A stretch of DNA of 64,000 bases, from assembly GCA_958450365.1 (NCBI GenBank), contig CAUEEP010000728.1:372001-436000 (forward strand), written 5' to 3'. Position numbers and translations under genes: made by a program. The notes beneath the pieces were generated by a model, which saw nothing but the letters and a program-made list of their open reading frames with translations, had not been told where the DNA came from and ran no database searches. Positions 1-64,000 of this stretch are shown here, piece after piece (positions within the stretch are counted from its first letter, which is position 1; every line of letters begins with the position of its first letter). The stretch is from Mesorhabditis belari. Lineage: Eukaryota > Nematoda > Chromadorea > Rhabditida > Rhabditidae.

Positions 1-543
1 ATTCTATTGTTAATTGAATACTTTTCATTCAAGAAACATATGTGAATTTCTTGAAAATTTGAATAATTCAAGATTTTGAAAGCAATAGAAGCTCTTGATG
101 GGAGAGAAAGAAAGAAAATTGGTTCGAATTCGAATTTGAGACGTTTGAGGGATTAAAGAGGATCAAAAATCTTAATATTTCAATAGAAAATAGATCTATA
201 AACCTAAAATATTATTAGATTTCAAAAAAGGAAAATGTTTTTTTGTTTATGTGATTTAGTGAAAATTTTTCTTGAAAACTTACAAAAGATCGCATTTTGA
301 CGTCACCTCGAGGCTCGATCTATTTTCCAGAATAACTAAAACCTTTTTTTTAATCATTTGTAAAATAAAACATTTAATTAACAGAAATCAAGATACAGAA
401 TTTTCAAAAAATTGCAAATGAAAACACTTTTGGTCTTTCGGCAAAACGAGCAGATGCTAAATTTTCAGAAATGAAAGCCGGGGGAAAATGAGGAGACACA
501 AAAAGCACAAAAAAAAAGAATTTTGGCAAGAAAAGAATATGGT

Positions 544-1005
544 TACCGTATTTTCTCTAATAGTAGTGCACCCCGGCGAGCCGAGTTGGTGACGATTTTA
601 CGGTTTCCAAGTTTTCCCAGAAGCTCAACACTCTAATCCCCCACAAGATCTTATCGTCAGCTACATTTTCCGACCCCACATCGATTGGTTTTGATAAGCG
701 GTTCTCGAGATTTCGAGCAATTTAGGGGAAGCTTTGGGTACACTATTATTAGAGAGAAGACGGTATATTATTCTAGGTTAGGCTAGTAGATCAGACTGAT
801 CTATTTCCCTAATATTTCCCGGTGAGCCGAGTTGATCACTATTTTACGGTTTCCAAGTTTTTGAAGAAGCTCAACACTCAAATCCCCCACTAGATCTCAT
901 CGTCAGCTACATTTTCCGACCCCACATCGATAGGTTCTGATAAGCGTTTCTCGAGATTTCGAGCAATTTAGGCCAGGGTGCACTACTATTAGAGAAAATA
1001 CGGTA
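544..1005. repeat. tandem pair of MITE-like units (family A)
   Basis: Two related units of about 220 bases each begin or end with TACCGTATTTTCTCTAATAG or its reverse complement, followed by TAGTGCACCC. They are joined by a short stretch around GGCTAGTAGATCAGACTG. The internal sequence (GAGCCGAGTT, CCCCACATCGAT, TTCTCGAGATTTCGAG) is shared by both units. Three more units occur in opposite orientation at 46868-47532, with the same joining stretch. No reading frame is present. Terminal inverted repeats and lack of coding capacity point to a non-autonomous DNA transposon. Confidence 0.7.
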
Positions 1006-1640
1006 TGGGCTATTTGAAAGTGTTTATTTGGCTATTTCTCTATTTTACTATTTGATGTCTATTTTACTATTTGAAAATGAAAGAATTCATTTGAAAGAAA
1101 GAAGAAAATACATTCTAGTGTGAAATTGTGGTCGAGCTCTACTGTCTCGCATGAAAAAAATCGGTGCCCAATTTCCATCGATTCTTAAGTGTTTAGGGCA
1201 TAAAAGTGATCAAAATTTAGTATTTCTTCAAAAGATCAAAATTCAAAAAAGTTTTTCTCAACTAGATTTTCAAATAACCAAAAGCAATTTCATTGTTTTC
1301 ACTAATTTGATTGATTCGAAAGCTCTAGGAAATATCCAATCCAAATTAACTTTTCCAGGATTTCAAAATTGAATTCTATCGGCAAGTATGATGTGAGACT
1401 TGATAAAAAAAAATAAATGATTGCAAAATTAGAAAATAGACAATCAAGAAAAAAGTACAATAATGACTGTGGAAGGAGAAGGTCAACCCAAAGTTATCAC
1501 CTGTGAATTTGGCAATCTGAAACTGTGTGCGTATTTTTGAAACTTTTTGAAGCCTATTTGCTTTTTCGGTTTTCAGACAAAATTAACAATTCGAGATTAA
1601 TTTCGAAAACTTCTTGCAAAGTTTGACTTTTTCGGAGGAA

Positions 1641-1770
1641 GTCTATGGCTATGGCTATGGCTCTATGGCTATGGCTCTATGGCTATGGCTCTATGGCTAT
1701 GGCTCTATGGCTATGGCTATGGCTCTATGGCTCTATGGCTAAAAAGTTTATGGCTAAAAAGTCTATGGCT
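1641..1770. repeat. minisatellite, CTATGGCTATGG unit
   Basis: Imperfect tandem copies of CTATGG and CTATGGCT run for about 100 bases, then continue as a degenerate unit containing GGCTAAAAAGT. No gene context is visible. Confidence 0.85.
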
Positions 1771-2539
1771 AAAAATATTCCTCTCCGTCACTGTCTGCTC
1801 GAAAAGAAAGATTTCTAATTTTTTCCAAATAGATTGAATATTCCGGAAATGACAAACTGACTCAATGGATTTGTTGACCAGATCTAGCCTCACCTGGCTT
1901 CGGATGTTCCAACCGGACTCTTGAGTCTGTAAACCAAGCCACACAAAAAGGGTACATTCAAACTACCCTTTGGCAATTTGAATTTAAACTTTGAATATTT
2001 CAAAACCTTTGACTTACTATCAGAACGAAGGCTTGGTTGCACTGACATACCTAAAAGAGCCAGAAGTCCATCAGCCTAAGTCTGGCTTGACTTGACTTGC
2101 AAGCTTTAGAACTAAGACTCTGTTTTCACATTCTAACTTAGTCAGAGCAAACGGAAAAAACGGGTTCACAGACTGAACATTCCAAATGAACATTCCAAAT
2201 TTCACATGACATTTGTCTCAATTCCGAGCAGAGACTTTCTCGGACAATACCAAAAAAAGTGGGTCCACCTAGCAACCCGATTCGAATTTCAAAAAGAAAG
2301 CAATAAAATAGGAAACTTAACGTAATTGATGGAGAAAAGTTGTTCTGAACGGAAAAAGAGAGATGCGCCATTCGTCGAGGAGGAAGGAGTGAAAATAATT
2401 CAAGAGACACGAAAGGGGTTAAAGAGAAAAATTTGGGCAAGGGGGAGATTTCTGTTTTTGGGAAAAAAAACGGGGAGATTTTAGGGATTTTTGGAAGGTC
2501 TATGTTCTGAAAATGGAAAAAAAGGGGAATGGTTGTGAA

Positions 2540-3280
2540 TTTTACAAAGAAACGAACGCTGAATGATGATTGGGGGACACATTTGGTCAACGAGAGCCGA
2601 GTAAGAGACTTGCTGTTCGATAAAGATTACCATTATAAATTAAAGTACCAAAAGTTTTTGGGTAATTTGACAACCGCAACTGTCCCAACTTACAACCATT
2701 TACGGGGAACATTTCCAGCTTATCAGAGTTGTTTTGGGTTTTGCTTTGCCCTATGGAAAATCCCTTTCAACTTATGTGGTTAGTTATCTCGAATGAGACT
2801 AGTTCTACAATTCTAAAGGCTTAAAAAGTAGATTTCAAATATTATAATATTCTCTAATTATATCAATCGTAAAATAGAAATAAATAATAATTGAGTCGAA
2901 AAGTTTGACTGTCTAGAAATGTTTAGAATCATTTTTTTTTTTTAAAGAATCAATTTTGTTTATTCTTATAATAGTGGATTATTTCTTAGCAATTTCAAAA
3001 ATTAAATTTCAATGGTTTATGCCTTTCAAATGATTCCCTTTCAATGGTTTATCCCTTTCAAATCCACTTCATAAGCCAAACAAATTCAAACGAGGAACCA
3101 AAGAGCTGTAAGTTGAGTTTTAAAAGAAAGTGAGATCCAAAAAAATTGGATAACAATCTAAATCTACATTCAACTTGTCATTTCAACTCAAAAAGAATTT
3201 TATAAAAAAGAAAAAAACGCTGAATGACGATTGGGGGAGGGGGACACATTTGGTCAACGAGAACAAGTAAGAGACTTTGA
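2540..3280. repeat. diverged local direct repeat
   Basis: A segment of about 65 bases at 2540-2612, containing AACGCTGAATGATGATTGGG and CACATTTGGTCAACGAGA, recurs in the same orientation at about 3215-3280 with small indels. The unit is not obviously coding. It is either a local duplication or two copies of a short dispersed element. Confidence 0.5.
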
Positions 3281-3949
3281 CTTCATACTTTGAAAATTTG
3301 AGGAGACGGCGTGACTTCACAAAAAAAAAAGCATGTAAACTCATGTCCAAAAAAGGGCAAAATTTGCAAACAAACAAATTCTAACCATTTTTGGTTCAAA
3401 AAATCAGGAAGTCTCATCAATTATTTTTTAGCTCAACTTCTCTTCGAAGTGGGCAAAAAGGGATTTTGAGTAGGTTTTTTTTCTTCAAGAAATCTCTCAT
3501 GCAAGCACTGATATGTGGGTGACACTCCTAGAATGTGCTTCAATGTTTGGCTCGATTTCTTCAACGAGCAAGTGTGTTGATTCGATTTTTGTGCGGGAAG
3601 TAGGTGTACTAACAAGAGGCTACGATAAAATGAACATTTCTATGATGCTGACTGCACGATCGGATGGTGCGATACTGCGTCCGCTTTGTGGCTGTGCCGC
3701 AAAAATCGAAGTGAAATTTCAAGAAAAGCTGCTTCTGTGTTGAAAAGAAAAGAAGAACAAGTGCTTTAATAATGACATCACGACGAGTATCTACAGCTAT
3801 CTTAGCTTAGCTTCTTCAGCTGAAATGCCTGAATTTCAGGAATAAATAAGTCCTGTTACGTTTTAGAAATGTTTGCTTTTCATTCAGTTAACCTATAGAT
3901 ACAATAGCTTAGAGTTCTACTGTAATGGACATTATAGTAGAAGTTTAAG

Positions 3950-4020
3950 CTATTGTCGCTATTGTCGCTATTGTCACTATTGTCGCTATTGTCGCTATTG
4001 TCGTAGACGTAGACGTAACA
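3950..4020. repeat. minisatellite, TCGCTATTG unit
   Basis: Six or so tandem copies of a 9-base unit (TCGCTATTG with one TCACTATTG variant), followed by GTAGAC copies. The short open frame through it simply encodes YCR repeats and is not considered a gene. Confidence 0.85.
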
Positions 4021-4968
4021 CTAGTCGTAGACGAGATTGCATTCAAATAAGCGGCTTATTGTAGAGAGGTTGTTAGATTTCTTTTCGCTTACGCTTACGC
4101 GTTTTTCATCTCATAGATCAGTTGATACCAAAAGTGAGTGGCCAAAATGCCATGAAAGCTAAAGATACCAAAAGACCGAACACAATGTGTGTGGAGCTGT
4201 AAAAAAATAAAAGATTTGAAGTTTAAATTTTGTTGAACACACGGATTTCCTGTTTTTATCGGGCTAATCAAAACAAAATCCTATTCAAAGACTCTCGTCA
4301 TCTTTGATCATTTTGGGAAGCGCTTTTGGAAGGGAGTGAAAAAAGACGAAGAACTTTTGAACCGACTGCAAATTTGAAAGAACAAACCGAAGAAGAAGAA
4401 GAAGAAGAAAAAGAAGAAAAAGAAAAATTTTGTCTTTGGGTTGCTGGTGGATGAAAAGGAGGATTTGCAAGGTTTGTTTGGAAAAAAAAATGAAAGTAAA
4501 AAGGATGGGGTGTCTGATTGCAGTCAAAGTCCAGGCCATTTTCGTGTCGGACAAAGAAGGGAAAAGATTTTGATAAAAAGAAATGGGAAAAAGCTTCAAA
4601 ATGGAATTTTCAACAGAGCCAATTTTTACTGAACCTAAAACGGGCGAAAGATGGGCCAAATTTAAGTTTTGGGTTTCATTTGGAAACAAAATGGAATAGT
4701 TCAAAAGATTAAGTTCAAAGAATAGAAATTTGAAACTTTCGGAATCCAAAAATGAGGTCAAAAAGTATTGGGTTGAATTGGAAAACTTGACAAACCATCA
4801 ATCGCAATAACGTTTGGATAAAAGATAAATTTGTTTGGATAAAAGACAAACTTACAATTAATACTAACCGATTTAATAAGCTCGATTGGGTTAAAGTGTT
4901 ACGGTAGGGAAATATTTCAAGATTTCAAGAAAGTTTTGATTTTAGGTCGAATTACTATAGTTAGAGTT

Positions 4969-5157
4969 AGCTACTAGCTACAAGCTACTAGCTACAAGCT
5001 ACTAGCTACAAGCTACTAGCTACAAGCTACTAGCTACAAGCTACTAGCTACAAGCTACTAGCTACAAGCTACAAGCTACAAGCTACTAGCTACAAGCTAC
5101 AAGCTACTAGCTACAAGCTACAAGCTACAAGCTACAAGCTACAAGCTACAAGCTACT
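4969..5157. repeat. minisatellite, AGCTACTAGCTACA unit
   Basis: About 190 bases of tandem AGCTACAAGCT and AGCTACTAGCT units, with long runs of both phases. The unit contains AGCT and CTAG palindromes, so strands can fold on themselves. Confidence 0.9.
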
Positions 5158-5509
5158 AGTTAGGTTAAATGCCAGCGTTACTATAGTTGAAAGAGTACCG
5201 TAGCCCTTTAGAAAAGCATCTTTATAGTGGATTCCGGATGAAACTGATTCCAAATAATCAATTCCTTAAAAGCTGTTAAAAATGTTTTCAATGCTTATGA
5301 GATTCTGGGAAAATAGCGGCCCGCAAAGGCAACACCGAGCCATTTCCGGTGGACGCTCGACTAAAAAGGGAACAGAAAAGGTGAAATGGTGAAAAGGTGA
5401 TCAGGGAATATTTCTAAAAAACTAAATAGATAAGTCGGAGACATCTGATTCTTGTATTTTCAGGATTTTCTGAAAAAAGGAGTTTCGAAGAAAAAGAGCT
5501 AGGATACTA

Positions 5510-6262
5510 CAGTCATGGACAAAAGTCTTTACCCCTACCGAGGTCAGCTTTTAAAACGTAAAATTTTTCAACTTTTTAACAAGTTTTAAAAATTGTTTTC
5601 AAAGTATTTTGTAGCATTTTTACTCTAGTTTTTATATCCCATAACCAAAAGAAACAACGATTTATTTTAGGCAACAAAGAACGACGTTAACAAAAAAAAA
5701 CCCTCAAAACAGGTGGACAAAAGTCTTTACCCCTTTTCAACTTTTTATTTTCTTGCTGTTGTTTCGTTATTTTTCACATAACAATGCTTTATTATTTTTT
5801 AATTCTAGTGATGCCTTCATTTCAACGTTATCGGCGTTTTTGAAGCTGAAATTGAAGGGAAAATGCTTCAATACCAAGACGCTCTGGTACTTCATTCGAC
5901 CGACGTCTGGACAAAGATCGGTCCTCAAATTTTACAGGATTTGGTCGACTCGATGCCGAGAAGGATTCAAGCAATAATTTCATCAAAAGGAGGCCCTACC
6001 AAATATTAAAATACTCGGTTTCTCTCACTTTTTGTTCGAGGGGTAAAGACTTTTGTCCACCTGTTTTGAGGGTTTTTTTTGTTAACGTCGTTCTTTGTTG
6101 CCTAAAATAAATCGTTGTTTCTTTTGGTTATGGGATATAAAAACTAGAGTAAAAATGCTACAAAATACTTTGAAAACAATTTTTAAAACTTGTTAAAAAG
6201 TTGAAAAATTTTGCGTTTTAAAAGCTGACCTCGGTAGGGGTAAAGACTTTTGTCCATGACTG
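5510..6262 (+). mobile_element. deleted Tc1/mariner-superfamily element
   Basis: The element starts CAGTCATGGACAAAAGTC and ends with the exact reverse complement, each end flanked by TA, the target duplicated by Tc1/mariner transposases. The terminal inverted repeats are unusually long, about 200 bases each (to about 5735 and from about 6035). Between them only the 3' end of a transposase reading frame remains. The element is 753 bases long, whereas complete Tc1-type elements are about 1.6 kb, so it cannot move without help. The nearly identical arms suggest fairly recent activity of the family. Confidence 0.88.
5863..6009 (+). pseudogene. C-terminal fragment of Tc1-type transposase
   Basis: The frame from 5863 to the stop at 6007-6009 gives 49 residues ending in the pattern LVDSMPRRIQAIISSKGG, then PTKY. 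Tc1-family transposases end with this kind of L-x-x-LVDSMPRR motif followed by KG and TKY. The DNA-binding domain and nearly all of the DDE catalytic core are missing, so this is a remnant inside the deleted element at 5510-6262. The assignment rests on recognising the family's C-terminal motif. Confidence 0.8.
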
Positions 6263-7080
6263 TATAGTTTTAAAAAGTTGATACACTTTAGAAAGTCTAC
6301 TAGAAAGTCTTTTCAAAGTTTACATTCGAACTACTGTAGCTCAAGTAAACCAAAGGACAAACGCGTGGGAATAAAAAAAACGGGAGATTGGAATGAATGA
6401 ATCGTCACAGTGTTCATCAAAAATTCGACCATTGAAATGAGACAAAAGGCGATTTCTTTTGGAATTAATCAAAACGTTGTCGATTTTGAAGAGCTCAAGA
6501 TGATCGTTGAGAATTCTCGAGAAAAGGCGCTTTTTCTCGAGAATTTTTTTTTCCCAATCCAATCATCATTTGACATCCCATATAACACAAGAGGCGATTG
6601 GCGCGTGAATTCTTGCTGCGGTTTTAATTTGAATTTTGGACGATTGGAATTTTGTGTCACCTTCGAAATAAGGAAAAAAAATAGGGAAATACATTTGTTT
6701 CAAAATTTCAAGATTTCAAGAAAGTTTTCAGTGACAAAAAGGCAACAATTTTTGCTTTTATCTGGGATATTTTTTGAGAAAACGGTTCGATTAAATCTCT
6801 AGTAACAAAATGGTTTTTGAATTTTTGAATTTGATGAAAAATGTTAGTTCTGCTTTTCAAGCTGAAAGATCAAATGTACCACGTGTGAATCAAGGCAAAA
6901 TTGGCTCCTCTTTCAATATTTTCAAAAACAAAAGCCTCTCTCGAAACCGAACGCCTCTAATTGGGTTCGAAAGATCGTGGTTAGGTGTGGAAGAAAAAAA
7001 GGAAAGATTTTAAATACATTATTGAAAAAAGTGGGGTATCTCGAAAAGAAAGTAGACACTAGCCATATTTTTCGGTAAGA
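6263..7080. other. intergenic, nothing recognised
   Basis: Open frames of up to 130 codons on the plus strand have no recognisable motif, no matching splice pattern and a composition like the surrounding AT-rich DNA. I see no repeat or RNA gene here. Confidence 0.5.
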
Positions 7081-7366
7081 CTAGCTGTCAAAATGAATTT
7101 TCTTCGACTTTGAAACCAATGAGCCGAAAGAGACGGCAAATTTAGAATTTCGAGTAATAATCAATTGTTCCGGCGGTAAATTGTTCATTCCATTGGGTCT
7201 GACTTCAGCTACGGGTATCTAAAGTTAAAAATAAAAGTTTCCTATAGAAAACAACATAACTGACTACCTAATATTAACCTAATATTATTAACAATTTAAC
7301 ATAACTGACTCGAAATCCAGTAATGATCACGGGCACCAGCCCACAAATGACAACGAGGCGAGACAT
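7081..7366 (-). CDS. candidate small secreted peptide, two exons
   Basis: Exon 1 (7310-7366) begins ATG and encodes MSRLVVICGLVPVIITGF followed by R, which looks like a signal peptide. It is followed by a good donor, GTCAGT. After a 91-base intron ending TTTAG, exon 2 (7081-7218) continues in phase 0 and ends at TAG. The product is 64 residues. The mature part begins near IPVAEVRPNGMNNLPPEQ and ends with a basic stretch and KIHFDS. It has no cysteines and no recognised family. It could be a secreted peptide, or the model could be a chance alignment of an open frame with good splice sites. It lies just upstream of the duplicated CK1 fragment, on the opposite strand. Confidence 0.4.
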
Positions 7367-7585
7367 TACGGATTCGCAGCAAATAGCAAAGGTAGTCAGT
7401 TATTTCGCAGCCACAGACCACATAGTGAGATTGGCCTGAGAAAAAAAACAATGAACGACGCAAACAAAACCTTGAATAGTGCGGCATTTCCAGCAAAAAC
7501 GCAAATCACACGGCCACCAATACATCTTATTCTACTATCTGAAGATACTCAGCTAACCGGTGAGATACGCATTTGGCAAATGGTA

Positions 7586-7966
7586 TAAAATTCAAACACG
7601 CCTGCTTTTTGCATTTTCTTTTCTAACTTTTTTAAAACCTTTCCATACCTGTTATTTTTTATTTTGGTTGTTATCTAAGAATCAATAAATGCAACGAACA
7701 CGCGAAAGTCTCCATGAAATTCCACCCCTCGACGAATGTAAGTTCTTTTGTTTATGCTAACGTATTTTAAGCTAAATTTAGTTAATTTAGTAAATTTTTA
7801 AAAGTTAAAAAGTCAAAGTTAATCATTACTGCTATAAGCATCTCATATCAACTTTTGTTTGGTCTGCGTTTAGTGAAGAGCGAAGCTTATATCTCTTGCT
7901 AAAGTAATTACCGACCAAATCACCTATGTTATTCTTTTGTTTTAGTCCAGGATAGACTCATCGCCG
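7586..7966 (+). pseudogene. duplicated 5' fragment of the CK1-like gene
   Basis: This segment is a direct repeat of 11925-12325. It includes the upstream region, exon 1 (start at about 7690, reading [16 protein letters not shown]), the whole first intron and the first bases of exon 2 through the codons for DRLIAGK. There the homology stops and the palindrome at 7967 begins. The kinase domain proper is absent, so it cannot make a kinase. It is either the end of a partial tandem duplication or the disrupted original 5' end, with the working gene now using the second copy. Confidence 0.75.
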
Positions 7967-8384
7967 GCAAATTCGGATTCTACCTTTAAGCCTTAAGCAT
8001 CCCATGCATCAGTCAAAAATTTTGGAACGATTAAACCAATTGATTCATAAAACACGTACAAAACTAGGACCAAAACATTTATTCAGCTAACAGGTGCGAT
8101 AATAAATGCTGATCCTTGAGATGTGATGAATCGATGATGGGAGACGGGATGAGAAGTGGCATCGCCGCTCATCTAAACAACAAAAACAAATCAAATTAGA
8201 ATATATTTCTCAACTTAAATTAGTTAGAACATTTTTTTAAGAAACGATCGATTTGAGTTGAGTTGATTTGATTTGAGGTAACAGAAGACTAAACAGAAGA
8301 AAAATAGATCGAAATTTTGCTTTTCGAGGCTGCGTTGGATGGTAAAAAAACTAGGGAAAACGGTAAGAGAAAATAAAACTAACA

Positions 8385-8839
8385 TCAGTAATCTTGGAAT
8401 TGCAAGATCATCCTCATTCCAAGAACCCCGTGCACGAACTGTCCAAAGATACTTGCGGAGTCAAAATTCAGAGTGAGGTGATGGTACGAGAGAACCCGAT
8501 ATTGACCAAATTGGTTCATGGACTAAAAGATCAAAATAAAACAAGGCTTGCTACTAGTAAAGTTTTCTTTAAACTCTCTCATACAAAAATGTTGTAATAT
8601 TTCAAAATATAAACACTAACCTCACGGACAACGTGAGAGCAATAAACCTGAGCCTTCCGACCAGGCAAAAACTTGCAGAACAGTGTTGGTGTCGGTGTCG
8701 GTGTCACTCTCGGCTCAATGCGAAAAATGTGGAGGCAGTGTCCCGCGAGATCGATAGCGATCCTCTTGGCTTGTGTATCGACTTCTCGCACAACATGTGC
8801 GCTTCCATAAGTAAATTCCAGTTCAGAGTAAGCGGCCAT
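8385..8839 (-). CDS. small hypervariable protein, left copy (possibly galectin-like)
   Basis: Exon 1 (8621-8839) starts at an ATG conserved in the right copy and encodes 73 residues. Exon 2 (8385-8522) encodes 45 more and ends at TGA, so the product is about 118 residues. No signal peptide is seen. Shared landmarks with the copy at 10243-10740 are EFTYG, CKFL, a KA pair, VV-x-E, NFDSA and HGVLGM; most of the rest differs. A short threonine-proline repeat (TPTPTP) is unique to this copy. The order of blocks faintly resembles a galectin fold (IDL strand, PR segment, FDSA-x-FG strand), but this is a weak guess. A possible third exon follows at 8065-8175, ending next to an AATAAA signal, and would matter only if the TGA is skipped by splicing. 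Confidence 0.5.
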
Positions 8840-10242
8840 CGAAGTGATTCGGAAAATTGAATATGATAAAAACTCACGCTCTTTTTGAGCTTCGAAACCA
8901 AATATTCAAATCCTAGAGACTATCCTAATTGCGATATGCAAATTTACTTTTCGTCGCTTTCCTCGTCGGCTTCATTTTCTTCGCGTTTCTGGGGTGGCCC
9001 CCCAGGAAATCATGACTAAAGTGGAGCCCCTGAAAAGTTCTTGATTGTTAAATCCTGCTGTTGGAGTTCCATTTGCATTTTAAAATTTCGAGAAGCAAAA
9101 AACAACGGAGAATGAATTTCTATGAATGTGAATGACAGAAATTCTTTGATCAAAGATCAAAGAATTTCAAAAAGATCCATTTAAAAAAAACATGACTGGG
9201 GAAAATCAAAGATCGGTGAGATTAAACCACTAAAAAACTAAAGATACGAGACAATTAAGGAAACGAGACTACGTAACAATTAAAGGTGGGTGAAATGAAG
9301 CCGTGAAATGAGTTCCTCTCAAATTGTCTCACTATTTATGTCAACACCTGCTTGCCGTTGGCAATTGGGTTGGCCCATTGCGTACGTTCTGACGTATAAA
9401 GACTTTCTCAGTAAGGTTTCTTGGAAAACCACTTCTCTTCTCTAATTTGAGAGGAACTCATTTCACGGCTTCATTTCACCCACCTTTAATTGTTAGTGTG
9501 CTTTTTAACGGCGAATTCGGATTCAAAAAAAAGAAAAAAAAACGAAAAATACAACAAAAATTAAAAAAAAAAAAAAAAATAAGAAATTACAACAAAAAAA
9601 AAAAAAAAAAAGGGGAGGCGTCCAGCAGCCCTAAATTCTGCTGCACCCTGTACGATCAATTTCACGTCTAGAGAAGTGGTTTTCCAAGAAACCTTACTGA
9701 GAAAGTCTTTATACGTCAGAACGTACGCAATGGGCCAACCCAATTGCCAACGGCAAGCAGGTGTTGACATAAATAGTGAGACAATTTGAGAGGAACTCAT
9801 TTCACGGCTTCATTTCACCCACCTTTAATTGTCTCGTATCTTTAGTTTTTTAGTGGTTTAATCTCACCGATCTTTGATTTTCCCCAGTCACGTTTTTTTT
9901 AAATGGATCTTTTTGAAATTCTTTGATCTTTGATCAAAGAATTTCTGTCATTCACATTCATAGAAATTCATTCTCCGTTGTTTTTTGCTTCTCGAAATTT
10001 TAAAATGCAAATGGAACTCCAACAGCAGGATTTAACAATCAAGAACTTTTCAGGGGCTCCACTTTAGTCATGATTTCCTGGGGGCCACCCCAGAAACGCG
10101 AAGAAAATGAAGCCGACGAGGAAAGCGACGAAAAGTAAATTTGCATATCGCAATTAGGATAGTCTCTAGGATTTGAATATTTGGTTTCGAAGCTCAAAAA
10201 GAGCGTGAGTTTTTATCATATTCAATTTTCCGAATCACTTCG

Positions 10243-10740
10243 ATGACCGCTCAACGGGAATTTACTTATGGACCCGACTGGTCTCTGCAACAAATCGATG
10301 GAACTAGGATTCATTTCATTTGCGCAGGATTCACTAGGTGGACGTTTGACTTTCAAGATCGGAATCTGGACTGCAAATTTCTTCGTAATTCGAAGGCTCG
10401 GATTGTTTGCAGGAATGTTGTCGAGGAGGTTAGTGTTTAGATTTTGAAATACAGTCGTCCCCCCTTATATGGATTTTTTTTTTTCATTGCCTTGAATTCC
10501 ATATAAGGGGTGGGGACGACTGTATTAGAGCATTTTTGTATGAGAGAGTTTAAAGAGAACTTTACTAGTAGCAAGCCTTGTTTTATTTTGATCTTTTAGG
10601 GTTACCAGAATGGTCAACTCGTTGCTGGCGCGCCCATTACACTCATTTTGAATTTTGACTCCGCAATTTCCTTTGGATTGTTCGCGCACGGGGTTCTTGG
10701 AATGCAGATGCTGACGCCTTTTCAACTCCAAGATTACTGA
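10243..10740 (+). CDS. small hypervariable protein, right copy (possibly galectin-like)
   Basis: Exon 1 (10243-10428) encodes 62 residues and exon 2 (10600-10740) encodes 46, ending at TGA. Total 108 residues. It is the inverted partner of 8385-8839. The intron, the 3' flank to about 11150 and the upstream flank are almost the same as in the partner, apart from a 71-base MITE in this intron. The coding exons share only blocks such as EFTYG, CKFL and AHGVLGM, with the first half of exon 2 (GYQNGQLVAGAPITL) quite different from the partner. Both copies are open through both exons, which argues that both are translated. Family is not recognised with confidence; a distant galectin-like domain is one possibility. 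Confidence 0.5.
10452..10522. mobile_element. 71-base foldback MITE with TA flanks
   Basis: Starts CAGTCGTCCCCCCTTATATG and ends with its near-exact reverse complement, flanked by TA on both sides. It sits inside the intron of the right-hand hypervariable gene and is missing from the left-hand copy, so it inserted after the two arms separated or was lost from one. The TA target suggests Tc1/mariner mobilisation. Confidence 0.8.
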
Positions 10741-11150
10741 TGTTAGTTTTATTTTCTCTTACCGTTTTCCCTAGTTTTTTTACCATCCAACGCAGCCTCG
10801 AAAAGCAAAATTTCGATCTATTTTTCTTCTGTTTAGTCTTCTGTTACCTCAAATCAAATCAACTCAAATCGATCGTTTCTTAAAAAAATGTTCTAACTAA
10901 TTTAAGTTGAGAAATATATTCTAATTTGATTTGTTTTTGTTGTTTAGATGAGCGGCGATGCCTCTTCTCATTCCGTCTCCCATCATCGATTCATCACATC
11001 TCAAGGATCAGCATTTATTATCGCACCTGTTAGCTGAATAAATGTTTTGGTCCTAGTTTTGTACGTGTTTTATGAATCAATTGGTTTAATCGTTCCAAAA
11101 TTTTTGACTGATGCATGGGATGCTTAAGGCTTAAAGGTAGAATCCGAATT

Positions 11151-11924
11151 CGCCGTCAGAAAGTAGGCATTGCTAAAAAAAAAGTTCCATTTTTCCGGCC
11201 ATGAAATACGAGTACCGACCTCGAGTACTCGAGGTCCAAATCTCGACTCCTGTACGAGAAACCGTTGTTTCCGTATGGAAAAACGGAATCTACGTACTCG
11301 AAAACCCAGGAAAAGCTGTTTTTCTGAGCAATTTTACGAAGAAACTCCTTTGCCGTAGCGACTCCAAGAAATCCCTAACAAAAAGTGGAAAACCGACCAG
11401 AAACTGAACGGTTTTGCACTTTTTCCGAAAAAGTCCCACATGCGAATTTTTCTCCAGGAACCTATTGTGAAATACAAGTTCTGGACCTAATTTTCAGTGT
11501 AGAATCCGAATTCGCATGTTACGGGTGGTAGTGACTTTAGAAAAGTCCCACAAAAAAATTTGTTAGCAAAGTCATATCCAGAAGAACAAATTCGAATTCC
11601 TCGTCAAATTTTAGACTAGAAAAAGGTTTTTCCGAACATTTTTCATGCAATCGGGAATTTTCTCAAAGAAAAGTTCATTTTTGGCCCGACAACCACATAT
11701 TCTTTCATAGCTCTCTATGGGCAAAACGGTTTTTATCGGGAATTTCTCGGGATCCATACGAATCACAAATGAAAAGTCAAGTTTTATAGGTTTTTGACCA
11801 AGGCAAAGCGATTGCCGTCAAAAAAAGTACACTTTCTCAATGAGAAGTACCAGTTTTACTATATAAACAAAACTTTTTCGTAAAAAGTGCAAAACCGTTC
11901 AGTTTCTGGTCGGTTTTGCACTGT
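11151..11924. other. intergenic with degenerate inverted repeats
   Basis: Contains a pair of inverted segments, GACCAGAAACTGAACGGTTT at about 11396 and its reverse complement at about 11890, about 30 bases each. There is a further copy of the palindrome-end motif TAGAATCCGAATTCGC at about 11501. Open frames here have no recognisable motif. It may be a remnant of the same element that made the palindrome. Confidence 0.5.
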
Positions 11925-12041
11925 ATAAAACTCAAACACGCCTGCTTTTTGCATTTTCTTTTCTAACTTTTTAAAAACCTTTCCTTACATACCTGTTATT
12001 TTTTTATTTTAGAAAGCTTGCTTAAATCTAAGAATCAATAA

Positions 12042-13823
12042 ATGCAACGAACACGCGAAAGTCTCCATGAAATTCCAGCCCTCGACGCATGTAAGTTCTT
12101 TTGTTATTATGCTAACGTATTTTAAGCTAAATTTAGTTAATTTACTAAATTTTTAAAAGTTAAAAAGTCAAAGTTAATCATTACTGCTATAAACATCTCA
12201 AATCAACTTTTGTTTGGTCTGCGTTTAGTGAAGAGCGAAGCTTATATCTCTTGCTAAAGTAATTACCGACCAAATCACCTATGTTATTCTTTTGTTTTAG
12301 TCCAAGATAGACTCATCGCCGGCAAATACAAACTCATCAAGAAAGTCGGCTCTGGGTCCTTCGGCGACATCTTTATCAGCATCAACACTGAGAGTTCCGA
12401 AGAAGTTGCGATCAAAGTTGAAAAAACCTCGGTAAACTGTAGGCTCGTTTTTATAGCGCTTGATTTAGACATCGCATCCACAGCTGCACTACGAATCGAA
12501 AGTCTATAGTATTCTTCAAGGAGGTGTTGGCATACCAGCATTAAGATGGTAATGTTTATGTTTTTGCTTCGGTTCTGTTAGTTTTAGTGGTTAACATGAT
12601 TAAAAATCTGTTCTAGAAAAGAATTATGTGTCTTTTAGGTATGGCAGCGACCAAGGCTTTAAAATCATGGTAGTGGAGTTGCTTGGACCGTCTTTGGAAG
12701 ATCTCTTCAATTACTGCTCTCGCAAATTCTCTGGGAAGACGACGTTGCAGCTTGCCGATCAGATGATTGTTCGAATTGAATACCTGCACGGGAAGAATTT
12801 CATACATCGTGATGTAAAGCCAGACAATTTCCTGATGGGCATTGGACGTTACAATCAACGACTCTACATCATCGACTATGGTTTGGCAAAGAAGTATGCC
12901 TTTAGCCTATCTCTGTAGTCAAAAAGGAAAACCAACGGCTACTGGCTTAATTTCCTTTTGTTCATAAACTGATTGTGCTTTACGGGATTTTAAACGGATT
13001 GAGAAATTGGCATTAACAAGTTTCAGTACCATTGTTGTGGTTAGATAGCAAGCATATTACTTTAAAATGTTTTTATGTTTAGATTTCGTGATAGCATCTC
13101 GCGCACCCACATTGCATATCGAGAAGGGAAAAATCTAACTGGAACCGCTAGATATGCTTCACTTAATGCACATCTTGGTATTGAACAAAGTCGGCGGTAT
13201 GTGCTATTTTAGCGTTATTCGAGTATGATACATTAGTGATGATATGGAGTCGATTGGGTACTGCCTCGTTTACTTCGCTGCTGGAAGTCTCCCATGGCAA
13301 GGTCTTAGAGCAGTCACGAAGAAACAAAAGTACGAAAAGATTGCTGAAAAGGTAACACTTTTGCCTAGAATAAATTCATTGAGGAATTAAATTTAACAGT
13401 AACAGATGTTTGTTAAACTTACCAATAGCTGTTGAAACTCGATATTTTAGCATGAAAAAGAATTTAGAAATCTTCAAATCCAATAGATTCTATATTCTTG
13501 GAGCTTGAAAAACACTAAAATTCGGAAATAAAAAAATTTATTTTAGAAAATGGCCGTATCGATTGAAGAGCTGTGCAAAGATTTGCCAAGTGTCTACGCA
13601 GATTACCTAAAACGTTGTCGCAATCTCGCTTTTCATGAGGAACCGGATTACTATTCCATGAGGCAAATTTTCAGGCGCTACTTTCGCAGTCAAAACTATG
13701 CGGTTGGGATTTACCATCAGAGAAACTTTCATTAATTTTCTTTAGGTTGATCTCGATTATGATTGGATGCATGTAGGCGGTAACGGTACGTCGGGAAGTT
13801 CAACCGCTGCTCAAAGAATGTAA
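12042..13823 (+). CDS. casein kinase 1-like serine/threonine kinase
   Basis: A CK1-family kinase in about seven exons. Exon 1 is 12042-12090 and exon 2 is 12301-12431. Motifs in order: glycine loop [13 protein letters not shown]-binding lysine in [32 protein letters not shown], catalytic loop [21 protein letters not shown], the CK1 signature [20 protein letters not shown], then [13 protein letters not shown] and LPWQG. CK1 enzymes phosphorylate Ser/Thr on acidic or primed substrates. The magnesium-binding DFG reads DYG, tolerated in some kinases but unusual. The length (about 330 residues) and short non-conserved tail match the small CK1-type kinases that nematodes have in large numbers, many used in the male germline. 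An acceptor TTTTATTTTAG lies about 30 bases before the ATG, consistent with trans-splicing or a 5' UTR intron. Confidence 0.9.
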
Positions 13824-14218
13824 ACATATTTTTTGGTGCAAATATTCTCTTTGCTTATACACATTTCTCGCCTTCCAGTTGTTTTGTTTGCTCAAGGACA
13901 CTTGTTATTATTGATTCTACCTGCAATTTTTTTCGATTGATGTTTGGGGAATAGGCCTATTCTCTACTCTAACGTACATATTTCAATCGCATTTCCTGTT
14001 GTTATAAGAATTTTTTCTAAATGAATTTTACAATGACTTCTTTGAGTTGCAAAATCCGTGAAAGGGACAAAATTATGCACAAGTTGGAGATTACAAAAAG
14101 TGTCGGAATCATCAGAGAGTAGTGAAAGTCATGCACGCTTTCCTTTCACTTACTTCTTCCGTACGCAGCTACATTTGCGGAAAATTGTTTTAAATTTTTA
14201 TTTATCACATTTTGTGGA
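13824..14218. other. convergent intergenic region
   Basis: Short spacer between the 3' ends of the CK1-like gene (plus) and the nuclear receptor gene (minus). Nothing beyond AT-rich 3' flank sequence is recognised. Confidence 0.6.
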
Positions 14219-17200
14219 TCAGAAAACATCCGATTTCACGTAGACCTCATCAACGAGTTTTCCAGTCATTTGTGATTTGTTGAGGGCGATGAGTTGCGAG
14301 AAATAGAGATTGTGTCGATGACCGAAATCCTGAAAATCGACTTTATAATCTGTTAGTACGCTCTTAAATGTTAGTTTTTATCGAAATTTCAATAGTAATT
14401 TCTCTAACGAACCACGAAGAGATTGAGCAATTCCATGATTTTGACAACTTTTTGCAGGGCTTTCTCCCGGTCTCCGTACTCATTTGTGAGGTGCTGAAAG
14501 ATCGATTTTAAACTCTAACAGGTATAAAATAATATACGCAATCTATTTCTAAATACATCCACATATTGAAAAACCTACTTGAGTGAGTAAATACTCGTAC
14601 TTGACCCGAGCTTTTCGTACGATTTCGGCTCCTTGATCACTGAGACCAAGGGCTAAATTGTTTAACTATAAGTTTTTAGAATAAGATTTGATGGATTGCT
14701 CATAGATTATTATTGATATTTTTAGAAACTTACTTGAATGAAAAATAACAATGTTCTTGAAAAGAAGATACTCCTCTAGCGTGAAATTCATCGCTTTGAA
14801 TGTGGGAAGGACCATTCGATGAGCCACTTGATAGCAACCAGCCAGGAAATCGCGAATACTAAAGAAAAACTCTTTTGAATGTGATTGTGAAACCTGAATA
14901 CTGCACTGTGCTGTCTAAATTACTTATTTTAAACAGTAATCAGCTTTGTGCTCAGCTTTGAGTTGAATTGAAATTTCAACTCACGCCTTGAATCCATCTG
15001 TATCATTTTGCCAAGACGCTCCAAGGCCCAGCAAAAGCGCATCCGACTTCTCTATGTAGGTGTTGAAGAGGATGAGAACCGGATAAAGAGCGAGCAATTG
15101 ACGAGTGCAAAGGCGAGTCTGGAGTTTCGTCATAAAAACGAATTCAGATTGAAAAAACCCTACTCGATCTTGTGGTGAAAGGGACCAAATCTCGGGTAAA
15201 GATCGAAACCAATCGACCATGTGGAGAACCATTCGGGAAAAGAGTTGCGAGTGGAGATCGGCTGGATATTTGGGAAGACTCGCGTTGGGGGAGAAATCGA
15301 TCTAAAATCGATGAGATAATTTCCAAAACAAAAAAACCCCCACAGGCACCCGGGGACACAAGGCCACGGGATTGTTGAGAACATCGGCGAGGTGGAGATC
15401 AAAATTGTAGGGGAGATTTACACAAACCGGCTCGCTCGGTCTTTCCAAACCGTTGCAGTAACTGAAAGTCTTGGTCTAAATACGCAGAACAGTAGCATAT
15501 TTGACGGAATTTTATGTATCATAAATATAAAAACCTTTCATGATACCGCATCGAGGCGAGCAATTGTGGTAGGGAGACATTGGTGAGAGTCAATGGGAAG
15601 GATTGAGGAAAAGATTCATACGGTAATCGCAACTGAAAGTTCAATTAGAATTTAGTACTTAACTATTAATGTTATTAATGCTATTAATGCTATTAATGCT
15701 AAATGCTAAAAGCTTTATTATTTATTTTTTTAAGCAATTTACAATTAGTTTGGGTGGGTCCTTTAGATAAGTCTAGACTCGGAATGCAATAATGATCGGC
15801 GCTGGGACTAGAATCCGGGATTTCTTGCTTTCTCGGAATGCTACAATGATCGACGCTGGGACTAGAACCCAGGATTTCTTGCTTATCCGGCGAACAATCT
15901 ACCAATGCGCTAGCTTGCTCAACCTCAGCTTACTATAAAGTAAAGTAAGGAATGGTCAAAGAAAGATTTCCGGAGAGGGGACCCTTTTTACTTTTCAGGG
16001 AAGATGCCTTAACCACTGAGCTATCTGGTATCTTCTTGCCAGAGAAGAAAAAGGAAATACAAGGGAGAAGAAAAAGGAAGAAAGAAAAGGAAATTATATT
16101 ATATTTACCTTGTCAATGTATGGCACCACTTGTTGATACTGTGAAGGTGGAGGGAGTGGGAGTGGGAGTGGTTTTTGTTGAAAGTCAACGCTGTTTGGAG
16201 GGGAAAATGGCGGTTGAACGTCGTACACATCATCGATTTCTTCTTCTAAATATTTAAGAATATTTAAAGCACTGATCAAGATTCATTTATAGTAATCATA
16301 TTTCAAAAACTCACTAATATAATGTACTTCGGGGCTGAGCGGTAGCTCTGGTTCGATTATTGGTTCTTCGACGGCCGCTTTAACTTCAATCACTTTACTT
16401 GTTGATGCCAAAGATGTGCTCTCCACTTTTCGTTTCCATTTCGACTTGGGTTTCATTGAATCCTCGATCATTTTGGCCTCATTTTTCTGGCGTCTTAAGC
16501 AACCGCTTCGTCGGCCAGCAACTGAAAACACTCTAATAGAAAGCCACTCCCATAATGACGGGGTATTGCCGCGTAGTCTAACTTTAGACCTTTAACTCTC
16601 CGCACTGCTTTAAGCTACAGTGTTCGCATGGGTATTAAATGATAGCCCTTGAAATCTAGTATTTTTTGGTACCAAAAGTGTAGCTGGGAAAAGTCTAGGA
16701 GCTGAGAAAAAATGATTTTCTAAAAAGGAGTTAGAGGGAGGAGTTTATGAGAAGGTGGCATTCTATTAGAGTATTTAATTAAGCAACTTATAGCTTTCTT
16801 CCTTCAAGATTGAAGCTTTACCTTGAGCCATTCAGTTAATTTTATCCTATGCATTTCATTTCATTTCATTTGCCCCAACTCACTTTCCGGGATGAGTCCC
16901 GCTTTTAAGGCACAATTCGTATCGACATCCGGCGCACTTTTGTTCGGCTGAAATCTAAAAATTTCAGCAAAAATGTTCCAGTTTGACTCACTGAAGAGCA
17001 CGAACGCTGTTTGCATTTGTTTTCATTTCGACACGAATAAGGGACCAATCGAGTGGCGGCACGGAGGAAGAAAATCTTGCAACTACTGAAAAAAAAGATG
17101 AATGATTTGAAGGACGTTAAAAGGTACAACGGCAACAACAAGACAACAAGTTTGTCTGTTAAACTCGCAAACTGTTCTCACTCACTCGCAAGCCCACGAT

Positions 17201-17268
17201 CCATATCGATGTCTTCCGGGAGCCGTTCTGCAAACCCGACAAATCTCCTCGCCTTCAGCGTTGTTCAT
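14219..17268 (-). CDS. nuclear hormone receptor (nematode NHR type)
   Basis: About thirteen exons, start at 17266-17268 and stop at 14219-14221, roughly 480 residues. The DNA-binding domain spans three exons: first zinc finger CRVCRTAPGRHRYGSWAC, then SCKIFFLRAATRL with CRNENKCKQRSC, and the second finger completed by CAGCRYELCLKSG. A long proline- and serine-rich hinge follows (VAGRRSGCLRRQK, PLPLPLPPPSQY). The ligand-binding domain shows the family helix-3 to helix-5 region (VDWFRSLPEIWSLSPQDR) and the segment before helix 8 (MNFTLEEYLLFKNIV), ending DEVYVKSDVF, which could hold a weak AF-2 helix. The P-box lacks the usual GC pairing of classical receptors, as in many nematode-expanded NHRs. 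Acts as a ligand-regulated transcription factor in the nucleus. Two introns hold repeat and tRNA-like debris. Confidence 0.88.
15795..15918 (-). pseudogene. tRNA-like sequence with repeated 3' half
   Basis: On the minus strand, TAGCGCATTGGTAGA resembles an A box and GGTTCTAGTCC a B box, spaced about 43 bases apart as in real tRNAs. The T stem CTGGG/CCCAG pairs perfectly. The acceptor stem does not pair and position 33 is not T, so it is not a working tRNA. The 3' half with the T arm is repeated once more at about 15795-15835. It lies in an intron of the nuclear receptor gene. It is a tRNA pseudogene or a tRNA-derived SINE fragment. Confidence 0.45.
15970..16045 (-). pseudogene. second tRNA-like fragment
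   Basis: On the minus strand ATAGCTCAGTGGTTAAGGC is a near-perfect A box, but no B box lies at the expected distance, and no cloverleaf can be completed. It sits 60 bases from the tRNA-like sequence at 15795-15918 in the same intron, so both may come from one dispersed element. Confidence 0.35.
16550..16760. repeat. MITE family B, internal fragment
   Basis: Shares CGTAGTCTAACTTTAGAC, CCTTGAAATCTAGTATTTTT and TACCAAAAGTGTAG with the copy at 34463-34914, and more weakly with 31395-31657. The terminal TACCGTAATAC repeats are missing, so the copy is truncated. It lies in an intron of the nuclear receptor gene. Confidence 0.7.
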
Positions 17269-19029
17269 CACTGGGAATTTGGAATATTTTTGGAATGTTT
17301 TTACAAGTCAAATAATGTTCAGAAAGTTCAGAAAGTTCAGAAAATTTCATTTGATTTGCAAATTCTAAAGCTTATCACAGAATGGGAACAAAAAAATTGT
17401 CCCATTTGTTGACCAAACCATCAAACGATTAAAGCTATATTCATTGTCATGAAAAATCGCTGCGGGAAAGAGTCTAATAAAAAGTTCAATTCAATTCAGA
17501 ATTCAAAAGGATTTCAAAGTTCAACTTAACAATAACAAATAATCGTCATTTTCATGAAAAATGGATGCGGGTAAAGTTAGCAGAAAGTTGATAAATGTTT
17601 GAAATGAGTTTATTTTATCAATACACACATGCCTCCACCCATTTTCCCCTCTGCAAAAGGTGTTACCATGGAGACTCTAATGGAAGCAATGAGAGCAATG
17701 AGAGCTTTTCTCTTTTGCCCTTTCAAAATATTTTTTCTGTTTTCTTGAACTCAAAAATGCAAGATTTCTGGTACAATAATTTGGGGGTTTATATTGTGGG
17801 AGAACATTCTACTCGAATTGGTACAAAATACGCAAAGGAAAAAGCAATTTACAAAGAGAAAGTAAAGAACCAAATCATACTTTACAAGAAAGAAAAGTGA
17901 AAGAGAAATCTTCAAAAAGTGGCGTCGTTTCAATTTTTTCTTTTTTTGGTGCGCTTATCTTTGCTCTCTTTTTGAGATGAAACGGGAATTAGGAAAGGGA
18001 AAAGAGAAAAGAGAAAAATGCGGTTGTGTGGGTGGTTGTCATTTTTTTTTTGTGTGAAATTGGGATTTTTAAAGGTAATCGAGTAAAGGATAATTTGATT
18101 TTAGGTTCCTTTTTAACCTTTTGAAACCTTTTGAACCTTTTGAAACCTTTTTAACGTTTTGAAACCTTTTTAACCTTTTGAAATCTTTTTAACAAAATGT
18201 TTTTACATTAAAATCACTAAATTACTAAACAAATTACTGTTTTTGCATAAGTTTCTTTAAAAATGAAAAAAAAAATGCTTTTCTTATGTAATGTTTTTGA
18301 TAAACTATTGCTTGGAATTTGATTGATAAATAAAAGAGCGAAATTTCGATAGTTTTAAGATAAACCTTTTGTTAAGGTACTAAAGTGCTAAATAAAACAA
18401 GAATTGTCTTTGATTTGACTAGATTTTATCAAAAAAATTGAATAAAATTCTTTGTGAAATGACCAGAAAGAGGTTTCGATGATAAAAAGTTTCAAAATCG
18501 AATGTCCAATTTGAATGGTTTCAAAATCTGTCGTAATTTGTACAATACCTATTAAAACAATATATTTTTTTCAAACTTTTGATGTCTTGTATGATGTTTA
18601 TGATATGATAAATAAATATAAATATGATAAATTGATGCTGATGATGTTTCTAAAAGTCCTCCTAAAGTCTCCTAAAGTCCCTAATGGCTAAATTACTTTA
18701 GTGCTAATATTATAGAAATTGTTTTGATGAAATAGTCTCTGAGTGCATTAAAAGAATTTCAAATGGATTAAATCGAGAGGATTTTGGGGAATCAGATAGA
18801 TGAGATTAGGAAGATTTTGATAGAGATGAAAACTTTTTGGACTGGCGGGTTGCCAACAAAAGATTGGAACCCGAGGCTATAAAGGTGTGAGCTTGTGAAC
18901 TCACTGAAGAGATACTCAAGTGTGAAAGGCTAAAAGCCTAACTTGTATTGTGCTACTACTAATGAATCTGTAAACTGATGAAATCAAATAGCATACTAAG
19001 TGTTTACTGTACCAAGAATATAACGATAG

Positions 19030-19240
19030 TCGTAAGTCCCAACAAGCTCAGTCTTCTAAGTCCCAACAAGCTCAGTCTTCTAAGTCCCAACAAGTCTTCT
19101 AAGTCCCAACAAGTCTTCTAAGTCCCAACAAGTCTTCTAAGTCCCAACAAGTCTTCTAAGCCCCAACAAACTCAGTCTTCTAAGTCCCAACAAACTCAGT
19201 CTTCTAAGCCCCAACAAACTCAGTCTATAAAGCTTGTTCT
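19030..19240. repeat. minisatellite, AAGTCCCAACAAG unit
   Basis: About ten copies of a unit reading TCTTCTAAGTCCCAACAAG, with a longer variant that adds CTCAG and a CCCC variant near the 3' end. Confidence 0.9.
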
Positions 19241-19924
19241 GCAATGCAAAACAGACGAGTAACATTTATAAGAGTATTAGAGTAAAAAGATTAGCGCTAT
19301 TAGAGTAAAACTTTGTGAAAGTTAGCTTTATAGCCGGTGTATCCAGTTACTCACATGTTGAAGGCGTCAAATGGATCAACAAATAGTCGAACGAAAAAAG
19401 AATGGAATAGCCGATGTTGACACTGAACCACCTGTCCACCCAACTTCATCTTTTGCACGTTGAGCCGGCTTAATGCTCGTGGTGTTTTTCGAAGATAACA
19501 CTGACTGTACACGTGGAATTGTGTTATCAAAATCTCTGTATGTACGTGTTTTTACAATTCTTCACTGGATAATCCCGAAGAAGTTTTGGAGAAAAAGTTT
19601 TACCGTGAAGAATTTTACACACAATTTTGCTCACCAATTTTTTTTGTGGACGATATTTGAAAATCAATTTTGCGGTTTGGCACCGCCAGACCAATAGAAA
19701 TAATCATTATGAAGTCGATTCGATTCGGATTGCCCAGTTGACCAGCCCAGCTGACTGTTTGATATTCTCGATGTACAGTTTTTCTTCTCAATGTTTTTTG
19801 AAGTGTTTAGATGGAGTCTATGAAAAAGTTTTTCTAATAAAGATTTGCATTTAAAAACTCTTACCAACTTGTAACACACTTGTGCTATAAAACTCACAAT
19901 CAAAATTGTTTCGAAGGCGAATTC

Positions 19925-20130
19925 CCCGGGCCAGAGTTGGCAAGAAGAGGATCAGGGTAAAACCCAGCTTCCTGCTTGGCTTTAGTCTTGATCCAAATCG
20001 ACCAGAAGCTGGCTTACAGGCTTAATTCTCCGGGCCAGAGTTGGAAGGAAGAGGATCAGGGCAAAACCCTGCTTTCTGCTTGGCTTTAGTCTTGGTCCAA
20101 ATCGACCAGAAGCTGGCTTACAGACTTAAC
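19925..20130. repeat. two tandem copies of a dispersed 90-base repeat
   Basis: Two adjacent copies start near CGGGCCAGAGTTGG and end near CAGAAGCTGGCTTACAG. The core (GGATCAGGGTAAAACCC, TGCTTGGCTTTAGTCTTG) recurs in reverse orientation at 22376-22440, inside the pogo-type element, where it disrupts the transposase frame. Confidence 0.8.
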
Positions 20131-21117
20131 TCCCTCCCTTCACAGTTAATTCAACATTCAGCAAATTGCTCGATTGTCTTAAAATTTAAATAACACTCAA
20201 TCTTGGCACATTCTGGATATTTTGTAGATCTTCTTGTCATTTAACGTTGTGTCAAGTTTGATTGTCAAGTATTCCCGTATCCTTTAGATGTGAAAGTTTA
20301 GGATCATCCAGTATCTCAGCTAAAGATCGAGAAGAAAGTTTTGAAATGTGCGTTCATATAATATCCATTCAACCCCTCTAGCTGTATGTTTTCGCTTTCT
20401 TCACCCCAAAGCAGCATTTAATTCAATTCATTTGGGGTGAGGTTGAGAAGATGAAAAGGAGGAGAAGATCCTTCAGATGTTGTGAATGAGATGACCTCGA
20501 GAAAAAAGAGGAAAAGAGGAGAAATTGAGATGGGGAGAAGACTTCTTTGTGATTTCGAGGAGATGTTTGGAGAGACGGAGGGGAGCGGGCAAATAAACAT
20601 TGAGCCCGAAGATGGAATGGATGAAAAGATGAAAAGCATTGAGGAGAAGAAAGGAAGAGAAGAGGAAAAGCTGAAACAGGAGAAAGGGTTTTTGACTTTG
20701 GGGATCGATTTCGGGGGACTTTTGTTCGTTGTGTGGACATCGATGACCAGCCACGATTTGGACAATGACACGGTGAGGGCACAAAGAATGGAAGAATGAA
20801 GGGGAGAGTGCAGCTTTTGAACCTGAGTAAATGGAAAGGATTCAAATATTTGTATGCAGAGGATGGGGCTGAAAGAGGGGGCTGAAGCTGTGTAAACTTG
20901 ATGGATAATGGTTCAATGTTTGTACGGTAATTATTCCAATAGAAGCACACCCCAGAGGGGCATTGAAAAATCTCCAAGACAATCTCCATAATCTCCAATC
21001 TCCAATCGAAGCACACTCTCTCCAATATAAGCATCACTTTTTTATTGTGCGCTAAAACTACCGTACACCACTTAAAAGTTCGACATCACTTAAAATTCTT
21101 CAGAAACTATCCAAAAT

Positions 21118-21605
21118 GGGAGTGGGACAAATGCGACTTTTTTTTGCGCACCCGGACATTTGCGCACCTTTTTTTCCGCACCTTGCCCATTAGCACACCT
21201 TTTTTCGCGTTTTAAAAAAGCTCTAAAAAGCTAATATTAACAAATTTCTATTCCAAATGTTGTTTTTCCAGGTAATTTTAGGGCGTAGGATCGAAATTTT
21301 GACATATCAGAGCTAGTGGAAACAAACGGACGGAGTTATACAAAGAGAAAAATCGACAATTTTCTATAATTTGATCTAGCCGTTTTGTCTTTCAAATTGG
21401 TTCCACACGCTCTGTTATGTCAAGATTTCGATTCTACGCCCTAAAATTACCTGGAAAAACAACATTTGGAATAGAAATTTGTTAATATTAGCTTTTTAGA
21501 GCTTTTTTAAAATGCGGAAAAAGGTGCGCTAATGGGCAAGGTGCAGAAAAAAAGGTGCGCAAATGTCCGGGTGCGCAAAAAAAAGGTCGCATTTGTCCCA
21601 CTCCC
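21118..21605. mobile_element. palindromic MITE (family C), nested
   Basis: The whole element is one large hairpin. It starts GGGAGTGGGACAAATGCGAC and ends with the reverse complement; the inner arms share GCGCACCCGGACATTTGCGC and AAACAACATTTGG. It inserted into the pogo-type element 20925-22775, so it is younger. Related copies lie at 44114-44447 and 61652-62028. Confidence 0.88.
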
Positions 21606-21937
21606 TACAAAAGTCATTCGTCAAACAGCTTCTTTAATTTTTACATTCTTTTTATTATTTTATTCGTTTTCATTAAACAATTTTTTATTTTTAGTTAGAT
21701 GTCGCCAGCTCAACAACGTCCAAGCTTTGACGACCTTGAAGATGACCGACGAATTTGGCTTGCACCGGAAAAACGAACTTGACGGATGGTATGAAGAAGG
21801 ACGCGAAGTTGCGCGAGGAGTCGATCGGTTGCAAAACGATGCAAAGTGATGCAGATTTGGGAGACGGAGCTGGGAGCCAAGATCGCCCATGGTGATGCCG
21901 TTTCGAGTGAAAACGAAGATGAGCCACTCGGAGCTTC

Positions 21938-22500
21938 ACGAAAACGAAAAAATTAGACGAGAAGTTTAAAATTAGAAGCTGTGGAGCACGCTAAGAAAAT
22001 TTCGAACAAGGCTGCGAGAAGTTTGGTGTCAATCGAGCTATGATTGAGCGATGGATCCATCAAAGGGATCAAATTGAGCAGCAAGTGAATCCAAGCGTTT
22101 GAAAGGAGCCGGAAGGCATTTGATATCTGTTAAATTAGAAGACGAATTACTCAAATGGATTCGTGAGCAGAGAAATGCAAAACTGAAAGTCTCAAGACGA
22201 TCGATTCGGAAACAGGCATTGAAGTTGGGATCAGTATCATCGATCAAGGAAGTAAACAACAATTTCAAAGCTAGTGAAGGGTGGTTACAGAAGTTTATGA
22301 AACGGCACAAACTTTCTTCTTGCTCCCCTGATACGCTTGGATTCACTAGATTGTTGCTGCTCAATGACGAATTTGGACCAAGACTAAAGCCAAGCAGGAA
22401 GTTGGGTTTTGCCCTGATCCTCTTCTTGATCCTTTTGCTGAATCCATCGCACAATCATAGCTCGATTGACACCAAACTTCTTACTGGCAACCTTGTTTGA
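21938..22500 (+). pseudogene. pogo-like transposase DNA-binding domain, broken
   Basis: Conceptually an N-terminal helix-turn-helix (KISNKAARKFGVNRAMIERW, recoverable only across frameshifts at 21950-22070) is followed by a CENP-B-type HTH at 22099-22320: LEDELLKWIREQRNAKLKVS, then RRSIRKQAL and FKASEGWLQKFMKRH. This pair is typical of pogo/Tigger transposases. After KRHKLSS the frame runs into inserted repeat sequence and ends at 22500 without a DDE domain. From 22445 the DNA is the reverse complement of the gene's own start. Confidence 0.8.
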
Positions 22501-23019
22501 AATTTTCTTAGCGTATTCCACAATTTCTAATTTTAAACTTCTCGTATAAGCCTTTCGTTTTCGTGAAGCTCATCTACGTCGATCGCACATTTCCTACGTC
22601 TCGGATTGTTACTTTTCTTCTTGTTAGAAAAATGAATTCTTAAAAACAATTACCATTTTGAACAGTGGTCGCTTGCCAAAACTATTTTTAAAATTTGTGA
22701 AATGTTTCAATCCTGAAGTTTATAGACAAGAGTTGAAAAATAGAAGCACATAAGCTTCTATTGGAATAATTACGGTATATTGATCTTTTGTCTGCAACGT
22801 TAAGTCAATCTAAAGTATATTGGTGCCATGAAAACTAATTGTAGAGCGATATCTTATTTGTGAGTAAACGGCTCAGAGAAACAAGCTGAAGTGAGCCGAG
22901 TACTTGCTTGAGTTCAATCCTCTTGGGTTTGCCAAGTCTAGACTTCTTTGTACGGCGTAGCTACAGTATCATAACTTCAAGACTAGAATAGTTAATCTTT
23001 ATCTTTGTAATTGTATCGA

Positions 23020-23190
23020 TGGGGTGGCTACTTTGCGCAACTCGGCATAACTTTCTTCTACGTGGGCCAATCTTTATATTTTTTGTGTCATTTTGTTGCA
23101 CTTGTTGAGGTCTACAAAATGACATCAAAATCATAAAGATTGGCTCACTTAGAAGAAGGTTATGGCGAGTTGCGCGAAAGACCCAGTTGT
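23020..23190. repeat. foldback repeat
   Basis: The left arm contains TTTGCGCAACTCGGCATAAC and CCAATCTTTAT. The right arm has the reverse complement with a few changes (AAAGATTGGCTCACTTAGAA, GGCGAGTTGCGCGAAA). The loop is about 30 bases. It could be a MITE or give a hairpin RNA of about 70 pairs if transcribed. Confidence 0.75.
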
Positions 23191-26100
23191 ACAAAAAGAA
23201 TTTGGCGCTACTTTAGCTACTTTAGCTAATTTAGCTACCCCCATATCTATTCGTGGAAGTCGATCAGTGCAATGGGCAATACTTTTGGAGGCATTGAGGT
23301 GTGATAGTGACTTGGTAGGTCATCTAGCTGTACCCACTTCTCTATTATTCAGCCTCGATTTTGTTTTCCAATTCATCACAACAACTCATCCAATAACGCG
23401 CTCAATAATCTGATCCCTTGCACAAAATCCCAAACATTATGTGTGAGTTGGATGGGTGGTGCATAAATTAAATCGGCGTTTGTATGGAAAAGGGGGACAG
23501 TGAGGTGGAAATGAGGCTGGAAAGAGGATGGAAAAGGGGGATGACCCTCTTCACAGGTCATACAACTCGCTAAATAAACAGGGGAGAAGAAGAAGAAGAC
23601 AGGCGACAATCCACATACAGACAGACATTGCAGAGAAGGGGTGAATTGGAAGGGGGATCCTCTACAAGGGGGGAGTGACTGGTCATCCATAAATACACAC
23701 AGGGATGGATGGACAGACTCCAACACTCACTCACTCACATACACCATACACACAATGGCGGCTCTCCCCCCTTCTAGTTCACGGTATTTCCTCTCTTGTA
23801 TATATGACCTCCACCATCTATGATGAACTGGGAAACCTGTCCCTATGCTTGCACACCTTGTTTTGCCCCTTGATCCAATTCGAATTCAATCAAGTAGTTG
23901 AGTGAACAAACGAGCTTTCGTTCTGGATACTTTCAAAAGATCCTTCAGAAGATTTAAAAGATCAAAAGATTTAGAAGATCAAAAGATTCAGCAGATTCAG
24001 TAGCTTACACACTTTAATACTAGAACAAGAAAGTTTACATAGCCAAGATAAACAAGTATTGCAATAATAGAGAAAACGTCTGGATATTTAAAAAGTTGTG
24101 GTGAATCTGGTGGCTTCTTCCATAGCTCATTTATGGATTGAGCTTAAGCTATTAAACTTGAATGTGTGGCTAGGGTTTTGCAAAATAAACCACCCATACT
24201 AGCATCATTTCATTGATATATTGATATTCATACGTTGAACGAGCCAATCTCTTTTCAAAGCCGAAAATCACTAAAACCTTTCACTCTTTTTAATCCACGA
24301 CGAATCACTACAATTAAATATGACTCACGACAGTTTTGTCCAAGCCTTTTTACGATAAACACTACAAAAAAACCTGCTCTAACTTGGCGAACACTCAAAA
24401 AATGATGGGGAAATTGATTGATTGATTGATTGAAATTGATTTTTCCGATAGTTAGCCTAAAATTGATGCTATGAAGTCTAATTTCCTGGTGGCTTGATAT
24501 CTAGAAAAAAAAACTAGACATTGGCAGCAAGAATGTTAGTCTAAAAATCATTGATCACAATTAGCTATATAAATTTTATCCCCAAAGTATTCTCCGTTTC
24601 GATCCGTCTATTATCTTCTCAGGAATATTTGCCAAATGGATACATTCTGCGGGATGGAATAGAGGCAAAAGGAGGGATTTCCGATGGGAATGAGCATCGA
24701 ATATAAACACACAATTGGCAGATGCTAGGGGGAGACTGGGGCAAAGCTCCACAAATAAACATCGATACGATGAGGGGGAGGAAAGTCACAAAACTCGCTA
24801 GACAGCGTACGACTTTTGAAAGACAAAATCGATTTGAGTCAAATGAATGAAATAAAATATGCTGATGTTCTGAAGCATTGATCTGGTGCTGATGTTGGTG
24901 CTTGACGTTCATCTGAAGGTTTGATTTAAAAATCTGGATCTCTACCCTAAAATTGATGCTATGAAGTCTAATTTCCTGGTGTTTAGCTTGATGTGCCCAA
25001 GATTACCATACTTTCAACAACAATTCAACTTCCAACAACAACAATGAAATTGATAAAGAACTCATAATCTCTTTAGACTCTTTAATCTTTGATCTTTGCA
25101 AGTATTAGAGATTTTGTAATATTTCTCAATTCGTATCACAATATCTATTTTTATCATTTTAAGGGAATATTTTTCAAATCTCAATACCCGGACAGCTCTT
25201 TTATGTTTCTATAAAATTTACGATACAGTAATTGTGGTGGGCGGGTGAGTGTGCGAATTTCATTGTGAAAACCGTCAATAAATCTTTTTGTATGCGAAAT
25301 ATGAGCTATTGCGATCGGGAATTTCGATAGAATTGTAACTAAATTTCTAGACGAATGTGATTGGCTTTTGCTTTTGAATTTGATTTAAACCAGAATGTTG
25401 ACTGCTCCAGATAGCGTGCATTTTCATTTGTGAGCATAAAATACACTTCGACTAACAGTAAAACTAACAATAAGACTAGCAAAGCGACTGTCGACTCAAT
25501 GAGAGAGAAAAGTCTAACGTTTACTTCTACTTCTACTTCTGATCTTTTGTCTGATCTGATCTGATCCAAAGTCGCATTCCATCGGATAACATGACTACTA
25601 GATACTCTCAAGACCAAGAACAAAAGTCAATCAATATCCTGGTCATGATGCCCCAAATAAGGGGTGCCATTGTGACCAAGTGAACCCTAAGGGGAGCTCC
25701 CGAAAAAGGCAGGTGGCCTTCGCCCTCTATTTCCCGGTGTCACCCCTCTTCTATCCATCCTTCCATATTCCCCTTCGTGTGCCGGCCTTCTTCTCCTTTT
25801 TTTTCTTCTTCTTCTTCATGCTCCTTATTCACCCACATACAATTAATTCGCGGTTGACCGACAATTGGCTTTGTTTGCTGGATGAAAAGGGATGCTGGGT
25901 GAGGGTTTGGAAAGGAAAAAAGAAAGAGACTCGGTCACGGCTATCCCTTCATGTTGAAATGTGGGCAACGATGAACACGAGGATTCCTGGAAAGTGAGAT
26001 TCCGAGGAATGAGTACAAATGTAGTACATAGATAGCTAGAGAGCACAGCCTATGATCTTCAATAGATTTTTTAAGGGTTTGGGCATGGTAACCGCTTCGA

Positions 26101-27178
26101 AAAATGAGTGCTACTAACACCAGTAGCTAGCTTCTGCACACTTTTTTTTACCTAATTGACAAAAACAACAAGTCATCTATATAGCACAGTAGCACAAGCA
26201 CGCACAAATCCCAGAGTCAAGAGTCAATCTTGACTTTGATCTTGTTCAACTTGTTCCGAACTCAACACACTTAAAGAAGAGTTTCTTTACAACAACAGAT
26301 TAATTGTAAGTATTTTGTATTGTAGCTATTTTGGCTAGCTTGCCGCTCATGCATTCACATCATCCCCGGGTTTCCGCTCATAAAAAAAAAGCCACGTTGT
26401 TGGTGGGTGGTTGGAGGGGAAAACGGTGAGTGGAAGGGAGAAACGAGCGGGGGCCGAAAATGAGGAAAAATATCGAAAATCGATCCTTTTATTGCTTTCC
26501 GGTGAATGTGAATTGGGTAGGGAAAGTAAAAAGAGGGAAATTGCCTGTAAAATCGAAAAATTGTTTGATTTATCATAAAGAAATTGATGTGTTTCAATAA
26601 GATTGGGGACGGGAAAGTACAGTAGCTGGGGGAAGTGGCAAAGAAAAAACATGATAAGGAGATAAAATATAAAAAGTTTAAAAAGCTTCCAAGGGGCCGG
26701 TTAGAGCTCGCAGTGGAATCTCGATGAGATATAGCACATCTAGCTTGAAAAATGGAAGCGAATGACGTGAAAATTAGCTGCATATGAGCATACATAGTCC
26801 TTAATCAATTCTCAAGGAAACAAATTGATTTAAATTTATTCAAAAAATTGAAATTACTTACAGTAGTTATCGAAAATTAGTGTAAACGTTTGTTTATAAA
26901 ATTTTTGAAAAGAAAAGAAGCATTGGAGATGCTTGCTTGCTTGGCATGCTATTCTATCCACTACATTCAGTTCAGTCATCTATATATTGTCCATTCAATC
27001 ATCTAGTTATTGTCCATTCAATCATCTAGATATTCCCTTCAAAAATTTACTATGAATGTATGCCAAAAGCTTACAGGCTTTGCCCTATGTGTTTGCAAGT
27101 TTATATGCAGCAAATTTTCACCTCATTCGTTTCCATTTTTCAAGCTCTATAAGATGTGCTATATCTCAAGCTACTGTA

Positions 27179-27543
27179 ATAGTCAGATTACTGTAATACT
27201 ATGTGTTTTTAAAAGTAGACAACCCACCAGGGTTTCGAGTGGACAGAGAATGCGAGCTCTAACCGGTTTCTTGTTAACTAGTATTTTCAACTTTAATTAT
27301 TTTACAGTACTGTGAATTGAAGTTTACATTAACTCTGAATTGAAAAGTTTTCAAAAATCAATAAGAACAATAATAAATATTGTACATGAAAGAAACTATA
27401 GGTAAGTGATGACCAAGTACTTATCTAGATATCTATAGCTAACTTACTGTAATACTAAGCTACTTTAATAGTCAGATTACTGTAATACTATGTGTTTTTT
27501 AAAAAGTAGACAACCCACCAGGGTTTCGAGTGGACAGAGAATG
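27179..27543. repeat. 74-base direct repeat pair
   Basis: TAGTCAGATTACTGTAATAC through AGGGTTTCGAGTGGACAGAG at 27179-27252 recurs at 27470-27543, nearly identical. The two copies are about 220 bases apart. No coding role seen. Confidence 0.8.
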
Positions 27544-28609
27544 CTACAAAAACAACACTGAAATCAATGAAGAACCAAGTTTGTTTTGTTTTGTAGATCA
27601 AAACATTGAAAATTGTGGAAAACAGTCTATTGAATACGTCATGAATATTTAAAAATAAAAAATAAAAACAAAATTTGAAAAAAAACGGTTTATTGTTGGT
27701 GGTGTGCCGCTCGCACACCTGAAACTTTGCTCACCTACACAAATGAACGAGGTTTGAGTCGAAAGTTCAGGCGGCGAGCGGGGGCACAAAATAGAACAAG
27801 AACGGGGATGGGGGTGAATAGATTGAATAGTTTGGATTGAATGACGCTGATGTTGAAGTGAATATGGAATCACAAAAGCCAGTGAATGGGTGGAGCTCTT
27901 GAAAAGAAAATACATGAATTTCGAGGAATTAAACGATCAAAAATCCGAGGAATCTGACTGAAGAACCATTGAAGACATTTGGTAATTAGAGAGAAGAAAT
28001 TTTACTAACAGATTACTAACAGATACTGGCAGATACTGGCAGATCTTTGTGCGTGTTAATGGAAACATTTTTCTACCGTATCCTACTGATTGACGGACTT
28101 TTATTTATTAGAGTTAGATATGTTGGGGATTGTTTGAAAGATTGAGTTCTCTTTTGAGGGAGTCCGATCGAAAATGAGGTCAAGAGTTTCCTCGGCGATT
28201 GAGGGTTGAGGAGGGAAATGGGGAGAAGGAAAAGGAGGAGGAAAAGGAGGAGGAAAAGGAGGAGGAAAAGGAGGAGGAGGAGGAGGCAAATCGATGGAAC
28301 GCCTCGATAAGTTTAACCTCAAAATGGAGTCACTGGGAAATTTTTGGTGAAATCGCTCTAGATTTAGATATCTTTAAAGACTATAGAAAGGATCTGTTTT
28401 GGAGCTAAAGACTAATCTGATCTACTGGCTTGAGAATCTCTGCATCTATAGACGGTTTATAAAACGAGCCATACTTCTGGCTAAGAACTTGATAGTTAAC
28501 TTTCTAAAAACTCAACTTATTACAGCATTTGTCTCTAGCAAGCAGGTGCAATTGTACAGAAAAAGCCACAGAATAATAGTTACAGCAAAAATATGAAAAC
28601 CACTTGGCA

Positions 28610-29070
28610 ACATCGCTACATATTAGAGGAGAAGGGGCATGGCCGGCTGGCAAAATATCGATGTGTGGATGGAATCGAAAGAGATGGGGAGCGGTGGTTT
28701 CTCTGTGTGTATGCGAGGAGGTGAGGCGGCCCATCTAGAGCCACACGGCCAATAGGCTGGCTGGTTGGGTGTATGTGTGGGGAGTGGACCGGAGGGGTGG
28801 ATGCGAGAGGACAGAGAGGGGCGGGGCCTGGACGAGGGGGGGAGGCCGCATTATGAGCAAGGCCGATCTATGCATGCACAGCCATGCCCCTATAGAGAAC
28901 AGACACCCCTCCCCGCAGCCGCATGTGCGCATCGACGAAAAGCCTTCCCCTCCCTTAGCCCTTTGCTTCTTCGTTCATCCATGCACACAAGCTGCCCAAA
29001 TACGAATGTGCCCGCTTGGATGGCCAACGTCAGGGAGATCGCCTTTCGCTCCTTCCTCGATTTCCCCTTA
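28610..29070. promoter_or_regulatory. GC-rich island in intergenic DNA
   Basis: GC content rises sharply over about 450 bases, with GGGGCGGGGCC, runs of G and CACACGGCCAATAGG (a CCAAT box on the plus strand). The open frames here shift and overlap in a way expected of GC-rich non-coding DNA. I read it as a possible regulatory block or distal promoter; there is no direct evidence of function. Confidence 0.3.
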
Positions 29071-30124
29071 ACGTCACAAAACCATAAAGAGTTTGACTTC
29101 AGAACGTTTCAATGGGGTTTAAAGCTGAGATGGTAAAGTTTTTTGATCAAATTGAGATAATGAGTGCCTGAATCAATACAATATGAATAATAGAGTATAA
29201 CCGAAAAGCTTGAAGAGGCTTTGAAGAGGAAAAGAAGAGATTTGAACAAAATCTGAATTTATTGTAATCAAATTTCTATCAAGCTAAGGATTTTCAATGC
29301 GAATTACACTACGAAGTAAAGCTGAAGCAATTTCTGTAATGCGAATAGAAATTCGCATTACAGAAATTTGTTTGTTTGTTTGTTTCTGTATAAGTTTTCC
29401 AGAGATATGATCGAAAAGTGCCGAACCTACTGTCACTTTTGAAAACATTAAAACATTAACATTAAAACATTGACATTAACATTAACATTAACATTAACAT
29501 AATAACAAACATTAAAAGCCGGAGTTCACTTTTAATTTTACACTCTTCATCGTGAGGTATGACTGTGCCTGAATGATAGCCATGATTTTAACTCTAGAGG
29601 AAGGATCTAACAACAAGAAACTACACAATTTTTGACACTAAATATCGTCAGCTGGTATGAACATAACCTTATCTCATTATTAGTAAAGTAGGTGGTCATT
29701 GAAACTCCAGAAAAAAGGGAAAACAGTACTTTCCTGTTATATTTGGCTTTAGCGAAGGCATTCTAGTTTTTAAAATGCAAATTTTAGAGTGGATAGTACC
29801 GAAAAACTGATTATCTATGAGCTTGATTTCAAAAAAACCAAACGTCATTTTGGTGACTTTTCCATTTTTTTGTACAGGGCTGTGTGTGTGCTGAAAATGA
29901 TGCGAGAAAGTTCCGATGATATTTGGTAATCCGGAAGATTCGGCTTCAATTAAAAAATGAGATGAGAATCGATCACATCACTCTTTATTTAGCCAGTCGA
30001 ACACTCGACTTTCAATTTTCTTCTTTGTTCAACCTTTTCCAAGAATTCTCCCCAACCCCAAAGAATCTCAGCAACTAATCGAAAATGTAGAAGGCTTAAG
30101 GGAGAAAAAAAAGCTAAAGAAATG

Positions 30125-30580
30125 GGGACCAGATGAGATCACACAAAGCTTTTTCATCCATGCGTGGAAGGTCTTCAGTGGAGAGGGAAGGCATGGGGAT
30201 GGGGCCTAGGGGCAGCATTGACGCAACGGTTCGGGCAGGGAAGGCACATAGGGGTTATGTATGGACCCATCCAAGAGAGGGGAGAGCTCTCTTTTTGTAT
30301 GGGCACACACATCGATTGGAAGATGCCCCTGTTCTCTTTTTCCCTCCTTTCACCGCTTTTTGGCCATCTTTGGGCCCTTCAGGGGATGGCCTTAGGCTTG
30401 CCTGGGGGACTGCCTGGGTGGGCCCCTTCCTCCGCCTTAGAACCCCGGCCCTCCGTCGATAATTATTGTGAAGGCGCCGCGGCACAAAAAAAACTAACGG
30501 CCCTGCTGCCTCGTCCTGAGCTCCTGAGGACTAGAGGAATTTTTGACTTTGTTTGGGAATTGGGGGTTTGGGGAAATTGA
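30125..30580. promoter_or_regulatory. second GC-rich island
   Basis: Another G/C-rich stretch of about 450 bases, with GGGGATGGGGCCTAGGGGCA and CCGCCTTAGAACCCCGGCCC. Overlapping open frames of 109 and 138 codons are present on the plus strand but have no motif and no splice pattern. It lies about 1.5 kb upstream of the PLRG1 gene. Confidence 0.3.
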
Positions 30581-30673
30581 AGGTGGTTAGATATTTGAGT
30601 AATCTAATCAATACAAATTCTGTTTCACGGCAACTACTGTATCCAGTAAATATTTTGTTTCACAGCAATCTGC

Positions 30674-31070
30674 CAAAATGAGAAGAAACCAAATTCTAGA
30701 GCTGATCGTGAGTGCCTCATTGAAGAGCTAAAAGAATTCAGTTTTTGCAGTTTCTAACTTCCATTTTATTTTAGGGTATCTTCAATATGCCTAGTAAGGA
30801 GATAATTTTAAAAAATGGTACACAATGCAGTACGATCTTGAAATTCTGGTATCTACCACTTTGATCAGAAAACTTTGAAACCAAGAGTCAAAAAATCCTT
30901 TACATTCTTCACAGCCACTCAGGAAACTCTGAGAAGAGATGCTTTCAAATTAAGAAAGGATTCGAGAAGAATGGGCTCCTTCTTGATTCGATATGCGAAA
31001 GGAGGAACTCTTCTTGGAATACTTTGAGAGACGCGCACTTCTGGGAATCGAATTATTGTTTCTGACTCTG
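30674..31070 (+). CDS. possible small three-exon gene, unrecognised
   Basis: Frame begins MRRNQILELI, then a GTGAGT donor, an acceptor TTTTATTTTAG, a second exon GIFNMPSKEIILKNGTQC, a GTATCT donor and an acceptor TTCTTCACAG. A third exon is open in two frames, one reading RRDAFKLRKDSRRMGSFLIR. Splice sites are good but no family is recognised and the third-exon frame is ambiguous. It could be a gene fragment. Confidence 0.2.
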
Positions 31071-31394
31071 ATTCGAATGCTTGGAGTTTTCTAAAGTTTT
31101 CTATCTAAAAGTGTGCCTCTTCGTAGATAGCTTCTTCAAATTTCAGTTCATTAGAGCTGTAACAAGGAAGAGACAAACCTACCATGTGTTCTTTGAATTT
31201 TCTGCGTCTTTGCAAAACCAAAACTTCAAAAAGTTGCTTTGGTTAAAAACCCAACTTTACCCCACAGCTGCTTCCGAGTTTTGGATTCTAGATTTGCTTA
31301 TCGGGCAAATTTGGGGCAAAGAAAACAAATCACGATAGAAAAAGTCAAGGAAAGAAGGAAATACGAAATCAAAAAGTAGCGCTAAATATTTGAA

Positions 31395-31657
31395 TACCGT
31401 AATACTTGTAATAGTAGCGCCCCCCGTACAGTCGCGTAGTCTAACACAAAATTTTGTGATACTCGGTTCTCCGCGCTGCTTCGACGAAAAATGTGCGCTT
31501 AGATATCAAAAGACAGCGCTTGAAGCGAAGGATTTTTTGGTACTAACAGTTTATTTTAGAAAAATCTGAGTGCGTTTAAAAAAATGATTTACTTTAGCGA
31601 CTACGCGACTGTACGTCATTATGGGGCGGGGGCGCTACTATTACAGGTATTACGGTA
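31395..31657. mobile_element. MITE family B
   Basis: Starts TACCGTAATACTTGTAATAG followed by TAGCGCCCCC, and ends with GGGGGCGCTACTATTACAGG, TATTACGGTA. Subterminal inverted repeat ACAGTCGCGTAGTCTAAC / GCGACTACGCGACTGT. Length 263 bases, no coding capacity. Related copies are at 16550-16760 and 34463-34914. Confidence 0.85.
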
Positions 31658-32044
31658 GGTATTCATTTTATTTCTGTAATTTTTATTTGCCAATAATTTG
31701 ACACATAACATAAACGCACCTAGTTTTCTTGATTGAAATCAAAGTTTTGAATTTTCAAACCAGCATATTTTGTCAGTTGTAACTTACAACTCGAAGCTTA
31801 CCCTTTATTTGACTTTTTACTCCCCTTACTTACTTCTTCCTTTTTACTCTGGTAACGAATCCATGCTCGCGCTTTGTGCACACACGCGTGCCCCATCTAC
31901 CGTAGTTCTGCACAAACGTCGGTTCGAAATTCGTGTTTCTTTGCACTCTTTCTCAACAATTACAATGTTTTCTTGTTTTTTTGTTTAAATTTCAATGCTT
32001 CACAATGTTAATTGCTAAATTTTAGGAAAAAGAAGCCTCTCATC

Positions 32045-35000
32045 ATGTCAACTGAAGTGATCAGCGAAATTCCCGATCCACAAGCACAATCACAGGTACT
32101 TTTAATCATAAATTTGTTAAGCTGGTAGATTTTTGCATCAGCTAAATGAATCTAAATAAAAAAACTTTATTCCGAGTGATCTTACTTTAAATAATAAGAA
32201 TATGTTGTTAAACGTTAAGAGTAAGTACGCTACGATTTACGCTTGACACAAAAAGATCAGCTTGAAAAAGGGTTTTTGCATTTTGACACGCGGATACATC
32301 CATAATATTTGCAAATTAATTTTTATTTCTTTTAGGAAGATGCAAACAAGGAACAACAAGCGGATCCGGCCCAGAAGCAACTTCTCAACTATGTGTTTCG
32401 ATCGATGAAAAGGACCTACGATTTATTTGCCACCGATTACACAAAATATCCAGATGTTGATGACTCTGAGTGAGTTGTTTTTATAAAAAACTATCATGAA
32501 CTGTCACTAAAAAGACTTAAAATTTTTGCGGTGGTTGCGACAAACGATTAGAACGGCAGCTCGTTAAAAACGATATTTTGAATAAGTTTATATATTTAGT
32601 AACACGATGATGAAGCAGTTCAAAAAGCAAGGCGAATACAAAGGCGTTTTGCGCCACGTCGAAGAAGAAAAACGAAAGAAAGAGGAGGAAATCATGCAGT
32701 TGCCCACATCAACTAAAATTTCTGGTAGGGTTTTGGAACTGCACATGAAAATGTAGTTGTAGTATTTGTTAACAACTTGTGCTGTTGGACTCTTATTTTG
32801 GTCTCTATTTTTTTGCAACCTAATCTAGATCCGTAGCTATATTTATGTGTAAAGCGAAAGAATTTTACCTACTTATTGTTTTCTTTAGGTACCGTTATGA
32901 AATCTGGAACCGATACTTTGGCAATCACAGCCGGTGATGGTGGTGCACAAGGAGCAAAGAAGACAGGACAAGGGTAAGCTTATTTGATTTTAATAATGTA
33001 CTCATAAGCAAGCTAGCAAGGCCCTTGAATTGTTATTTGCATGTTTAATTAGAATTTCTTGATATCAGATTATTTAAAGGTAAACTTTAGACAACTACTA
33101 TCTGTGCTACCTGTTGGTTCACAGTCTCGAGCCGAAGACAACACAACGAAAGCTCTTCTGCCCTCAAAAGCTCCGATGATGATCAAACCAAAGTGGCACG
33201 CTCCATGGAAACTTTATCGAGTGATTTCAGGTAAAAATATAATTAAAATTTTATCTAGACTTTGAACAAAATGAGTTTTTAAATAGCATTTTATTTTAGG
33301 ACACACTGGATGGGTAAGAGCTGTTGATGTTGAGCCTGGAAACGAATGGTTTGCAACTGGTGGAGCGGATCGTATCATCAAAGTATGTTAGCTGAATATC
33401 AGAGAATGCCTAGGTTTATATAACTAAATTTGAAAGTTAGCAAAGATTATTATGTCCTTTTAACAGTAATCATCTTAAATTGAACAAAGATGTGCTAATG
33501 TATAAAACTTACGCATTCCATTTAGATCTGGGACTTGGCCAGTGGTCGCTTGCGGCTCTCACTTACCGGTCACATCAGCTCGGTGCGTGCGGTGAAAGTC
33601 TCCCATCGAAATCCGTTCCTTTTCAGCGGTGGTGAAGATAAACAGGTAAAGTTGAGGTTTTTATCGAAAAAAATTATTTACTTAAGGTGAAATGTTGGGA
33701 TCTCGAGTACAACAAAGTTGTGCGGCACTATCACGGCCATTTGAGTGCCGTGCAAGCAATCGCTGTTCATCCAACACTTGACATACTGGTGACGACGGCT
33801 CGTGATGCTACTGCCAGGGTACGTAATCCAATTTTCAAAAGTTGGCGTTTAAAGTTAAATCAAAATAAGTACAGAGAAAAAGAGTACATCATATTTTTTA
33901 GGTTTGGGATATCCGAACAAAGGCTCAAATTCATTGCTTGAGTGGACACACGAATACAGTAGCCGATGTAGTGTGTCAGTCAACCGATCCGCAGGTATTA
34001 TTTTCAAAATTCAATCACCTTGAACGCATCAATCTGTGTTTGTTTTGAAGATTTTAGAAAAACGAACGCCGAAAATGTGATTTCTTTGATCTCTGAGTAT
34101 GATTTCGTTTTTTAGGTTATCACCGCGTCTCACGACTCGACCGTTCGTTTATGGGACCTCGCCGCCGGAAAAACTATGTGCACGCTCACACATCACAAGG
34201 TTCGTGTTTTTTTGACTTCCGATTTATTGGAACCATCAAACGAACCAATGAGATCATGTAGCCATTTATTGGAATGTGATGCGTAGATCATCAAGCTTAT
34301 TAGCTAAAACAATTAATCTTCAATATAAATTTTGGGAATGATTGGTGCTGAAAGGCGCGAAAATTGCGCGCCAGAAAAAAAGCTGCTAAAGCTAGCTGGC
34401 TTTTAGCCTTATGTCGGTTTCTGTCGGTTGTTTTGGTGCGAGGATCTTTGCAAGAACATACATACCGTAATACCTGTATAGTAGCCCCCCCCATAATGAC
34501 TATTGCAATTGCCCCCATCGCCAGAATAGTCTAACTTTAGACGCTCTGTTCTCCGCGCTGCTTTATGCTACAGTGTGGGTGTCAAATGATAGTCCTTGAA
34601 ATCTAGTATTTTTTTGGTACCAAAAGTGTAGTTGGGAAAAGTCTAGAGACTGAGAAAAATATTTTCTAAAAAGAAGCTAGACTACGCGACTGAGCGTGCA
34701 CATAGTTTTTGCACATAGCGTGCGAGGTCCCATAAACGAACGGTCGAGTCGTGAGACGCGGTGATAACCTAAAAAACGAAATCATACTCAGATCAAAGGA
34801 ATCACATTTTCGGCGTTCGTTTTTCTAAAATCTTTAAAACAAACACAGATTGATGCGTTCAAGGTGATTGAATTTTGAAAATAATGCGGGCGCTACTATT
34901 ACAAGTATTGCAGTGGTTTTTTTGATAAGAACAATGGGATTTTTACTCTTTAAAAGGATATCATTAGATCTTTAGTGTTGAAAGTAGGGCTTCAGTAGGA

Positions 35001-38000
35001 AGCCTGTCAAAAAGTAGGACTTGTGAAAGACTAAACCTTCTGAAAAGGTTGGCTTTATTTGAGCTCTAGCCCGTGTTCTTTATCAGCTATGATTTTGTCT
35101 CCGTGCCAGTTCTGATGTACGTTTGATTGGAACGTTTTGAACCCGATTAAGTGATCACATTTATTAACAAAACAATTACAAAGCAGCGAGCAATCAAAAC
35201 TATCAAATCGACACATTTTTTCGGAAAATATTTGCCTATTTTGCTTCACTCCACGTGGAAGGTGAATGAGCCAACAAAATTTTCACAATGTCTATCCGTA
35301 TTTCAGAGAGATACCCTATATCACAACAGTGAATACGCATTACTATTAAAAGTATTTGCACTCGGATGCTTAGCCGAACAAGCTTGTGTACATTTTTTTA
35401 TGAGATCAAGAAGATGTTCATCATTGTGGGCAAGAGTGAGAGATTAGACTCGGCGCATACGGTTGCTCCAGGCAAACGAGACGAAATCCTCGGCGGCAGC
35501 CTGGGGTGGGTCCTTCTCGTCGTATCGGAGTTTGCTTCCATCACCAGGGTACATAACAATAGCAGGGAACTTCTTCAAGGGGAAGGCAATCTAGAAATTC
35601 TTGATCACTCATTTTTTATCTTTGTACTACTGTAGTTAAGATTAAGCCCTTGCTAGGTATTCGGTTCGGTTTTGTTTTAGGCTCACCTTCATGTACTCCC
35701 ATCCGGTCTCATTGTACTCAAGCGAGAGAGTCTTCATTCCCCATCCTTCGAGGATTTTGGCGGCTCGTTGAAACCGGGGAATCGTTCTCTGACTGCGTGG
35801 GCATGTACTTCTGTAGACGAGAACCAAAACTGGCTCATCAGAGGGAATCTAGAGAAGTGAATTGCTTAAGCATTTGCTACACTTTCACTTACATTTACGG
35901 CTCTCTTGATCGGCTGAACGGGGTCTTGGGTGAACATCTTCTTGGCTTCGACATAACTCTGAAAAGTTTCTAGGTCATTTACTTTACTTTCTTTATCAAC
36001 TCACCAATAGTAGGGCTAATCCGGCAATTGATAGGGCTGAGAATCTCGCCATTTTGTTGATACCCAAGATCTGAAAACGCTGAATAAGTTTGAGTTACTC
36101 TGAGGATAATGGGAGAAAATAAGCAATTTAAAGATTTTGGGATGTTTGTGTGGAGGCAACTACGTCGTGGGCACAACGATAAAGGGCGGGGATTTGCGGT
36201 GGTATGGGGGACGGGCTTCCAACCCCTTGGCGTATCTCGATCTCAGCACTCCCACCACCCTATCACCTCGCAGCTATCTTGTGATTGATGACCGGAAAAG
36301 GGTTTTTTCATTCTTTTATCTTTATCCATTGAAAGGCAATGAAGTGGATGTCGATGAAATCGGCCAACGAACGGATGTGAACCCCTTCCCCGTCTCTACC
36401 CCCTCCCAATTAACCCACTCTATGAACGAATTTTAAAAGCCTAGGATCGCCGATCTTAAGAAAAAAAGTGATAACGAATTTTCTGTTTTTTGCTTATGGG
36501 ATTTATGGGGGCAGTCGGAGACGGCGCCTTATTCGCCCGTTTTTGCGGCGACTTCGAAGTGTTCTCGAGATACAACGAACGCCGGAAAAGGATGAGGAAT
36601 CAATGGGATCAATTGCTAGGAAACTTGCTTTCGCAAAAATTTGCAGCTTTTCGAGAAAGCAACTCTTATCTGCTGAGACACACCAAAGATTGATTGCAAA
36701 TACATGTGAAAACCCAAAATGAAATTACCTATGTCAAATGGAAAGGGAGACGGGAGATTTTCGAGGAGTGTTCTGCTTGCAATCACTCGGAGATTTTTGG
36801 AAATACTAACACGTTCTCCGCCTTTTATATCCGCTCTGCCCCCATCACATGAAGAAGAGCAAGGACAAACTTTAGACCAAGTGAACTGGAAATTGCTCTC
36901 CGCAAAATTTATCGCCGTGATTTTAGTTACTACGAGTTATTTTTTGTGAGCGACGGAAACAAAAACACGCACAATCGAGTTTGCGACTTTTGTGGATAAA
37001 CGGAGGCGATAAAAGTCACGCGCGATGGCCAGAGAGATGTGATAAAGTTTATCAATTCTTAGATTTTCCAGATGTGTTTGTTTTGGGATAATCCGCGGGG
37101 TTTTCCTTTCTCTTCTCGTACTTGGTTTGAACTCTGTTGAGGAAATTGTGGTTGTGGACGGCCTTGATCGAGGTTGGCGCCTATTTGCCCCGCGCATGAC
37201 CGTCGCAGACATAAAGTTGAAGAACGAGCCTTCAAATGAGGAACTTCCTTCTTTTTTAACCATGTCTTTAAAGTTCACAAAAACGAGTGGTTTATTAGCG
37301 CTTAAAGCTTGCTTTGTGTCTATGTACGGAAATGAAAAAGAAAAATGATACTCGGGTACAAAAAGGTACAATATCTTTGAAAATGATGCGAACACTTGAA
37401 AACAAAACAGAACACGCTAGCAAGTATATAGAACAAAATAAGTGAACACAAGTAAAGGGTACTTGTGTTAATAAAGATTTCAAAAATTGGGTAAAATATG
37501 CCAGAGTGTACATGTGAAAACTAGTCATAGTCCATTAAGTTGCAGGGTCTTATTTATGCTGTTAAAATATTCATTCTACATTTTCAGAAATCCGTTCGTT
37601 CACTCGTCATCCACCCAACGTTGAATATGTTCGCCTCAGCAAGTCCGGATAACATCAAGCAATGGAAGTCGAAAGATGGAGAATTTCTACAAAACTTATC
37701 AGGTTTGGATAATTTTATTATTTATGGTCAATCTCAATTTACAATTTTCAGGACACAACGCTATTGTGAATTCCATGGCTGTCAACGAACAAGGTGTACT
37801 CGTTTCTGGAGGTATGTTTTTGTTTATTTCTAAAGATTCAAATGTAAAATTAAATTAATAAAGCTACTTCGTAAAACTAAGATAAGTTTTTAATTTCAGC
37901 TGACAACGGTTCAATTTGTTTGTGGGATTGGCGTTCGGGCTTTTGCTTCCAGCGTGAACAAACCAAGGCTCAGTCGGGTTCCATTGATTCGGAAGCTGGA

Positions 38001-38934
38001 ATTTACGCAATGACTTTTGATAGGTTTGGTTTAAATGTATACTTTAAAGAACCCAAAGCTTTGTTTTAAATCTTTACTATAAGGATTAACTTCTAAATAT
38101 TTAAAGGCTACAATAGATCAAAACTACAAGCTAATGAGGGTTTTTTTTACATTTGCAATTTTAAAGATTTCAATGGTTTCATTTTCAGAACAGGGACACG
38201 TCTCATCACAGCCGAGGCCGACAAAACCATTAAAATGTTCAAAGAAGACGATGAGGCGGTTAGTTTCATTTTTTATGTATTCAATTTCTCTCCATTGGCT
38301 CTCACGGGGTTTTCCGGAAACACTTAATTAATTGTGGGGGTGAACTTTTTTCCCAGGGGCGCTGTGCGAATTGGAGAAGGAGGTGGAGTGGGAGAGGGAT
38401 ACGCGCTCGAGATGAGCTTGTGAATGACCTTGAGAGCGATTTCTCTTCTCTCTTTTTTGCCCACAGCTCTTTTTTATTGGCTCCTCTACTTTATCGGTTA
38501 ACCACAAGTCTCTTTACAGAGCTTTTTTTGCAAGAGAATATTTTTGAGTGGTTCTAATTTGTGGGATTTTGGATTTTGGTACGGGAGTGTAAATTAACGT
38601 AAAACTAGACAGAAGGAAGAGAGTCTCGTTGAACCCAAAGAGCGTTTGCGATTAAGACTACTCGACTTGCACACGACTTTGAGAAATGTGTAGTTTTTGC
38701 AAAGTTTCTGAGAGTGTGATTTGTGTGGTATTGAAAGGGGTTAGAAATGGTTGAGTAGTGTTTGCGGGGCAAAATTGAAGTAGTCATAAACTGGAAAGAT
38801 CGTATCCGATTACATCGAAAATCTCAAAATACAACTACATCTCATTTACGTGATACAATAATTTATTAATTTAGACCGAAGAATCTCATCCAATCGTCTG
38901 GCGTCCCGAAATCATCAAGCGAAAAGCATATTAA
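32045..38934 (+). CDS. plrg-1: PLRG1/PRL1 WD40 splicing factor
   Basis: Fifteen or so exons encode a PLRG1 homologue, a WD40 subunit of the Prp19/CDC5L (NineTeen) complex, which activates the spliceosome in the nucleus. The N-terminus ([15 protein letters not shown]) leads to seven WD repeats: [104 protein letters not shown] and [12 protein letters not shown]. The end [15 protein letters not shown] is the family's conserved tail. The intron between [16 protein letters not shown] (ends 34199) and [10 protein letters not shown] (starts about 37589) is 3.4 kb, far longer than the others, and holds a nested gene and a MITE. An acceptor (AAATTTTAG) lies just before the start codon. The prp-38 homologue follows 226 bases downstream. 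Confidence 0.95.
34463..34914. mobile_element. MITE family B carrying an inverted piece of plrg-1
   Basis: Ends match family B: TACCGTAATACCTGTATAGT at the left and GCGCTACTATTACAAG at the right. Between the shared inner sequence (to CTACGCGACT at 34691) and the right end, the usual family sequence is replaced by about 190 bases. These are the reverse complement of 33997-34188, that is part of plrg-1 intron 9 with its acceptor and most of exon 10. Only a few bases differ over the stretch. The element lies in the intron directly after that exon. Confidence 0.88.
35444..36052 (-). CDS. secreted thioredoxin-fold protein, CPRS active site
   Basis: Four exons, about 140 residues, nested on the opposite strand in the large plrg-1 intron. 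It starts [16 protein letters not shown], a signal peptide, followed by [20 protein letters not shown]. The third exon has the thioredoxin pattern [20 protein letters not shown]: a beta strand then CPRS in the place of the CxxC redox site. The fourth has [11 protein letters not shown], where the proline matches the cis-proline of thioredoxins. With one active-site cysteine it cannot act as a dithiol oxidoreductase; single-cysteine thioredoxin-fold proteins in the ER may bind or hold substrates. An acceptor TTTTCAG about 20 bases upstream of the ATG suggests trans-splicing. No C-terminal KDEL is seen (ends NRMRRV), so it may be exported. Confidence 0.75.
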
Positions 38935-38999
38935 TGTGTTGTTTCTGTATTTATTTCATTTTTGTTATCTCATTGATTCATGTTTCTTAACTGATATTG

Positions 39000-39160
39000 A
39001 ATAAATGTTATTTATTATATGGTCGAAAGTCAAATTGTCTGTTCATCGATATTCTATATGAAATACTTGGAAAGTAAATGAGTATAATTGGTTTCCCATT
39101 TAACGGTTCGTCTTTTAGTGTAAACTTGCTTTATCGATTCTAGTTCAACACTTTTTCAGA
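39000..39160 (+). promoter_or_regulatory. operon-type junction: poly(A) signal then trans-splice acceptor
   Basis: AATAAA at 39000-39005 lies 66 bases after the plrg-1 stop. The acceptor CTTTTTCAG at 39151-39159 sits one base before the prp-38 ATG. The gap from poly(A) signal to acceptor, about 150 bases, fits nematode operons, where downstream genes are trans-spliced (SL2 type). This is inferred from spacing, not from transcripts. Confidence 0.55.
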
Positions 39161-40695
39161 ATGGCAAACAGAACAGTGAAGGATGCCTCTACAGTAAAAG
39201 GAACCAATCCGCAATTTTTGATCGAGAAGATCATTCGTCAACGTATCTATGACAGCAAGTTCTGGAAAGAAGAATGCTTTGCCTTATCAGGTAAAAGTTT
39301 ATGAATTTTATCATTCAGAATTTATCACAGAATTTTTTTTCTATTTGAATTCTAAATTACGCATCTTTTCTGAAAGTAGAAATACCTTATAATTTGCTAG
39401 ATAGTATCATAGATTCTTAACAATTCTTTTCTACCTTAGCCGAACTTCTCGTCGACAAAGGAATGGAACTACGATACCTTGGCGGAATCTACGCGGGAAA
39501 CATCAAGCCGACTCCATTTCTCTGTTTGGTGCTCAAAATGCTTCAGCTTCAGCCGGATCGTGAGATTGTAATGGAGTTCATAAAACAGGACGAGTTTAAG
39601 TAAGTTTTTGAAAAAAGGATTAGGTTTAAAAAGTCACCGCACCTCTAAAGTTGATTTTTAGATATATTCGAGCTCTGGGTGCTCTATACTTACGAATGGC
39701 CTTCCCGTCGCTTGACATCTACAATTATTTGGAGCCATTGTACAGTGATTTTCGAAAACTTCGGATAATGAATCATATGGGCAGTAAGTTTTTAAAACTT
39801 CATTGTTAAACTAGCACTCTATTACTAGGATTCGAATTGATGCATATGGACGACTTTATTGATATGCTATTGCGAGAAGAGCGCGTGTTCGACATACAAA
39901 TGCCACGCTTACAGGTAGCTTGTGGCTATTTTAATGGATAAAATCATTTTTAGAAACGAATCGCTCTTGAAGAAATAGCGGCCATCGAGGAGTACAAATC
40001 ACCTCTTGACGAGGATCTTGGAAAGGTTTTGTTCTGGCTTTTTTATTAATCTAGATAGTTTTTTAGGTCTCCGAATCTGAATCAGACGATGATGATAAGG
40101 GCACGCGCAAAAAGGAGAGACCAAGTTTGATTAGCCGGAGAAGAAGCAGGTACATTTTGACAAAGATTTAAAGTATAAGTCACAACGAAGCTGCTTAGCT
40201 GTTACCTAAAGCATTTTCTGAGTTCATTCAGATCTCGGGAGCGTGGAGAGCGTGGAGAGCGTGATCGCGACGATCGAAAGAAAAGTGATAAGAAAGAAAG
40301 AGATAGGTTTGTATTGTATTTTATTTTTTTTGCTAATTTGTATCCGTTTTGGTCGTCAAAGCAAATTTTACTTTAGATCTCGTGAACGAGACCGTGATCG
40401 TCGAAGGCGCTCGAAGAGTCGTGAACGTGATGATAAAGGTGAGCTCGATTTTCTAGTCAAAATTAAAGACTTGCTGTCTGATCTTTAAAAGCTTGTTTCC
40501 ATCTGACATATGAGTTAACTAATCGACATTTTTTGAGCGAACCTCCAACAATTTTTTTATTCAGATCGCCGTGATAAAGATCGAGAGCGTGGACGTGAAA
40601 AGGATCGTGGGAAACGGCAAAGCTCATTGGAGCGTGAAATCGATGAGGCGAACGCTCAACGCAAGCAACTCGGATTGGCCCCTCTACAACGATGA
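39161..40695 (+). CDS. prp-38: PRP38-type pre-mRNA splicing factor
   Basis: A PRP38A homologue, a component of the U4/U6.U5 tri-snRNP needed for spliceosome activation. It begins MANRTVKDASTVKGTNPQFL, with IEKIIRQRIYDSKFWKEECF, then ELLVDKGMELRYLGG, YAGNIKPTPFLCLVLKMLQL, YIRALGALYLRM and LREERVFDIQMPRLQKR, all typical of the PRP38 domain in order. The C-terminal third is acidic (SESESDDDDKG), then rich in RS, RE and RD dipeptides, as in metazoan PRP38A. It ends at TGA 40693-40695 after LGLAPLQR. Nine exons with short introns. It is the second gene of a probable two-gene operon with plrg-1, so two factors of the same machine would be co-transcribed. Confidence 0.94.
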
Positions 40696-41238
40696 TCTCT
40701 CGAAAATTTTTTTATTTGATTGTTTTAATATTAAGCTGACGTTAAACATTAAATATTTTATCAAACATTGAAAACGAAAGGGAACTGCAAAATAATTCAC
40801 TTCAGCACAGAATTTTAGCCCTTATAGTTAATGTGGCCAAAGTTTCAGTTTAAATTATCAAATCTTAATGGTTTTAAAAGAAGTTAAATTTTTGAACTGG
40901 AAAACCCTACAATTAATGCAAGCAGGTGTGCAAATCTGAACAAATTGTTCCATTTCCTACTTTTTTACCTGAAGAGGTAAAGAATTAATAAAATTCCCCT
41001 ATTCATCTCATCAAGAACTCATCATTCATCGCACGGACATCGACGAATCACTGAAGCTTCTAGCTTCTTCTTTTAGTTTTTTGTTTTTAGCGCAACACAG
41101 CGCGGTGTTTGTTCGCTTCCGTGTACTTTGATGTTTTTGTCATTTTCCACAATTCCGAGTATCAATTCTGAGACCAAAACTGAGAAAAAATTAGACACAA
41201 ATTTATCATTCTTATTCGGTGCAAATCAATAAATTTTT
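40696..41238. other. convergent intergenic region
   Basis: Between prp-38 (plus) and the shugoshin gene (minus). Contains poly(A)-type signals on both sides and AT-rich sequence. Nothing else recognised. Confidence 0.6.
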
Positions 41239-43001
41239 TTATCTCAAAACACTAGGAAAGCAGAATAACTTAAAAAACACGCGAATCAAGAAATGGCGAA
41301 TTTTAAAAATTGCACAAAACCGATAAAGTACTCACGAAATATAAGGGTTCGGTTCATCCGCTTTGCCAGGTCGTCTCATTTTCGTATTCAAAGCGGGAAG
41401 GGCATATGTGGGAACCTAGGGATAAAAGTTATTAATTCAGAAAATGATAGTGATTTACTCGAAGGGTTGCATGACGACGTCTTCTCACTGTATCCGTCTC
41501 AATGAATGGATTCGGGAAATCGAGTGGGGTCTCGGGTGGTAACATTCGCTCATTCGCCTAAATAAACATTTGATTTTTGAAAATCCAATAGTATTCTAAT
41601 GAAAATTGGGCACTTTACATGATAGTCGTAGTTGAAAAATGAAACCCACTCCTCCTGCCGCCAATCTTGGCGTCTCCAATTCGACTGCAGCTTTTCGCTT
41701 TACTGAACGTGACACAACTAAATTTATCTTAAGACCATTTACCCTTTAAAAAAAATCACCTTTAGGAGTTTCAAGCGCTAATCTCTTTATTGGTTTCGCT
41801 GCTGATGTCGATGGTTGTTCGGCTTTCGGAGTCGCGTCCGGATCAAACGGCTCTTCCATGTCCTAAAATATAAGGCCTTAGCATCTTATCACTTTATCAA
41901 AAGATTCTTAAGAAACTGTAAATTGCTAATTGACTCATTAAATTCACAAGTGTCTTAAGCCTAGTTTGAGCAAGTAATAAAAAGTTACTACCTTTTTCGC
42001 TGAACGTCCTCGTCGAACAGTTGAAGCGGTCAATTTAGCCTCGACAAATTTGATCGGAGATTCCTCCACTAAAATTTTCTTATAAAAACGTGGTATTTAC
42101 AAAGTGTGCTACCTCTATTTAAATCATTTGTCAACATCATTCGCCCTCCATTTGATGGCTTTGGCTCGGTCGTATCTTCAAAGTCGAGATCATTAAGTCT
42201 AAACAGAAATTTGATATAGTAGCTAGAACTTGGGGGATGTTACTAAATCATTTTGGGTTGCTAAGTCTGCTAAATTCTCTCTCAATAAATTAAAGTTAAC
42301 GTTAAAAGAGACAGCATTATAAAAAGCATAGTTTAGAAAATCTTACCCAATATCGCCCAAAACATTTGTAAAGTCCTCTTTGTGCTTTTCCATCGTCTCG
42401 ATGCAACGTTTAGAGATTTGCGTCAACTGGCCAAGTTTCTTCTAAAAGATCTAAATGTAATTAGAAAACAAACTGCATAGTTTCTTTTAAAACTAAAATT
42501 TTCAAAACAAAACCTTTAACCTTTCGTTCAAAATCATCTCCACTCGTTCATTCTCAGTTGCTGCCTCGAGCGCGTGGAGACGTTCACTAAATGATTAAAT
42601 TTATTAATAAAATTTGTTTAAAACCTTAAGCGGAAGTTTTCCTTTCGCAGATCCTCGATTTGTCTTTTGCCGTTGGCCACCTCGAGCTTCAATTGTCGAA
42701 TTTGTTGCACCATAATTTTGTTTGTTTGCTGATATCCGACTGGTACTAAAAAATAAAGTGATTCAAAGCATTTTAAAGATTTAATGGCTTCTATCAAAAC
42801 CTCTATATAAGTAAAAATTGGACTTTACACTAACAGAACTTTTAAAAGTTAGCATAAAAATGACCTACCGTTATTTTCCTTATCAGCTACAGGAGCCTTG
42901 GAAGCGGTTTTCGGCGCGATTGAATCGAGCATCGTCGATCCGGAGAGCATTTTGAGAAGAGATTCACGGGAAATCGAGTGTTTCTTCCCATTCTCCGACA
43001 T
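41239..43001 (-). CDS. sgo-1: shugoshin, centromeric cohesion protector
   Basis: About ten exons, start at 42999-43001 (MSENGKKHSISRESLLKMLS) and stop at 41239-41241. An N-terminal coiled coil runs from NKIMVQQIRQLKLEV through DLRKENFRLSERLHALEAAT to about MEKHKEDFTNVLGDIG, the place where shugoshins dimerise and bind PP2A-B56. A low-complexity charged middle follows (RRGRSAKK, KAEQPSTSAAK). Near the C-terminus YALPALNTKMRRPGK matches the shugoshin C-terminal box (consensus around Y-x-x-P-x-LNTKMRR), which binds phosphorylated histone H2A. The whole is near 330 residues. Shugoshin protects cohesin at centromeres. The family is highly diverged, and the call rests on the coiled coil plus the C-terminal box. 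Confidence 0.8.
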
Positions 43002-44113
43002 TCTCTAAAAAGTTAAAAGTTAACGTTAAAAGAGACAGCATTATAAAACAAAAACAGATTGTAAGAAAGAGAGAAATCATGCTATAAGTAATTTTAAAGA
43101 AATCTGCCTCACCAAAACCCCCATCAGAGTGAATTTTAGAAAAGTTACGTGGTTACTGGTAAGTGGTTACTAGAAAAGTTACTAGTAAATATCTTTCCGT
43201 AAAAGTAAAGTTAGAAAAAATAAAATGAACTTTTCTCTTCAGGAAACGAAAGGTTATAAAAGCTCGAAAAAATTTAGTGCAAAATAGAAAATGGCTTTCA
43301 TTTTCATTTTCATAAACTTTCATTTCAGTTCCTAAAATGAAAATTTCTGAAATTTAGTAGAGCCTAGAAAATGACTACAATAAACAACAAAAATAAAATT
43401 TTGAGACAGATTTCCAGATTTCCGTGTTTTCTATTTGTCACTAACTTTATTTGATGATACTATTTCACCCCGGTTCCCTGTCATTTTACCGAAAAAGTAT
43501 ACGTTTTAGAAAATAGGTTCGATTAGGTGTTATGACGGGGGGAGAACCCCCAACCCCTCCCCCCCTTCCTTACTCCCTGTAGACTGTAAACAAAAAAATA
43601 GACAATATTATGTCAGAAATAAGGCTAGTAACATACAAGGAAATAAACAAGTTATTTTCTAAAGCGTGGACTTTTTTTTCGATGTCTTGCTCACCCCAAG
43701 CTTTCACACATAAAAAAAGCCCAATTTGAATCAAGCGGTCATTAGATGGGGCGCGTTTTAGAATGGAAAGATGAGATGCACAAAAAGAACGCCAAATGAA
43801 AGAAGAGATGCACAAAAAGAATGCCAAATCAAAAACTACACAGATAAACGATTAAATTATCAGATTATTGAGAAAATTAAAATTTCATTTTAAAGTAAAA
43901 AGCATTGGCACATAACGAGCGAGATTAGTGACAAAATTTAGTCAGTTCACCATTCTTCAGCGGATAATTTTGCCTTATTTTTCAAACTGCCTTTTTGAGA
44001 AACGATTTGAGAGGTCATTTTAGTGACCACTCGGGGAATAGCAATGCCTTCTAACGTTCGTGAACCGATAGCCAAGATTTAGTCACCAAATGCGTTTATA
44101 TTCTTACTTTAAC

Positions 44114-44447
44114 GGGGGTGGGACAAATGCGACCTTTTTTTTGCTGGAAAAGGCCTTAGGAAGGGTCGTAGAGCTTCGAAAATATTTCCATATAAGGGAA
44201 TCGTATGCGTAGATTCCGAATTTCGACAAATCAGACCTCGCTGACACGTCAAATTTGGGCTAAAAGACAAAAACTACGCAACTTAACGCTTTTCCGCAGT
44301 TTTTGCCTTTTAGCCCAAATTTGACGTGTCAGCGAGGTCTGATTTGTCGAAATTCGGAATCTACGCATACGATTCCCTTATATGGAAATATTTTCGAAGC
44401 TCTAAGGCCTTTTCCAGCAAAAAAAGGTCGCATTTGTCCCACCCCCT
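44114..44447. mobile_element. palindromic MITE (family C) with 9-base target duplication
   Basis: Starts GGGGGTGGGACAAATGCGAC and ends with its reverse complement. The whole element folds as a near-perfect hairpin (arms contain TTCCGAATTTCGACAAATCA, GCTGACACGTCAAATTTGGG). It is flanked by TACTTTAAC on both sides, a 9-base direct repeat. Together with the 8-base duplication at 61652-62028 this suggests a hAT- or MULE-type transposase rather than Tc1/mariner. Confidence 0.88.
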
Positions 44448-45159
44448 ACTTTAACACATTTCCACACGTTTTTAACCCAAAATTTCAAGATATTCAGTTA
44501 GTAAAAACAATTTTTCAACTAAATATCTCAAAATTTCGCCTTAGGCAAATTCTGTGGTCTTTTTTTTCTATTTTTAGCGAAAGAGAGCAAAGTTTTTACT
44601 TGATTAACTAAAGCTTTCATATCTGAAATTTTCTGTTTCAGTGGAAAAAAGAGCGAGAAGAAGGCGGCTTGAGCTGAATTCATGCTGATGCTTCAGATGG
44701 TGGTGCTCTCACTAAAAAGAAATAAAATGCTCTCATGCTTTTCGATTGGGTTTTACAGAAAGTCTTTGGGCACTATTCAAATTCAAAAAGACGGTAGACG
44801 CAGAAATTCCATGAGCTTGATGATTGCTTTAAAAATTCGGATTTCGACGGGAAATCAAATATGTTTTTTTTTGCCAATAACTTTCTTTATTATAGTCAAA
44901 TATATAGGAAAAATTTCATGAGAATTTGATGAGTAGTTTTTGAGTAAACCGTGATTTTACATTTTACATTTTACAAACCGTAATTTTACAAGCGCTCAAA
45001 GACTTTCTATGAGATCTAATTTTAGAAGTTTTAACTGTATTCTTTCCCGAGATTTCATTTCTCATTTCAATTTTTTTTTTTGTTTCAATCATCTATTAAG
45101 CAATCGGCTTTTCTCTTTGACTTTTCTTGGGAAAAAGAATTTAATATACGTAGCTAATA

Positions 45160-45675
45160 GGTTGATGCATAAGTCTTTTCGTTTTTTTCGTACTTCTGTT
45201 AAAAAGTAACAAATTCACGAATTAATCTATAGTTTGCTCTATAAAAAAAAGTGTTTTTTTGTTCAATTTGCATCTTTTTAAATGAATTTCGGTTCACTTT
45301 CAAGCAGATTCGAGAGTGAAAAACGCCTTTTTCGTAAAAATCTATAAAAAACTCTACGGAAAAATTGGCTGAATGAATTTCTCTGAAATTTTGGCGAAAT
45401 ATCAAACGTTTTTTTTCTCTATCTTTTATCTATTGACACGAAGATAGGTTTTCTTTAGCTAAGGTGTCTAAACCGCATCATCGAGTTAGCCCTTTTTGAC
45501 TACCCGACTTCATACTCTCAAGAAAATCCAGGCATTCAATATTTTTAAACCCGTTTTAATGTTATTTTGCAGAAAAATAATTGCTTTTTCTAATGAAATC
45601 AACCGTAGTTTAATTCGTGCATTTGTTGGCTTGAAACGGCAGACGAAAAGGAACAAAAACACTTATGCATCAACC
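45160..45675. mobile_element. non-autonomous mariner-like element
   Basis: Ends GGTTGATGCATAAGT at the left and ACTTATGCATCAACC at the right, flanked by TA. These ends are typical of mariner elements, whose termini read GGTTGRTGCATAAGT. Inverted similarity continues diverged for about 80 bases inward (for example CACGAATTAA on both sides). 516 bases, with no transposase frame. Confidence 0.85.
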
Positions 45676-46403
45676 TAATAGTTATCAGTCGACACAAGTT
45701 TTTTGTCTTCTATCTCGTCTCTGGGTGACAGGTTTATCGAAATTGACGGATAGCTTTTGACTTCATAACTTTGACTTTTTCTAGCATGGACTCTGAAAAA
45801 AACTTTTTGCAGCTCAATCTGCTGCTTATTCCTTCGAAAGTCAAAAGAAAGCCGAAGCAAACGATTACTGTGACTGCTTCATCTGCAAAAATCGAGTTGA
45901 CAAGAGTTTGAATGAACTTTGCACAAATACAGATATTTTATCACAAGTATACGCAGAATTAAACGAAAACGTCAAAAGTTTTTTTCCCCTTTAATTTCTA
46001 ATATGAAAAGCAGATTGAGAAAAAAGTTTTTTCTTCGAAAGGCTTAGTCAAACCAATTTTTGAACATCGTTTTAAAACATGACGGCTGGGCAAACGGTGG
46101 CCGGTGAACTCGTGAAATTAATAAAAAAAACCGCTCTTTCACTTTTCTCTAGATGTCAAACGTGTCACACAAAAAAATAAAGAGTCAGAGAGAAAACCTT
46201 TGCCTAGAATATAGTTGTTTAGTTAAATTTTAGTTAGAATATAGTTAAATTTAGTTAAATTTGGATGGTGATCGGTTAAAAGTCACGAATTTTTGAAATA
46301 ACCAATTAAAGTATCTAAAAGTTTTATCACAAAAAGCTTTTGAATGTATTATTGAAAGAGGGTTTTTTTAGAAATTCAAAACTTTACTATTGGGGTGGAA
46401 CTT

Positions 46404-46470
46404 TACAGTAGAACTTTCTGGCGATCACTCTGTAACATTTTTCTGATGTACCCGTGTTCAAAAGACTTGG
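46404..46470. repeat. copy of a repeat also upstream of both VAP genes
   Basis: TTACAGTAGAACTTTCTGGC followed by GATCACTCTGTAACATTTTT and TGTTCAAAAGACTT. Copies at 48186-48250 and, inverted, 54425-54500 lie about 170-230 bases upstream of the first visible exon of each VAP gene. This third copy lies 2 kb further upstream and is not next to a gene. Confidence 0.7.
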
Positions 46471-46867
46471 GGTGGGGAGTATGAAATGGCGTTGACTTTT
46501 GAAAAAACATTTTTCTGGAACGCATAAAAGCTCCAGTATAGTTTTCATAGCTCCATTGTTTGTATAATCAAAAAAAATCTATATTTGCTCTACAAAATGG
46601 CTTTCGAGAGATTCCGAAAAACTTTTGCTTTATGGATTTTATGGGCTCCTAAAAGAAACCATTCAAAATGGGGTACCTAAACAAGGAGTCCGATTCGTCG
46701 TTTGACTCATTCCTTACACATAAACTTAATGACAAAAGAAAAAAGTTTGGTTTTATGGATTTTATGAGCTCCTAAACGCAACGAGTCAAAGTGGCAAGTC
46801 GTTTGACTCGTTTCTCACACATAAACTTAACGATGTCAAAATAAAAAAGTTAGAGTACATTTAATTA

Positions 46868-47532
46868 TCGTATTTTCTCTAATAGTAGTGTACCCTAAGC
46901 GTCCCCTAAATTACTCGAAATCTCGAGAACCGCTTATCAGAATCTATCGATGTGGGGTCGGGAAATGTAGCTGACGATGAGATCTAGTGGGGATTTGAGG
47001 GTTGAGCTTCTAGCGAAAACTTTGGAAGCCGTAAATAGTCACCAACTCGGCAGGGTGCACTATTAAGGAATGCACCTTAAGGTTTGCCTAAATTCCTCGA
47101 AATCTCGAAAAGCGCTTATCAGAACCTATCGATGTGGGGTCGGAAAATGTAGCTGACGATGAGATCTTGTGGGGGATTTGAGTGTTGAGCTTCTGCAAAA
47201 CCTTGGAAACGGCAAAATAGTGACCAACTCGGCTCACCGGGAAATATTAGGGAAATAGATGAGTCTGATCTACTAGCCTAACCTGGAATAATATACCGTT
47301 TTCTCTCTAATAGTAGTGCACCCTGAGCGTTGCCTAAATTCCTTGAAATCTCGAGAACCGCTTATCAGAGCCTATCGATGTGGGGTCGGTAAATGTAGCT
47401 GACGATGAGATCTAGTGGGAGATTAGAGTGTTGAGCTTCTGGGAAAACTTGAAACGGTAAAATAGTCATCAACTCGGCTCGCCGGGGTGCATTACTATTA
47501 GGATTTTATTTTACTATTAGAGAAAATACGGT
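46868..47532. repeat. three tandem units of MITE family A
   Basis: Three units with GTATTTTCTCTAATAGTAGT ends and the inner stretch AACTCGGC, CCCACATCGAT, TCTCGAGAACCGCTTATCAG. The second and third are joined by the same spacer (TAGATGAGTCTGATCTACTA) seen at 544-1005, here in opposite orientation. The element thus spreads or duplicates as a composite. Confidence 0.75.
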
Positions 47533-47884
47533 AGTAGCCAAATTTTTGTAGTGATCTCGTCAGTCATTTTCTTTAAATAACGATTTGACGATAGATTTTC
47601 TGAAAAAATGATCTTTTATTGAATTGAAGCGCTTTTTGAGTTCTATTTCAAATGTGATTTTGTAGAGTGATAAGTGAGCTTTCTAATGATACTAACTTTA
47701 ATAATGATACTAAAATTCTCCTTTAAGAAAAAGTGCACTTTTGGTCAGTGCGCAAAAAGAACGTCGCTTTTGTCCCAGCCTCCTAAAAAATTATTTAAAA
47801 TTTCAACCGAATAGAATCAAAAACCAAATTAGGGTCAAGCACGAGAATCCACGTGTTTTTTCAACTAATCGACATTGGCTACAG

Positions 47885-48078
47885 TTGTGCAATCAAACGT
47901 TGCGGCCAACTATTAAAGGAGAACTCGCATTGAGAGAAAGCTGACCTTGGTTGGAGAGTCGTCTCCACGATTCTTCCTGAAGCACTGGATTCACCCGGAT
48001 GATCTCCCCATTCTGTGCCATGGTTCCCGTCTGTTTCCTTCTTGCCATTTTGGTAAACTTTCGACATGTTCCACACAA
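47885..48078 (-). pseudogene. exon-like segment duplicated with the VAP genes
   Basis: On the minus strand a frame reads MARRKQTGTMAQNGEIIRVN then PVLQEESWRRLSNQ followed by a GTCAGC donor. The inverted copy at 54550-54700 (plus) has the same sequence with a stop in the same frame (EES, stop, RRLSNQ). No downstream exons could be attached. It may be the first exon of a lost gene that shares an upstream region with the VAP gene, in divergent orientation. Confidence 0.3.
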
Positions 48079-48416
48079 TTTATGAGTGATTTTGTTTGAC
48101 GAATGATTCTAAAGAATATGATAGCTAGTCTTATAGTAAAGACTAGCTATCATATAGTAAATATGATAGCTAGTCTTATAGTCTTACAGTAGAACTTTCT
48201 GGCGATCACTCTGTAACATTTTTCTGATGTACCATTGTTCAAAAGACTTTCAAAAGAAAAAAAAGACAAAAATCCCTTGCCATAGTATAGTTTAAAACTT
48301 TGAAACTGTAAAAAACACTTTTGAAAAGATTAATTTCTAGTTCTACTGTACTATTTGTTACTTGGTTTTGTTATAAAAAGGTTTTTGAGAAGTTCTGTTA
48401 ATGCTTTCTGTTTTAG

Positions 48417-50313
48417 CCTCTTTCCCTGGCCGCCTCAAATCAATTGGGATGCAGTCTTAACTTTGGCGATGATTTCCGCTACACTGCTGTCAACAATTTG
48501 AACATCTATCGGCAAATTGTGGCCAATGGAACGGCTCCGAATAAATGTGGAAGCCTGCCTGCCGCTAAGAATATGTACAAGCTTGTGAGTGAAATCGATG
48601 CCTGTTTAGTTGCCTGTTTTGTTCTCATTTCCAGTTCTACAACTGCGATCTCGAGTCTAAAGCCTATGCGTACACGTCAAGCTGTGGGTCGTCGTCAGTT
48701 CCATCGAACTCCATGAACTACATGACAATGTCCTCAGCTCCATGGACAGGAACAGCCGCCTCGAATATTCTCACCATTTTCCAGACTCATCTCAACGCAA
48801 TTGTCACGAATGGAGCCCCGGCAAATGTCGCCTTCAGCGGTAACTCGGCTCTCAGCGGATGGAATAGCGTAAGCGTTTCTAAAAACAATTCACTAAAATC
48901 GAGCTTCTTTCAAGTATGTAACGGGCACAAAAACGGCTGTCGGATGTGCTGTCAACCCATCGTGCACATATTCAAATCCATCTTTCCCCTACATGATGGT
49001 GGTCGCCTGTGTTTTCGATACACCGTAAGGGAAATTCGATTTTTCTTTTGATTTTGACTTTCTCCCGGTGCTGTCATGGCCGAGTGGTTAGGAGTCTTGT
49101 ATCCTGCTTGGTCACGGGTTCGATTCCAGCGGCTGGGATATTTGGCTCTTTTTTCTAAAGCTTTTTCCTCTGCAAGATCTTTAGGAGCAGTTAAGTTGAG
49201 TATTTGTTTGTGTCACATTCACGTTGAATAAATGTATGTCTACTTTTTAAAGAGCGAATCTTAGAGCCGCCAGCACGGGTAATCCATCCTATGAAGTGGG
49301 CACAAAATGCGCGGCTGATTCGGATTGTACAACCTATATGGGAAGCACTTGTGACACGACGACCGGTCTCTGTCAATATCAATTCGTCGGTGAGTGTTCG
49401 AAGCTTTGAAGCTTTGAAATCTTTGAAATCTTTGAAATCTTTTCGAAATCTATCAAAACTTTTTTGCAGACAGTGGCGCAAATACATTGTGCCCTGGATC
49501 GACGGCTGGATGGACGGATGCACAAAGAAATCTGATGCTCCAATGGCACAACCAGTTGCGATCGAGCCTTGCACAGGGAAAAGAAAAAGATGGTGGCTCC
49601 TATGCTAGCACCTATGCACCTGGATCAAAGACAATGACGCAAATGGTAACGCTTGCAATTTGGCACCAAAAAAAAATTCATTTACAGGCCTACAACTGTT
49701 CGGTGGAAATCAACGCTGTCAATAACGCGAACGGATGCGATTTCGCGCACACAACATCCGCGCAAAGACCAGGAATGGGCGAGAATCTGTACATGTCATC
49801 TGATGTGAATCAACCCGAAGCCACTGCTGCAGCTGCTGTATGAATATTTTCAAAAAACTAGACGCACTTTCATTTTCAGGCTCCCCAAGCGTGGTGGTCT
49901 GAGTTGCCGGATTACGGTTTTGGTCCGGATCTCAACCTGACTAGTGCTCAATTCAATCGTATAGCTCCCGCCCAAATTGGACACTATACACAGGTTTTTG
50001 AGAAGTTGACACTATCTAAAGCTCTCAAGTTTTAGATGGCTTGGCAGGAGACGACAACGGTCGGCTGTGCAATCAAGCACTGTCCAACAGGCACGATGAA
50101 CGGAGTGGTGACGCCAATGACTTATGTCGTTTGTCAATACTATCCAGCGTCAGTTTTTAACAAAAATCTACCTATTGACTAGCATTTTTTTTCAGTGGCA
50201 ACTACCTCAATCAAAATATCTACGTGAAAAGCACACAATTGGGATGTGCAACGAATGCCGACTGTGGAGCAGGAAGAACGTGCAACACAGTGAACAAACT
50301 TTGTGTTGTTTAA
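48417..50313 (+). CDS. VAP-type secreted protein with two CAP/SCP domains
   Basis: The visible exons give a secreted CAP-superfamily protein of the nematode venom-allergen-like (VAP) type with two domains. Domain 1: LNIYRQIVANGTAPNKCGSL, AAKNMYKLFYNCDLESKAYA, then KTAVGCAVNPSCTYSNPSFP; it lacks the histidine of the CAP pocket and a recognisable HYTQM block, so is degenerate. A cysteine-rich linker (YEVGTKCAADSDCTTYMGST, CDTTTGLCQ) joins domain 2: LMLQWHNQLRSSLAQG, GMGENLYMSS, IGHYTQMAWQETTTVGCAI, with conserved His, Glu and CAP signatures intact. A second cysteine-rich tail ends at TAA 50311. The first exon with the signal peptide is not identified; the model starts at an acceptor (CTGTTTTAG). 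VAPs are exported and often act at the cuticle or glia. An intron carries a tRNA-like sequence. Confidence 0.88.
49068..49142 (+). pseudogene. tRNA-like sequence in VAP intron
   Basis: TGGCCGAGTGGTTAGGAGTC is a good A box and GGTTCGATTCC a perfect B box, 40 bases apart, slightly shorter than in real tRNAs. The acceptor and T stems do not pair well and no proper anticodon stem forms. The inverted VAP copy carries the same sequence at 53565-53645, also in the intron, so it was present before duplication. Type III promoter boxes remain intact, so it may still recruit TFIIIC. Confidence 0.55.
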
Positions 50314-51323
50314 ACGTTTGCAACAGCAACAAAAGAGCCTGCACATGTAAATACTAATAATTGTTATCTTTTCATAAAAAAAACGATGTGGACACATTTT
50401 CTACTTGTATTTTCGATGATCTTGAGAGTTTGTTTTTTCTGATAAATTCTATTTGTTATTCAACTTATACAAAAACGATGTGTGTTTAAGTTGAAGTCTG
50501 AAAACTTGAAAGTTTTTTAACTCTACAACTCTATAGTTTTTGAGTAAAGTATAGAAGAAAGACGTACCAGTTCAATTCGTTGCTTCTTCATCAACCGTCA
50601 CTAAATGTATGAGCTGATCGACTTTATGAATGCAGAAAAGAACGCAAAAAGAATGTCAAAAGATGTTTTGATTGAAAAAAAAAATGACTTTTCTTAATTT
50701 CTAGTTTACTTTTTAATACTTGGACTACAAGTTTTCCGTTTTATTTTATGAAAAGACACTTTGAAGATCTGCAAAATTAGCAAAGGCTAGCAAAGGCTTA
50801 ATTTTTGGTTTAATTACTATAGTTTAATTACTAATTGACCAACAAATGCTTCCTATAATGAAAACTTGTTCTGTGATCTGTTTTTCTAGAGTGCCGTCAG
50901 AGTAAGAAATACATAACTAAACCTCTTTAGTGATCGAATTCTCAATCGTGACTAGATATTTAAAGTTTCCTTTCATAGGTTTGACTGTATGTTTTTTTTT
51001 AGTTACTTCATCGATCACTCATCAGTCCAAAGGCTAAATCAATTTGCAATTGATGTGGTCGCTTTTATTTGAGGTAAAGCTTTGAAAAAGTTTTAATCCA
51101 ATAACTTTAAGCTATTGTGGCTTTAGGCTTTGTGATTGTTGGCTTGTTGGGAGGCTTGTTGGGTGTATTTTTGTATAAAATTTAACAACAAATACTTATT
51201 GATACTTATAAACACATGCGCCGGTTGAAAAATGTTAGATGTTTGACGTATTATTAAAGGAAATGTCAATAAGTTTTCGCTCATAGTATTGATTTTTGGA
51301 TTTATCATTGCTTTCAGTACGAA

Positions 51324-51420
51324 GTTGTTGCTGTTGTTGTTGTTGTTGTTGTTGTTATTGTTGTTGTTGTTGTTGTTCACTTGTTGTACAATGTTGTTCA
51401 CTTGTTGTACAATGTTGTTC
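51324..51420. repeat. TTG microsatellite with a 15-base tandem tail
   Basis: About 17 TTG triplets, then two to three copies of TTGTTCACTTGTTGTACAA. Both strands are open, giving poly-Cys or poly-Asn frames that I do not consider genes. Confidence 0.9.
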
Positions 51421-52196
51421 ACTTAAAAAAGAAATTAAATGGCATAGAATGGAGATTTGTTTAATAACTATCAAACTTATACAGTAGCATTACCTTCGAA
51501 ACTTGAGATCTACCAATGAGCGAAGCTGGCTTCTATGTACCCATTTTTGTTCTATGTACCCATTTCTCCAACGTTATTCAACGGTTGAAGCCCTAATAGA
51601 CTTCATCATTAGCTTCAAGGTTTATTGATCTGGAATTTCTGAAATTTATTCAGTCAAGTTGACTTTCAACTGCTTAAAAGCTAAAACTGGTTTCATCAAA
51701 TGTTTTAAGCTTATCGACGACGAGTTTTCGATTTATGAACCCCTCAGTAATCTATTCCAAAACGCACAGTTCAGCCACGTGAATGTCTAAGCTGATTGCC
51801 TATTCTTTTTAAATAAAGAATAAGATGTCAAATAAAGGATAAATCTTTTGATTTGTGCAATAGTTCTTACAAGCAAAGCTTTTATGAGGTGTTCTCCCAT
51901 TTTGTTGTTTTCTTTACTGAGTAACAAGTAGAAGTTTATCGCCTTCACAAAAACTCTCACAATCAGCATTAACTTGTAGATTGAGTTGTTTTGATAAAAC
52001 GTTCCTCCATTATTCAACAACATCATCCCATGTGAATTTTTCATGTTTCAATCTCCCATGTTGAATCTTTTTGGCGGTAATTGAACAATTACACAATTCT
52101 CAACGTAAAAACGTTTTCTTTGTTGGCAAAATGTAGGAAAAGTTTCCGGTTCAAATCGTGGACTGTGGAGCGGCTGAGTTTTGCTGTTTGTCGACT

Positions 52197-52439
52197 AGAG
52201 TGTTTTCCTTTCGAATAACGCGTTTTCTAAAATGCACCTATTTGAAAAAAAACCACCGTAGTCAAACTGCCAATTTACATCCGATCAGCTCAATTTTGGT
52301 ATCATTTGATGAGGAAACACAAGGCTCAGTCAATGATTTAAAAATTGGATTGCTCTGATGAAAACTAACGGCTTGAATACGGTACTTTCCTCAAATAGGT
52401 GCATTTTAGAAAACGCATTAGTCGAGAGGAACACACTCT
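52197..52439. mobile_element. MITE family E
   Basis: Inverted ends AGAGTGTGTTCCTCTCGACT (right, reversed) and AGAGTGTTTTCCTTTCGAAT (left), followed on both sides by CGTTTTCTAAAATGCACCTA. 243 bases, non-coding. A related half copy plus flank is at 58940-59130 (inverted) and a diverged copy at 59189-59538. Confidence 0.8.
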
Positions 52440-53077
52440 AGTGTCAATGAGCATTATCGTAGAGGAGAATCACTTTTTTCAAAATGCGACGTTTTTCTTG
52501 ATTTTTTTTCATCGATTTTTTGGGTATAATGAAAGCATTAATCTGTTTATTTTCGAGAAGTTCTCAATAAATCACCCCTTGAAGATCCCAAAAAAAACTG
52601 ATAACATTTACTTCTAGTACGGATCGGGTAGGATATCCTTTGCGGCAGTAACTCCAGGCCCTACCCATTGACGTTTTCCTTGAAAGTTCACCGTTCCTTT
52701 TCACTTTTCATTCCCGGTTATTAGCTGAGATAAAAATCATCATCATCATCATCATTCATTTCAAAATCTACCGTTAACAATCGACATGTACCAACAAAAA
52801 AAAAGTAGACAATAAAAATCATGTGTTTAAACACTTCAAAATTGCCTCGGACTTTACATTTCCATCCAATAAACGAAATTGATCAAATGAAATTGTCCCA
52901 AAGCTCTTTAATTTAAGTTCTATCTGATTTACTCTCATTTATGATGTTTTCTCTGATTGATTGAGCAGTTTTTTTTGAGAAATTTATTCGTTTTACCATT
53001 AGAATAAACACGTTTACAAAGTAGACTTTAAAAATTTAGAATAAGTTAACAAGTTTCATGGATGACTGGTCAAGATC

Positions 53078-54281
53078 TTATTTCCCGGGTTTGCCGGCGG
53101 TTTGTTGGGCGGTGTTGGCGGCGGCAGCAGCATGCGTAGCACTTTCGGGGTTAGACACATTCGAGTGGTCGTTGAGATTGGCTGTCCGCATCAGATTTCT
53201 CAGTGCATCCGTCCATCCGGCCGTCGATCCGGGGCACGACGTATTTGTGCCACTGTCTGTAAAAAGTTTTGATAGGTTTCAAAAAGATTTCAAAGCTTCG
53301 AACACTCACCGACGAATTGATATTGACAGAGACCGGTCGTCGTGTCACAAGTGCTTCCCAAGTAGGTTGTACAATCCGAATCAGCCGCGCATTTTGTGCC
53401 CACTTCATAGGATGGATTACCCGTGCTGGCGGCTCTAAGATTCGCTCTTTTAAAAAGTAGACATACATTTATTCAACGTGAATGTGACACAAACAAATAC
53501 TCAACTTAACTCCTCCTAAAGATGTTGCAGAGGAAAAACATTTAGATGGGAAAAAGAGCCAAATTTCCTAGCCGCTGTGATCGAACCCGTGACCAAGCAG
53601 GATATAAGACTCCTAACCACTCGGTCATAACAGCACCGGGAGAAAATCAGAAGAAAAATCGGATTTCCCTTACGGTGTATCGAAAACACAGGCGGCCACC
53701 ATCATGTAGGGGAAAGATGGATTTGAATATGTGCACGATTGGTTGACAGCACATCCGACAGCCGTTTTTGTGCCCGTTATATACTTGAAAGAAGCTCGAT
53801 TTTAGTGAATTGTTTTTAGAAACGCTTACGCTATTCCATCCGCTGAGAGCCGAGTTACCGCTGAAGGCGACATTTGCCGGGGCTCCATTCGTGACAATTG
53901 CGTTGAGATGAGTCTGGAAAATGGTGAGAATATTCGAGGCGGCTGTTCCTGTCCATGGAGCTGAGGACATTGTCTTGTAGTTCATGGAGTTCGATGGAAC
54001 TGACGACGACCCACAGCTTGACGTGTACGCATAGGCTTTAGACTCGAGATCGCAATTGTAGAACTGGAAATGAGAACAAAACAGGCAACTAAACAGGCAT
54101 CGATTTCACTCACAAGCTTGTACATATTCTTAGCGGCAGGCAGGCTTCCACATTTATTCGGAGCCGTTCCATTGGCCACAATTTGCCGATAGATGTTCAA
54201 ATTGTTGACAACAGTGTAGCGGAAATCATCGCCAAAGTTAAGACTGCATCCCAATTGATTTGAGGCGGCCAGGGAAAGAGG
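53078..54281 (-). CDS. chimeric VAP-like protein: one CAP domain fused to a foreign tail
   Basis: Inverted partner of 48417-50313. The exons for CAP domain 1 and the cysteine-rich linker are present and open (RQIVANGTAPNKCGSL, YEVGTKCAADSDCTTYLGST). Domain 2 begins (STAGWTDALRNLM) but after 8-10 residues changes in frame to TANLNDHSNVSNPESATHAA, AAANTAQQTAGKPGK and a stop at 53078-53080. That tail is the last exon of the gene at 57772-58470. The histidine-containing core of domain 2 is gone, leaving only the degenerate domain 1. No stop or frameshift interrupts the visible exons, so the fusion may be expressed. As in the partner, the first exon is unidentified. An intron carries the same tRNA-like sequence. 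Confidence 0.72.
53565..53645 (-). pseudogene. tRNA-like sequence, copy in the chimeric VAP gene
   Basis: Minus strand reads TGACCGAGTGGTTAGGAGTC and GGTTCGATCAC, the latter a worse B box than in the copy at 49068-49142. It lies at the same place in the same intron. Confidence 0.5.
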
Positions 54282-55069
54282 CTAAAACAGAAAACATTAA
54301 CAGAACCTTTCAAAAACCTTTTTATAACAAAACCAAGTAACAAATGCGGTAGTACAGTAGAACCAGAAATTACTCTTTTCAGAATTGTTTCACTCGTTTT
54401 AAACTATACTATGGCAAGGGCTCCTCTGAAAGTCTTTTGAACACGGGTACATCAGAAAAATGTGCCAGAGTGATTGCCAGAAAGTTCTACTGTACTCATA
54501 TTTCCTATGAGACTAACTACCATACTCTTGAGAATCATTCATCAAACAAAATTACTCATAAATTGTGTGGAAATGTCGAAAGTTTACCAAAATAGCAAGA
54601 AGGAAACAGACGGAAACCATGGCACAAAATGGGGAGATCATCCGGGTGAATCTTCAGGAAGAATCGTAGAGACGACTTTCCAACCAAGGTCAGCTTTCTT
54701 TCAATTCGATTTCTCCTTTAATAGGTTGCCGCATCACATGATAAACTTTAAAGTGTACAAAAAGATACGATCCTTTGAATTAATCAAAAAAAAAGATACG
54801 AAATGAAAGTCATCACCCGAAACTTGACTCCGCTATCAAATGAGCTGTACACCGGTGCTCATTTTTGAAAACTTTTCTCTCTCTAACAATTATAAAAAAG
54901 TCAACTGCCTCAACTCCCTAAAGACTTTCCATTAAAAGATTCTCAAAAAAGTTTTCTCTTTTCTCTTCTTGTTTTAAAGATTGAGTAATTGAGATTCTGA
55001 GAAAAGATTTTCGCTTTTTTTTGTCAAATTTGAAATCCTTTTCCTAAAACTTATTTATCCTCTGAAAAA
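54282..55069. other. divergent upstream region of the chimeric VAP and SRT genes
   Basis: The first 450 bases are an inverted duplicate of the region upstream of the intact VAP gene (47885-48416), including the repeat at 54425-54500 and the exon-like segment at 54550-54700. The rest is AT-rich sequence before the SRT start. No TATA-like element can be singled out. Confidence 0.55.
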
Positions 55070-57174
55070 ATGCAATCGTATTTCAAGTACGGTTACCTCG
55101 AGTCGAGTCCAAAGTACTTCTGTGTGTAAGTACTCTTTACGAGAAATTAATTAACAGTCATGTGAAGATCTAAAATCTCTCAAATTCTGTCATTTGTTTT
55201 TTTCAGAAATGTGACGTTAACCTTTGAGGAATTGTCAGCTAGACATGTGAAACGTTCATTTATTGAGCTTCTCTTCATTATGGTCGGCGTTCTCTTTAAA
55301 GTGAGAAGAAAAAGTGAAGAAACAGGGTACTTCTGCCCTAACCGTTTATCCAGATTTTCAAAAAAAAAAACCGGCCTTGCAATGCATAAGTATGCATAAA
55401 TATGCAAAAGTAGATAAATCTTAAATCTTAAATCCTATCGTTTCTTTCAGATTGCTGATATCCTATCACTGTCGGTGATTTGGAACAGTGATCTGCTGAA
55501 GATGTCCTGTTTCAAATTAATGTTTCCTCTTGGTAAGTGTGTTTGATCAAAAAAAATAAAACCTTGATTTTAATGACAATTCATTTCCAGGTGTGCTCGA
55601 CTGTTTGACGATTATTTTGTGCAACTTTTATACAGGCTATTTGTATGTGATCGATTTCGAGTACTGCATGTATCCGTATACGAGCTACTTTGTCGGAGTT
55701 CTGCTAGCCAGTGATCAACAACATAAAGATTGTCAAAAAAGAAACAAACTTTTTCTAGTTGTTGTCAACTCATGTTTTATGCTTAGTCTGCAACTTGGTT
55801 TCAATCATTTTATCGATGTGTGGAGAGCTGAAATTGGAGATTTACTTTTCAAGGTATTTTACGAATGTGATTGACTCTTTCGAGTCGGATTTGAGTGATT
55901 GAACTATTCGATATCGATAAGGCCTCGATAAAACCCTCGATAAGGCCTCGATAAGACCTCGATAAGGCCTCAATAAAGCCTCGATAAGTTATTGATAAGT
56001 TGTCGATTGTTACGATTTTTTCATTTATTATTTTCATGGAGGGAGCTTACGTTTGCTTTCGTGATTTTACAGTCCAAAAAATTAGGAATTCAACCCATGA
56101 AATGAGATTTTTTTTGACTAAATATCTTTTCAAGGAGCACATTTTGAGATATTCATTCAAAAAGAAGTGCACTTTTGAGAGAGTTGATCGAGAGAGCGCA
56201 AAAAATCGGCGCATGTCGTAGTCGTTGACGAAATTCAGCCGCTAACGAATCATTCGTAAACGGCTAGCAAAAAATTTCATTCGTTAGCGGCTGAATTTCG
56301 TAAACGGCTACGATATATATATTAAATTTAAATTTCATTGCTACCGCACTTGGATATTCTTCATTGCTTTTCTATTTGGCATGCTTGGAGCAGAGTTTAC
56401 GATTCCAGCATTTTTTAATGCAGACTACGGCACTTTCATCTTTCATCCGTTCATTCCCGGAAAAGAAGAGCTTCAGGTTTCTAAGTTGGCAAATATTTGT
56501 ATCGTTTTTTTTTTGTTTATCAGTACACATCGATTTTTCAAACGACCACAAACACCGTTGTGTCGATAGCGATTTCCCTGTGCTACATAGCGATCTACAG
56601 CTCGTATATGGCAAAAGTTCGACTCGGCACCAGTCAATCGCAAAATCGATTTCAAAGAAAAGTAAAAAAGATAAACTTGCATAAAATAACTAATAAATGA
56701 AAATATGAACTTTTTAGATTCTCATCGAAACGATTCTCGTCTGTCTTCCCACCCTTTCCACAGCCTCTCTTTGGGCATCATTTGCTTTCGTTTATCCATC
56801 CGATTTTCTAATGCATTTAGCGCATTTGAGCTGGCAGCTTATGCATGGTAAATGTGAATTTCGGATAAACAGACAATAGTTTACAAGCTAATTTTGCAAT
56901 TACTCGAGCAAAGATCTGAACACTTTTAGGCATGCCGGCTATCGTTTATCTGTTCGTGAATAAAACGATTCAGAAACGAGCATTTCGAAGGGTAATTTCA
57001 ATGTTTTTTTTCATAAAGAAACACTAGAAAATTTAATTTGTTTATTGAAAATTTGTTTAGCCAGCTGTCTGGTTGAATCTATCGGTTTCTCGTGGTGGAT
57101 CCTATGCAGATAAAGTCCAACCGATACCGTTAACAACAACAGAAAACCAATCGATCAACGCTCTAAAATATTGA
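55070..57174 (+). CDS. SRT-class serpentine chemoreceptor
   Basis: Ten exons, about 325 residues, a seven-helix receptor of the nematode SRT family, probably placed in sensory-neuron cilia. Exon 1 starts MQSYFKYGYLESSPKYFC. Family landmarks follow: KMSCFKLMFPLGVLDCLTII then CNFYTGYLYVIDFEYCMYPY (the GY-x-C-x-P stretch after helix 3), SLQLGFNHFIDVW, where SRTs normally have FNR-x-x-D, CYRTW-IFFIAFLFGMLGAEF, and IAISLCYIAIYSSYMAKVR. Exons: 55070-55125, 55207-55300, 55451-55532, 55591-55710, 55759-55853, about 56339-56476, 56524-56661, 56718-56847, 56930-56991, 57061-57174; phases agree at every junction. Exon 6 lacks an AG acceptor at the expected place (TTTCAT instead of TTTCAG); an in-phase alternative, TTCGTTAG, lies 54 bases earlier in a foldback repeat and would add 18 residues. 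So it may be a working gene or a recent pseudogene. Confidence 0.82.
55908..56000. repeat. minisatellite, GCCTCGATAA unit, in SRT intron 5
   Basis: Seven or so copies of CCTCGATAAGG. The right-arm SRT copy has a related, longer array (62905-63075) with the unit GAGGCTTTATA in the same intron, so the array existed before duplication and then changed in each arm. Confidence 0.85.
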
Positions 57175-57771
57175 GACTTAGTCCTGATAAACTGTAAAAA
57201 TTAAATGATAAAATTATAAATGTGAAGCTGTTGAACGCTGATTTTATTATTTTAAATTTATGTCACGTCTAATTTCAATTTGAATTTAAAACAATTAAAA
57301 ACTACGCTAGTTAACTTTCAAAAAACCCCTTAAAAAGTCCGACCATTATCGAGGCAAATCACTAACGGTTCAATTCAGTTTTTCAGCAAGTAATTCAAAA
57401 GCTCAATCATTGATGACCAGACTCTTCATAGCTCTCAAAAAGCTCTCAAAGCTTTTCCCATTTTCTACACAAAACCCACGAGAGTCTAGTTTTAGATTAC
57501 GCGTTTTACTAGGTTTCTCTAAAACCTCGAATTATTATTTTGTGTTATCAATACTTGTGACGATATCAATACTTGGAGACGAATTCGCCAATCACGTTAA
57601 TTTAGATTCTATCTGATTTTCTGATTGATTGCATAATGTTTTCTCTGATTGATTGAGCAGTTTTTTTTTCAGAAATTTATTCGTTTTACCATTAGAATAA
57701 ACACGTTTACAAAGTAGACTTTAAAAAATTTACAATAATTCAACAAGTTTCATGTATGACTGGTCAAGATC
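57175..57771. other. convergent intergenic stretch, duplicated
   Basis: Between the 3' ends of the SRT gene and the minus-strand gene at 57772. It is repeated in the right arm (59756-60349) and partly at 52905-53040. A 68-codon open frame (57410-57616, MMTRLFIALKKLSKLFPFST at its start) remains open in the right arm (59900-60106, minus), with several amino acid changes. Possibly chance. Confidence 0.5.
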
Positions 57772-58470
57772 TTATTTCCCGGGTTTGCCGGCGGTGTTGC
57801 CGGCGGTTTGTTGGGCGGTATTGGCGGCGGCAGCAGCATGCGTAGCACTTCCGGGATTGGACACATTCGCGTGGTCGTTGAGATTGGCTGTGTGATGCTG
57901 AAATGAACTCATTCTATTCTGCAAATTTTCTAGATCCTTTAGCAAATGTGACTATTTCAACTTAAGTTCAAAAAGCCACTTATAAAATGTGCATGTTTGC
58001 GTTATTTGTCAAGAACAGAATGCAAACAATTCTTCTTCATTAAACTGCTATGCTATGGGTAAAAATAACTGTACACAAAAAAGTGACTTCATAAAAAAAC
58101 CAACTGAATAGTTTATAGCTTAATTAAATTTTCTAGTAAAAGATTAGAAAGACTTTGCTCACCGCGTTGTTTCCACCACCGCCGTGAGCCGCATTGCCGT
58201 GAGCTCCCGAGTTTCCAGTATACGGCTAAAAGGAGAAATTTCTTTTCGAAGAGAATTAAAGCTACAATTTATCTCAAAGCTTATAAACAGTTCGTTTCAT
58301 TCGATGCTCAGACAATGCGTCTACAATGTAAACCTATGGAGCTTTTCAAAGAACCAACCTGAGGAGGGGCGGGCATCGCTGCTTGACGTTGATTCCAAGT
58401 GGGAAGATAGAGATTGTTGAGTCGATTTCTAGTGATTTCTGCACAAATTTCTTCGGCTTTTATACTTGAA
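57772..58470 (-). CDS. unrecognised protein with Ala/Gly-rich tail
   Basis: Three visible exons in phase 0: from about 58470 down to 58359 (IKAEEICAEITRNRLNNLYL, PTWNQRQAAMPAPPQ), 58163-58225 (PYTGNSGAHGNAAHGGGGNN) and 57772-57897 (HHTANLNDHANVSNPGSATH, then AAAAANTAQQTAGNTAGKPG). The start is not resolved; a MITE lies immediately upstream (58480-58757) and may have cut off the 5' end. The last exon is found twice more, alone at 59642-59755 and fused to a VAP gene at 53078. Product is low in complexity toward the end; no family recognised. Confidence 0.5.
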
Positions 58471-58479
58471 TTAGCTCGT

Positions 58480-58757
58480 GTAAGCAAAATTCTCCCCTTT
58501 TTGTTTTGGGGGGAAAGCTTCAAAGGCTGTACATTTCTTGTTTTTTTTTTTTTTTTTTTGTATTTTTCGCTCAATCACCAGCTGCGCGAATTTTTTCTAA
58601 ACAAGCGGCGTTCTTTCACATTTTCTTTCTGTGAAAAACAAACTTTCCAACAGTTCTTATCTTCAGTGAGTCATTGCTTCAGAAAAAAAAAAAAAAACAA
58701 AAAATGTACAGCCTTTGAAGCTTTCCCCCAAAACAAAAAGGGGAGAATTTTGCTTAC
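58480..58757. mobile_element. hairpin MITE (family G) at palindrome centre
   Basis: Left end GTAAGCAAAATTCTCCCCTT, then GGGGGAAAGCTTCAAAGGCT; right end is the reverse complement. T-rich and A-rich runs of 14-20 bases lie inside. The piece around 58560-58690 recurs in reverse at about 58840-58935, which places the axis of the larger palindrome close to this element. Confidence 0.75.
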
Positions 58758-58939
58758 ACAATAAATTTTGCTTACAAAATAAATGTACAGATTTAACATT
58801 TCAAAATCCCAAATTCCAAAATCTGTACATTTCTTGTTTTTTTTTTTGCTTAAAGCAATGACTCACTAAAGATAAGAACTGTTGAAAAGTTTATTTTTCA
58901 CATAAAAAAATGAGAAAGCCGCTGTAAGCCATGTAAAAG

Positions 58940-59130
58940 CCTTGTAATTCCTCATCAAATGATACCAAAATTGAGCTGATCGGATGTAAATTGGCAGTTT
59001 GACGACGGTGTTTTTCTCAAATAGGTGCATTTTAGAAAACGTTAGAAAAACGTCAGAAGGAATACCACTCTAGTCGACAAACAGCAAAACTCAGCCGCTC
59101 CAAAATCCACGATTGAAACCGCGAACTTTT
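58940..59130. repeat. inverted partial copy of MITE family E with flank
   Basis: Reverse complement of about 52140-52330, including sequence outside the MITE (CGGCTGAGTTTTGCTGTTTG). The MITE here is only half. Because outside flank is shared, this is a segment duplication rather than a fresh insertion. Confidence 0.7.
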
Positions 59131-59188
59131 GCCACATTTTGCCATTAATGAAGAGGGATTGTTTGCATTTCGTTCTTAACAAATAGCG

Positions 59189-59538
59189 CTAGAGTTTGTT
59201 CCTCGCGAGTAAGTAATTACTCGAGGGGAATTTGCATGAGTAATTTTCGAATAATGCACTTTCTAAAAAGTGTGCCTGAGCGAAAAAAATATAAAAGCTA
59301 TTTTTTGCGCAGGTTTTTCAAAACAAAAAGCATTTTTTACATTTTACATTTTACATAGAAGGGAATTTCCCCACCAAATCAGTTAAACGGCTGAGTATCT
59401 TTAAAAAGTGTCGTATATAATGCGGGGCTCGTGATATTTGTGTCATTTTTTTTGCAATAATTTTTACTAAAAGTACGGTAATTTTTCCGCAAGTGTACGT
59501 TTTTAAAAAACGCATTACTCGCGAGGAACACACTCTAA
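59189..59538. mobile_element. diverged MITE family E copy
   Basis: Ends AGAGTTTGTTCCTCGCGAGT and, reversed, AGAGTGTGTTCCTCGCGAGT, each leading to CGTTTTTTAAA or a similar stretch. Inserted in the region where exons of the third gene's right-arm copy would be expected. Confidence 0.65.
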
Positions 59539-59641
59539 GTAGCGCAAACATGCACGTTTTATAAGTGGATTTTTGAACTTAAGTTAAAATATTCACATTT
59601 GCTAAAGGATCTAGAAAATTCGCAGAGTGTGTTCATTTCAG

Positions 59642-59755
59642 CATCACGCAGCCAATCTCAACGACCACGCGAATGTGTATAACCCCGGAAGTGCTACCCA
59701 TGCTGCTGCCGCCGCCAACACCGCCCAACAAACCGCCGGCAAACCCGGCAAATAA
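59642..59755 (+). pseudogene. last-exon remnant of the third gene, right arm
   Basis: Acceptor TTTCAG then HHAANLNDHANVYNPGSATH and AAAAANTAQQTAGKPGK to a stop, 38 codons with stop. The two upstream exons seen at 58163-58470 are missing here and replaced by MITE family E sequence. On its own it cannot be expressed as a normal gene. Confidence 0.75.
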
Positions 59756-61215
59756 GATCTTGACCAGTCCGACATGTAACTTGTTCAATTATTGTAAATT
59801 TTTTAAAGTCTACTTTGTAAACGTGTTTATTCTAATGGTAAAACGAATAAATTTCTGAAAAAACTACTCAATCAAGAGAGAAACATCATGCACAGTAAAT
59901 CAGATAGAATATAAATTAACGTGATTAACGAATTCGTCTCCGAGTATTGATATCGTCACAATTATTGATAACACAACATGATAATTTGAGGTTTTAGAGA
60001 AACCTAGTAAAACGCGTAATCTAAAACTAGACTCTCGTGGGTTTTGTGTAGAAAATGGGAAAAGCTTTGAGAGCTTTTTGCGAGCTATGAAGAGTCTGTT
60101 CATCAATGATTGAGCTTTTGAATTCCTTGCTGAAAAACTGAATTGAACTGTTAGTGATTGGCCTCGATAATGGCCGGACTTTTTAAGGGGTTTTGTAACT
60201 CAACTAGCGTAGTTTATTGTTTTGAATTAAAATTAGATGAGACATAAATTTAAGAGAGTAAAACCACGGTTCAACAGCTTTACATGTACAATTTTATCAT
60301 TTAATTTTACAGTTTATCAGGACTAAATCTCAATATTTTAAAGCGTTGATCAATTGGTTTTCTGTTGTCCTGTTGATAAATCTGTTATCCCCATTTGGCA
60401 CGGCATTGGTTGGATTTTATCTGCATAGGGTCCACCACGAGAAGCTGATAGATTCAACCAGATAGCTATCTAAAGCTTTTCAATAAACCATTTCATTTTT
60501 TTAGTGTTTCTTTATCAAAAAAAACATTGAAATTACCCTTCGAAATGCTCGCTTTTGAATCGTTTTATTCACGAAAAGATAAACGATAGCCGGCATGCCT
60601 AAAAGTGTTCAAATCTTTGCTTGAGTAATTGTAAAATGAACTTATTGTTTGATTATCTGAAATTCTGATTTACCGTGCATAAGCTGCCAGCTCAAATGCG
60701 CTAAATGCATTAGAAAAGCGGATGGAGAAACGAAAGCAAATGATGCCCAAAGAGATGCTGTGGAAAGGGTGGGAAGACAGACGAGGGTTGTTTGGATGAG
60801 AATCTAAAAAGTTGAAATTTAATTAGTTGATATTTAATTAGTTAGTTTATTCAATCTTTTCTACTTTTCTTTGAAATCGATTTTGCGATTGACTGGTGCC
60901 GAGTCGAACTTTTGCCATATACGAGCTGTAGATCGCTATGTAGCACAGGGAAATCGCTATCGACACAAAGGTGTTTGTCGTCGTTTGAAAAATCGATGTG
61001 TACTTACAAAAAAAAAGATAGTTGATATTTGCTATTTGCTGAAACCTGAAGCTCTTCTTTTCCGGGAATGAACGGATGAAAGATGAAAGTCCCGTAGTCT
61101 GCATTAAAAAATGCTGGGTTCGTAAACACTGCTTCAAGTATGCCAAATAGAAAAGCAATGAATACAAATATCCAAGTACGGCAGCCATGAAATTTAAATT
61201 TATATATATGTTGTG

Positions 61216-61376
61216 TCCGATTTAGATTTCCGTCCGATTTAGATTACAGTCTATATCGGACGTCCGATTTAGATTGAACTTATCGCTGACGTCCGATTTA
61301 GATTACAGTCTATATCGGACGTCCGATTTAGATTCAACCTAAATCGGACGGAAATCTAAATCGGACACAACATATA
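61216..61376. repeat. foldback repeat, GTCCGATTTAGATT units
   Basis: Begins TTGTGTCCGATTTAGATTTC and ends with the reverse complement; inside are further copies of CGTCCGATTTAGATT and TATATCGGAC in both orientations. It sits next to the AT-rich stretch before SRT exon 6 in the right arm. Confidence 0.85.
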
Positions 61377-61651
61377 AATGGATAAACCTAACAAATTAGT
61401 AAATAGAATTCGATCATTTTCAATGAGTAGTCCGGCTTTAAAGGCTTATAAATTTCTTTAAAGAAAATCTTATCGAAAGTTTTGTAGAGGAAAGTTCAGG
61501 TTTTAAAATGCTATTAAATTGAACTTGTTTGATTATCTAAATCACAGGAAAATCGATGCACAAGGAATTGCCTAGTCTATTAATCGTGTGGCTTTATTCA
61601 ACGTTAGCTTTTTCTCTCTCGTTACTTATTTGTTTAATCAAGTATTATTTA

Positions 61652-62028
61652 GGGGGTGGGACAAATGCGACCTTTTTTTTGCGCACCTGGACACTTGCGC
61701 ACCTTTTTTTTTGCTGGAAAAGGCCTTAGGCAAGGCCGTAGAGCTTCGAAAATATTTTCACAGAAGGGAATCGTATGCGCAGATTCCGAATTTCGACAAA
61801 TCAGACCTCGCTGACACGTCAAATTTGGGCTAAAAGGCAAAAACTAGGCAACTTAACGCTTTTCCGCAGTTTTTGCCTTTTAGCCCAAGTTTGACGTGTC
61901 AGCGAGGTCTGATTTGTCGAAATTCGGAATCTACGCATACGATTCCCTTCTATGGAAATATTTTCGAAGCTCTACGGCCTTGCCTAAGGCCTTTTCCAGC
62001 AAAAAAAGGTCGCATTTGTCCCACCCCC
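61652..62028. mobile_element. palindromic MITE (family C) with 8-base target duplication
   Basis: Starts GGGGGTGGGACAAATGCGAC and ends with its reverse complement, with near-perfect hairpin arms (GTCAAATTTGGGCTAAAAGG). Flanked by ATTATTTA on both sides. Absent from the left arm, so it inserted after the palindrome formed. Confidence 0.88.
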
Positions 62029-62124
62029 ATTATTTAAAACTAATACTTAAGTAATGATTTTTTAAAAGTATTACTTAAAAGTTTGCACTGTTCTTTAAAA
62101 AAACTTGTATGAAATTAAGGGTAA

Positions 62125-62675
62125 GAGTGCAGTTTACCCGCCCACCACAAAAATTTTTCGAAAACCACTTCTCTGAGGGTTTTCAACCATGCTGAATCCA
62201 AATAACATAGTCTCGATCACCGAAAACGAAAAAATTTTGCCTTCGGGGACCAAGGCAAAATTTTTGAGGACAAAACTCGAAGTTTTTGTGTTGGGCAGAG
62301 GGATCTAGCTCAGTTGGGTAATATTATTTCTGTGCGTTCTCTGCGCGTCACGTGGCTTCCGGCCACTTAAAAAAAACACTGTGATGCAGGTCACTTCCCG
62401 GCCGCGCATCACGGGCGCCGTCGTAGTTGGAAAATCATGAAACAACTCGCTAATTCCGGTCATCCTAGTAGGTGGTAGTAAAATCGGTATAAAATCAACA
62501 CAAAAAGCTGAAAAAAAAGGGTTTAACTTTTTACCGTCGTCCCTCAAGGCAAAATTTTTTGTTTTCAGTGCTTGGGACTATGTTATTCGGATTCAGCATG
62601 GTCGAAAACCCCAAAAAAGTGGTTTTCGAAAATTTTTATGGGGGAGGGGGTAAACTGGACTCCAGCGAAATTAAG
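62125..62675. mobile_element. MITE family I with long inverted repeats
   Basis: Left arm contains CAGTTTACCCGCCCACCACA, TTCGAAAACCACTT and CATGCTGAATCCAAATAACA; right arm has the reverse complement (TGTTATTCGGATTCAGCATG, AAGTGGTTTTCGAAAATTTT, GTAAACTGG). The middle has an A-box-like GATCTAGCTCAGTTGGGTAA at about 62301 without a B box. No coding frame. Confidence 0.75.
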
Positions 62676-62904
62676 AGTAATATTGCGGGGGGGCAAATGC
62701 CCAGACTTTTTTCCACACTCTCTCAAAAGTGCACTTTTTTTGATTGAATCTCAAAATGTGCCCATTGAACAGATATTTATTCAAAAAAAAATCTCATGTC
62801 ATGGGTCGAATCCCTAATTTTTTGGACTGTAAAATAACGAAAGCCAACGTAAGCTCTCTTCATGAAAATAATAAATCCAAAAATCGTAACGATCGACAAC
62901 TTCT

Positions 62905-63075
62905 CAATAAGCTTATCGAGGCTTTATCGAGGCTTTCTCGAGGCTTTATAGAGGCTTTATAGAGGCTTTATAGAGGCTTTATAGAGGCTTTCTCGAGGCT
63001 TTATAGAGGCTTTATAGAGGCTCTCGAGGCTTTTGTCGAGGCTCTATCGAGGCTTTATCGAGGCTTTTGTCGATA
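62905..63075. repeat. minisatellite, GAGGCTTTATA unit, in SRT copy intron 5
   Basis: About fourteen copies of a 10-12 base unit (GAGGCTTTATA, with CGAGGCTTT variants), ending in GATATCGATATCGATA. Counterpart of 55908-56000 in the left arm, but longer and with a different dominant variant. Confidence 0.85.
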
Positions 63076-63465
63076 TCGATATCGATATTTCAAATACTCA
63101 AATTCGACTCGTAAGAGCCAATCCAATTACTAAACTACCTGGAAAAGTAAATCGCCAATTTCAGCTCTCCACACATCGATAAACCGATTGAAACCAAGTT
63201 GCAAACTAAGCATAAAACATGAGTTGACAACAACTAGAAAAAGTTTTTTTTTCCTTTTTTCACAATCTTTATATTGATATCACCGGCTAGCAGAACTCCA
63301 ACAAAGTAGCTCGTATACGGATACATACAGTACTCGAAACCGATCACATATAAATAGCCTGTATAAAAGTTGCACAAAATAATCGTCAAACAGTCGAGCA
63401 CACCTGAAAATGAATTGTCATTGAAATCAAGGTTTTCTTTTTGTTTTTTATCCGACACACTTACT

Positions 63466-64000
63466 GTTCGGAACTTTTTCCGATAAAGTTTATTTCTCTT
63501 TGAAATCTATCGATCAATGTTCCCTCTGAATCATCTTTTTTCTCCAAAATCTTTCCACGATTTCCCCCAGCCATAAGCTAGCCATTTTCTACATTTCTAA
63601 ACATTTCCCCCTCAACTTTTCTGTATGTAAACCCTTCTGTGCTTTAAAAAAATATTCTGCCTGAACCAAGGGATAGAGACACATCTTATCCCGAACACCC
63701 ACTCTTTAAGCTCAACAAACCGGCACAATGGCTCCAATTTTAAGATTTTAAGATTATCCCGAACAGAAGTGTTCAACAAGAACAAGAACGAGATTATTGT
63801 TGGTTTGGTCCTACCAGGACAAAGTGCTCACAGATGCAACTGTAAAAATAATCTAGAAAGTCTAGAAATCTAGAAAGTCGAGTTTTTTCCAATTCCTATG
63901 CAGTGCTTTCTTGACGTTCAAAATTATTGCCTTTTTGTATTGTTGCTTGCCTAGAAATGGTGGTGGAAAGTGGAATAAATTGAGTTTTCCACAAATTCTC
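63466..64000. other. AT-rich sequence, nothing recognised
   Basis: Beyond the right palindrome break. No frame longer than 60 codons and no repeat in common with the rest of the window. Confidence 0.55.

What the first reader, a model, noticed from the sequence alone, without database searches (positions are those of the whole stretch)
8385..10740. Inverted gene pair with near-identical introns and flanks but strongly diverged exons
The two small genes in the palindrome share a nearly identical intron (starting GTTAGTGTTT, ending TTGATCTTTTAG), a nearly identical 3' flank of over 400 bases and a nearly identical upstream flank. The coding parts are not similar in the same way. Exon 1 is 73 codons in one copy and 62 in the other, with only short shared blocks (EFTYG, CKFL, VV-x-E), and the first half of exon 2 differs almost completely. 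Divergence switches on and off at the splice sites. Neutral decay would give the opposite pattern. Strong diversifying selection on the protein, or gene conversion that homogenises the non-coding parts while exons are replaced from other paralogues, would give this. Both copies stay open.
Basis: seen in the sequence. Interest (0 to 1): 0.88.

Follow-up and report, generated by a model that had tools for sequence, protein, structure and literature searches.

The report
Mirror-image gene pair, diverged exons only
In the roundworm Mesorhabditis belari, two mirror-image neighbouring genes have almost identical non-coding DNA but very different protein-coding DNA, likely because gene conversion keeps recopying the non-coding parts between the two arms while selection would shield the coding parts, much as in primate colour-vision genes.

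Summary
The window is a contig of the nematode Mesorhabditis belari, whose females are mostly asexual. A palindrome (arms 7965-9438, 9670-11155) carries two head-to-head two-exon genes. Between arms the flanks differ at 4 of 988 aligned bases and the intron at 4 of 98 (a hairpin insert set aside), but coding sequence at 114 of 321; the proteins share 49 of 106 aligned residues. All five coding indels are multiples of 3; none of four non-coding ones is. Diversifying selection alone is rejected: exon synonymous divergence (dS 0.29) is itself above the intron value (dS 0.04: P = 1.5e-4), so the exons look older than the DNA around them. Measured against a third, broken copy, L-R divergence rises from 3' flank to intron to exon 2 (overall P = 2.5e-6). 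Best reading: gene conversion between the arms recently re-homogenised non-coding DNA while coding blocks escaped, probably because two different proteins are favoured (omega 2.15, P = 0.041, weak). No donor paralogue for the exons was found. Galectin membership is not supported. The pattern is of a known kind (red/green opsins), here in an extreme palindromic form.

The parts
7965..9438 (-). left palindrome arm (gene L orientation)
   Evidence: inverted repeats (I1, I2, I4-I9); alignment
9670..11155 (+). right palindrome arm (gene R orientation)
9439..9669 (.). 231-nt spacer between the arms; includes a 52-nt inverted repeat (9444-9495) of left-arm sequence 9274-9325, and A-rich sequence
   Evidence: (I5, I10)
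8621..8839 (-). gene L exon 1, 73 codons, open from ATG
   Evidence: same residues as the start of NCBI protein P0002
8523..8620 (-). gene L intron, 98 nt, GT...AG
8385..8522 (-). gene L exon 2, 45 codons plus stop
   Evidence: NCBI model P0002 departs from it after GQYR
10243..10428 (+). gene R exon 1, 62 codons, open from ATG
   Evidence: same residues as the start of NCBI protein P0001
10429..10599 (+). gene R intron, 171 nt, GT...AG
10450..10524 (.). 71-nt hairpin element with CAGTCGTCCCC terminal inverted repeats and TA on both sides, only in gene R's intron (MITE-like)
   Evidence: partial 84% match at G000:C570
10600..10740 (+). gene R exon 2, 46 codons plus stop
   Evidence: NCBI model P0001 departs from it after FAHG
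7965..8384 (-). gene L 3' flank with AATAAA on the minus strand at 8083-8078
   Evidence: 412 of 415 aligned bases identical to R's; one 5-nt indel
10741..11155 (+). gene R 3' flank with AATAAA at 11037
8840..9438 (-). gene L 5' flank
   Evidence: 572 of 573 aligned bases identical to R's; 25-nt and 1-nt indels
9670..10242 (+). gene R 5' flank
7584..7972 (+). truncated copy of the 5' part of the casein-kinase-like gene that starts near 11924; its break is the outer end of the left arm (limits read by eye)
   Evidence: 17 of 386 aligned bases differ, ragged ends included; junction printed; kinase name from the translated motif, recalled, no family search made

Best explanation
The two arms of this palindrome carry two open genes whose coding parts are far more diverged than the intron and flanks around them, likely because gene conversion between the arms has repeatedly recopied the non-coding DNA while the coding blocks escaped. 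Shown: three tiers of L-R divergence (flanks 0.4%, intron 4%, exons 36% of aligned bases), with synonymous exon sites also strongly diverged; this points to exon sequences older than their surroundings rather than to faster protein change alone. Shown: relative to a third, broken copy, L-R divergence is not a constant fraction across regions, as it would be after one duplication with constant regional rates. Inferred: conversions start in the near-identical flanks and stop at the heterologous exons; the 98-nt intron, an island between two diverged exons and further interrupted in R by a hairpin insert, was last homogenised earlier than the flanks. Inferred: the coding blocks stay apart because conversions across them would be selected against, two different proteins being favoured; boundaries close to start codon, splice sites and stop codon fit protein-level selection and no purely mutational process that I know. 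Not known: what the proteins do.
For: Divergence by part. Intron above flanks, P = 0.003. Exon dS 0.29; dS = 0.04 rejected at P = 1.5e-4, dS = 0.003 at P = 5e-7. Three-way patterns with the broken copy T (L013:4582-4808 and the bases after it), sites where L equals R but not T against sites where L and R differ: 3' flank 11:0 (first 33 aligned sites only, the rest aligns poorly), intron 15:4, exon 2 second half 20:12, exon 2 first half 5:22; heterogeneity P = 2.5e-6. Flank divergence is below the species' published heterozygosity of about 1.3% (PMC10456839, passages): 4 seen where 12.8 expected, P = 0.004. A truncated kinase copy joined to the left arm's outer end differs from the full gene at 17 of 386 sites, like the intron (P = 1.0) and unlike the flanks (P = 6e-7), suggesting the flanks were homogenised after the locus took shape. 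Coding maintained: no stops, 5 of 5 exon indels are multiples of 3 (chance 0.004), 0 of 4 non-coding ones. Omega 2.15, P = 0.041.
Against: Only two intact sequences and one truncated pseudogene were found, so no formal conversion test across species or strains was possible. Omega above 1 is weak: per exon P = 0.10 and 0.27, NG86 P = 0.40, and much of exon 1 and the first half of exon 2 aligns uncertainly. The intron counts are small (4 of 98); in the three-way counts intron against exon 2 second half is not significant (P = 0.35), nor is 3' flank against intron (P = 0.27). R-T divergence in exon 2 (33%) also exceeds that in the intron (18%), so part of the exon excess is simply a faster exon rate. 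The L side of exon 2 is faster than R (16 against 4 polarised changes, P = 0.012), which conversion alone does not predict and which could by itself raise the exon 2 ratios. The 17 of 386 kinase differences include a few at ragged alignment ends. Short-read polishing of the assembly could make the arms look more alike than they are; I had no reads.
Confidence: 0.68

Rival explanations
1. Diversifying selection alone: a recent inverted duplication without conversion, followed by very fast amino-acid change in both proteins.
For: Boundaries at start, splice sites and stop; omega 2.15, P = 0.041; in the alignable last 28 codons of exon 2 the data tolerate low dS (dS 0.04 is within 0.8 log units of the best value tried); L branch accelerated.
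Against: Whole-gene dS equal to intron or flank divergence is rejected (P = 1.5e-4 and 5e-7) and would need omega of about 19 or 290; intron and flanks, both non-coding, differ from each other (P = 0.003).
Confidence: 0.12
2. Fixed heterozygosity: the palindrome joined two long-diverged alleles (or paralogues) of one gene in a single event, and their non-coding parts were already alike, or became alike by conversion. This overlaps with the best explanation and differs in where the exon divergence came from.
For: Exon dS 0.29 exceeds the age suggested by the truncated kinase copy at the junction (17/386) and by the intron (4/98), so the exons look older than the rearrangement.
Against: The kinase duplication need not date the palindrome; searches with the 3' flank and with both outer flanks found no allelic copy of the locus (only the best candidates are scored), so allele diversity cannot be seen; flanks at 0.4% are below average allelic divergence of 1.3%, so conversion is still needed.
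Confidence: 0.13
3. Assembly artefact: collapse or mis-polishing homogenised the flanks, or a fold-back read created the second arm.
For: Palindromes can arise from erroneous scaffolding, as PMC7953838 warns (passages); reads were not available.
Against: A fold-back copy would be identical throughout; 114 coding differences with 5 of 5 coding indels in phase are not read error. The intron insert and flank indels differ between arms.
Confidence: 0.05
4. Exons replaced in blocks from other paralogues by conversion.
For: In the first half of exon 2, R shares more states with T than L shares with R (10 against 5), unlike the intron (2 against 15).
Against: Genome searches found no other copy of either exon 1 (E up to 1 and 10); protein searches, which need shared 5-residue words, returned only the two genes' own NCBI entries.
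Confidence: 0.05

Closest known systems
Primate red/green (L/M) opsin genes
   Same: Exon divergence exceeds intron divergence; introns repeatedly homogenised by conversion while exons keep older differences (gibbon study PMC3213168, abstract and outline; review PMC3924837, passages).
   Different: Human opsin copies lie about 24 kb apart and differ at some exon sites; here the copies form a palindrome, the whole coding region is diverged (49 of 106 aligned residues shared) and the function is unknown.
C. elegans fog-2 / ftr-1
   Same: Adjacent nematode paralogues with conversion in some parts while one coding part stays distinct; overall Ks 28% (PMC3966223, passages), similar to dS 0.29 here.
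   Different: Direct tandem; the conversion tracts shown lie in coding sequence, and the distinct part of fog-2 was recruited sequence without homology to ftr-1.
Palindromes of parthenogenetic animals and of primate Y chromosomes
   Same: Inverted arms that can exchange by conversion; PMC7953838 counted 2 palindromes with 6 potentially affected genes in M. belari (passages); whether this locus is one of them I could not see.
   Different: There conversion is discussed as acting on genes; here it appears to have spared the coding parts. That paper concludes that palindromes play no major role in the parthenogens it studied.
Snake venom phospholipase A2 isozyme genes
   Same: Introns and untranslated regions more alike than exons (recalled; in PMC4280545, I saw passages and reference titles that do not state it).
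   Different: Multi-gene venom families with omega clearly above 1 (recalled); here one pair and weak evidence for omega above 1.

Membership tests
Conversion-homogenised paralogue pair with protected exons (opsin type) | Exon divergence significantly above intron divergence | tested here: met
   114/321 against 4/98, P = 2.8e-11; synonymous sites too (22 of 70 against 4/98, P = 1.6e-6; codon model)
Conversion-homogenised paralogue pair with protected exons (opsin type) | Different parts of the pair have different ages (mosaic genealogy) | tested here: met
   Three-way pattern heterogeneity P = 2.5e-6 with copy T, exon 2, intron and first 33 aligned sites of the 3' flank only; two of the pairwise contrasts are not significant (P = 0.35 and 0.27). 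Faster change of L could add to it
Conversion-homogenised paralogue pair with protected exons (opsin type) | Across species, intron trees group by species and exon trees by gene | not testable with these tools
   states that this genome has no relatives in the held set
Conversion-homogenised paralogue pair with protected exons (opsin type) | Selection keeps the coding difference | tested here: inconclusive
   Omega 2.15, P = 0.041; NG86 P = 0.40; frames open and indels in phase
Galectin (PF00337) | Match to the Pfam profile | tested here: not met
   No Pfam family at E up to 10 for L, R or P0001; none of the 44 PF00337 matches listed for the genome lies on contig C541. UniRef names P0001 'Galectin'; I saw no basis for it
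Galectin (PF00337) | Sugar-binding residues (H-x-N-x-R and W-x-x-E-x-R, recalled) | tested here: not met
   Neither motif is in either protein by reading; L has no tryptophan
Galectin (PF00337) | Beta-sandwich fold | tested here: inconclusive
   Single-sequence AlphaFold2 model of P0001, mean pLDDT 38.7, not interpretable

The most novel reading that the evidence does not exclude
The palindrome is a locked two-protein cassette: it welded two long-diverged versions of one gene into a permanent, heritable pair in an asexual lineage, and arm-to-arm conversion keeps their mirrored promoters, splice signals and untranslated regions the same while every coding block is left free to diverge, so that regulation is shared and protein identity is not.
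Probability: 0.2. Interest if true: 0.68.

Novelty: new member of a known kind. Interest (0 to 1): 0.45.

Why it matters
Concerted evolution usually makes paralogues look falsely young. Here three clocks sit in one 3-kb locus (exons, intron, flanks), so the action of conversion and of selection against it can be read side by side, in a nematode whose females are mostly asexual. Palindromes were proposed to limit mutation accumulation in asexuals, although PMC7953838 (passages) concludes that they play no major role in the parthenogens it studied. If strain data confirm the reading, the pair would be a compact test of whether arm-to-arm conversion can preserve shared regulation while two proteins diverge.

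Tried and rejected
Galectin reading: Pfam none for L, R and P0001, NCBIfam none for P0001 and P0002, PDB sequence search with P0001 gave 4 hits, all to CoA-transferases, best E 0.61, structure model too poor to search, so no fold search was run.

Third copy T as proof of exon replacement: T's sequence upstream of the intron, up to about 20 bases before it, matches other places in the genome, so T has probably lost exon 1 by rearrangement; its missing exon 1 is not evidence of fast evolution.

NCBI gene models P0001 and P0002 leave out different pieces of exon 2 and end in a shared 3' exon. I prefer the two-exon model because the end of exon 2 is recognisable in T up to the stop, but RNA is needed. 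Under the NCBI models the only two inner substitutions of the 3' flank (8157, 8148) would change amino acids.

Palindrome as a mobile element: the motif GAATCCGAATTCGC (0-1 mismatches) sits at both outer ends, in the spacer and at 11502, but the exact 16-base form TAGAATCCGAATTCGC was found only twice in the genome, both here, so no element family was found.

Allelic copy of the locus: none found with the 3' flank or with either outer flank, so heterozygosity at the locus could not be examined.

Full report
What it is. The window is contig C541 of a 207.6-Mb assembly. Its length, 2,837,532 bases, equals that of the contig listed for NCBI proteins P0001 and P0002 of Mesorhabditis belari, and both proteins match the two genes here over exon 1 and the start of exon 2. 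M. [quoted passage not shown]

Anatomy. A palindrome with a 231-nt spacer holds two head-to-head genes, each with two exons. Gene L is on the minus strand (8839-8385), gene R on the plus strand (10243-10740). Each has one GT-AG intron, 98 nt in L and 171 nt in R; the difference is a 71-nt hairpin with CAGTCGTCCCC ends plus one TA, a MITE-like insertion. Both have an AATAAA about 300 bases after the stop. The outer end of the left arm abuts a truncated 5' copy of the kinase-like gene that begins after the right arm.

The observation. Between arms, aligned differences are 1/573 (5' flank), 76/186 (exon 1), 4/98 (intron, insert set aside; 5/98 as MAFFT placed it), 38/135 (exon 2) and 3/415 (3' flank). 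The proteins share 49 of 106 aligned residues (48 in the alignment). Exon indels are 6, 6, 21, 3 and 6 nt, all in phase; non-coding ones 25, 1, 5 and 73 nt, none a multiple of three. A simulation gives about a 2% chance that both copies would stay free of stops under neutral change of this size (0.14 for one branch). So both are, or were until recently, likely maintained as proteins.

Selection alone does not do it. If the copies were one recent duplicate pushed apart by protein selection, synonymous sites should be as alike as the intron and flanks. A pairwise codon model gives dN 0.63, dS 0.29, omega 2.15 (against omega 1, P = 0.041; exon 1 alone P = 0.10, exon 2 alone P = 0.27); fixing dS at 0.04 or 0.003 is rejected at P = 1.5e-4 and 5e-7. 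Counting by NG86 gives 22.3 of 70 synonymous and 93.7 of 248 non-synonymous sites changed, P = 0.40 for a difference. Results against this: the alignment of much of exon 1 and of the first half of exon 2 is uncertain, and in the well-aligned last 28 codons a low dS is not excluded.

A third copy. DNA like the intron and exon 2 lies on C672 and C677, apparently two haplotype contigs (99.4% over the two longest matches). This copy T has an in-frame stop and a 5-nt gap in exon 2 and no recognisable exon 1; the sequence in its place resembles other places in the genome. As outgroup it yields, for L=R-not-T against L-not-R sites: 3' flank 11:0 (first 33 aligned sites; 53:0 over a poor alignment of 119), intron 15:4, exon 2 second half 20:12, exon 2 first half 5:22 (P = 2.5e-6). 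One duplication with constant regional rates would give a constant ratio. Not every pair of regions differs: intron against exon 2 second half P = 0.35, 3' flank against intron P = 0.27. In exon 2, polarised changes are 16 on L and 4 on R (P = 0.012), so L has changed faster; R and T also differ more in exon 2 (33%) than in the intron (18%).

Clocks. Flanks (4/988) are less diverged than the intron (4/98, P = 0.003) and than the truncated kinase duplication joined to the left arm (17/386, ragged ends included, P = 6e-7); intron and kinase duplication agree (P = 1.0). Flanks are also below the species' average heterozygosity of about 1.3% (PMC10456839, passages; P = 0.004). The order exons, then intron, then flanks is what conversion between arms would give if tracts run through homologous flanks and halt at heterologous exons. 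That a locus-forming event of about 4% age holds exons of dS 0.29 suggests the two coding versions were already different when the palindrome arose, but the kinase duplication need not be the same event.

Where do the exons come from? Genome searches with R (E up to 1) and L (E up to 10) returned the two genes and T's exon 2 only (only candidates of a loose first look are scored). Searches of 5.8 billion proteins, which need shared 5-residue words, returned only the NCBI entries of the two genes themselves (1 hit of 2 candidates; 1 of 1). Replacement from surviving paralogues is therefore unsupported.

Function. Unknown. No Pfam or NCBIfam family; single-sequence model unusable. The galectin profile lists 44 matches elsewhere in this genome, none on this contig.

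What is known. The same signature is described for opsins: in gibbons exon divergence exceeds intron divergence, and intron trees place duplications multiple times in different species (PMC3213168, abstract); a review explains it as selection restricting conversion and cites two-locus models (PMC3924837, passages). In C. [quoted passage not shown] Palindromes in M. belari were counted before, 2 with 6 genes (PMC7953838, passages). My searches 'Mesorhabditis belari' (17 papers, listing) and 'Mesorhabditis, palindrom, gene conversion' (1 paper) showed no title on this pair; supplements were not seen and most subscription papers are not in that library.

Verdict. The rivals listed overlap in part, so their odds need not sum to one.

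Noticed in passing
5508-6264: Inverted-repeat element (arms 195 nt, 99% complementary); its right part, about 5833-6265, has 32 listed matches at 95-97% identity across the genome (capped list), so a young repeat family.
   Followed up: no
7584-7972 and about 11924-13830: Truncated copy of a casein-kinase-like gene at the left arm's outer end, and an apparently fuller copy after the right arm; 17 of 386 aligned bases differ. The kinase name rests on the translated motif, not on a family search.
   Followed up: partly
7967-7980, 9511-9524, 11140-11153, 11502-11515: Motif GAATCCGAATTCGC (0-1 mismatches) at both arm ends, in the spacer and about 350 bases beyond the right arm; 4 matches with up to 2 mismatches where 0.56 are expected.
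   Followed up: partly
8157 and 8148 (L), 10963 and 10972 (R): The only two inner substitutions of the 3' flank lie 9 bases apart in the stretch that the NCBI models read as a last exon, and would change S/T and S/P there.
   Followed up: no
L013 and L014: The third copy T lies on two near-identical contigs, apparently two haplotypes, whose surroundings are themselves duplicated at about 78-93% identity.
   Followed up: partly
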